From Amphiura filiformis (lineage: Eukaryota > Echinodermata > Ophiuroidea > Amphilepidida > Amphiuridae), in the NCBI RefSeq assembly GCF_039555335.1, contig NC_092646.1:21381258-21445257 (forward strand): a stretch of DNA of 64,000 nt, read 5' to 3'. The notes beneath the pieces are model-generated. The model was given only the letters and a program-made list of their open reading frames with translations, made no database searches and was not told the DNA's origin. Positions 1 through 64,000 of the stretch are shown in pieces; position 1 is the first letter of the stretch; every line of letters begins with the position of its first letter. The translations under genes and the position numbers were made by a program.

Positions 1-55
1 GGCCCTGAACATGCCTTGTACACTTTTCGTTGGATTCGACCATATGTTTATCTAC

Positions 56-270
56 TGCTGATAACACCGCAACTTGCTGCGTGCTATCTTCTGTAGATAG
101 CAACATAATCTCATAAGTTTAACTGCTCCCGATAATAGCGCAACTTACTCTGTGCTATCTTCTGTAGATAGCAACATAAACCTCATAAGTTTATCTATAC
201 TCCCGATCCCGATAACACCGCATCTTGCTAAGTGCTATCTTCTGTAGATAGCAACATATTCATATTGAGT
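56..270. repeat. Short tandem array carrying the GCTATCT..AGATAGC hairpin
   Basis: Three units of roughly 75 bp share 'ataacaccgcaacttgct' (with variants), a perfect inverted repeat TGCTATCT-TCTGT-AGATAGCA, and 'acataa..ctcataagttta'. The same hairpin recurs elsewhere in the window (3.3, 28.8-32.2, 47.9-48.5, 54.6 and 57.2 kb), so this is one locus of a dispersed satellite. No coding capacity is seen. Confidence 0.8.
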
Positions 271-897
271 AATTTTCATCCAGATAGATAAAGCTGAAAT
301 GCTACTGACACAGTTCAAATATACAACTTGATCCGGGCAAGTAACAACGGGTGTTTTAACTGTTACCAACGGGCAAGTGCCAAAATCGAGTCAATTTTAA
401 TGCGTGGAAGGAGTAAGCAACCTTAACTTGCACTTTTCTCGCATACACGGGAACACATAGCTAACATTTAATCTTCGTAAATTGCGGCAGCTGTGGCAAT
501 TATTTAAACACATGACTTTCATTCAGATCTCTTTAAACATGCATACGCCACGGATTTTATTTGTAAAGAATGTGTGCTTCAGATTTATTACAAAAAATGA
601 AACTGAACAATAAAATATCATAACTCGCACATGAACATGTATAATAAAAAGCCCTAAAATATACAAACATTGGCGGTTGGTCACAATATGGGCATGTGTT
701 CAAGTATAATTGTCGAGGAAGTTGTTTAACTGTGTGAAACTGAACCACAACAGTTGCCCGGCATGAGTACTTTTATTTCATTACCCTAAGACAGAGAAAT
801 TTAAGAAAAACAATCGGACGCAAATTTGCAAGCATATTGGCAATCGGACACGACAACCATTTATTGACTTTTGTTTAGGACCCGCACCAAGTACCTA

Positions 898-1135
898 CAC
901 TCTCAGCCGTACTATAGCAAAATATATAATAGGAGATTCTCTAATCGAGCGAACAATACCCAACCCAAGACTCTAGCGATACAACGACCAAAGGCGCAGA
1001 GAAATCTCATTTTGGACACTCTCAGCCGTACTATAGCAAAATATATAATAGGAGATTCTCTAATCGAGCGAGCAATACCCAACCCAAGACTCTAGCGATA
1101 CAACGACCAAAGGCGCAGAGAAATCTTATTTTGGA
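898..1135. repeat. Two-copy tandem duplication, about 119-bp unit
   Basis: The block beginning 'actctcagccgtactatag' and ending 'gcgcagagaaatct' occurs twice head to tail with only a few differences. The reading frames across it are short and match no family I recognise, so I treat it as a non-coding local duplication. Confidence 0.85.
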
Positions 1136-1573
1136 TAAACCAACACGTGATCCAAACTTGCATTCGGGTAGCCGCCACCCGAAGCTCAAATTCTGAGCGT
1201 TTGACCCCGAACCCTTGGATCAATAAATCAAATATAATGGCTGGAAACTCAACAATAAATTACGGTACTGGTGCATACAGGTCAGACGCTCCCAGAGTGT
1301 ACCAATTCTCGAGACTCTCAACAGGTGATTGCCCTGAAGTTACAAAGGATAAAGTATTAATGTTAGCATTCTATGACATGTACATATATCATAATAAATA
1401 AATACAGAAAAGATAATTCAAAACCCCACCTTATTTTATTTTGCTTACTGTGTGAAGTCTTTGACCCTATAAAAGAAAGCATATTCTATTAACACTGTCT
1501 TTGAAAACACCTGTGCCAGCATGTAACAATATGATTCTCAATTCCTGTAAATATTCAGAAATATATAAGTTTG

Positions 1574-1735
1574 GTGACTTACTTCCCTCTTGAACTGTTA
1601 TCCTACATACATTGGTTAATACAGAATAAATATATAAATTATTTGTAGCATATCGATGGCTTACTTCCCTCTTGAAATGTTATCCTACATTGGTTAATAC
1701 AGGACAAATATATAAAATTTTTATGTAGCAACATA
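1574..1735. repeat. Two-copy tandem duplication, about 85-bp unit
   Basis: 'cttacttccctcttgaa.tgttatcctac' followed by 'attggttaatacag' and 'aaatatataaa' appears twice in succession, with a 4-bp length difference. Nothing else is recognisable between 1.14 and 2.68 kb. Confidence 0.75.
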
Positions 1736-2680
1736 TTGAACACATGATCTATTCGACAGTGTACATTGTACTTTGAAGATCTGAGAAAGGGAAAATAATT
1801 GTAAGTCACATGTAATTCTAATGATTGGCGTCAACACTCCATTCCTTCCTCCGTAACTATATGAATCATAACTCTTGATTTTTAAACTTGCAGACAGTTG
1901 AATGCTTTACTTAGCTATTTAACACACTACTATGTAGTAGATGACTGTACCTAAGTAGAAAATTTTTTTCTGCTGTTAAACGGGTCATTACTTATGACTG
2001 TCACACACAATTATATTTTAACTTCTTCTCACACGCTCATATAGGGAGCGGTGGGTGGGAAAATTTGTGTCGTTGTCGAGTCCGATACAAAACCAACAGT
2101 GAATAAATCATCACCTAATCACGCCCGAAGCCCGCGAAGGCGACAAATCCCATTGGTTCCCGATAGAGACAATCAACATAAATATCGGCATGACAATGAT
2201 TGACCTCTGACCCGGTAAACAATAACAAGGATCGCCCAATTTCTCAGCGGTGGTAAATGAGTTTAACTGGTTGCACGGTGTTAAACTTTAATTGTTGAAC
2301 CAGGACGAAGTTAATCGGAAATCTAATCACATTTTACGCTTGAAAATGAATACGATGTCAGTCAAAATATTATGAAGTTTGCTCTATATATGTCACACGC
2401 CCTATTTTTGCGCCCAGGTATTCTAGTATGCGCATGCAGATAGAAAGTATTCGATAGTACTGGGATATGCGGCTTCGAAAAGTTGCATTTTTATGCGATC
2501 AATGGACCGTAAAACTACAGAATAATCTGGGGAAGAGTACTTTCTCTGTAGAAATAAAACACTTCGGTCAGAAACCTTTATTCGTTTCTTATTTGCCCGT
2601 AGATAATTCATTCTACGGGCGTTTATGTTGCACCATCAGTATACATGTATACTCAAGAGAATTTGATAGGTCGCAGTGTA

Positions 2681-3215
2681 TATCCAGCAAGCACACAACG
2701 TTTTACAGAAAACGTTTAATTGTCAGATTGTATAAAGGATGTACTGCAAAAACAGCACAGCAACACTTAATAAACACTTAATAAACACGTGTTTGTACAG
2801 TGAAGGTATATAGGGGTGTTAATTTATAAACACTAAAACACATAAATTATGAAGATGTTTGCTTTTTAACACAAGATAGTGTTTAAAAGTGCTTTTTAAC
2901 ACTATCCCATGTTAAAATCATAAACATCTTCATATTTGTATGTGTTTTAGTGTTTATAAATTATCACTCCTATACCTTCACTGTACAATCAAGTGTTTAT
3001 TAATGTTAAAGTGTTTATTAAGTGCTGCTCTACTGTTTTTGCAGTGTATAAACAGGTGTTTTGATAGCATTCAAAAACATTTTTGAAAATGTGATGAAAA
3101 ACATTCTAACAAAATGTTATTTAACTGTTGACAAAATATTTTGCCAAAATGTTTGGCCAATTTATTAATACGTTTTGAATAAACGTATTAAGAACATTTG
3201 TGTGTTTGCTGGATA
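2681..3215. mobile_element. Fold-back element (AAACGTTT family) interrupted by a MITE
   Basis: The outer ends are an inverted repeat, TATCCAGCAAGCACAC at the left and GTGTGTTTGCTGGATA at the right. The interior has the family hallmark 'aaaacgtttaat.gtcgggttatataaagg'. The element is split by a second fold-back element at about 2,744-3,044. Relatives lie near 12.08, 15.85, 34.65, 50.33 and 52.84 kb. There is no coding capacity, so it is a non-autonomous element of unknown class. Confidence 0.7.
2744..3044. mobile_element. Fold-back MITE with CTGCAAAAACAG termini
   Basis: This is a near-complete palindrome of about 300 bp with termini CTGCAAAAACAG / CTGTTTTTGCAG. The left arm (aataaacac, gtacagtgaaggtata, tataaacactaaaacac, atgaagatgttt) is mirrored on the right. 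It is flanked by TGTA on both sides, a probable target duplication, and sits inside the AAACGTTT-family element. A second copy lies at about 34.2-34.5 kb. Confidence 0.85.
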
Positions 3216-3329
3216 ATTGCTGACCGAGGTTGCTATCTGCAGTACATCTGTGCAGACAGATAACCGCTGCAGAAAAGCTTATTGCAGGTCGAGGTGTGTC
3301 GCTGTCTACAGATATCGAGATAATGTTGG

Positions 3330-3480
3330 TATATACAGAAGATCGTAGCATATTGCTATCTACAGTAGATAGCTCATTGTAGATCGCGCTATATTGGTAG
3401 CACGTTGCGCTGCTATCGGCAGTAGATACATTTATGAGGTTATATATATAATCTACAGAAGATTACGTCACCAGTCCATG
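3330..3480. repeat. Degenerate hairpin-satellite fragment
   Basis: The segment contains 'tgctatctacagtagatagc', then diverged versions ('ctgctatcggcagtagata', 'aatctacagaagatta'). It is a decayed cluster of the same hairpin seen at the window start and in the TLX intron. Confidence 0.6.
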
Positions 3481-3527
3481 GGTTGTGATCTGTAGTATTA
3501 TAACAGATCGTACTTTTTTTGATCTAG

Positions 3528-3558
3528 AATTGAATTGAATTGAATTGAATTGAATTGA
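3528..3558. repeat. (GAATT)n microsatellite
   Basis: Five to six perfect GAATT units. The surrounding 3.57-4.46 kb is AT-rich sequence in which I see no gene or named repeat. Confidence 0.9.
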
Positions 3559-4461
3559 TCAGTGCAGTAGGCTTACAATAAGATGAAATTTATATATAAA
3601 AAATAATTATTTTTACATCTTCTATCTGGTGATAAATGATTGAAAAAAGTATTGAAATTCATTCGAGAAATATTGCAACAAATTTGACATTCAACTGATT
3701 TTTTTTTTTTCACGAAATGGAATGATATTATTATAGCTTCGACTAGGTCAAGTAAAAATAAAAACATGTTTCTCGTCCGGGTTTTTAAAAATTAGGAGAA
3801 TGAGGGGCTTTTTATTTTCTATTTATTATTGGAAAACGACGCTAAATACCTGTATTTGGCACCATATTTCGGGTATTCGACATACAGATTGATATCTGAG
3901 AAAAAGGAGGAGGCCCTTTTTATTTTATTGTTTTGAGAGTTAGACCCCTCTAGTGATCACAAAACTCTTCTTAAATGATGTATTATGCATTTACAAAGCC
4001 ATAAAATAAGTTTCAACTTCTGAAACATCTTTTTCAACAAGTTATAACTGAAAGTTTACAAAATAAAGAGAAATTTGAAAAATCTTCCAAAAATGAGGAG
4101 GGCGTGGACAAGAAACATGTATTTTTTTTTACTCGGCCTTATTCGTGCTGTATCATACAACGCCCAATCCTGACTATATTTGGCACGCTATGATGCCCAC
4201 ATTTAACTTTTATATCCACGTTTGAAATTCAATTCCCAACTATATATGCCTTTTAATATACTACCACTGTTAAGTGATTTGACTTTAATACTGAAGTCAA
4301 TTATTGGTTACCAAAATTGTCTTTATTGTTGAACTTTCAGTCGAGCGAAGTATATCACTAACTCAATAATATAATTATACGCTATTTAGCATTGGTAGGC
4401 ATCGAGGCGAATAATGATATTAATTACTCTTCGACGAATTCTGTTTTATGACGGATGTTGG

Positions 4462-4680
4462 GTGACACATGGTTTGAAAGAATCACTATGGACCACAATT
4501 GCCTCATCCCAATGGCGTAGTTTAATAACCTCAATCAAACGATCATAGTCCACAATTTGACCTCAAGTTTCAGAGTGTGAGTTTTTGTACCAACATTTTG
4601 AAAGGTCATTCAATGAATGTACAAATGTATTTGGGGTTAAAGAACTGTACCCTGATAGATGAGCATGTTGTGGATCCTAG
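4462..4680 (-). repeat. Dispersed ~200-bp repeat (GAGCATGTTG family), copy 1
   Basis: It contains 'cctcatcccaatggcgtag', 'aataacctcaatcaaac', 'tttgacctcaag', 'aaaggtcattcaatgaatgt' and 'gatagatgagcatgttg'. The same string of words occurs, in either orientation, at about 16.8-17.0, 18.6-18.8 and 51.45-51.63 kb. No ORF or terminal repeat is obvious. Confidence 0.8.
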
Positions 4681-4684
4681 TGAA

Positions 4685-4880
4685 TGGGCTATTCCAGTTG
4701 AAATCCATACACCCCCTATGATATGGAAGACATGACCTTAATCCCCACACAGGGCGTGTAGATTCCAAATGGAGTCAACCATTCAGCTCAGGTAGCCCCA
4801 TTTGAAATTCATACTCCCTGTGTGGAAGATTAAGGTAATGTCTTCCATAGGGGTGAGTGGATTTAACAGGAATAGCCCAA
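4685..4880. mobile_element. Fold-back MITE with TGGGCTATTCC termini
   Basis: The left arm 'tgggctattccagttgaaat' and 'ggaagacatgaccttaatc' is mirrored by 'gattaaggtaatgtcttcc' and 'aggaatagccca'. About 195 bp, non-coding, a compact palindromic element. Confidence 0.85.
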
Positions 4881-5084
4881 TTTCTCTGTTACGGGATTTA
4901 CAGCACACCTCACGCACCTGTAATATTTTTTGTTAACATCTTATTTTATTTTTCTGATATTTCTTTCCATAATAAATTTGTTTAAAATGAATTTACTTGT
5001 TAGTAGGGCCTATACTAAACTTTTTTGAAAAGTTTTGTTTTTAATTAATTTCCTTTTGTATATTAGGACCCTATGTTATATGCA

Positions 5085-5516
5085 CTATAAAACTTTTTTT
5101 TGTTGACATTTAACAGTTCTCAAAGCAAACTTTATATACGAAAAGCCGTCCATCGTATTAAAGTTTTGACTTTTCGTTTTGAAGATATACATTTTTACCA
5201 CAAACATTTTGGTAATATAGGTAATTTCAATTGTCAATAATTTGCCATAAAATTTGTATTGTATCATTGTATCGCGAATTTCAACAACAAAATAGATTAA
5301 ATATAATAAAATAAAATAAAATAAAGTAAAATAAAATAAAATAAAATAAAATAAAATAAAATAAAATAAAATAAAATAAAATAAAATAAAATAAAATAAA
5401 AATTATTTGATATCAGAAGGACATTTCTCGTATTGAGAATGCAATTTGGTGTGTCTGATGTTCTCTCAGGTTCCAGAAAAAAAATACTGTGCAAAAGTGG
5501 GTGACCGACCTCTTAA
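5085..5516 (-). mobile_element. Partial copy of the TTAA-flanked GGGACATGAGAGCACATC element
   Basis: Diverged words of the family are present ('tgacatttaacagttctcaa', 'attatttgatatcagaagga', 'gaatgcaatttggtgtgtct'), ending near 'ctcttaag'. An (ATAAA)n microsatellite has expanded inside it at about 5,300-5,400. Better copies are at 6.67, 18.97 and 59.2 kb. Confidence 0.65.
5303..5401. repeat. (ATAAA)n microsatellite
   Basis: About 19 near-perfect pentamer units. The minus-strand reading frame over it (Phe-Ile-Leu-Phe-Tyr repeats) is an artefact of the pentamer. From 5.52 to 6.66 kb I see no further feature. Confidence 0.95.
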
Positions 5517-6893
5517 GTTATTGATTTGAATTAGTTTGAATCTTTATCAATTCCAATATTGCGAAGTTACAGTTCCCTCATCATCCTACTCATCATCAGC
5601 ATGTATAATAGATTTCAGATATTGGTGTTGTGTGCAGCGCCAATATAATATTGAGCCAATCAGAGGACCAGAACACGCTGTCGCTCTACCACACCACGAC
5701 AAATGTCAACTATTAAAAAGATCACACTGCGTTTTTGTTGTTGAATTCAATTTACCACTTAACTTGTAAACCCAGCTACTGGTGTTACGCAGAAAAGGTA
5801 CTACTGGTATTACGCGTTAATGCGAAAATTGGAACTTAACCGATAAATTATTTTATTAAATGCAAGAGTTTTTTCTGTAAAAGTAGTCGTTTGGATTTTA
5901 AAGTTTTGTTTGGACAATAAAATGATACATTTCGGAATTGAAGATATATGACGGAGTTGTCGATTTATACCATTGTAACAACTTATATCTCACATTGGTG
6001 CCAGAGGAAGGTTTTGAAATTTGAGAGTGCGGAAGTAAATGAGCTTAGGAGAAACAGCGACTATGAGTGCAAGAATCGGACAGATATCAAGTAAGTAATT
6101 TACAAATTATGTTATATTATTCCTGTCAAACATTAATGAATTAATATTAATTTTATATGTATCAACCGTTTCATCGTTTCTTTTCTTACCTCGGTCGAGT
6201 GGCGATGTATTTGGCGTTGGCATGATGAAACAATCGGCATTAATGGATTTTGCAAGGCACAGTAAGACCACATAACTTTGGATGAAATATTTTTCAAAGT
6301 TTTTGTTTGTTTTGTTTGTTTGTTTTTGTCTGTTTCTGATTTCCTAATAACTTCAAAATCACTGGATTGTAAGCTAAAAACAGAAAAGAAATAGTTCATT
6401 ATTAAATAAGTTTATCATAGAATAATGACGAAGGAGTCGTCCCAAAATATGCTTCATCCTAGCAGGACGCAAGGCAATGCGAGATTAATATATGCGAAGA
6501 TCAGAAATAAATGATGCAAGCCCGAGAAATTATGATTTAAATGATGATTTTTGGGGCTCGATCAAGCTTGCATATTGAGCGACAAAACATTAGGACTCAG
6601 CGGGGATTGAACACCGGTCGTTGAATTACCGGATTGCTCGAACACTGTAGCTTTAATTCTGCTCTTAAGGGATGGGGTATGAACGTTTGGACGGTATTTA
6701 TTGTGGGACATTAGAGCACATCAGACATATCGAATTGCATTCTGAATACGAAGAATGTCCTTCTGATATCAAATAATTTTGATTTTGTGAAATTCGCAAT
6801 GTAATACATTTTATGGCAAATTATGATTAAAAATTGATATTTTTGATATTTAACAGTACTCGAAGTAAACTTTATAAATCTGATGATTTAAAC

Positions 6894-7249
6894 TTAAGGG
6901 GGTACTACACCCCTGGTCAATTTTGTGCCTATTTTTGCATTTTTCTCAAAAATTTTAGCGCATTGGTGACAAGTAAGATATGTATATTATAGGGGCAAGG
7001 ACTACAACTACATGCACTGAAAATTCAGCAACTCAAGGCAAGTAGATTTATTGATCAAATATTGGGTTTCCCTCATTTTTGACTGTAACTCCACAACTGT
7101 TGTCTGTGTTGAAATAAAAATTTCCAGTGCAGCAGTTGTAATCCTTGCCCCTATAATATACATATTTTACTTGTCACTAATGCGATATAATGTTTCAGAA
7201 AAATGCACAAATAGGCACAAAATTGGGCAGGGGTGTAGTACCCCCTTAA
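6894..7249. mobile_element. TTAA-flanked MITE with GGGGGTACTACACCCC ends, copy 1
   Basis: Perfect TTAA borders are followed by GGGGGTACTACACCCCTG and mirrored by GGGGTGTAGTACCCCC. The inner arms 'tataggggcaagga' and 'tccttgcccctata' are also inverted. It is inserted in the older element starting at 6,665; closing it up rejoins 'aaactta' to 'aagtgtatgtagg'. Relatives are at 27.2 and 36.05 kb. Confidence 0.9.
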
Positions 7250-8205
7250 AGTGTATGTAGGTGGGATGAAAAGCCGACGATCAATTGAAAATTGGGGAAA
7301 AAATATGAAAGGTCAAAATTTTCAATTGATCACCGGCTTTTCCTCCCAGCTCCATACACTTTAAGAATATATCATTATATTCATAAAATTTATTTCGAGG
7401 ACTGTTAGTTCTATATCAAAAATGTGAAAAATATCAATTTTTAATAATTTGTCATAAAATTTGTATTAAATCGTGGATTTCAAAAAATGAAAATGATTTG
7501 ATATCAGGAAGACATTCTTCGTATTCATAGTCGGTTGGCTTATGTAAAAAAAGCAAATTTTTGGGTAGATTCTTGGCAACCATGTTTAAACACATCTAAA
7601 AACTTCACTGATTTAGAAAAAGGTGGTTGCCAGTTTTTCCATTAACATTAAGAGCCTCCATTTTGAATTTCAAAATGGCCGCCAATTTTAGAAAAAATTA
7701 CAAATTAACCATATCTATTCATTCAAATGTCAAACAATATTTATTATATTCTATCTTAACTCACATAAAAGGGCCAACGAATCATTGAAAACAAAATAAG
7801 AGCACTAGAAATACTCTTAATTAGCAAAAATCCAAGATGGCGGCCATATTTCGGGCTTTTTTACGAAAAATGCCATAACTTTGAACCAATGGACACAGTA
7901 AGGTGTTTTTGATGACTAACCATATGTTTTGGCATATGAGGATTCCAATAATAACAACGTATTTATAATTGGAACAATGCCAATCCTTCAATTGTCACAT
8001 TTTTTAACCGATCTGTATGATATTTGGTGTTCAACATTATTTTAAATATATTCGTAATGTGTGCAAAGAGTTTGGGTACCAAATGCATTATAGTTGAGAC
8101 AACTGTTTATCTGAACATTGCTGGTAAATAAAACTAAATAACAATCGTTACAACAGAGCGATCGAAGCTCACCAGTTAACTCTTTAGGCACTCTACGATC
8201 TCTGA

Positions 8206-8451
8206 TTGGAGAAATTATTTGAGGATCAACCCGTTGTACGTAACACCCTGATAGCCATCATAAAGCAGCTGACTGAAGCATGCAGGGATAAGACAGGCGT
8301 TGCAAAAGCGCATCAGGCATTTATAATGGAGATAGAATCCTTAAATTGCAAGAAACAGCTACGAGAGTTAGACGCTAGTCCTCCTCCTGCTCTACTCCTC
8401 CTGCTCCTCCTCCTCCTGCTCCTCCTACTCCTCCTCCTCAGGTGTGAGTAA
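8206..8451 (+). other. Unrecognised short ORF inside the transposon, ending in a (CTC)n run
   Basis: An open frame of 81 codons without a certain start (it opens with TTG). The first ~60 residues look like ordinary mixed protein sequence. The last ~20 are a Leu run from a CTC/CTG microsatellite (8,388-8,440). It could be the amino-terminal debris of the decayed ORF downstream or unrelated. I do not recognise a family. Confidence 0.3.
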
Positions 8452-8457
8452 GACTGT

Positions 8458-9160
8458 TCAGCAAGTTGATTGCTGCCAGCAGGCCTTCAACACAGTCTTG
8501 ACAGCGTTAAAGAAACAGGATGCAGCTGGGTCGGTTAACAGGCTGTTCCAGTCACGGGTAGTGCGTGGAAAGTATGACTTTGGAGCCCGCTTTGGAGTTG
8601 TCAAACTGCATCGCGGATTTTGAAAGCAGGAACCATGGCCTTTGGTGTTTGAAGCTAGCGGGGTCATGTACTGGGACCACCTGATCCCCGGAACCTGATG
8701 TCGATGAGGTCAAACGGAATGCAATACATCATCTCCAGCCTGCTTTGGGGACGTCTACGAATGCAATACATCATCTCCAGCCTGCTTTGGTGACGTCTGA
8801 TAGCCAAGCTCAGGTGGGCAATTGGAGATCTTGAACCATGGCTGTCACACTGCTGCAGCGATATTAGATACCTGTGACAAACCTTGCACAATTTTTCTAT
8901 ACCTGCTCAATCTTTCTGATGTTGCGTTGTATATGAGGGTCTCAGGATGTAGCAGCATACTCAATTATTGGGCTGATGAAGGTTTTGTAGCTGGTCCCAT
9001 TGATCTTGTGTCTACAGTGGCCGATTTTTCTACTGAGGAAGGTTCTGGTGGAATTGACTTTCTTTGCCACAGTGTCAGCATGCATGTTGAAGTTCACCAG
9101 CTTCGAGTCGATGTGGACCCAAGACAGAGTCAACAAGCTCCAAGTCTCCAACACGTGGCC
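8458..9160 (-). pseudogene. Non-LTR retrotransposon reverse-transcriptase C-terminal remnant
   Basis: Minus-strand frames contain words characteristic of the C-terminal region of CR1/L2/jockey-like LINE reverse transcriptases: 'WVHIDSKLVNF', 'KKVNSTRTFLSRKIGHC', 'YKTFISPIIEYAA', 'QSRLEMMYCI', 'FDLIDI' and 'YFPRTTRDWNSLLTDP'. They lie in consecutive order but in different frames with stops between them. A roughly 31-bp segment coding the 'QSRLEMMYCI' word is duplicated in tandem (about 8,720-8,790). The RT catalytic Tyr-Xaa-Asp-Asp block is not present, so only the tail survives. It lies between the left inverted repeat and the plus-strand decayed ORF of the 4.35-kb element, probably as a separate insertion. 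Confidence 0.65.
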
Positions 9161-10850
9161 ATGGATGGTATATGAAGCCAGTATTGGTTTCCCGAGGGCT
9201 ATACGGGAGGGTAATTGGCGACTCTACTTGGTATCACTGGAGCATCTTTGCAAGTTCTTCTTTGCCTATTCCAGGCTAGATTATGCTCAAAACATTCCAG
9301 AATTCATCGCACGCATGGATGCCATAGAACTGACCCAGAACTATGGCAAAGCTTTTTAAACCAACTGCGAGTTTGCAGTTAATACCAGCAACCATATTCC
9401 ATTCACACGAACTGGTGTTGATCTGGTAATGGAACACCTCAACATATCAATGAAAGGTCATCTCGAGAGAGCGTCAATCTGGAAGATGTAATTAGGATGC
9501 ATATATCAACAAAGTTCTTATGGCACCGGATGGATTTTTTCATCCCACTACAGACAAGTGATAAAGCTTCTGGAAGATCTGGTGGCAAATGACACCTAAA
9601 GCTTCTGCACAGCCTACCGAGTTTGAAAAGAGATCGGGCACGATGCAGTCAAGAATTCGTTTTGTTTCTTTCTTTCTTTTATTTCTTCTTTAACCAGGGA
9701 CATTTAATCAGTTGAAAACAGAATTAATCATCTGTTTTTCCTTGAGGCCCAGGAATTTTAAGACTTGCAAAGAGCTTGCAACATCCTTCGTCACACTCAT
9801 TGACTCAAAGGCTTAAGGATATTGTCAAGTGCGAGTTATATTTGACTACTCAAAGAAAGCAGCACAGAAGAAACATATTATTATAGAACGGCGGAAAGGC
9901 AAGGTGAAGGGACAAAATGATGTTTCTCGGCAGCAGCAGCACAAAGGATTGGCTAACTCTCTACCTTTCCCATCGGCTCATCCACTACAGTAACGTCCAT
10001 GTTATGACTGCAACACGGCAGGAGGTCAAGGCGAATTATGACTGTCAAACAATGTCAGCACACACGAAAGAGGCGGACACTCTTACCATGCTGTAGAAGT
10101 TGTGAGCAAGGGGATTAATGTTCACATTATATTCACAAGACACAGATGTGCTACTTTTGTCTCTACGAACGTCGAAGAACACCACTACTTGGCAACAATT
10201 CTGCGCTAATCATAGGTACAAGTGAAAGACGACACAAAGTCTTTCTGCAGCCTATATATACAAGCTTGGCCCACAGAAATCAGCCGTTTTGATCAACTGG
10301 CATGCTCTTACAGGCTGTGATCCAAGGAAAGAGAAAGAAGGCATATGCTTTGCAACTTTCCTGAAGGCAAGCCCCACAATTTTGATAGCACAGCTGGTCT
10401 TGGCGAAGGGGATCCCATGAAGTTCTACATGGATGTGAAAAGTTTCTTTGCTCTCTTTTCTGCCCAAGTGAGTCCACATTGGGCAAGCAAAGATGATCAT
10501 GGTTTTGGTTCAAGCAACTCAAAGATGAACAAGGAGTTGATAAACTGCCACCGATTTGGATTGAACATATACGCCGTGCCTATGTCCAAGCTAATATCTA
10601 GCGCTATAAGATATGGTATTGAACCCAACTCATCTTGAACATCTGACCTTGGGGTGGTGGAGCCTAGACAGCAAGCTGCTGACGGTTCTTTCTCAGGTTG
10701 CTCCAAATCCGGTCCGCAGCTCATCAGGTGTAACTGTGAGAAATCAAAGTGCTCGAGAAGGTGCCCAATGCATAGGAAACAATGTGATCTGTACCAAATT
10801 TGCAAGTGTGGTGGGGAAGGTGACAGCTGTATGAACATTACACCACCAAT
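9160..10850 (+). pseudogene. Decayed ORF of the 'HALTGCD' family (possible FEN/PIN-like nuclease with Cys-rich tail)
   Basis: Successive plus-strand frames, broken by stops and shifts, follow a family often annotated as uncharacterised in marine invertebrates. In order: 'REGNWRLYLVSLEHLCKFFF' (9,205-9,265), 'KVLMAPDGFFHPTTDK' (about 9,510-9,560), 'SHRLIHYSNVHVMTATRQE' (9,970-10,026), 'HTKEADTLTML' (EAD codons 10,070-10,078), 'YSQDTDVLLLSL' (DTD 10,139-10,147), 'NWHALTGCD' (10,295-10,321), 'LKASPTIL', and a Cys-rich tail with CNC..KCSRRC..QC..ICKC (10,727-10,836). The ordered EAD, DTD and TGCD motifs resemble the acidic clusters of FEN/XPG nucleases; this is my inference, not an established assignment. 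Position within long inverted repeats suggests it was the element's own gene. It is clearly non-functional here. Confidence 0.6.
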
Positions 10851-12079
10851 GAATATATTGATTGAATATGTTATCTTCATATTACATGCAAAAAAATTTA
10901 AAAACTTACAAAACCGACACGGGTACCTGATTTAATTTCAACCAAGCATTTCACTGTTTCGTAGTGAATGTGGATGTGGATGATGGCATGCTGCCATTCA
11001 TACTACAGTTCATTTATAAAAAATATCAAACTCACTCGATAGTTTCGACCATAAGGTATATTCTAACCAAATTTAGACACCATCCGGTTATTTCCCTATA
11101 GTTACTATGCACTGAATATTGGTCATGATGTCCATATTTGGCATTTGGCAAATACACATATTATACACAAGTGCGCTAGAAATTCCCACACACGGGAAAC
11201 ATGTAGCACCTCCTTTGATGGTTACTGGGATATGGCAAGTGTGGCCTTCAGCACGTAAAATTGGGAGAGCTATTTGGCATAAGGGTTAGTCCCCGATACA
11301 CTGTGGATCAAGGAAAGTGGTTATTTGCATAGTGAATATACTATCAAATCACGGCGAGATTGCAACGTATTGTAATGCGTGAAGCAGATACAGGAAAAGT
11401 TCTGATGCGAGTAAAAAATGTTCCAATCATAAATACATTGATATTATTGGAATCCTCATATGCCAAAACATATGGTTAGCCATCAAAACCATCTTCATAT
11501 GTCCATTGCTTCAAAAGTTATGGCATTTTACGTAAAAAAGCCTAAAATATGGCGGCCATCTTGGATTTTGACTAATTTTGAGTATTTTAATGCTCTTATT
11601 TTGTTTCTAATGAATCGTTGACACCTTTATTATGAGTTTAGATGAAATATAATAATTATTGTATGAATTATTTGAATGAACAGTTATGGTTAATTGGAAT
11701 TTAAAAAAAAAATTGGCGGCCATTTTGAAATTCAAAATGGAGGTTCTAAATGTTAATGAAAAAACTGGCAACCATTTTTTCCTTAATCAGTGGAGTTTCT
11801 AGATGTGTTTAAACATGGTTGCCAAGAATCTACCCAAAAATTTGACAAATATGAAAAATATCACGTAAGCCAACCGACTATCAGAGTGCAATTCGATATG
11901 TCTGATATGCTCTCATGTCCCACAAAAAATAATGTCGAAACGCTCAAAACGCTCATTCAGATCCCTTAACCATTAGAAGAGTGACAATTTTGATGGAATA
12001 TCTTATTACCACAGAACACTTTTTGAGAAGTTGAAGCATGAAACTTTTGCTTCGAAAAGAAATCCTCTTTGTTTCGTAA

Positions 12080-12300
12080 ACACACTGCAACAACATTTTA
12101 AAATGTTGTCAAAATGTTATTGCAAATTATTTTTGGCAAACATTTTTGCAACATATTTTGTCAACACTTGGCCTATTAACATTATATTACAATGTTTTGT
12201 TTTCAAAAAAGTTTTCTGATTAATATTATTAAAACGTTTTGCACGTTTGGTACGTTTATTTTACAAAATAAAATAATCAAACTGTACATGTGGCGCAAAA
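12080..12300. mobile_element. Degraded AAACGTTT-family fragment
   Basis: Words such as 'aaatgttgtcaaaatgttat', 'ggcaaacatttttgcaaca' and 'ttattaaaacgtttt' match the interior of the element at 2.68 kb. Clear termini are missing. Confidence 0.5.
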
Positions 12301-12350
12301 GGAAACCCCCTAACTGAATCTTTTTAGTCTTGAATACACGATTTATTTGA

Positions 12351-13020
12351 GAAGCTCTGTCCTATATGAAGATCGCCTCAAAGAGCTTGCGCTTTTTAAG
12401 TCTTGAACACACATTTATACATTTAAAGACAACATTCTGTTTTTAAGTTCTTCCATGATTTTGAACTCGATCGAGGTCTCTAACAAAAGAGATTTCCGTT
12501 CATCATGTTCATCAAATTTATACAGGTTACGATCATCAGGTTACTCCTTCATGTAATTATACACGAAATTAGGGTTAGGGTTAGTTTAGGGTTAGGAATA
12601 GGGTTAGGGTTTGGGTTAGGGTTAGGGTTAGGGTTAGGGTTAGGGTTAGGGTTAGGGTTAGGGTTAGGATTAGGGTTAGGATTAGCTTACACGAAATAAT
12701 TACATGAAGGATCGACCGATCTTCAGACTGTCCTACCTTCATTTCAAATAAATACAGGTCCAACATTTGCAGCAAAACATTTTTAACCGCATTTGCAATA
12801 CATGAAACGACATCCTTTGATCATCATACAATCAGGGATATCGTTTCGCGAATTGCACATGTGGTTTAAAATGTTTGGTTTAAAATGTTGGTCCTGTATT
12901 GGAATGTTGACAGAGCTATCAAACGAGTTCACGTCTTTAAGTTTACCATGTTTGCGGCGGTATTCAAGACTTAAAAAGTACAAAGCTCTTTGAGGCGATC
13001 TTCATATGGGACAGAGCTTT
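12351..13020. mobile_element. Fold-back element enclosing an interstitial telomeric array
   Basis: The left arm 'gaagctctgtcctatatgaa', 'gatcgcctcaaagagcttg', 'tttttaagtcttgaa' (12,351-12,410) is mirrored at 12,963-13,020 ('ttcaagacttaaaaagt', 'caaagctctttgaggcgatc', 'ttcatatgggacagagctt'). A second inner pair, 'ccttcatgtaattat' (12,546) and 'ataattacatgaagg' (12,697), brackets the TTAGGG array, with 'tacacgaaat' repeated directly on both sides. The two arms flank about 550 bp of otherwise unrelated sequence. Confidence 0.75.
12568..12688 (+). repeat. Interstitial (TTAGGG)n array
   Basis: About 20 units of the metazoan telomere hexamer, with a few variants (TTTAGGG, ATAGGG, TTTGGG, ATTAGG), run G-rich on the plus strand. 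The long frames across it (Gly-Leu and Leu-Thr repeats) are artefacts. Confidence 0.95.
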
Positions 13021-14499
13021 TCAAAATAATAGTCGCGTGGCTCTTCTTTCCGGGTTTTCTTTGAACTCGCTCAGTGCCACTAGCAAAGCCTTTTGAAATG
13101 GAGTTCCAGAGTTTTCTCAACTCGCATATGAGCAATAGTATAAAGTTTTCCTAGTTTGGACATCATGTTTTTTAACTAAGGTAGCAAAAACGTGTTTCAC
13201 AACGGCCTATAGAACACTATGGTAACCACCACCGGGATGAGGCTATCACTTTTTCGTCCATAACGTGTGAACGGAACATATTTATCGCCTAATATCATGA
13301 ATATTTCACTGGGATGTTTAGATATACCAAAATCACCATTTTGACAGGATGAGTGGGGTGGCGTTGGAGAATGAGGCTGTAGATCTGCTCACAAACAACC
13401 ACCCTTTAAATAATACAAACAAATTACAAATATTACATTTATTAACAAACCAATTATGTATATTAATATACGATGTACGATATCTACATACCATAGTCCA
13501 GACCGATTTATGCAATATTTTTTCCCATCTCAAATTTTCTTTATGATGAATTCAAGTGGAAGATATGAATGAGAAATTGACGGTAATATGTATAGTCACA
13601 AAGTCAACAGCATGATTTGAACTCTGCAAAAAATGCAATATTTCCTTTCTCCATGTTTTCAGCAATATTTCCATCTGAATCGTATCTACAAACTAGGGCT
13701 ATATTATAGGTTCAAACTGAACCAAAGCACTGGAATTTTATCAAGATTTGTGTTTACATTTATGGCATTTTGACCATAATAATTAAATTTGATTTTTGAA
13801 ATAAGATAATTATATTTATTTAAGTTCCAAATAATAATCTAAATTAGGACGAATGCATTTATCACCGCTTTTGAGAGTGAGGTTTTGGACCTCTATGTGG
13901 AACATTTAGACCAGTCAAAACTGTTTCTCTTAATACAAAATAAAGGGGATAAAGGGGAAAGAACGTGGACCCTTTCGAGCATCATTATTTCTGCATTTAT
14001 TATGTCCAAAGTATATAAAAGTATACATTTTTGGAAAGGAAATGAGTCAAGAAATCCCATGATGACGTCTTGCAGCTTTCTTCAAAAATCGCGAGTTTTT
14101 GAACAAATCACACAAATTCACTTTTTTTACACCAAATTTTTGTGACAACATAAAAAAAATGGTTCGGAGTAAAACATTTCAGTTATAGCTTTTCATGAAA
14201 AAGAGACACGAACTTAGGGAAGGTTCTTTTCATTTTTTTTTATTTTTTCTCTTTTTCCGAAATATTGAAGAAAACATGTGAAAAAAGCAATTTTGTCACT
14301 TTACTCTATAAAGCTAAAAATTGCACATATGGTATAGGCCTATATTTTTGTTTAAAACAAATATTTGGAAAAAATGAAAAAGCCTTCTCTAATTTCATGT
14401 CTCTTTTTCATGACAACAACAACAATATAATGTAATAAAACATAGAAAATGGACATATAAAAAGTTTGTAACTTTGCGACTAAGTATGCGATGGACAAA

Positions 14500-14900
14500 T
14501 GAATTTGCACATACACTCTTGTCAAACTTGTCAAATTTGACAAGGGAATCTAATCAGCTGGGAACATAACAGATTTCTCCTCAAAATAACTCGCATTCTC
14601 ATCAAAATTACAAGAAACTATTCAAATAGATATTATTTGAAAAATTTGATCTTGTCAATTATTATAGAATGAATAGATTCTTGTCAAAAATGACCCAACT
14701 TAATTTGAGTAGTTTGTCTTGTCAGAGCGGGACTTGTCAAAATGAAATGGATAATCTTGTAAATTAATGAGTTGGAGATCTTGCCAATATGAATAGTTAC
14801 TTGTTAAATTAAAACGAAAAATATTCAATTTGAATAAACCTAATCAAAATGAACAGTATTTAACGGGATCAAAAATAAATGAATAGTGATTTTATCTTTA
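14500..14900. repeat. Degenerate repeats of CTTGTCAAAATGAATAG-like words
   Basis: The words 'cttgtcaaa', 'aaaatgaatag' and 'gaatagt' recur irregularly, as in an old, strongly diverged minisatellite. From 13.0 to 15.3 kb I see nothing else beyond AT-rich sequence. Confidence 0.35.
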
Positions 14901-15312
14901 AAAAATGAATAGCTCGAAATTAGAGTGTATAGGTTACTTTTCAAAATTTCCTACTTTGCACCAGATCATGTCACATTATCAAACATTTCTAGTTGTTGTA
15001 AACAAATCACAACTTATACTTGCCAAAATGAGTGTCAAATTTGCTCAAAACAGTGTCTGACTAAATCTCTTTGAAATTTGCTGTTTCTTGAAGAATTGTA
15101 CAAGCTCTGTCAAAATAATTGGTACCCATTAATGTTGATGTTTATTGAAAATGCCTCTTTCAAAAATTCTTGAAATGTCTAGAATGTATAGTTTATGACT
15201 TGTTATACATTATACAAATTATTTGGATCTGATGTTGAATTTGGATGCGTCAGACTCATCCACTATCAGTGAAAACTGATGGGTACCAATCTTTTGATAC
15301 CGCTTGAATATT

Positions 15313-15630
15313 ATGTTACTTTCTAAATGTAAAAGAGTGAAAATCTCACTCCCCAAAAGAGTGATTCACTTATAAAACCACTCATAAAAGAGTGAAATGT
15401 GTTTTTTAACTTTCAAACCACTCAAATAAAGAGTGAAAACCACTCGAAAAGAGTGAATTTTAACTCGTTCAATGAGTTAAATGAAGGACAACACATTTTT
15501 AGAGTTGTCCTTCATTTAACTCATTGAAAGAGTTATAATTCACCCTTTTAGAGAGGTTTTCGCTCTTTTTTGAGTGGTTTTATAAGTGAATCATTCTTTT
15601 GGGGAGTGGACTTTTACATTTAGAGAGTAC
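15313..15630. mobile_element. Fold-back MITE rich in AAGAGTGA words
   Basis: The left end 'ctttctaaatgtaaaagagt' is mirrored by 'acttttacatttagagagta'. Inner arms 'gttaaatgaaggacaac' and 'gttgtccttcatttaac' form a near-perfect hairpin around 15,477-15,525. The body repeats 'aaagagtgaa' and 'ccactc'. It is a non-coding palindromic element of about 318 bp. Confidence 0.85.
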
Positions 15631-15846
15631 GATTCTAGTAAGGAGTATACGTAAAAGTGAAAAGTCGGGTTATAAATTGGGTCGAATTATTTTTATACCA
15701 ACTATGATTATGGATCTATATTGCAAAAAGACATGTATTTTCGTTAGTTTTGGTACGAAAATGATCACGTTTTGAATCTCTTTTTACGAGCAACGCAGGC
15801 AATTTCCATGATCAAAACATTGGCTAAAAATGATGAAATCACTCCG

Positions 15847-16120
15847 TAGCAAACACGAAACGTTTTACAGAAAACGTTTAATATCGGGTTATATGAAGGG
15901 TATAAAACATTTTAATGACACTCAGAAAACATTTGTGGAAACTTGATGTAAAATGGTATAACATAATGTTATTATAGCTGATTTTGCAAAAATGTTTGCC
16001 AAAAATATCTTGCATTAATTAATAATAGTTTTAATGACCTTTTGTTTTAATGACCTTTAGATAACTCGTTACTTAAATGTTATTAAAACTTGAATGAACA
16101 AAATCAAAACGCGTTTCGAA
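15847..16120. mobile_element. AAACGTTT-family fold-back element, copy
   Basis: It begins 'agcaaacacgaaacgtttta', continues 'cagaaaacgtttaatatcgg' and 'gggttatatgaagggtataa', and ends near 'aaaacgcgtttcgaacacg'. Same family as 2.68 kb. Confidence 0.65.
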
Positions 16121-16167
16121 CACGTTTATAACGGTTTAAAAAAAATATTATAAGCGTAAAAGTTACA

Positions 16168-16170
16168 AAA

Positions 16171-16206
<36 letters not shown>

Positions 16207-16210
16207 AAAA

Positions 16211-16257
<47 letters not shown>

Positions 16258-16303
16258 GAAGAAAGGAAGAAAGGAAGAAAGAAGAAAGAAAGAAAGAAAG
16301 AAG
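16168..16303. repeat. (GAAA)n microsatellite
   Basis: About 135 bp of GAAA with a few GGAA interruptions near the right end. The Phe/Leu/Ser-rich minus-strand frames are artefacts of it. Confidence 0.95.
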
Positions 16304-16800
16304 CAGTCTGTATCCCAAGTGTCACACAAATATCCACCACATAAGCTATACGGTATATAATGTGAATAGCTCCGAGTGGGACAAAAATCTTGTGATATAC
16401 CTTGCCAGAAAATAAATATACCTTTCCATAATATTAAACTGGCAAAATAAATCAACATGATCAAGACGCAGTTTCTTTACAGCGCTTTGTCCACAAGTTA
16501 TATCAGGTCTACAAGTTAAAATTGATGCAATAGATTTCACCTTACCTTACTCAAGCTAATTTATGACCTATTTTTTCTGTACTAAAAGGTACCTTGCACA
16601 CTATATCAAAATTTACATCTTTTAACTGAAAAGAACATTCCGGTGTTAAATCACTATTTGCGTTACGACAAGCAAAAACGAATTATAGCATAATTGAGGT
16701 CAAAAATCGACAAATCACCTTAGTCAAAATGAAGCAACCGAAAACATCCGATTTTATCTCAATATTCTCGAATAGTAGATTCATTGTGTAACCTGTTAAC

Positions 16801-17015
16801 CCTCCAAGTGATCGGCATCCACAACATGCTCATCTATCAGGGCACTGTTCTTTAACCCCACTACATTTGCACATTCATTGAATGACCTTTGACAATTTGG
16901 GTACAAAAACTCATACGTTGCAACTTGAGGTCAAATTTTGCACTATGCATGTTTGATTGAGGTTATTGAACAATGCCATTGGGATGAGGCCATTGTGGTT
17001 CATAGTGCATGGTAC
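16801..17015 (+). repeat. Dispersed ~200-bp repeat (GAGCATGTTG family), copy 2
   Basis: 'caacatgctcatctatcagg', 'aatgacctttgacaatttgg', 'cttgaggtcaaattttgcac' and 'caatgccattgggatgaggc' appear in order. This is the reverse orientation relative to the copy at 4.46 kb. Confidence 0.8.
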
Positions 17016-18599
17016 TTCTGTAAATAATCTCAAGTTTTATATTCAGAAGTCTAACTTTTCATGTCAAAATTTGAAATATAAACAGAATTGTATCAAGTAC
17101 AAACATCCCTTGGATTAAGCAGCCTAGAGGTTCTTGAAACATAATTTGCGAATTTGTATACTCAGGATTTCAAATCGATTTTCCCCAACCGTGAACTCAT
17201 CAGTTCATACAAAGAATATTTCAACATGTTCTGCCGCACTGATACTATGATAAAAACATATTTTCTCTCGGTCGATTATAGAAAAACTGGTTCATAATCG
17301 GTGTTCTTTCAAATTTTTGTCGGCATGTGGTTCCTTTCAAGATAATCATCATTACCATTTCGGATGAGCGAGCTCTTTTGCGTTGTGGTTCGCACCTGGG
17401 TTAGAAAACGACTGTGAAAAGGAGACTAATGATTTCTGATTAGGGCTATCAGATTTAAACCGTACGAATGCAATCTGATGTTTTGTTTCGGGGTTTTAGG
17501 TTTTGAAGTTGTTGACTTGTTGATCTGGTTTGAGTTTCTTTCATATTATTGAAAGTTATTTAAAGTGCTTCTGGGTTTTTGAAATGAAAGTGGTATAACT
17601 TAATTTTCTCACAGTCATCATTCGGAGTAAATTATGAGTCATTTCTGAACTAAATTTTAAAGCTTACGAATAAATACTATTATGTGGTATGAATTCTTAT
17701 ATTTTCCAATTTAAAGCTCTTATATTTATCATTTCAAGAGTGAAAAAGAAACTTCAGAATTTGTTTCAAAATATTTTTTTTTAAATTTTTGGCGCGTGCT
17801 CAATGATAGTTAAACATAAGCTTATGGACTTTCGTCAACATTTTCAGCAAATTTTGACTTATTATATCTTCAAAGCATGTATAAATGAAACTACTGATTA
17901 CTGAATCAATAAATTAAAAAAAACAAATGAAAGAAAATCATAAACGTATCTCAAAGATTGATAAAATAACATTCTAACTTGAAAACTCGCTGACCTCACA
18001 AACCTATCAAAACAGTATCGTGATAAATGAAGAAAATATACAAAACAACATCATTCCATAAATATGTATAAAATAATATTATGTGAACTAATATTAAAGT
18101 TCAAATTTCAAACAAAATGAGCGGTTGAAGCTCTTTATTCATTTCACACATCTCTAATAGGCCTAGATGTAGATTATAAGTCATCCAATCCAAATCTAAT
18201 AGATCTGCATTAGGCGGCTAGGGCTATTCTCTTCGCATTTATCATTACCTGGGAGACAAAATACCCATTCATATCCAAATACGCCGTCACACATTTATAC
18301 GCACACCACGCCTTTAACGCGGTGTTTTAGCAAAGTGCGTACTCAATCTGGATTAAAAACAGTCCGTTTTAATAAAGTGGATCACCAAATACCGTGTGAA
18401 TGACCATAAATGGTACACAATATACCTTTTGACCATGACTTTCAACTTGCCCGAGGCGCATCTTTTTGAATTCATCTTTATGTGTGCTCAATATGCAAAA
18501 TAAGCTCTTTAACTTTTACTGCCAATTGACTTTTTCATTGTACAACCAAATACCCTCCTGGAATAATATTGGAGGCGGTGCTGGGAGGTTAATGATCTA

Positions 18600-18800
18600 A
18601 TCGTAGCACTTTGAGCCATAGTGGTCTCATCTCAACGGCGCAGTTGGTTGACCTACATATTACAATCAAAGCTCAAAATTTGACCTTATATTATGGAGTA
18701 TGAGGTTTTGTGCTCAACATACCCAAATGTCATTGTATGAATGCATGAATAATTTGGGGTTAGAGAATTGAGTCCTGTGGGTGAGCATGTTTGAGAACTT
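18600..18800 (-). repeat. Dispersed ~200-bp repeat (GAGCATGTTG family), copy 3
   Basis: 'ctcatctcaacggcgcagtt', 'aaaatttgacctta', 'aaatgtcattgtatgaatgc' and 'tgtgggtgagcatgtt' follow the same order as the 4.46-kb copy with more divergence. Between 17.0 and 18.6 kb I see no feature. Confidence 0.7.
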
Positions 18801-18973
18801 AACAAATTATATAGGTAATCAATGTAATTATGAGATTTGATAACACTAGTCAGCATTTAATATACTAGTATTCAATGGTATTAGTATGATTTTTTTGCCC
18901 GGAGCTCTAAAAAATTGCACTACTATACGTGAGCACATCACCGTAAGTATAAGTTTCCTATTCTTTGATGTGT

Positions 18974-19320
18974 TTTAAAGGGCTCTGGTATGAGTCGAGC
19001 GTTCGGGCAGTATTTTTTTTGTGGGACATGAGAGCACATCAGACATATCGAATTGCATTCTGAATACGAAGAATGTCCTCCTGAGTCCTGATATCAAATA
19101 TTTTAATTTTTTGAAATTCGCGATATAATACACATTTTATGGCAAATGATTAAACATTGATAATATCAATGATATCCGGGATTGATATTTAACAGTCCTC
19201 GAAGTATGGATGAAAACCGACGATCACTTGACAATTTTGACCTTTCGTATTGAAGATATGGATATATTTCCCCAAAACACCCAACAAATTAGGTCTTTTT
19301 GAGAAAAAATTAGATGCAAC
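18974..19320 (+). mobile_element. Half copy of the TTAA-flanked GGGACATGAGAGCACATC element
   Basis: It starts at TTAAAGGGCTCTGGTATGAG, continues through 'gtgggacatgagagcacatc', 'gcattctgaatacgaagaat' and 'tgaaaaccgacgatcacttg', and stops in 'aacaaattaggtctttttga'. The mirrored half is missing. Confidence 0.75.
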
Positions 19321-19448
19321 ATAATATAATGTTATTACAGTCTAAAAGCACACCACATTTCCCTCAATTTCCCCCAAATCTATAACATGTCTCGATCTTC
19401 CATTATTTGTTATACTTTGATATGAAAATAAGTTGATTATGACCCATT

Positions 19449-19453
19449 TAAAA

Positions 19454-19528
<75 letters not shown>

Positions 19529-19530
19529 AT
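19449..19530. repeat. (AAAT)n microsatellite
   Basis: About 20 perfect AAAT units. From 19.6 to 23.0 kb there is no recognisable gene. The interval at 21.1-21.5 kb is a G-rich dispersed repeat and the rest is AT-rich unique-looking sequence. Confidence 0.95.
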
Positions 19531-21094
19531 CATGATTACGCAGGTTTTGCCTGATTTGCTGATCATAGCACAACTTCAGTTCAGAAGATAAACAAATGCT
19601 GCAAGTCCTTTTTTCTTTTAATGCACTTTTGCGTAAATATGAGCCTTTTAAGTTAATAATAGCAATAAAATAATGGATGGCTTTACAGAAGAGCTGTAAA
19701 CAACCGACTAGTCAGAAGAAGATTAATCTAAAAATATAGCTCTTATGTAAAAAACCGTGAAGTAAAAAGTCAACAATATAAAATAAAGTGTATACTACCG
19801 CAAAATTTTGAGTGCAAAATTACCCAATGACCTGGGTACTAAAATAATGGACTTATACTGTATACAGGTTATCCCAATAAGATCTTAACTCGGACAAAAA
19901 GTCATATTTTTCTATAGCCATGATAGTATAGTGTGTTCAAAATATCTGCGGTTTATATTATTCCGTAACTTATTTCCTTTCAAAAAAATGTATTCTTTAT
20001 ATATATTTTGCACATTTAAGAAGTTAAAACAATTTTCATTAATGCATTTGTGAATGTGCACAGTCCCCATAAGTTGATGAATTCATGCAGAATTCTCCGC
20101 AAGTCGAATTTTGACCCATTTGTTTGCTAAAGCATACCTTTTGTACTAAACACCGATTGAAGTGAAATGTTTTTACTTACGGAGCAATTTTTAAATGTAT
20201 CCGACGGGTTTTGTCATTTTCTAACTTTATTCACCGTCACTTTTGTTAGGATCTTTTTGTGACCGTGACTACCTGTATTTTATCCATCGCGCGCTTCCTG
20301 TGCTCATATATATGTTGCTAACTTTTATAAGTCCTACGATTTGCATGGTAATATTTTTTCATGTAAACGAAACGAAAATATAGGTAGTTCTCCAAAATTT
20401 CCCCGAAAAATCATAGTGAGACTTTCTATGTTCCGTTCTCGTAAATTTATCACTTTCAATGCTCAATTGCTCATAGATACTAGGAATTATATGGTATAAT
20501 TATAACGAAAATGGTTTGGGTTCCTCTTGAATTTAAAGTCATATATAAAGCTGTCTATTTTCCGTGGCGGATTTTCTGTTCCTTTCTTACTAAGAGAGGC
20601 CGGTCGACTGTATATCCGTCAGTACACACTTTTCAATACGGAATAAATGCTAACCTCATCGTGACATCATCCAAGCAGCAAAGTTCATTTCCCATTGAAA
20701 AAGCGTGTATTGGCGGATATGCAGCTTCTGCTAAAGTGTTTACTCAAACGGTTCTACGCAATCATCTTTTAAAAGTCATACATTTTGCTTAGAGCGCCGC
20801 GAAAGAACAAAACGCCATTTCTGGCTCATGGTTACCTACGTAAAAATGTCAGAATTTCACAGATGTTACAGAGATGATAGAAATATATTGACATCTATTA
20901 AGGGCCCACTTCAACCGATTTGAAGTCAATGTTTGAGTCAACATGATATCGTATTTAATAGAATGATATTTTTGTTCAAATTATCACGCCCCATCGATTT
21001 GTAATTCGTGCCTTTTGACAACATAAATAAACAGAACAGAAAATGCAGGTGCAACAAAAGTTGATTATGATATGGCAAATTTGAAACTGTTGAA

Positions 21095-21520
21095 TCGGGG
21101 GGGGCACTCGATTTGGGAAGTCATGGGAATGTGTGGACAGCAGTTTGAAACTAGGGGTCTTTGGAGAAGGCCTCAAAAAAGGGGTCTTTCCGTGAGACAT
21201 GGGGAAACTTTTGGGTCAAAAGAAACAGTTGATGCAAAATTTTCAAAAAGTCCTCCTAAATTTGAAATTTTTTGAACAATTTGAAGAAAAATAATGAAAA
21301 AAAAATGTGGTCATTCGGTGAGATATTATCCAAATTTTGTCAAAAATTCTTGAAAAAGGGGGTGTCTTTTGGTGACAAGAAAACAAAAAAAGGGTACGTG
21401 AGAGGGCGTTCAGTAAAACAAAATAGGGGTTATTGGGTGAGAGGAATATGAAAAATGGGAGTCATTGTGGTCGCACATCCCCATCACCCATTTTGGTGAG
21501 TGCCCGGGTTGAATCGGGAT
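21095..21520. repeat. G-rich dispersed repeat of the 'GGGGGCACTC' type
   Basis: It starts at a G run followed by 'cactcgatttgggaag', has several 'aaaaaggggtctt' and 'ttgggtgagag' words, and closes with 'ggtgagtgcccgggttg'. Shorter relatives are near 22.15, 50.57, 54.5 and 61.97 kb. It is non-coding. Confidence 0.5.
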
Positions 21521-23014
21521 GTTTTCTAAGGCCGAACAAAATTTTATGGCACAAAAATTCCAACGTTTCTGATGTAAGTTTCGGATTGATCTTTTGGGAT
21601 GGTCTGTAATAGCTGAGAGTTAAAGAAATAGTTTGAAACGCTGAAAATGTATTATATTCAATGTTTCTTTCCAGTCACGAAAGTTAACAAAACTGCGCAG
21701 CGACATAGCCAAAGTAATTTAAAGTTGGGTTTAACTTTTTGGACGCTCTGTATGTATGCACATCTGATCATTATTCCCTCCAATCGATCGAATGAACGTG
21801 AGATTCTAATTATAAATGTGCTAAAAAGTCACGAAGTTCAAGCCTCCTTAAAACTAGAACATCAAATAGACGTATTGTGTCACAGGTGTGATACAGACAA
21901 TGCTAAATGTCTATCATTCAACAAAACAAATATCAAAAAATTTGTACATCTGTCGGGATGCGGCTTTTAAACTCCAATACGCATGTGCAGTCATATAATA
22001 CATTTGAATATATTAGGTCCAAATCCACAACTTAAGGTTACATGTTACTATTATTTTCAAGAGCCTATTTTAGCAAACGATGAAAGGTAAAGGTAAACTG
22101 ACACATGTTGAAACCCTGCGGATTACTCACATTTTCTGCTAAGGGAGTGTTCATAAAAACTTTGGTGGGGTTGGAAATATAGGGGATCAAATAACAACAA
22201 CAATTGCGTCCTAAGAAAGGGGGTCAAAAATATTGAGTCCTTAATAGGGGGGAATCAAAAACATTTGAGGGTACGGGGTAATGTACGACAAGGCATAATC
22301 ATCCCAAAAATTTGCGCGCTCCACGGTATTCATTAATTGTGTAGCTGCAAGCTTCAAATCAACAAAATTTGCGCACTTTACAATTTGGATGTAACACTAT
22401 ACCGTAGGCCCTATAACTCCAATGAGTAATAACTTAAAATGGTCATTTTTAGCTAATGAGTTAATAACATATATATTTTTTATATTTTTAGTTTCTTTTT
22501 TATAGGACACGGGAGCCGGGGATAAAAACAAACAAACACTTTTACACCATTTAGACCATTTATGAACACTCCCTAATAAACATTTAACTTTGCGTGCGGT
22601 ATTTCAATGGCAATTTCTCTTTAATTAATAAAAAAAAGTCTATGAAAATAACCACTAACCCAATACTAGCACTGTTTTTCATCATTTGAATGCATTTGCA
22701 TGATGACTTCGAATACGGTATCTGACCAAACTATAGAATTTTGAAATTTGTGAAATTTTGAAATGTTTTGCCTTGGCCCAGGGATAGGCCTATATGAGAA
22801 TTTGCTTGGCCAACTCTCTATCTCTCTCGACCACATGACGTCGAAGCACTATTTATCTAATCCATAACTATCCTATTGGTATAAGTTGACATCTAAAAGT
22901 AGAAATCAATTTTTCAAAAGATAGTTTGACTTTTAGTGATCAATTTATTTACAGAAGATGTCAACTTGTGTGGGTGTGTGTTCTCATAATTGTATTTTGT
23001 AATAGTTAAATGAT

Positions 23015-34080
<11,066 letters not shown>

Positions 34081-34197
34081 TTAGATCAAAGGACAACGAT
34101 CGAGCTGTACTGAATATGAAGACATTAAACTAAAACGAGTGCAATTCGGCCTTTACGACATTAATTTTCATCTGAGCAACGCTACGTGCTCTTCATT

Positions 34198-34510
34198 GCA
34201 AAAACAGCAGATCAATAAACACTTTAACACTTCATAAACACTTGTTTGTACAATGAAGGTATATATAGGGATGTTGATTTATAAACACCAAAACACATTT
34301 AAAATATGAAGATGTGTATGTTTTAACACAAGATAGTGTTAAAATATATTTTTAAACACTATCTTGTGTTAAGAAACATAAACATCTTCATAATATTTTC
34401 AAACATGTTTTGGTGTTTAAAAATTAACATCCCCATACCTTCACTGTACAAACAAGTGTTTATGAAGTGTTAAAGTGTTTATTAAGTGTTGCTTTGCTGT
34501 TTTTGCAGTG
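34198..34510. mobile_element. Fold-back MITE with TGCAAAAACAG termini, copy 2
   Basis: 'ttgcaaaaacagcag' at the left and 'ctgtttttgcagtg' at the right enclose mirrored arms 'aataaacactttaacactt', 'aatgaaggtata' and 'ttaacacaagatagtgttaa'. It is the same family as 2,744-3,044. It lies 120 bp downstream of the TLX stop codon, and its left arm contains the first AATAAA after the gene. Confidence 0.85.
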
Positions 34511-34649
34511 TTATTGCTTCCGTCATGCGCGTCGTACGCGGGACCGTATGACGGCCAAAAAATAAAAAGATGGAAACATTGCAGACAAGATTGCAGAGTT
34601 TGGTAAAGCTCAGCTCCATCAAGAATAGTTTTAAAACGTCATAAAACGG

Positions 34650-34903
34650 TTTTTTTTTTACTTTGTTTGCCAAGACGTTTAATATTGGGTTGTATAAAGG
34701 TCATAAAAACGTTTTTAAACATTTTATATGCAAAACAACAACATTTGCTTTATCAAAATGTTATTTAAATATTTTTGGAAAACATTTTTACAAAATATTT
34801 TGCGGCAAAGTTGATTTTGTTTGAATGTTATTAAAATGTTTTATACCGTTTGTATAACCTAATATATAAACGTTTTCTGTCAAATGTTTTGTGTTTGCTC
34901 GAA
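34650..34903. mobile_element. AAACGTTT-family fold-back element, copy
   Basis: 'gtttgccaagacgtttaata', 'ttgggttgtataaaggtcat' and the mirrored 'ttgtataacctaatatataa', 'acgttttctgtcaaatgttt', 'tgtgtttgctcg' identify the family. Confidence 0.7.
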
Positions 34904-35006
34904 GTGTTCCCCGACAACATTATACTGCTGTGACATAAGGTAGGCCTAGTATACTCGATGGATTGTGATTAACCAATGACGTCCGTAAGATGCGGCCTAC
35001 GACACT

Positions 35007-35430
35007 TAAAGGAAGTCTCCGACAATCATAACATTTTGCCTTACATGTAAGAAAAATAATTATCAAGCACGAATCAAGTGGTTTTAGTTAAAACAAACTC
35101 ATATTGACCATAAAAACGAATAAAAACATTCGTCTCTCAACACGCGATATTCAAAATTCCCGGGTGCCGAAATTGTCGAGTGCAATGACGTCCGAGTAAT
35201 AGGCCTACAATGAAGGCTGACGACGATTGAGCACAAATAACCATTACGTCATTGCACTTAGACAATTTCGGCGCGGGAATTTTGAACATCGCGTGTTGAG
35301 AGCCGACTGTTTTTATTCGTTTTTATGGTCAATATGAGTTTGTTTTAAATAAAACCATGTGATTCGTGCTTGATAATTATTTTTCTAACATGTAAGGCAT
35401 AATGTTATGATTACCGGAGACTCCCTTTAA
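35007..35430. mobile_element. TTAA-flanked MITE with AGGGAGTCTCCGG ends
   Basis: TTAAAGGAAGTCTCCG at the left is mirrored by CGGAGACTCCCTTTAA at the right. Long inner arms pair ('gtaagaaaaataattatcaa', 'aacaaactcatattgaccat', 'caacacgcgat.ttcaaaatt', 'gtgcaatgacgt'). A fragment of the same family is at 59,865-59,955. About 424 bp, non-coding. Confidence 0.88.
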
Positions 35431-36050
35431 TTCCTTTGAAAGAGCAGCAGCCTATTGACATGTCTAATAAAACGCCGAGATGACAATGTAGTTCAGAATA
35501 TTTTTTGTTTGGGGTGGGGGGAGGGGGGGGGGGGCGAAGAGCTGAAATGTTGACCTTTTGTGAACTTTCCTTCAAAAAAGGGCTGATTTCAACGTTTTTA
35601 CTGAAGAGACGGACTTTTTTTCGGTTTGGCATGGGGGACTCCTGATATCCAGCTAAGTCCCGCTTAATTTACAATTTTGACATCAAAGGTAAAACAAGTT
35701 GTTTTTGTGGATTAACGCTTACAAATGGGTTTTTGTTTTTGTTAACTATAAATCCATGTACAAAATAATGTAAAACAATAGACGAATATATAGTGCAATA
35801 AAATAAAAACGAATTTGAAAGTACAGCCTGTCTCTCGTTTTACACAAATTCCTAACCACCAAAACTTCTAAACACAACAAAATCTACACCACTTTGGCAA
35901 ATGGAAGCCTTTATTTATACAAGACGTTACAAGGATTTACTATTAATACTATTGATGCTCCCATAATCATAATACACCAACATAATCATGATAATAAAAA
36001 CATGGAATAATTCATGACACATGTAGGCCTACCCCGTAACTATTATGTTG

Positions 36051-36885
36051 TTAAGGTGGTACTACACCCCTTGATAAATTTGTGACTATTTTTGCATGTA
36101 TCTCAAAAAATAATAACACACTGGTAACAAAAGTTACGTATATATTAGAGGGGCAAGGAATCCAGTTACTACACTGGAATTTCAGTGACTCAAGACAAGC
36201 GGTACGTTATTTATGATAAGAAAAGAGGTACCGCTAGAATGTACCTCATTTCTTAAAGCCATATTATAACATTTGCTGAGGAGGACGCCCTCACTGAATT
36301 TTTTTAATTCATTTTTTTTCACGATTAAATTGTACTTTATTAAACCAATATAGCCTGCAAAAATCAAGACTCTAGGTGCTGTAGTTTTGTCAAAATCAGA
36401 GATTTTGAATAAAAGGCTGATTCAGCCCTTTATTATTACGATGGAATTGTTAGTCGAACGCATACACGATGTTTATAACACACAGTACTACGCGGCGTGC
36501 GCGACGGTGATATACACAACAAAGGGTCGTACCACAACATGACCGAAGGAGTGGTACGTATTGGCGACATGTGCGCTGGTAGTAAATTCCAATTTTCTTT
36601 GCTTTGAAGTAGTTGTTCGGCTCAAAAATAAAAGGGGATATATCTGACAGTAAAAGCTAACATTTTATGGCAAAGAAATGCTAATCTATTTTGTTTGAAA
36701 ATGTTATAATATTGCTTTAACATAATAATGAACCATTTGCCTTGAATCACTGAAATTTCAGTGAAGTAATTGGATTCCTTGCCCCTATAATATATATAAC
36801 TTTTGTTATACCAGTGTGTAGTTATTTTTTGAGAAAAATGCAAAATTATTCACAAAATTTATCAGGGGGTGAAGTACCACCTTTA
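36051..36885. mobile_element. TTAA-type MITE (GGGGGTACTACACCCC family), copy 3, interrupted
   Basis: The left end is TTAAGGTGGTACTACACCCC with 'ggggcaaggaatccagttac'. The right arm ('taattggattccttgcccct', 'gtgaagtaccacctt') lies 470 bp further on because another MITE sits in the middle at 36,253-36,720. Confidence 0.85.
36253..36720. mobile_element. TTAA-flanked MITE with AAGCCATATTATAACATTT ends, nested
   Basis: Left TTAAAGCCATATTATAACAT and right ATGTTATAATATTGCTTTAA are inverted and bounded by TTAA. The ~430-bp interior is mixed sequence with no convincing ORF. It is inserted in the copy at 36,051-36,885. Confidence 0.85.
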
Positions 36886-37763
36886 TATTCGAATTGAACA
36901 TCATGGTCATTTTACGTTACAATGCTTCAAGTGGAGCAAGGGCCATTATTACACCAACACACTGCAACAACACGACACAAAGAGTAATGGAGTTTGACAT
37001 CAATGAACTCGAAGTCCTGAAACGGACCTTCTTTTTTTATTCCATGTCATGTCGAATATTGATGCAACAAGTACGGGTTATTTGGTCTTTTTTCAAGTAA
37101 TTTTAATCTTCTAACGAATGTTTGGTGACTATAAAAAGTATTCGCCATTGACTATTCGACGTAAACTATTATAGTTACCTAGTACTTTTCCTTTCCCTGG
37201 ACCTGTTTCGTCAAAAATATACGTTAGAAGAGTTTATGACTACAAATAGAATAACGACTATACTAGTTACATCGATTATTCTACTTCCAATAATGAGACA
37301 TCGTTACGAGCAGCATCACGTGATTAAAACATCATCTCGGATTGGTTAAAGGAGCTGGGCGAAGCTTGAAGAAGATGAGCTTAGACACCCGCACGTTATG
37401 GACCGAACGGCTTGCCATAAACGAGAATATAGGAACGCGCGATGAATCCCTTTAAATCTTACGGGATTTCAACATCTTTCAAACCAGTGAACACACACGC
37501 TGCAAACTTGTTCATGGGAAAGATAACAGTCAAAGGAAAAACACTCGAAAAACGCTGTCTATCACTTGACCAGTTCAGCGGTTCAGTTGCCTGATGAATT
37601 CTGGTGCTTCCTGACACAGCGTAACAAAAGTTGCAAAAAGCAAGTTCCAGTATCAGATTGTGTCTCTCCTGCATGGAAATCAAAAATGGTGCAACGTTTT
37701 GTGTTTTCCTGGTCATTCTGGTGTGATATTGACTGAAAAACTGACAATGACAGTAGATCCTAT

Positions 37764-40700
37764 TTACATCAGTTCTGACAAATCTGTTGTTTTATCTCGA
37801 CAAAGTTCCTTCTTGCTGAGTCCAGGTTTATGTCCTGCAACACAGAAAAAACGTAGATATTTGAAATGATTAAAACTGACCATCAAGTATTTCCTTTTCG
37901 TCATAATAAGCCAAATGGGAATTTAAATTTGCAATGCATTGTGGGACAGTTTTTGCAGTTTTGGGACACTTTGCCCTCTGACCTATCGGGAAAATTGTTT
38001 TCGTGCCTACTCAATATTATTTAAAATGTTTTACTAGAATAAAAATTGTTTAAAAAATATGAATATTACAATAAATTAATTATTTAAAATATTGTTAGTG
38101 ATAAAATTATTGCAATAATGAATGAATGAATAATAATTAGAGCAATTTCCCCGATATGTCAGAGGTCAAAGTGTCCCAAAACTACTCTCAAAAACCAGAA
38201 GTTAGAGAAAGTTGAAACTATTATATTATATATTATTTTAGTTAACTGTTAACTGTTAGTTAACTGTTAACCCGGGAGGGGATGAATAGCTCATTTTGGT
38301 ATAGGTATGCGGTGCAAAGAACGCCCCCGAAAAACTGAACTGAGCATTGAAGGAGATGCCGAATTTGATGGAATGGGGGGGGTCGGAAGCTAAAGAGTTT
38401 CTTTTTGTGAGTCTTGAGAACTGTTATTTTGACCATTTTGAGGGTCATAAAATGTGGAAGCTGTAGAACTGAGTGAAATAACTGGGGTTTTGTGAACTGA
38501 CATCACAGAGAGGCTCGAAATGGGAGGGGGGGGTGCATTATACCAAATCAATACCATGGAACTAGGAGGCCATGTGGTTTGAAATTAAACACGATATTGT
38601 TTTTGAAAGATTTAGGTACGGAAGATTTGTGTACATACAAAGTAAAGAAAAAGTTGGCACAGCTAAGATATCATGATAGGCTAAATTGGGATCAAAAGGA
38701 ACTATCAGGGCAGGGCTACTAACTTTCCCGCGTTCAAAACTGTTACAGTTAGTAACTTGGCAACATATTGCTGGTGAACTGGACAACGACCTTACTCCAG
38801 TTTCTTAGAATAAGTATGGTAAAGGGATATGTGTATTATTTTGAAAAAAAGGATAATTGAAAGTGCACTACTTACCATGTACTCTTTCTATGTCATCACA
38901 AATCTGTTGGTATTCATCAGAAGCTAACAACGCCCTCCATGCTGGGTTCCACCAATTTTCAAGATACGTGTCTTTCCTCATCATCATACCAGCGCCCTCT
39001 ACAGAACATGTCATGATTTCGTCAGATATGATGGCGTTACGAGCAACTAAATCAACGTCAGTACCCACAAATGCTGCATCGATCTGTACGAAAGGAAGTA
39101 TCATGAAAAAAATTAGTTTTATAACTGTTCAAAATGAGATTCGACAAGATAGCCTATATTATATATAACACTCACTCCCAACCCATATTGTCACAACTTT
39201 TACCTCTCTCTGAACACTGGAATGAAAGTCAGCTTTTGTGGTAATTAACAGAATTCTAACAGCAATGCTTTCATAACATGCCAGCTTGTAAACAGTCTGC
39301 TCAGGAAATTATTAATGCACCGTACCATCAAACTATGATATTTTCATATAACACATGATATACAAACCTCTCCTAAACCGAGGGCCATCTCGAGTGCAGC
39401 AGAAGTTTGGTACATCACTATCTGGTTCTCATGTAACGGCAATCCCTAAAATGATAATAGCATAAACCAAAGACAACATTATACGTGATGAATATTAAAA
39501 AAAAAAATAATAAGAAACAAAAAACAACAAAAAACAAAAAAAAAAACAAAACAAAAAAAAAAGCAAAAAAACACCAAAAAACAAAGACAAACAAACAAGA
39601 ATAGAAGACATTTCAGCCAAAGAAATTAATTTCACCGTATGGCCAACGATACCAAGTAACATATTGGCGGGCAAGTTGTAAACCAAAGCAATTGGACCAA
39701 TCAGGATCAATAGAAATGTCGATGAAAATGTTTACCTAGACTAAATCCTTCAGTATTTCAACAACTACGCACGGTCATCGGGTTGTGCTGTGAGGGGTTG
39801 TAGGTAAAAAAGGCGCCGCTGAAGGATTTAGGCTAATGTTTACCTGTATATCCGGTCGCCGATTAAGGCAATTTGGATCTGAAAACCATCCTTCCCAAAA
39901 ACCAATTTTCTTGCCAGTTAAATCCCTCCAGTTAAAATTCTTATCATCTCCGGGTTTCACGACAAAAACAGTGGCGAGTTTTTGTTGGAATGGGTCGGTG
40001 AATTTGAAGGTTAGCTGACGATCTCGGGAGATTCTCCATCCTTCGGTAAGTTTGTACGTTATGAGGGATGAAACAAAATAATTTTGTTTTTCTTGATACA
40101 TATTAAAAACCATGTTACGTTGCAAACATTATGCTTTATCGCCATCAACATCCCCTATTCCTTCTTTTCATCACATTTCTGCTCTTCATCTCCTCCTCCT
40201 CCCCCTCCTCCTTCTCCTCCCAGTGGTGGCTCTAGGATTTTTGTCTGGAGACAAGGGGGAGGGCAAATTATTTGGGGGGGGGGGAGTGCAACTATCTGGA
40301 AAATATTCTTAAAATTGGACAATTTTAGCCAAAACAGGGGCGATTTTCGTGCAACATTATGAACATATAGGGTGATTTTCGCTTTAAAATGCGGCAATTG
40401 CCCACGGATAGGGCAATTCCCCCCTAAATAGTGGATTTTCTGTGATAGTTTCCTGACGGGGGGGGGGGGGGCAAACTGGGGGAGGGGAATGTCTGTGACG
40501 CCGCCACTGCCTCCTCCTCCTCATCTTCCTCCTCATCTTCCTCCTCCTCGACTCCTCCTCCTCATTGAATTTGAAGGTAAGCTGGTGTATAAGTTTTATA
40601 CCATTTACATAACGATAAATTTATTTCTATGTTAACAATGCGATTTCAGTATTTTTTTTATTGTGAATAAGTTTCCAGGAGGCAGACTTATTTTAATTAC

Positions 40701-43700
40701 CTGTGCATGCATGATACCATCGGCTCATGAGGCCTTCCCCTCCATAACCACCAGACCAGCATCTTGAGTAGGAATCCAATACGATTTGACAGTTTTTGTT
40801 AGCCCGTCGGCAAACTGAATTAGAAAACAAAAGACTCTGATAAGTCAACTATAGTATTAATGTAAGGGCAGACAGACAGTGGTAAGCCTACGTTAATATT
40901 AATGTAAGGGAGTCCATGCAGTGGTAAGTCTACGCTAAAATTAATGTAAGGAAGCCCAGGTAGTGGTAAGTCTACCTTAGTATTAATGTAAGGGAGTCCA
41001 GGCAGTGGAAAGTCTACGTTAGTATTAATGTAAGGGAGTCCAGGCAGTGGTAAGGTAAGTCTACGTTAGTATTAATGTAAGGGAGTCCAGGCAGTGGTAA
41101 GTCTACGTTAGTATTAATGTAAGGGGGGCCAGGGCGTGGTAAGTCTACGTTAGTTTTAATGTAAGGAAGCCCAGGCAGTGGTAAGTTTACGTTAGTATTA
41201 ATGTAAGGGAGTCCAGGCAGTGGTAAGTCTACCTTAGTATTAATGTAAGGGAGTCCAGGCAGTGGTAGCGGTAAGTCTACGTTAGTATTAATGTAAGGGA
41301 GTCCAGTCAGTGGTAAGTCTGCGTTAGTATTAATGTAAGGGAGTCCAGGTAGTGGTAAGTCTACGTTAGTATTAATGTAAGGGAGTCCAGGCAGTGGTAA
41401 GTCTACGTTAGTATTAATGTAAGGTAGTCCATGTAGTGTTAAGTCTATGTTAGTATTAATGTAAGGGAGTCCAGTCAGTGGTAAGTCTACGATAATATTA
41501 ATGTAAGGAAGTCCAGGCAGTGGTAAGACTACGTTAGTATTAATGTAAGGGAGTCCATGTAGTGGTAAGTCTACGTTAGTATAAATGTAAGGAAGTCCAG
41601 AAGTCTGCGTTAGTATTAATGTAAGGGAGTCCAGGCAGTGTTAAGTCTACGTTAGTATTAATGTAAGGGAGTCCAGGCAGTGGTAAGTCTGCGTTAGTAT
41701 GAATGTAAGGGAGTCCAGGTAGTGGTAAGTCTACGGTAGTATTAATGTTTGTTTGTTTGTTTGTTTCAACTGTCGCTCCGTGTGGAGACACGCTTGGGTC
41801 CTGATGGGACCAGGCTCAAACAAAATGCTCAAGCCAGGCTAAAAAGCCTATATAAGCATGCTGGCCTGTATGGAAAGAGAAGATAGAAACAGATTTGGAG
41901 ACAAAGAACAAGAAAAAGAAGGCCACTCCCAACAATCAAGTTAACAATTTTAATGTCAGCCTTTGGGTCAAGAGAAAGGAAGTGCTTAAGGAAGTCCAGG
42001 AAGTGATAAGTCTACGTTAAAATTAATGCAAGGGAGTCCAGGCAGTGGTAAGTCTACGTTAGTATTAATGTAAGGGAGTCTACAGTTTTAATGTAAGGGA
42101 GTCCAGGTAGTGGTAAGTCTACGTTAGTATTAATGTAAGGGAGTCCAGGTAGTGGTAAGTCTACGTTAGTATTAATGTAAGGGAGCCCAGGCAGTGGTAA
42201 GTCTACGCTAAAATTAATGTAAGGAAGCCCAGGTAGTGGTAAGTCTACCTTAGTATTAATGTAAGGGAGTCCAGGCAGTGGAAAGTCTACGTTAGTATTA
42301 ATGTAAGGGAGTCCAGGCAGTGGTAAGTCTACGTTAGTATTAATGTAAGGGAGTCCAGGCAGTGGTAAGTCTACGTTAGTATTAATGTAAGGGAGTCCAG
42401 GTAGTGGTAAGTCTACGTTAGTTTTAATGTAAGGAAGCCCAGGCAGTGGTAAGTTTACGTTAGTATTAATGTAAGGGAGTCCAGGCAGTGGTAAGTCTAC
42501 CTTAGTATTAATGTAAGGGAGTCCAGGTAGCGGTAAGTCTACGTAAGTCTACGTTAGTATTAATGTAAGGGAGTCCAGGTAGTGGTAAGTCTACGTTAGT
42601 ATTAATGTAAGGGAGTCCAGGCAGTGGTAAGTCTACGTTAGTATTAATGTAAGGTAGTCCATGTAGTGTTAAGTCTATGTTAGTATTAATGTAAGGGAGT
42701 CCAGTCAGTGGCAAGTCTACGATAATATTAATGTAAGGAAGTCCAGGCAGTGGTAGCGGTAAGTCTACGTTAGTATTAATGTAAGGGAGTCCAGTCAGTG
42801 GTAAGTCTGCGTTAGTATTAATGTAAGGGAGTCCAGGTAGTGGTAAGTCTACGTTAGTATTAATGTAAGGGAGTCCAGGCAGTGGTAAGTCTACGTTAGT
42901 ATTAATGTAAGGTAGTCCATGTAGTGTTAAGTCTATGTTAGTATTAATGTAAGGGAGTCCAGTCAGTGGTAAGTCTACGATAATATTAATGTAAGGGAGT
43001 CCAGGCAGTGGTAAGACTACGTTAGTATTAATGTAAGGGAGTCCATGTAGTGGTAAGTCTACGTTAGTATAAATGTAAGGAAGTCCAGAAGTCTGCGTTA
43101 GTATTAATGTAAGGGAGTCCAGGCAGTGGTAAGTCTACGTTAGTATTAATGTAAGGGAGTCCAGGCAGTGGTACCGGTAAGTCTATGTTAGTATTAATGT
43201 AAGGGAGTCCAGGCAGTGGTAAGTCTACTTTAGTATTAATGTAAGGGAGTCCAGTCAGTGGTAAGTCTACGTTAATATTAATGTAAGGAAGTCCAGGCAG
43301 TGGTAAGACTACGTTAGTATTAATGTAAGGGAGTCCAGGCAGTGGTAAGTCTACGTTAGTATAAATGTAAGGGAGTCCAGGTAGTGGTAAGTCTACGTTA
43401 GTATTAATGTAAGGAAGTCCAGAAGTCTGCGTTAGTATTAATGTAAGGAAGTCCAGGCAGTGTTAAGTCTACGTTAGTATTAATGTAAGGGAGTCCAGGC
43501 AGTGGTAAGTCTGCGTTAGTATGAATGTAAGGGAGTCCAGGTAGTGGTAAGTCTACGGTAGTATTAATGTTTGTTTGTTTGTTTGTTTCAACTGTCGCTC
43601 CGTGTGGAGACACGCTTGGGTCCTGATGGGACCAGGCTCAAACAAAATGCTCAAGCCAGGCTAAAAAGCCTATATAAGCATGCTGGCCTGTATGGAAAGA

Positions 43701-46700
43701 GAAGATAGAAACAGATTTGGAGACAAAGAACAAGGAAAAGAAGGCCACTCCCAACAATCAAGTTAACAATTTTAATGTCAGCCTTTGGGTCAAGAGAAAG
43801 GAAGTGCTTAAGGAAGTCCAGGAAGTGATAAGTCTACGTTAAAATTAATGCAAGGGAGTCCAGGCAGTGGTAAGTCTACGTTAGTATTAATGTAAGGGAG
43901 TCCAGGCAGTGGTAAGTCTACGTTAGTATTAATGTAAGGGAGTCCAGGTAGTGGTAAGTCTACGTTAGTATTAATGTAAGGGAGTCCAGGTAGTGGTAAG
44001 TCTACGTTAGTATTAATGTAAGGAAGTCCAGGTAGTGGTAAGTCTACGTTAGTATTAATGTAAGAGAGTCCAGGCTGTGGTAAGTCTACGTTAGTATTAA
44101 TGTAAGAGAGTCCAGTTAGTGGTAAGTCTACGTTAGTATTAATGTAAGGGAGTCCAGGTAGTGGTAAGTCTACGTTAGTATTAATGTAAAGGAGTCCAGG
44201 TAGTGGTAAGTCTACGTTAGTATTAATGTAAAGGAGTCCAGGCTGTGGTAAGTCTACGTTAGTATTAATGTAAGAGAGTCCAGTTAGTGGTAAGTCTACG
44301 TTAGTATTAATGTAAGGGAGTCCAGGTAGTGGTAAGTCTACGTTAGTATTAATGTAAGGAAGTCCAGGTAGTGGTAAGTCTACGTTAGTATTAATGTAAG
44401 GGAGTACAGTCAGTGGTAAGTCTACGTTAGTATTAATGTAAGAGAGTCCAGTTAGTGGTAAGTCTACGTTAGTATTAATGTAAGGAAGTCCATGTAGTGG
44501 TAAGTCTATGTTAGTATTAATGTAAGGGAGTCCAGGCAGTGGTAAGTCTACGTTAGTATTAATGTAAGGGAGTCCAGGTAGTGGTAAGTCTACGTTAGTA
44601 TTAATGTAAGAGAGTCCAGTTAGTGGTAAGTCTACGTTAGTATTAATGTAAGAGAGTCCAGTACAGTCAGTGGTAAGTCTATGTTAGTATTAATGTAAGG
44701 GAGTCCAGGCAGTGGTAAGTCTACGTTAGTATTAATGTAAGGGAGACCAGGCCGGGAGTCCAGGCAGTGGTAAGTATTGCTGAGGCTTATAAAGTGTGCC
44801 GAGGCTTGTGGATCAACGTCTAAGCGTTGTGCCTGTGCGTAGAGCACTATAAATCACTGCGCTTTTTAAAAAAGTCTACGTTAGTATTAATATAAGGGAG
44901 TCCAGGCAGTGGTAAGTTTACGTTAGTATTAATATAAGGGCGTTCAGGCAGTGGTAAGTCTACGTTAGTATTAATATAAGGGAATCCAGGCAGTGGTAAG
45001 TCTACGTTAGTATTAATATAAGGGAATTCAGGCAGTGGTAAGTCTACGTTAGTATAAATGTAAGGAAGTCCAGAAGTCTACGTTAGTATTAACGTAAGGG
45101 AGCCCAAATTACTGGTAAGTATACGATAGTTTTTTACATAATGCGCGGTGTAGGCCCTAATAATAGTAGAAATATTTGACTGTAGTTGATTTACTTACCA
45201 GCGTTAACAACATCAATATTGTAGCCTTTTATCGTACCAGAAACGTTGTCACTATGGAAACAAAACAAAATTATTTGATATAATAAGAATAATATCGATT
45301 TCAATAAATAAAAATTTCACTTCCAGGATGAAACCGGTGTGCATCAAAGAGCCTCATACCCTAACCAATCCCCTCGGTACCTAAGAAAAGTGGAACACAG
45401 TTAGTCAGTTTGAGTAATAATTCAAGATCGTTGCGTTGGACAGAAAAAAGAAAATATAATAAGCATTTTACCTCATGTGGATGAAACCTAATATCACCTG
45501 TTAGGTGATTTGTTTGTATGAATTGAATATTATATTACACTTGTAATAACCTTTTGTTAATAAATGAGCAAATGAACTGCATAAAATCGCGGCATAAGAT
45601 ATAATACAATTTTAATATTTGGCCAATTTTGGGAAATAAGGGCTATAAATATTCAATTTCTGCAAATTTTCTTAGGATTACAGTCACAAAATTCAAAGAG
45701 TTGACACAAGTTTAAGCATTCAGAATTTTGAGTATGTTAATGATTGGCTATAAAATAAAACAGAAAATGTGTTTGTTAAAAATACGGACGCGTGAGACGT
45801 TAGTCAAAATTGTCACAGAATATAGAAATGCCTTTAAAATGCATGATTTTGGCCCTTGTTTCCAAGAATTGACCAAAATCGAAAGTTGACTTTAATTATC
45901 AGTTAGTTCTAACATATACGAATTAGGATTTAGCCAATTTTATTACATAAGATATTACAAGTAAACACCACATTTAATACAATATGGATTGTAATTGATA
46001 TATTGATTAGAAAAATAATTAATCAATTCAATCATCCGGTTTTTTACTATAAATAAATTTACTAAACAGCTATATTTTAATTAGCGACATATTCTAATTA
46101 TTAATAAACAATATTCCTCACAAGGTCGGTTCACATAAAGTTGAAGGACACTGCTTAAGAAAAATCTTTATCATAATTCAGAATTGAATTGTGTTTATTT
46201 GTCTAAATCTAAACTGAAGAAAAGCAGGAAAGAAGAATGAAAAAGGATTATGAGAAAACGAAGAAGAAGAAAAGAAGAAGAAGAAGAAGAAGAAAAAGAA
46301 AGAAGAAGAAGAAGAAGAAGAAGAAGAAATTGGAATGGGAATTTACAGTGGGTTTCTCCGACACAAATAAAATGTTTACTCCAGTAGTGTTTTATACTAT
46401 TTTTTTTTAAGTTTTCCGGTTTTTTTCTTCAAATGCGAGCATATAAGCCGTCAAAAACGAAATGCGCGTGCGCTACAGGAAACAAACTTGTTTTTTTTTG
46501 CCTAACTGTAGATATAGGATAACTATCTAGGAACTGTTTTTTATTTTGTTTTTAATTTTGACCAATTGTACCATAAATGGACGAAATATGGGTGAAAAAA
46601 CGCGTTTTTTGTGATTTTTACTTTAGTACCATATTGAGCACTGAGCAGTTTCAATATTTTCTCAAAGTTGTCAAAATCCGAAAAATAGGGATAAATTCAA

Positions 46701-49359
46701 TTTTCATCATACTTACATGTATTCCAAATTGCCATCATCCACGGCCATATGTATAATCCAAACCTCATCAGTATTACACCCATTGGTAGAATATGCTATA
46801 ATTATGTATTAATTAAAAACAAAAGAACTTATATTTAATAAATGATATTTATTGTTTTATACTTCATCACGATTTCGTTGATTGTGACTGTCGCCACAAA
46901 CTATTAGTCTGATGATCATGTCTGAGTGAGCTTCCATTTAGTTAAAACAATGAATGAAAAACATATTGATCAAGAACACACGGTTTGTTTTAATTAGAAA
47001 TTCACTATCACCAAAAAGGCGTTCTCCACTGTGTATCCAATAATGTATGAAAATAACAACAACAAAAATGCTTTGGACTTTATAGAATCTCCTGTTCGAT
47101 TCCTGTTTAGTATTATTTGTCTCTAAAATTCACCTTTTAGGGCCGCATTTTTACAGGATATATTAGGGCCCCCTAAAGTCGAAGGCGACGAAAAAAACCC
47201 TGTTCTGATGGACGAACGGATCTTTCAAGTAAGGTCGTTCGGTCGGGAGTTATCAGACAATAATCTACTTTTTGCCCCAAACAGTTAATTTTACATTTTA
47301 TAGCAATTCCCGTTCAACTCGATCCAATTTTGTTCGAAAAATGCTGATTTTACATGCTTACAGCAAATGATAATAATAAAAAAACTCAAAAGGAAAACCT
47401 GGGTCTGTCGGGCCGGTAGAACATGAAGGGTTTTTTTCGTCGCTTGATAATTATTATAGCTTCATTTTAGCGGGATAAAAATCTGAGGAAAATAAATAAC
47501 ATAAATAAAATTAATGATGGTTTACAACGTACCTCGTGTAACTTCATCAAGCATTGGATCACAATCATCCATATACATGAAAATATTGAGAACTAAACTC
47601 GCAATCGATGCAATCCCCACAAGTAGTAAGATGCCAAGACTAACGCATAGAACAGCTCCCGATCTACGGCTTAAAGATCCTTGCCTATTCACTTGCTTAT
47701 ATCCACCCTCCATTCCGCTGTTGAACTTCAGCTCTGTTTTACAATAAGTAGAAACAAACAAATAAGCACCCAAACAAACAAGTAAAGCAAGCAAGCAAAC
47801 AAACAAACAAAAGACAATGTTAGCAAAGCTATTCCATTGAAGTTGAAAAACAAATGGTAAACTGTTCTATTGCTCGAATTCATAAAATAATATTTATTAA
47901 TGTTTAAATAATTGTTTTTCAGTACCCTTACGAGCTATCTTCAGTAGTTAGCAAGTTGTGTATGCGCTATCTTCAGTAGATAGCAAGTTGTACTTACTAA
48001 GCTATTTTCAGTACCCCTATGAGCTATCTTCAGTAGATAGCAAGTTGTACTTATGAGCTATTTTCAGTACCCCTATGAGCTATCTTCAGTAGATAGCAAG
48101 GTGTACTTACTAAGCTATTTTCAGTACCCTTGTGAGCTATCTTCAGTAGATGATTTTTCTTTAGTAGCAAGCTGTAGATAGCGAATTGTAAATATAAGTA
48201 GATCTATCAGTAGATGAAGTTATTTATCTTAAGTACATAACATGTTATACATAGATAGCAAGTTGTACAGTATACATAAACCGGTGTGCATCAAATGTAT
48301 GAGTTATATTCAGTAGATTGTAAGTTGTACACACACGTTATCTTAGGTACATAGCAAGTTGCATAATGAGTTATCTTCAGGAAACAGAATGTTTTACATA
48401 ACAAAGATTAAACTAAGCTATGAGTTATCTTCAGTAGATATCATGTTGTATATTTTGTATGATCTATCTCAGTAGATAGGCAGTTGTACATCGTCAGCCA
48501 TTTCATATAATGACATATTTGGCATTTTCATAAAATTTGGCAGAGTAAATAAGTAGACAACACTATTTAAAATCACCTAATCCTGGCTGTAGATGTCACT
48601 GAATTAGTGCAATTATTTGTCTGAAAAGATATTTCAAACAATAATTGTCATTATTGCCAATTTGTTTCTTATTGTAAGTACACAATTTCCAAAAGTAACT
48701 TGCATTTAATATTTTAAACCCCTCGTCACCTTCCTATATGAAATTCAGATCAAAATATTATGTATTTATATTACGCTCGTAAATTGAACCGACAAAACGA
48801 GTGTGGAACGTTTAAAATTATTTAAAGCTATTTTTAAACGAATTTGGTTAAAATTGGTTCAAACCAGATATTTTGGTATATTTGTAATGTTTACAAATGT
48901 CCCATCTTACAAGAATCATATCAGTTCAGACAAAATCCTGCAACAGTAGAACTCCACTGTTAAGCGGTCAAGATATAGTAAATAGGTTTGCTTTCATTTT
49001 ACATCATTCGTTTGGCTTAAAATGACGAGAAAACCTTCTTGACAATAATTATTATAAAGGCATGCTCTGTTAGTGCTTACATTAAAAGAAAACTTCAACA
49101 ACTAAACTTGTGAAGGTAAAACGCAACAAATTACTCCATTAACAACCTTACATTTTGAAACGTAGATAAATCTATATCGGTTGATCATTTTTTAAACATT
49201 TTGAAATTGATACGATTTAGCTATTATATATAAGATATAACAATTGTTTGCCAATATATAATGGCTTTATGAACTGAGTAAAATTTAATGTTAGGAAAAA
49301 AAATTAGAAAGTATGAACTTACCTTCTCGTTCGTGTACATCTGTGAATGTATCCCCCAT
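37764..49359 (-). CDS. Single-pass membrane protein with bacterial-type solute-binding (SBP_bac_3-like) ectodomain, nine exons
   Basis: Exons, in transcript order: 49,359-49,323, 47,733-47,533, 46,795-46,717, 45,251-45,199, 40,814-40,701, 40,040-39,844, 39,445-39,368, 39,083-38,876 and 37,834-37,764. All borders are GT-AG, phases agree, and the total is 1,038 bp or 345 residues. Residues 1-37 are a short basic tail ('SRRS'), about 39-66 a transmembrane segment ('LGILLLVGIASIASLVLNIF'), and the rest an extracellular type-II periplasmic-binding fold: 'IKGYNIDVVNA', 'CRRANKNCQIVLDSYSRCW', 'LTGKKIGFWEGWF', 'MYQTSAALEMALGLGEIDAA', and a C-terminal 'WRALLASDEYQQIC'. The ectodomain is Cys-rich, which suggests disulfides. 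There is no glutamate-receptor pore or ABC partner. Ligand and role are unknown; amino-acid or small-solute binding is inferred from the fold only. Homologous predicted proteins occur in other marine invertebrates, as far as I recall. Confidence 0.85.
37956..38185. mobile_element. Fold-back MITE with AGTTTTGGGACACTTTG ends
   Basis: 'cagttttgggacactttgcc', 'ctctgacctatcgggaaaat' is mirrored by 'aatttccccgatatgtcaga', 'ggtcaaagtgtcccaaaact'. It lies in the last intron of the minus-strand solute-binding gene. Confidence 0.85.
40221..40509. mobile_element. hAT-like MITE with CAGTGG termini in a (CTC)n run
   Basis: Terminal repeats CAGTGGTGGCTCTAGG and the mirrored ACGCCGCCACTG are hAT-like. The 8-mers outside the ends, TCTCCTCC and CCTCCTCC, fit an 8-bp target duplication, but the target is itself a CTC microsatellite. 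The interior has two long G runs (40,274 and 40,457). Confidence 0.75.
40862..45110. repeat. 42-bp minisatellite filling intron 4 of the solute-binding gene
   Basis: The unit is GTAAGTCTACGTTAGTATTA + ATGTAAGGGAGTCCAGGCAG + TG, present in roughly 85-100 copies, mostly 42 bp. Two ~250-bp non-repeat inserts ('caactgtcgctccgtgtgga' to 'ggaagtgcttaaggaagtcc') at ~41,750-42,000 and ~43,570-43,820 show a higher-order duplication with a period of 1,822 bp. The array begins about 90 bp inside the donor at 45,198 and ends about 50 bp before the acceptor at 40,815. The 14-residue minus-strand repeat 'INTNVDLPLPGLPY' is a by-product of 42 being divisible by three. Confidence 0.95.
45615..45770. repeat. 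Diverged copy of the non-repeated spacer of the TLX-intron satellite
   Basis: 'attcaaagagttgacacaag' and 'tttaagcattcagaattttg' match 'attcaaagacttgccaccaa' and 'tctaagcattcaaaatttgg' at 30,003 and 31,625. The spacer is therefore part of a dispersed element rather than unique intron sequence. Confidence 0.65.
46260..46330. repeat. (GAA)n microsatellite
   Basis: About 20 GAA units with AAAG interruptions, inside intron 3 of the minus-strand gene. Confidence 0.92.
47925..48490. repeat. Degenerate hairpin-satellite array in intron 1 of the solute-binding gene
   Basis: Repeats of 'gagctatcttcagtagatag' + 'caagttgtacttac' + 'aagctattttcagtacccct' occur with a period near 60 bp, becoming diverged to the right. 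They carry the same hairpin as in the TLX intron but different spacers. Confidence 0.85.
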
Positions 49360-49518
49360 CGTACGCAAATCCCGGTCAAATACTAAATAACCACACTATG
49401 TATGGCTTCCTGGTGGACTGATTGGCCGCACCAATTGACTACTCCAGCCACAGAGATGGACTTATTATTATATACCACAATGCAACGGAACTATTATATG
49501 ATACTGGCAAGGACTATT

Positions 49519-49989
49519 TTAAGGTGGTATATGATGATATTTCTGGATATTTGGAAATCTTCTGAACATGTTTTAAACAGATTAATTGAGTAGGGCAGAG
49601 TACATTGATCAATATGCCTTTTACATAATTATGAGCTAATTTGCATAAATGCTTATTAATTAATTATACAAATATGTAAATTTGAGGGCGGCTAGACATA
49701 ATATATATAATACATTATTAGACACACTTTGACCAAGTCTCTGGTTTCATGTCAAAGGTATGCAAAATAAAAGTACCCGTACCATTATGAGCTTTTCCAG
49801 TAATTTTAGCTCATTAACTTTTTTGATTATTGATAGCAACAATAAGGTACAAAGAAAATATAAATGGATGTATTTTCCGATTTGCTTCAAACAAAATTCA
49901 TATTGATAAGCGTGCTTTGCTCTATTCAATTAATCTGTTTAAAACATGCAATTCAGAGCATTTCCAAAATGCCTCAAATACCACCTTAA
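49519..49989. mobile_element. TTAA-flanked MITE with GGTGGTATxTGA ends, upstream of the solute-binding gene
   Basis: The left arm TTAAGGTGGTATATGATGAT, 'catgttttaaacagattaat' is mirrored by 'attaatctgtttaaaacatg', 'CTCAAATACCACCTTAA'. It lies 160 bp upstream of the inferred start codon, so it could overlap the promoter. Confidence 0.85.
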
Positions 49990-50328
49990 GGTCAATGTTG
50001 ATTATTTGACAGATAAAACGACAATCGATGAAGGAACACATCGACGATCTTCATATTGTTTTATAAGTATTGTATAATACATGTATATATATAATGTACT
50101 TTTAGATTAAAAAATAATATTGATGTTTATACTCGTGCGTTTGTTTTCTTAATTTGTTCGCATGGTAACTATTAGATAGATAATGATAAGTTTTATCAAT
50201 GCGAAATGAAATCAATCAATCAATCAAAAACATTTATAAAGCGCCATTATTATTAACATTAATAATACTATATTACTAAACATTTATAATGTCACGTGGA
50301 GTTTCATGGTATTTGACGAAAGAGTATA

Positions 50329-50440
50329 CCCAGCAAACAAAAAACGTTTTCGAAAAAGGTTAGAACAGTTACCAGAAAACATTTGAATGTCGGGTTATAT
50401 AAAGGGTATAAAGGGCATAACACGTTTTCATAAGAAAGGT
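50329..50440. mobile_element. AAACGTTT-family fragment
   Basis: 'cccagcaaacaaaaaacgtt', 'ccagaaaacatttgaatgtc', 'gggttatataaagggtataa' identify the left part of the family. A short (ATCA)n and SINE/LINE-like tail 'catttataaagcgcc' lies just before, near 50,214-50,246. Confidence 0.65.
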
Positions 50441-51439
50441 CATTTTTTTTCCATTTTTGTTATAATATTATGAGTATTATAGATTTCCTAACAAATACTG
50501 TAAGTGATAAAACCAGAAGTGACCTATAAATTAGGATAACATTTATTTTATAGTGGAATTTTTCCGGGAACAACCCCGGGGAGGGGGACACTCAATTTAA
50601 ATTTGGTAGGTGTGTTGGAGAATTTCAATGATTTACCGCTCAGTGTTTTAAACTTCTACTAGCTATTCCATTGATCTGCACGTATGTTATTTTAGGAAAG
50701 GTTATGAAAGGGTCAATCCATTTTAAAACTGATTTTAACTGACGAAAAGGCGATTTGGAGATGCTAATCTGCGTATGTACATGTATAAGAAAGACCTCTC
50801 CTAGACCACATTTTCAATCTCTTAGATTCCCTGCCTAAATTAATGCTCTGCGTGCCAGCCATAGGCTTCAACATAAAAAGTTCAAGTTTTGAGATATTTT
50901 CTTAAAATATCAAGAGCTATCTTAAGAACCACTGAACTAATACAAGGCTTGCTTGTACTTACTTTAATTAATTTTTTCAAGCTGATTCCAAATATGGTCA
51001 TATAAATTCACAAATTTGGTCATGAAAATTCACAATTTTGAAATTTGTGAATTTTTAAAACAAAATTTGAAACTTGTCGTCTGCAATCGACACCGCGTGG
51101 AGAGAAATTATTTAAAACTTCAACCTCCAGGATCAACCGATGCCCTGTTTGCTTGCGGGTAAAGATATCCTATAAACAGTAATTATTGCCGCAATGCATT
51201 TCGGGATCACATTAAATTAATCCATTCACATTTAATATTCATATAGATATATATCTATATGATCAAATCCAATACTAAAGTGTACATAATCTAATTTGTA
51301 TTTGGTTGTATCCAATTCCCATAGCTCGGACATAAAAAAGACTCAATATGAATTTTAAAAAAGCAGAATCTGTTTTGCCTTTTGAAAAGGCTTATTGAGA
51401 CATCACGGGAGTAAATGAACCCGATGTCGGAATTAACAC

Positions 51440-51635
51440 TAGGAGCCACAACATGCTCATCTATCAAGGCACAGTTCTTTAACCCCAATACATTTGCACA
51501 ATCATTGAATGACCTTTGAAACATTGGGTACATAAACTCATATTCTGAAACCTGAGGTCAAATTTTGCACTATGTTTGTTTAATTGAGGTTATTGAACTA
51601 TGCCATTGGGATGAAGCCATTATAGTGTAAGGGGT
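51440..51635 (+). repeat. Dispersed ~200-bp repeat (GAGCATGTTG family), copy 4
   Basis: 'caacatgctcatctatcaag', 'cattgaatgacctttgaaac', 'cctgaggtcaaattttgcac' and 'tgccattgggatgaagccat' occur in order. Confidence 0.8.
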
Positions 51636-51833
51636 TAGTACGAAAATGGCCTTATGTGCAATAGCTGCCCTATAGACATTTAGCAATATCGGCATTCTAT
51701 AATGTATACATCTAAATATATTACACCAGGCAGCTATTACAGATGAGACCTGCTTCTAACACTTTAACCCCTCAAATTGAGGTTTTTATCAACATTTGAT
51801 ATCACTGCAATATCTTAATCATAAGGAATAATG

Positions 51834-52310
51834 CTGGTTTCATACTTTCTGTCGCTTGCCGCTCAGCGGCGTGACGCTTCATCATGCCACGAGTTGACTT
51901 GAATTCAACTCCCAGCGATGCTGCCGCCGCGGCAAAGGGGTGGAGTGATCGATATATCGGCTTGCCGCTGGTCACCGCTAGCGTTTCTGGTGCGACTGCG
52001 CAGTGAAGTAAAATTATCTTTAGAGCGGCAAAGCGGCAAGCGGCAGAACAGCGACATGACACTGAACGCCACTCTTGCCGCTCAGCACCGCTCAAAAATC
52101 GTATTTTGCTCCCACGTCAAAGCGATACCGCTCCGAGTTGACTTGAATTCAACTCCCAGCGATGCTGCCGCCGCGGCAAAGCGGTGGAGTGATCGATATA
52201 TCGGCTTGCCGCTGGTCACCACTAGCGTTTCTGGTGCGACTGCGCAGTGAAGTAAAATTATCTTCAGAGCGGCAAAGCGGCAAGCGGCAGAAAAGTATGA
52301 AACCAGAAAA
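51834..52310. mobile_element. GC-rich element with TGGTTTCATACTTT termini and an internal duplication
   Basis: The ends 'ggtttcatactttctgtcgc', 'ttgccgctc' are mirrored by 'gagcggcaaagcggcaagcg', 'aaaagtatgaaacca'. Inside, a ~165-bp block from 'gagttgacttgaattcaact' to 'gcgcagtgaagtaaaattat' occurs twice, 239 bp apart. It is much richer in GC than its surroundings. The frames over it are short and unrecognised. Confidence 0.8.
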
Positions 52311-52835
52311 AGATTCATCTCAATCATATTATTGGGGTTGCAGTTCCATAAATATGACAGGACAAGCGGGACATAAATACTGACACTGTTATAATACTCA
52401 ATAAAGAGAAACGAACTGGCAAAACGACTACTTTAATAGTCCTGCCATAACTCATTTTGAAACACAAAGCTGCCTCTATATATAGGCTACCACAATCCAA
52501 ACGTATAGATGTTACTCTAGTATTAAAAGTTCTTTGTAATTTGAAACCTCAAAAAGAAAGAGGTAACACGTTTACGAAACTCGGGAGCTGATCCTGGCTG
52601 CGATGGCTAGGTTACGTTGGTATGGCTAGGGTCTGCGCATTTTAGTTGCAATTTGCTGAGTTGTTGAATGGTTTATGGAATGATTGTGGCCACAGTTGTA
52701 AGCAATAATCTGCAAGGTGCACAGAAACCTTTTGGGCTTGGCATAGGGCACTATTATAATAGCTTTTAGATGCGTAAACTGGTATAGTTTTAAGTCGTGT
52801 CACGAAATTAACGAAAGGTGTACCATGAAAACTCG

Positions 52836-53095
52836 GCAAACACAAATATGTGTTTAAAACGTTATGAACACGTTATAAGCGTGGTATGGTTTTGGTCAAA
52901 ATGTTTAATAAACATTTAAATGTCGGGTTATAATTATAAATATTTTGTCAACACTTATAGAAAACATCACGTTATGATGTTTTGCATCACGTTTTCAAAA
53001 AAAAAGTGTTTAAATGTTCTGGAAACGTTTTATATAACCCAACATTTAAATGTTTTCTGATAACATGGTCAAAGCTTTTGTGAATGTGTTTGCTG
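52836..53095. mobile_element. AAACGTTT-family fold-back element, copy
   Basis: 'ggcaaacacaaatatgtgtt', 'aataaacatttaaatgtcgg', and mirrored 'cgttttatataacccaacat', 'gaatgtgtttgctgtg'. Confidence 0.75.
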
Positions 53096-53732
53096 TGAGG
53101 TTAGTCTCTAGCTGCAGCACTCACGTAGGCCGAATACGTAAACCAAGGAAAATCATAAACACTGCCTCATTTCAAATATATAGTTTTAGTTTTGGTTTTG
53201 GTTTTGGTCACGTGGTTTCCTATTGTCCTGCCTAACCACTTGAATCACAAGATATCGATCTCTTTGTTTCTACCTTTTGTTTAAAACTAAACATTTGTGA
53301 CAGGTAGTTTCGGTTTTGGTTTCAGTTTCTTATAAGTGGTGTGACGAATAAAATTACAGGATTTTCGAGTTACCTGATCTAAGTATACAAAAGAAATGTT
53401 TAAATTTCGCAGTGCAATATTCACGAGCAGAGAAGTCGAACAAAACAGTCTACATTTGAAAGCATTGATTTAGTTTGAAAGCATTGGCTTGAGACTACGA
53501 AATAGCCTAAGCTGATTTCACTGTGAAAATATATAGACCATCGAAATATTTGCATTTTACAAAAGGGCCACTACTGTAATTGTATAGGTGCTATAAACAA
53601 AATCGATTCATGTCCTTAATCCCATGTACCAGAATCGATGGAAGGCCATTATATGACCTCTAATAACCTAATGACTTTTACTGAAGCAATTTTTACTGCA
53701 AAAAGTAGAAGATAGAGGGGAGAAGATTGGGG

Positions 53733-53764
53733 TGTGTGTGTGTGTGTGTGGGGGGGGGGGGGAA
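53733..53764. repeat. (GT)n microsatellite followed by a G run
   Basis: Nine GT units then about a dozen G; the flanks to 53,920 are purine-rich GAGG sequence. Nothing else is recognised in 53.1-54.6 kb except a short 'gaccccttatatgaccc' repeat at 54.5 kb. Confidence 0.9.
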
Positions 53765-54632
53765 GGGCAAGGGGGATATGGGCCGGGAGAGAGAGAAACA
53801 TATGAGAGAGAGCATTGGAAGTGAAGAGGAGGGGGAGGAGAGCTCGAGATGAAGATATCGAATGTAGGGGAGGAGGAGGTGGAAAGGGGTAATTTAGGAA
53901 AGAGGTGGTTATATAGGGAGGGGAGCACCCTCTTAAAGAGGTATGGGTTGTGCTTCCCGGGGATAATAAACTAATTCATAATCAAATCATCTCCAAGTGC
54001 ATCGTTTATGTTTCATACAAACAAACAAAGTCCCCCACCCCACCCCATCCTTCAGTATACGCGCATGTATTTCTAGGCCTAGAACTCGTGAGTGTAATAT
54101 GCCACCTACCTTCCACAGAGAGCATCAACTGTCGTCCGCGGGATAGATTTCCGATATCAATCATGATAATAATTATGTTAGCACAATAGGCTATTGTATA
54201 CTTCTGGTTATATACCCTATACTGTGTCCTCCCAGCATAATAGTGTTATGATTGCAGATCAGATCAGCTCTACTTTTTAATCCCTTGATTTTTGGTTTCT
54301 GAACAAAAGAGAAACCAAAACTATATATTTGAAATGAGGGAGTGTCTCTTCCAAAGACTCCAAGGAGACGTTGCGAGCTTATTCGCTCTTTAATGCTCAC
54401 CTGCTCAGTTTATTATACATCCGTATCGAAACTCAAAATGGAGATGTAGGTACAAGTGCATAGATGTATGAAGGGCACATTAGACCCCATTGTCCTACTC
54501 CTAGTAATGACCCTTTTTTTGTTTTATTCTCACCAAAAGACCCCTTATATGACCCTTTTTTGTTTTACTCTCACCAAAAGACCCCCTTTCCGCTGAACGA
54601 AATAAATCGATATCTTATCTTCAGTAGATAGC

Positions 54633-55062
54633 GCCATCAAATAAATTAAGCTTATCTTCAGTAGATAGTTAAAACTCGAATTCCACCGTTTGAGGCCATC
54701 CAATGAAATCAGGAATTTGAGCCCAGATCGTGCAAGATCGTAAATGATTGCGCGAATGGACTTATCCTGCGCAGCTAAAATTCCTATCCAAAGTTTTAAA
54801 GTTACGCTTTTGCGAGGATCACTGTACTGGTACTGAACCTTATGATCTATAATATTTTTATTTGATTTAGAACATTATATAGGCCTTCAAACACACATTT
54901 AGAAGCACCCAGACTTTGCTATATATCCTGACGTTCATTATAATGTTTGGAGCTCTACAATTCATATAAAGTTATTGTTATCTCGCAAATGATGCTTTAG
55001 TCGCAGAAAAGAGTTACAACTGATCATTGCATTTTCTTGCATGTCTTGGGTTAAAACAAACT
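54633..55062. repeat. Segment duplicated near the GPCR, copy 1, containing GPCR debris
   Basis: It is about 90% identical by eye to 57,148-57,570, from 'gccatcaaataaattaagc' to 'cttgggttaaaacaaa'. On the minus strand, 54,686-54,736 reads 'CTIWAQIPDFIGWPQ', matching the second extracellular loop of the GPCR at 58.2 kb. A GCTATCTTCAGTAGATAG-type hairpin abuts it. Confidence 0.8.
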
Positions 55063-55431
55063 TACAATATGTGTTGTACAGCAATAATTGTCATGATTAC
55101 ATGCATAATTAAACTTATCATCCGTAGTATACAGGGTGTAACAATAAAATTTGTACAATTTTGAAAATAGAATGACACAAGTATGCCGCTTATGTTGTGG
55201 TTTGATATTTGTATGCCTATCAAGATAATTTCTTTAGCTTTGTTTCAATAAAATCAACGGTATAAAAGTGAAGATATGGCCAATTATGTAATCTAGTCTT
55301 AAAACCGCTTGGGCCACTTTTGTCTAAACTGTTACAAAAGTGACTGAATAGAGTTGGAACCATAGACGATGCTCTTATGATAGGTAGTTTTAAACAATGG
55401 GGTATTAGAAGCGATAGAAATTATTACATAA

Positions 55432-55948
55432 GGGAACAACCCAAAAGTTCAATGAAGCCCTATCAACTTTCGTTAGGGAGGGAGATGGTCAAAAAGTCCG
55501 ATTACGTTTGTGAAAAAGTAGTTAAAACATCGGTCAAAGTTGATCTTTTTTTAAGGATTTAATATATTGTAAAATTTTAGTATTTTCTGAAATACGATAT
55601 TGACATTTTTCAGTGGTTGCTTCAAAATGATTTGAAATAAATATAGAGTGCAGTACTCGCAACCTGCAACTTGTAAGTTCATTTTTTAAAGCAGCTGTAT
55701 TTGAAAATCCAGCAAGTCCTTATTTTTTATGAAGAAAAATATTTCAAAATAAAATAGAATTATTGTTTCTTAAACGTGATCAATATCCTAGCAATATCGC
55801 ACCCCTCCACAACCCATCGACGGTCCTGTGCCCAAAGAATACGGGTTGAAATTTTCGATATTTGACACTTACGTTAGAGGGGAGGGGTTAGCCTTCTAAC
55901 CAAAGGACTTTCGTTTATAGGGCTTCATCGAACTTTTGGGTTGTTCCC
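55432..55948. mobile_element. Harbinger-like MITE with GGGAACAACCC termini and TAA target duplication
   Basis: The inverted termini GGGAACAACCCAAAAGTTCA / GAACTTTTGGGTTGTTCCC are flanked on both sides by TAA (55,429-55,431 and 55,949-55,951), as expected for PIF/Harbinger insertions. The arms extend about 50 bp ('gaagccctat.aactttcgtt'). There is no transposase. Confidence 0.85.
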
Positions 55949-56014
55949 TAATAGAATTGAGTTTTTGAAAGTCACAACTAATCACTGACATAACAACCTT
56001 ATTTACTAAAAATC

Positions 56015-56365
56015 GTGGCTGCAGCTCAACAACTTCAACACCAATTCACGTTGGAAGAGCATATTTTTATGGTTCTGACATTCGGTAGCACATGGAGTCA
56101 AACAGAAACCATAAGATTGTTTATAGCTCATTTTCCAAACTCATGTCTTCCATCAAGGCATACAATTACACATAACTATCAGAAGTATGTGGAATTTGTT
56201 AACAGAAATGCTGGCAATAGTGGTCGCCCCAGAACAGCTAGAAGCCAAGCTGAACTTAATTTCAAAATCCTATTGTTTTGTACTTATGGATGCAAAAACT
56301 GTTCTCAGTTTTACCAACGATATCTCAAGGATATGAGAAATTGCTTTATTTATAAGATAATTTGA
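56015..56365 (+). pseudogene. Transposase helix-turn-helix fragment (mariner/DUF4817-like)
   Basis: The open frame has no ATG at its start (GTG at 56,015). Residues ~10-83 look like the N-terminal DNA-binding half of mariner-like transposases: 'FTLEEHIFMV', 'TETIRLFIAHFPNSCLPSRH' and the linker 'NSGRPRTARSQ', a conserved GRPR motif. After about residue 84 the sequence no longer resembles a transposase and soon ends, so the catalytic DDE domain is missing. It is a dead fragment in the repeat-rich interval between the two GPCR-flanking duplications. Confidence 0.6.
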
Positions 56366-57147
56366 AAGAAATTTCATGATTTCATTTATAGATATTAAAG
56401 AAAGATCATATTATCATTAAGTTTATGTTAATTATATGAAGAAAAACGATAATTCTTTTGTGTCAGTTCTTTGATGTTTAATGCACGATAAGCATATCTA
56501 CGCAGTTCAAACTTGATGTGCGCAAACTGGGAAAAGTGGCCCAACACGTTTTCTGGGCGTTTTAATTAATTGGATATAACTTTTGAACCCAAGCTTTTCT
56601 TCTTTTCTTCTAGACCAAAATTGAGGGGGCTAAGCCCCCACAAGTCCCTACCTCGGTTCCTAAGCCTATGCAAACGTGGACACACCTGCAACCGTAGACA
56701 TGTACACGCTTATTCAGACAGCGCAAATAACATATACATTTACAACTCTACGTTGAGGGGGTTCAATACAAATCACAATTGCATATCCATGTTGTCGGGT
56801 GCTGGTGAGATAGGTCTACCGTGATTCAAGGTTAGTTGTATCCCCATTTTCATATGTAGGCCTATGCAAAATGGGGCCCTTGTGTGCAGATACTTAGGCC
56901 TGCAAACAGGGCCGGTGTGTTTGCAATATACAACAAACTGCGTTTTAATCACACTTAACCTTTTCAAATCGTAAAATACTACACGTGCTTGTTTATCCAA
57001 GTTTACTCATTCCTATTATTAATTCCAATACTTGTGATGTCAAACATTTACAATACCCTACATCATGCGCACTTTCTTTGGTACGCCCATTTCCATTTTA
57101 AAGGAATTTTTATTTATTTTTTAGATAGCACTGGAGACAAAAATTAC

Positions 57148-57570
57148 GCCATCAAATAAATTAAGCTATCTTCAGTAGATAGTTAAAACTCGAATTCCAC
57201 CGTTTGAGGCCATCCAATGAAATCAGGAATTTGAGGCCAGATCGTGCAAGATCGTAAATGATTGCGCGAATGGACTTATCCTCAGCAGCTATTTCCTATC
57301 CAAAGTTTTCAAAGTTTTTGCGAGGATCATTGTACTGGTACTGAACCTTATGACTTGTGATTTTTATTTGATTTAGAACATTATAGGCCTTCAAACACAC
57401 GTCTAGAAACAACCAGACTTTGCTATATATCCTGACGTTCATTATAATGTTTGGAGCTCTGCAATTCATATAAAGTTATTGTTATCTCGCAAATGATGCT
57501 TTAGTCTCAGAAAAGAGTTCCAACCGATCATTGCATTTTCTTGCATGTCTTGGGTTAAAACAAAACTTAA
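57148..57570. repeat. Segment duplicated near the GPCR, copy 2, containing GPCR debris
   Basis: Partner of 54,633-55,062. Its minus strand at about 57,202-57,252 reads 'CTIWPQIPDFIGWPQ', closer to the intact GPCR than copy 1. It ends only about 60 bp from the GPCR stop codon. Confidence 0.8.
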
Positions 57571-57633
57571 AGATCCTTGGCCTTGTGACTTCTACAGCCT
57601 ACTGGTACTACATGTTTTAAAAAGATTCCTGTA

Positions 57634-58824
57634 CTACGGCCTACTAGCACTGGCAGTTGGAATTGATGCAACTGGCCGGGTTTTCTTCAGCTTCACAAAA
57701 CATCCACAAAAGGCTTCCTTAAAAGCGTCCCGATAAAACGAACTGATCAGGTTGTATACAAACGGATTGAGAGAGGAATTCAGGTATACAACATGCATCG
57801 TCCAAAGACTAACATAATTCCGTAGGTTTCCTCTGATTTATAGATCCGTTTACCGAAGATCCCCGATATAATATTGTTCAGAGTATTTGTTCGGATCCAT
57901 ACTTGACAAATGAAGAATAAGGTACCATTGATAACCAACATACGAGCTACTTGATTGCGTACTCGAGCGGCTTCAACCTGCAAATACTTTTGTAGGTCTA
58001 CTTCATCTCCCTCTCCGTCTTTTTTCGTCAACATTTCGCGATGGCCAAGACTGTACAGGATTCTAGCGAACATATACCCATTCCAAATCAGTGCAACAAA
58101 GAATGGGATAGTCTCTGTCAAGTTACTTATTATATTCACTTTCTCGCTGATGGTGACACAGAATTCATTTTTTTGAGGCCATCCGATGAAATCGGGAACT
58201 TGAGGCCAGATTGTGCAATACCGAATGAGTTTACTGTATTTGAGCGTGCGATCCGGCGCTTAAAATGCACGCAATGATCCATGTAATGCCTATAAGTTTC
58301 TTCGTGCGACCTTTGCTCGCAATTGCACGATGTTGCAACGGGTAACAAATACCATAGTACCGTTCAAGAGTCACTAAGCTCACAAGTCCAAGAGAAGCGT
58401 AGTACATTACATTTGCTATTCCAAAAGATAGGGAACAACCGATGAAAGTGCCATACGGTACGTCATGCCGAACTGGGGAATCGTAAAAGGCGTAAAGATA
58501 CGTACTTATTGATGTTACAATAAAACCAACATCAGCAAAAGCTAAGTTTGCCAAGTAATAGTTAGTAATGGTATGAAGTCGTGGTATTTTTGCCACTGCG
58601 TATAAGAAGGCACCGTTCCCAAGAGTGCCGATGATAAGAGCTATGGGCAAGCCGATGGTAAAGATTCGAACCTCAGCGGTGGAGTACATCCAAGTGTATG
58701 CATACCAAACCAAATTGGTCAGGTTGGAGTGGAACTGGGGATCATCGCATCCTTCTGGAAATGTTGTTAAGTATTCCATATTTGTGCAAGTTCTGAGAGA
58801 AAAAGATTCACGTTTTACTGACAT
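57634..58824 (-). CDS. Intronless rhodopsin-class GPCR, peptide-receptor type, with two frame breaks
   Basis: Seven-transmembrane receptor. It starts at ATG 58,824 ('MSVKRESFSL'), with an N-terminal N-glycosylation site (NLTN). TM1 carries the conserved 'GN' ('IIGTLGNGAFLYAV'), TM2 'NYYLANLAFADV' the LxxxD motif, and TM3 ends 'LERYYGICYPL' (DRY-like ERY). TM4 is 'ITWIIACILS', and loop 2 has Cys residues ('RYCTIWPQVPDFIGWPQ'). TM7 carries 'NSSLNPFVY' (NPxxY), followed by a 'FCGCF' palmitoylation-type site and stop at 57,634-57,636. The frame shifts twice: one extra base near 58,252 (after TM4) and one missing base between about 57,812 and 57,840 (before TM7). All three pieces are otherwise well preserved, so this is either a young pseudogene or carries sequencing errors. 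Neuropeptide or TRH/neuromedin-like ligands are plausible but not determined. Confidence 0.8.
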
Positions 58825-59211
58825 AAAACCCTGTCGTTAAATAGTACGACTGACCTTTGATGATAAAAAGAACTATTATTAATTACTCCAATTCATTTTA
58901 CGGTAGAAATTATACTCCAGTCGCTAATGACTAGCGACTTGTAGTTAACAAATAAACTGGACTGTTCTTGCTAGGCAATGAAAAAACGATCCGCCTGATT
59001 GGTCAGAAGTCAAACGCTCATACATATCTATCATCTGACGTTTAATCCAAACGTATTAATTATGGTGGATCATCCGCGCTTGTTTTTATAATTAATTATT
59101 TATATTTTCATGGCTACTTGGAGTCAGAAATCACGTTAAATATTAAGCATAAAATAAATTATGTATGTATTATGGATATTTTTCTGCCATTTTTTTATTA
59201 GCAGTACATGA

Positions 59212-59683
59212 TTAAGGGAACTGGAATGAGCGTTTCGACAGCATTTTTTGTGGGACATGAGATCACATCAGACCTATCGAATTGCATTCTGAATACGAAG
59301 AATGTCTTTCTCATATCAAATAATTTTCAATTTATGAAATTCACGATATAATACAAATTTTATGACAAATTATTAAAATTTGATATTTTTCACATTTTGG
59401 AGATATAACAGTCCTCGAAGTAAATTTAATGATATAGTCTTAAAGTGTATGTAGCTGGGAGGAAAAGCCGACGATCAATTGAAAATTTTGACCTTTCATA
59501 TTGAAGATATGGATTTTTTCCCAAAAAGACCTAATTTTTGTTGGTGTTTTGGGAAAAAAATCCATATCTTCAATACGAAAAATCAAAATTTTCAATTGAT
59601 CGTCGGCTTTTCATCCCACCTACATGATGTGCTCTAATGTCACACAATAAATACTGTCCAAACGTTCATACCCCATCCCTTAA
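59212..59683. mobile_element. TTAA-flanked GGGACATGAGAGCACATC element, near-complete copy
   Basis: TTAAGGGAACTGGAATGAGC at the left and CATACCCCATCCCTTAA at the right are partly mirrored. The central hairpin ('gacgatcaattgaaaatttt' with 'tcttcaatacgaaaaatcaa', 'cgtcggcttttcatcccacc') is near-perfect. It lies about 390 bp upstream of the GPCR. Confidence 0.85.
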
Positions 59684-59864
59684 ACCTATGAATTTTCACC
59701 AACGAAATGGAAAAAACTAGTGAGATGAACAAAAATTGCCTTACTGATCAGTATATAAAGGTACACATTGAAATTGAAAAAGACAACTTCGTTGGAGATG
59801 TAGATACAAGTGCATAGATAGCTATAGATGTGTGAAGGGATGAATAAACTAAATCCATTATTAA

Positions 59865-59955
59865 GAAGTGGACAATTTCGGCGCCCGGGAATTTTGAATA
59901 TCACGTGTTGAGAGTCGGCTAATGTATTCGTTTTTATGGTCAATATGAGTTTTGC
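59865..59955. mobile_element. Fragment of the AGGGAGTCTCCGG MITE family
   Basis: 'gtggacaatttcggcgcccg', 'ggaattttgaatatcacgtg', 'cgtttttatggtcaatatga' match the right half of the element at 35.0-35.4 kb. Confidence 0.75.
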
Positions 59956-60706
59956 CAGAGACATCATTATAGTATGTTCTTCAAATAGTCTGAATATTTT
60001 TCTAATCGTTCTTCTCCTTTAAACATGACATAAGCTTATATCCTTTAAATACTTATCAGAGCACAGATATTGGAACACTTAAGTCAGAAAAGAATTGACA
60101 GTCATGAAAGGAGTGTCAAATTATAATGACTTATCTGGACTTATCATTATCTGGTGTAGGCTATTTTGTCAGCTGTTCTGAAGATAACACTTTTGGGAAA
60201 ACTTACCAAATTTATTTGAAACGATCTGGACTAAAGATAAAAAAAAGTCGACGGTGTCATTTATTTTGTTAATCTGCCAATGTTTATGTAAATAATTGAA
60301 CCAATTGGAAAGTATAGTAAGTTCCGAAGTCCAATAGCCAAAATAGGAACTTCAGCATAAGCGAAACTCGAAACCGGAACTGAAAGATAAACGTGAAGGG
60401 TGCATATAGTCCTCGTACTCTTATGGTAAGTTACTGTTAGGGGTTATGTTGTAAATAATAGAGAGATTGCGATTTCCAATCTATTCAAAACCACTCTCCT
60501 GTGACTTCCAAAATTAAAGATTTCCAAGGAAGATTTCCCATAATCTGCCACAGTTTTGATTTTTAAGCGAAAAAGGTGGGTTTTTTTAAAAAAGAATTCC
60601 GCTATCACATGTCTGTGCTGATATAACTGTATGTCAACATTTTTAGCTTTTTGTATCTTCTACAGATATAAATGAATCGACCAGTTCTTAGATATCATCG
60701 CTAACA

Positions 60707-61776
60707 ATGAACACGACATCTGCCAAAATTCTGTCACTATGCATTCTCCTGTTGGACACCTGCATATGTGGTATGCTACCATTGTGTCTTGTCAACTGTC
60801 TAAGACGAGCTGGTACAAACACAATCACACGCATTCTAGAACTTGCCAATCTCTTTGCTGGCGGAGTATTCCTCGCTACACTTCTTCTCCATCTCATGCC
60901 TGGAGCAAGTGAAGCGTTACATGGAGCTCTTGAAGACAACGGACTTCATATAAACTACCCACTTTCGCAACTTCTTGTTGCTACAGGATTCTTTCTCATA
61001 GGACAGAACATATTGCTTTTTGTTTTTATCACACCGTACCTGACACTGGAGACCAAACTTTGCAACCAGTTTATGATCATTCCATCAACGCCACCTACGA
61101 AGTACATGATGACAACATAGATGACATCTCGCGCATCTTGCCAGATGAAAGGACGCCGTCCCTCACCCAAAATTCAATGGTGGACACATTGGGACAATTC
61201 TCTGTTTCTTATGAGAACTCTTGCAGCGACAACGCGCCTCTGCAAACCCATCAGACACATGATCACGTTGCCAGTGAACTTGTATTGACTCGGAAGACGT
61301 TGACTATAAGATCCTTGCTGTTCTTCCTGGCCTTATCTTTACATTCGCTATTTGAAGGAGTCGCTATTGGTTTGCAGAAATCAGCCACAGACGTGTTGAA
61401 GACTCTCCTTGCAGTTGCTATTCACAAAGGAGTCATTGCGTTTAGTTTCACTCTAAGCATGACACAACAGGCTATAATCTCGTGTATTATATTGTTTTAT
61501 GTCATTGTCTTAGCCGTGATATCGCCTGCTGGAATAGCCATTGGTATTGCAGTCAGCAACAGCGATGCTGATATAGCTGCTGATTTGGCAAACGGAGTGC
61601 TACAGAGCATTGCAGCTGGTACATTCCTGTTTGTAGTGTTTTTTGACATTTTACCTCGAGAATTACACAGTAATAAAAAACGTGAAGGAGCGTTAAATCT
61701 ACTTTTTACTTTGCTTGGATTTGGTTTAATGGCAGCACTACAAACTATCGGTTCGCATGACCACAGTGAGATATGA
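60707..61776 (+). CDS. ZIP-family zinc transporter (SLC39A1/2/3-like), with one frame break
   Basis: Plasma-membrane zinc (divalent metal) importer of ZIP subfamily II, inferred from motifs. It starts at ATG 60,707. TM1 is 'LLLDTCICGMLPLCLV', TM2 'NLFAGGVFLATLLLHLMPGA' and TM3 'LLVATGFFLI'. A variable loop with a His cluster ('QTHQTHDH') follows. TM4 'LALSLHSLFEGVAIGL' carries the HSxxEG metal site, TM5 'AVAIHKGVIAFSF' carries HK, TM6 is 'ISPAGIAIGIAV', then TM7 and TM8 to a TGA at 61,776. One base is missing near 61,002; reading on in the next frame gives the expected 'EHIAFCFYHTVPDTGDQTLQ'. The coding region is single-exon. The mutation may be a sequencing error or may mark a recent retro-pseudogene, since everything else is intact. 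Confidence 0.85.
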
Positions 61777-62498
61777 TGATAACTAACATTTTATTCAAAA
61801 ATGGACTGGTCTGATTGTAATGATAATTCGCCTTGTTTCTCATATTGACGAACCATGGATACCTGTAAACCGACCCTTTGACTAGTATCATCTGATTTTA
61901 GAGGGAAACGTTCTCGATTTTATTGATGTGCAGTGCTAAGTCGTTTTGTCATAGTCGCTATTCCACCCGGGGGAGGGGGCACTTAACACAAATGACCATA
62001 TATATGTATATATTTGACCAAATTAGACCCTTGATTTTTCAGCTCTAAAAGACCCCAAAATTGCTCATTCTTCATATTTCTGGCTTTTTCATGCGATTTA
62101 CAACCAAAAAGCCAAGAAAGACCCTAGATTTTGACTGTTCGCAGCTCCAAAAGTCCCCATTTAGCTCGTTCACAGCCCGGTTCGCAGCTCCAAAAGACCC
62201 ACTACCTCAAAATTCCGGGGGTAGGCACGGTTTATAGTAATTTGTATTCGGCAGTATGCGGATATCACGCGTAAGTAGGATTTCTAACATATAGCACTGC
62301 TATCAAAAATGTTGTTGGAGAATATATGCAGTTAGGGATTTATAGTAGGCTGTGCAAAACTCAAATAAAACTTCAATCAAAATCGGTAAAATAAAGTAAA
62401 ATCAGGCCAATAAATGGAATGGAAGGTGTCACCTGTCAGTGTACTTCGGTTATATTTATAAATGCGCTTTAATAAATACGCACGTGACTCATGGGCAC

Positions 62499-62587
62499 GA
62501 CATACAAAGACCAGCAAGTACGACCAAATCCCCATGTATTGACATACAAAGACCAGCAAGTACGACCAAATCCTCATGGTATTGACC
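62499..62587. repeat. Two-copy short tandem repeat
   Basis: 'acatacaaagaccagcaagt', 'acgaccaaatc', 'catg' occurs twice with a ~44-bp period. Between 61.97 and 62.23 kb lies a diverged 'aaaagacccc' repeat starting with a G-rich 'cccgggggagggggcact'. From 62.6 to 63.39 kb I see nothing. Confidence 0.8.
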
Positions 62588-63394
62588 ACTATACAGAAAA
62601 GGATAACAAGTCTACAGATAAATATCATCAATTTCTATTAAATATTCGGCATTGTAACTACTTGTATATTTAATATTCATAACGGAGTCTTACTTGTCCT
62701 GCGAAGATCACTGTTCAGCAAAGTCCACAGTACACTTGAATTTATTATATCCTTTGCGTATAAAATCCTCGACCAGATGCCAAGCTTTGAAACTTGAAGG
62801 ATTATCCATGAATTTTTGTTCTCTTTACTTAACTACTATACGTTCACCATATATAGGCCTATAATATACATATTTGGACTTTTGGCGTCTCTGAATGAAG
62901 GGACTGGTTTCCAACCCTATTATGATCAAACTCTCAGGAATGGTTCTCACAAGGATACATGAAAACAAATTGTGAAAATCATATAAGAAGAATCGCCTCA
63001 CATAAGCTCAGTATATAGAGATTGACACTCTCAAAGTTCAAAACGTGTGTCCGAATGTACGGAATTAAATCCCGGCAAAAAAATTATAACCTCTAAAGCC
63101 GATGTTAATATCGTATATCAGTAGAAATTTTCCAAAACATTAAACCATTGCCACTAAAATAAAGTTCTGCAAATCCAATAAAAAATTAAGATGTTGAACT
63201 CACAATTTACATACACTAGTGGTTTCATCCGACTGACCATTCTGATGAAAACATTAGTGCAGTGGTGAAACGTTACTGACAACATGGACAATTTGAGTTT
63301 ACAATCATTGGATTTGCGTTAAAAAGAACCACGTTAGCGGTTGAATCTCACACTGAATCCAAATGAACTTGTTCAAAGAAAAAAATAATGTTAT

Positions 63395-63836
63395 TTACAT
63401 TGTGCAAATAGCACAAGTCAAGTCGTGACCAGTTTCATATTCTGAGGGCAAACCACTAGAACTAACGACTTCGACATGAAAAAAATACGAAATTGGATCA
63501 CGGGTGTTTGTACCACGTATGGTTTCTGGGTCCCGGTCTAAGCAGACATATTGGGTGCGTGGGTGATTCCATCTTGCTGCAGCCATGTAGCCAGCATATT
63601 CTCTGGTCCAATTTGGAGGGCATTCTGTAGTTGCTGGCATCATGAAGACTTGTACTCGAGCCATTCGACTCTGACACATGACGCATGGGGTATCATGAGA
63701 TGTGACATCGTGTATCGCCCCTGGATCACCACTACGGTATTCCGCTCCGTAAATTCTTGCCCGGGCCGGTTGCTGACCTGACTCTGATTGGTTGAACTGT
63801 GGAGAATGTGTTAAGCATAGGTAATTGGAACCCCGC
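63395..63836 (-). CDS. Last exon of a short-chain-collagen-C4-like secreted protein (partial)
   Basis: The exon starts after an AG at 63,837-63,838 and runs to a stop at 63,395. Read through, it gives 'RGSNYLCLTHSPQFNQ', 'RIYGAEYRSG', 'HDTPCVMCQSRMARVQVFMM', 'PPNWTREYAGYMAA', 'YVCLDRDPE' and 'GHDLTCAICTM'. This order (NYLCL, YGAEY, PCVxC, CPxxWTxEYxGY, YVCxDxDPE, LTCxxC) is the C-terminal Cys-rich domain shared by sponge short-chain collagen C4 and many predicted invertebrate secreted proteins. The protein is extracellular; its function in this organism is unknown. Upstream exons, including any collagen repeats and signal peptide, would lie beyond 63.84 kb and off the window. Confidence 0.8.
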
Positions 63837-64000
63837 CTGGTATAATATTATCTCCATCACCTCCTTTACCACCAGCCGCTATACCTGCAGTAAATCAAAG
63901 AGAAGAAGCTAGAAGACATTAAGAGAGATCCAAGGTTCTCCCGGCAGGTCTAAACTACCAGGGGGCCTATACTATAGAGTATGTATTCCGCAGGAGTAAA

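Follow-up and report, generated by a model that had tools for sequence, protein, structure and literature searches.

A segment of Amphiura filiformis DNA with long inverted repeats at its ends and the remains of one gene inside raises two questions: what kind of mobile element it was, and what the gene did for it. The whole stretch in which the segment lies, 64,000 nucleotides long and called the window below, was used for the analysis, and all positions are counted from its first letter. The segment seems to be a dead, internally damaged cut-and-paste DNA transposon of the AcademX kind. We give this reading a probability of about 0.65; the filing goes by the length of the target duplication and the layout of a nuclease-like gene, not by a sequence match.

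Element ends and target site

The element spans 7528-11880 (4353 bp), and its outermost letters are TAGTCGG on the left and CCGACTA on the right. Its terminal inverted repeats start TAGTCGGTTGGCTTA, with the first 15 bases the same at both ends. Aligned with each other, the two repeats are identical in 391 of 448 ungapped columns (87.3%; K2P 0.14), and the alignment score is 629, whereas shuffling one arm 200 times gave at most 13. The inner edge of the repeats is abrupt, as the next 200 bp inward cannot be aligned (score -32). Further copies of the ends were sought within the window at E up to 1e-3, and the arms matched only themselves and each other.

Several short motifs lie within the inverted repeats and are listed in the table. 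All four TGGCSGCCA sites of the window fall within the two repeats. We infer only that these sites and the palindromic motifs beside them are candidate binding sites for protein.

The trinucleotide TCA adjoins the element on both sides, at 7525-7527 on the left and 11881-11883 on the right. An empty-site query was built from 500 bp of left flank and 500 bp of right flank with one TCA between them, and was searched against the window. At E up to 1e-3 this gave 23 rows: the two flanks themselves, 17 matches that stop short of the junction, and four that cross it unbroken. Since those four empty copies run through the junction, three with a single TCA at the target and one (5393-5482) with TGA, the target-site duplication is 3 bp, TCA. 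Taken without the empty copies, the ends could equally be read as GTCGG...CCGAC with a duplication of TA, as in Tc1/mariner elements; the TA which this requires is present in none of the four empty copies.

The element interrupts a host repeat that forms one arm of a fold-back. The two arms of this fold-back are 80% alike, and TTAA is found close to both of its outer ends (6665-6668 and 11966-11969). The original prediction described a large element with inverted ends of about 450 bp, a TCA-like duplication of 3 bp, and an older repeat that becomes continuous once the element is removed. All of this agrees with the lengths, identity and edges of the inverted repeats and with the empty copies in the window, which make the case for the duplication stronger than it was in that prediction.

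Table 1. Features of the element and empty copies of its host repeat, in window positions
Feature	Position	Strand	Remark
Left terminal inverted repeat	7528-7976	+	449 bp
Inverted pair TGGCAACCA / TGGTTGCCA	7574-7632		inside left inverted repeat
Palindrome CCATTTTGAATTTCAAAATGG	7658-7678		left repeat; counterpart 11720-11740
TGGCSGCCA motif	7676-7684		further sites start 7838, 11550, 11714
TCC-type simple repeat, possible tail of LINE-like remnant	8379-8439		
LINE-like reverse transcriptase C-terminal remnant	8450-9190	-	edges approximate; translations, by eye
42-bp tandem pair	8717-8798		in or beside LINE-like stretch
N-terminal readable part of gene, REGNW...VMEHLN	9189-9488	+	sub-threshold DUF6589 match
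Nuclease-like core, EAD ... SQDTDVLLL ... HALTGCD	10070-10321	+	stops and frame changes inside
Gene stretch 3' of nuclease-like core	10402-10705	+	frame changes
Cys8 cluster, C-terminal end of gene	10729-10830	+	pattern match
Right terminal inverted repeat	11419-11880	-	462 bp
Empty host-repeat copy	5393-5482	+	82%, E 2e-20, TTGAGA at target
Empty host-repeat copy, other arm of same fold-back	6680-6897	-	80%, E 8e-57, TTCAGA at target
Empty host-repeat copy	18978-19206	-	79%, E 3e-49, TTCAGA at target
Empty host-repeat copy (best)	59227-59502	-	88%, E 1e-104, TTCAGA at target

The broken gene and its surroundings

A three-frame translation of the interior reveals one plus-strand gene in pieces, with readable stretches in all three plus frames and stops between them. 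The remnant is about 1.7 kb long (9189-10845) and takes up much of the interior, and the peptide HALTGCD is encoded at 10301-10321 on the plus strand. The decayed HALTGCD gene that had been predicted inside the element is therefore present. Its family is usually reported only as an uncharacterised invertebrate protein.

The N-terminal readable part includes ...REGNWRLYLVSLEHLCKFFFAYSRLDYAQNIPEF...IPFTRTGVDLVMEHLN... and, when its two pieces were joined, gave a weak match to the Pfam family DUF6589 (PF20231). This match covers profile positions 280-367 of 410 with an E of 0.0025, but its 17 bits are below the cut-off of 27. It drops to E 0.024 with a longer read-through, and DUF6589 is absent from the Pfam search of the pieces taken singly. 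No transposase family was matched when the gene pieces and read-throughs were searched against Pfam, and no helicase family was among the matches of the gene pieces. Matches to Integrin_A_Ig_3 (E 0.037-0.11) were under the cut-off and were taken as chance. Rfam gave zero matches in the window at gathering scores.

The region that ends in HALTGCD is similar to flap/XPG nucleases in the layout of their acidic core, and may once have had the fold of such a nuclease. In one frame of the core, EAD is followed by 23 residues, DTD, 58 residues and the D of HALTGCD, with two stops ahead of DTD and one behind. The flap/XPG nucleases (5'-3' exonuclease family) have in common with it the order of the acidic residues: E-A-D, D-x-D, G-(x)-D. 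In the 5' nuclease of Taq polymerase the corresponding spacings, counted in a printed alignment, are 25 and 44 residues; they are of the same order as those in the element, though the second is not close to the 58 found here. The acidic pattern and the pattern for the Cys8 cluster each have one match in the six frames of the window and none in 60 simulated windows with the dinucleotide make-up of the real one, which is a guide only, because the two patterns were composed with the sequence already known.

A read-through of the nuclease part was searched against three libraries. It matched no Pfam family, XPG_I types included, at E up to 10, with filters that drop most matches above about 0.1, and at the same E limit it had zero matches in NCBIfam. 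In the PDB, also at E up to 10, the sole row was Protein fuzzy homolog (E 1.6), taken as chance. Of 18 candidate flap nuclease loci, 13 carry the motif in a long frame, and judged by eye none of these is similar to a flap nuclease.

Relatives of the gene were sought in collections of microbes and viruses, where a lack of them is expected, as the element is an animal transposon. Two scans of viral contigs gave 14 and 11 pattern-matching stretches, none of them confirmed by tblastn, and exact-match scans of viral contigs gave 0. One scan of genome contigs found 0 and another found 14 stretches, which are unconfirmed. The only plasmid row was from Aliivibrio (DNA topoisomerase, E 0.4) and was taken as chance; further plasmid scans found none, and neither did a search of phages with the nuclease part as query. 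PF20231 and PF00867 were each found in 0 of 6 virus records. In 14 control genomes PF00867 was found in four and PF20231 in none, so the result from the virus records says nothing on DUF6589. In the literature searched, no paper was found for the string HALTGCD, none for DUF6589, and one for AcademX.

To the left of the gene is LINE-like DNA, about 0.8 kb including the simple repeat (~8379-9190). Its minus-strand part, up to ~9190, could be what is left of a LINE reverse transcriptase at its C terminus. The LINE remnant of the original prediction is thus plausible by eye from minus-strand translations of this stretch, but a Pfam search of its pieces gave zero matches. The element is probably truncated internally too, since nothing left of the LINE-like stretch can be recognised as the N-terminal side of the HALTGCD gene.

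Possible mechanism and other readings

As an AcademX-like transposon, the element would have been cut out at TAGTCGG...CCGACTA by a DDD/E transposase and inserted where the two target strands had been cut 3 bp apart; repair of the gaps would then have left TCA on either side. The HALTGCD gene would be the element's own and may have had a role in moving it. The middle part of its product would be a flap/XPG-type nuclease core, working alongside the transposase at excision or in gap processing, and the C-terminal cysteine cluster probably binds DNA. The gene had been proposed to encode a replication or integration protein. Its flap/XPG-like acidic core suggests instead that a part in transposition can be kept, as that of a nuclease which accompanies the transposase.

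The same proposal placed the gene in an undescribed group of DNA transposons. In that case the HALTGCD protein would be the transposition enzyme of a superfamily of its own, unrelated to Academ, with 3-bp duplications and ends in TAGTCGG. The nuclease part, which has no match in Pfam, PDB or NCBIfam, would fit this, as would the lack of a Pfam transposase match and of the HALTGCD string in the literature searched. However, both traits that can be compared, a duplication of 3-4 bp and an encoded nuclease, are already combined in AcademX in print. On this argument from two traits the claim of an undescribed group is not upheld, and we consider a separate superfamily unlikely. A more specific form of the idea is that the HALTGCD protein, a single chain with a DUF6589-like part, a flap-nuclease core and a Cys8 cluster, serves a separate animal superfamily with 3-bp duplications as its only transposition enzyme and cuts with its nuclease instead of a DDD/E core; this we regard as a long shot.

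The element might also be non-autonomous, belonging to some other superfamily with 3-bp duplications and having captured a fragment of the HALTGCD gene. Harbinger, EnSpm/CACTA and Zator all make 3-bp duplications, so the duplication by itself is not decisive, and the unrecognisable N-terminal side of the gene is what a captured fragment could look like. But the remnant fills a large share of the interior for a captured piece, and the TAGTCGG ends are not of the CACTA type; this origin seems quite improbable. Nested elements are very improbable: here the inverted ends would be those of one element, and a different element would have brought in the gene afterwards, in the way that the LINE-like piece may have entered. 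The presence of that piece, identified by eye, and of simple repeats in the interior speaks for this, but no second pair of inverted ends was found inside the element (seed 9, minimum 20 bp, ungapped).

A protein family known only as an uncharacterised invertebrate protein is now tied to a mobile element with proven ends, so that gene models of the HALTGCD type come under suspicion as transposon genes. Were the reading as a separate superfamily true, the protein would be a new kind of transposition enzyme.

Comparison with Academ and Kolobok

The X in AcademX stands for XPG. Kolobok elements duplicate TTAA, and this duplication is absent from the present element. Several Kolobok lineages encode a nuclease, of other types, according to excerpts of PMC9587614, and for this reason the presence of a nuclease gene does not by itself mark an element as Academ.

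Within Academ, the excerpted text of PMC10045372 describes an AcademX lineage with duplications of 3 or 4 bp and an encoded nuclease, and an AcademH lineage of the same superfamily with duplications of 9 or 10 bp and an encoded helicase; its author relates the difference in duplication to the encoding of a nuclease or a helicase. Superfamily names and counts, and a RecQ helicase in Academ, are given in excerpts of other papers (PMC3627910, PMC5753468, PMC9783078, PMC9143410, PMC8290104, PMC10799480). The present element differs from AcademH in having a duplication of 3 bp, not 9 or 10, and no helicase family among its Pfam results. A link between DUF6589 and Academ would be a guess.

Curated Academ elements of bivalves have a mean length of 5565 bp in the excerpts of PMC10294476, and the 4353 bp found here, LINE-like DNA included, are compatible with that. 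The comparison with AcademX is by published description only, and where Academ would have a DDD/E transposase, the gene here gave a sub-threshold DUF6589 match and no Pfam transposase family. The likeness lies in the inverted ends, the nuclease-like acidic layout of the gene and the TCA on both sides, which is within the 3 or 4 bp of AcademX. Because AcademX agrees with this duplication and with a nuclease-like gene, and AcademH with neither, the element is probably a decayed member of the AcademX lineage.

Host fold-back and the neighbouring repeat

The older repeat that hosts the element, a decayed and probably AcademX-type DNA transposon, is a fold-back in its own right. Its two arms, the right one split by the insertion, are 80% alike, and its centre holds two more palindromes. 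TTAA lies close to each outer end of the fold-back and at the edges of both central palindromes. Just to the right of the element is an interstitial, telomere-like stretch of about 20 TTAGGG-type copies.

Positions in the window of the features described here
Feature	Position	Strand
Host fold-back	6665-7527 + 11884-11969	
Fold-back arms	6680-6897; 7361-7527 + 11884-11946	
Central palindromes	6894-7249; 7245-7365	
AAGATGGCSGCC copies	7834-7845; 11551-11562	
Pyrimidine-rich run and the following AACCAGGGAC...CCCAGGAA	9661-9765	
TTAGGG-type repeat	12569-12685	
42-bp array	40841-45073	
107-bp and 49-bp arrays	28782-32002	
Arrays with TATCTTCAGTAGATAGC	47933-48173	
Arrays with TATCTTCAGTAGATAGC, one base different	41-258	
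Nuclear receptor DNA-binding domain	23831-24406	
AAT repeat	24230-24472	
Rhodopsin-type receptor fragment	58231-58833	minus
ZIP zinc transporter	60692-61773	plus

Tandem arrays and coding matches

The very long 42-bp array (unit TAAGTCTACGTTAGTATTAATGTAAGGGAGTCCAGGCAGTGG) has one minus-strand frame without stops for up to 291 codons. The 107-bp and 49-bp units have TATCTTCAGTAGATAGC in common, and it recurs, once with a changed base, in two other places. Among protein matches, the frame of the nuclear receptor domain (Pfam zf-C4, E 5e-28) continues into a long AAT repeat, the rhodopsin-type receptor fragment matches 7tm_1 (E 3e-21), and the zinc transporter is matched in two frames that overlap, at E 4e-12 and E 2e-38. 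Taken jointly, these three genes indicate DNA of animal origin.

Motifs within the element

Inside the element, a pyrimidine-rich run is followed by AACCAGGGAC...CCCAGGAA; judged by eye only, this stretch may be an inserted SINE-like sequence in minus orientation. Each of the element's terminal inverted repeats contains AAGATGGCSGCC, which is similar to the YY1 promoter motif and may belong to a promoter.
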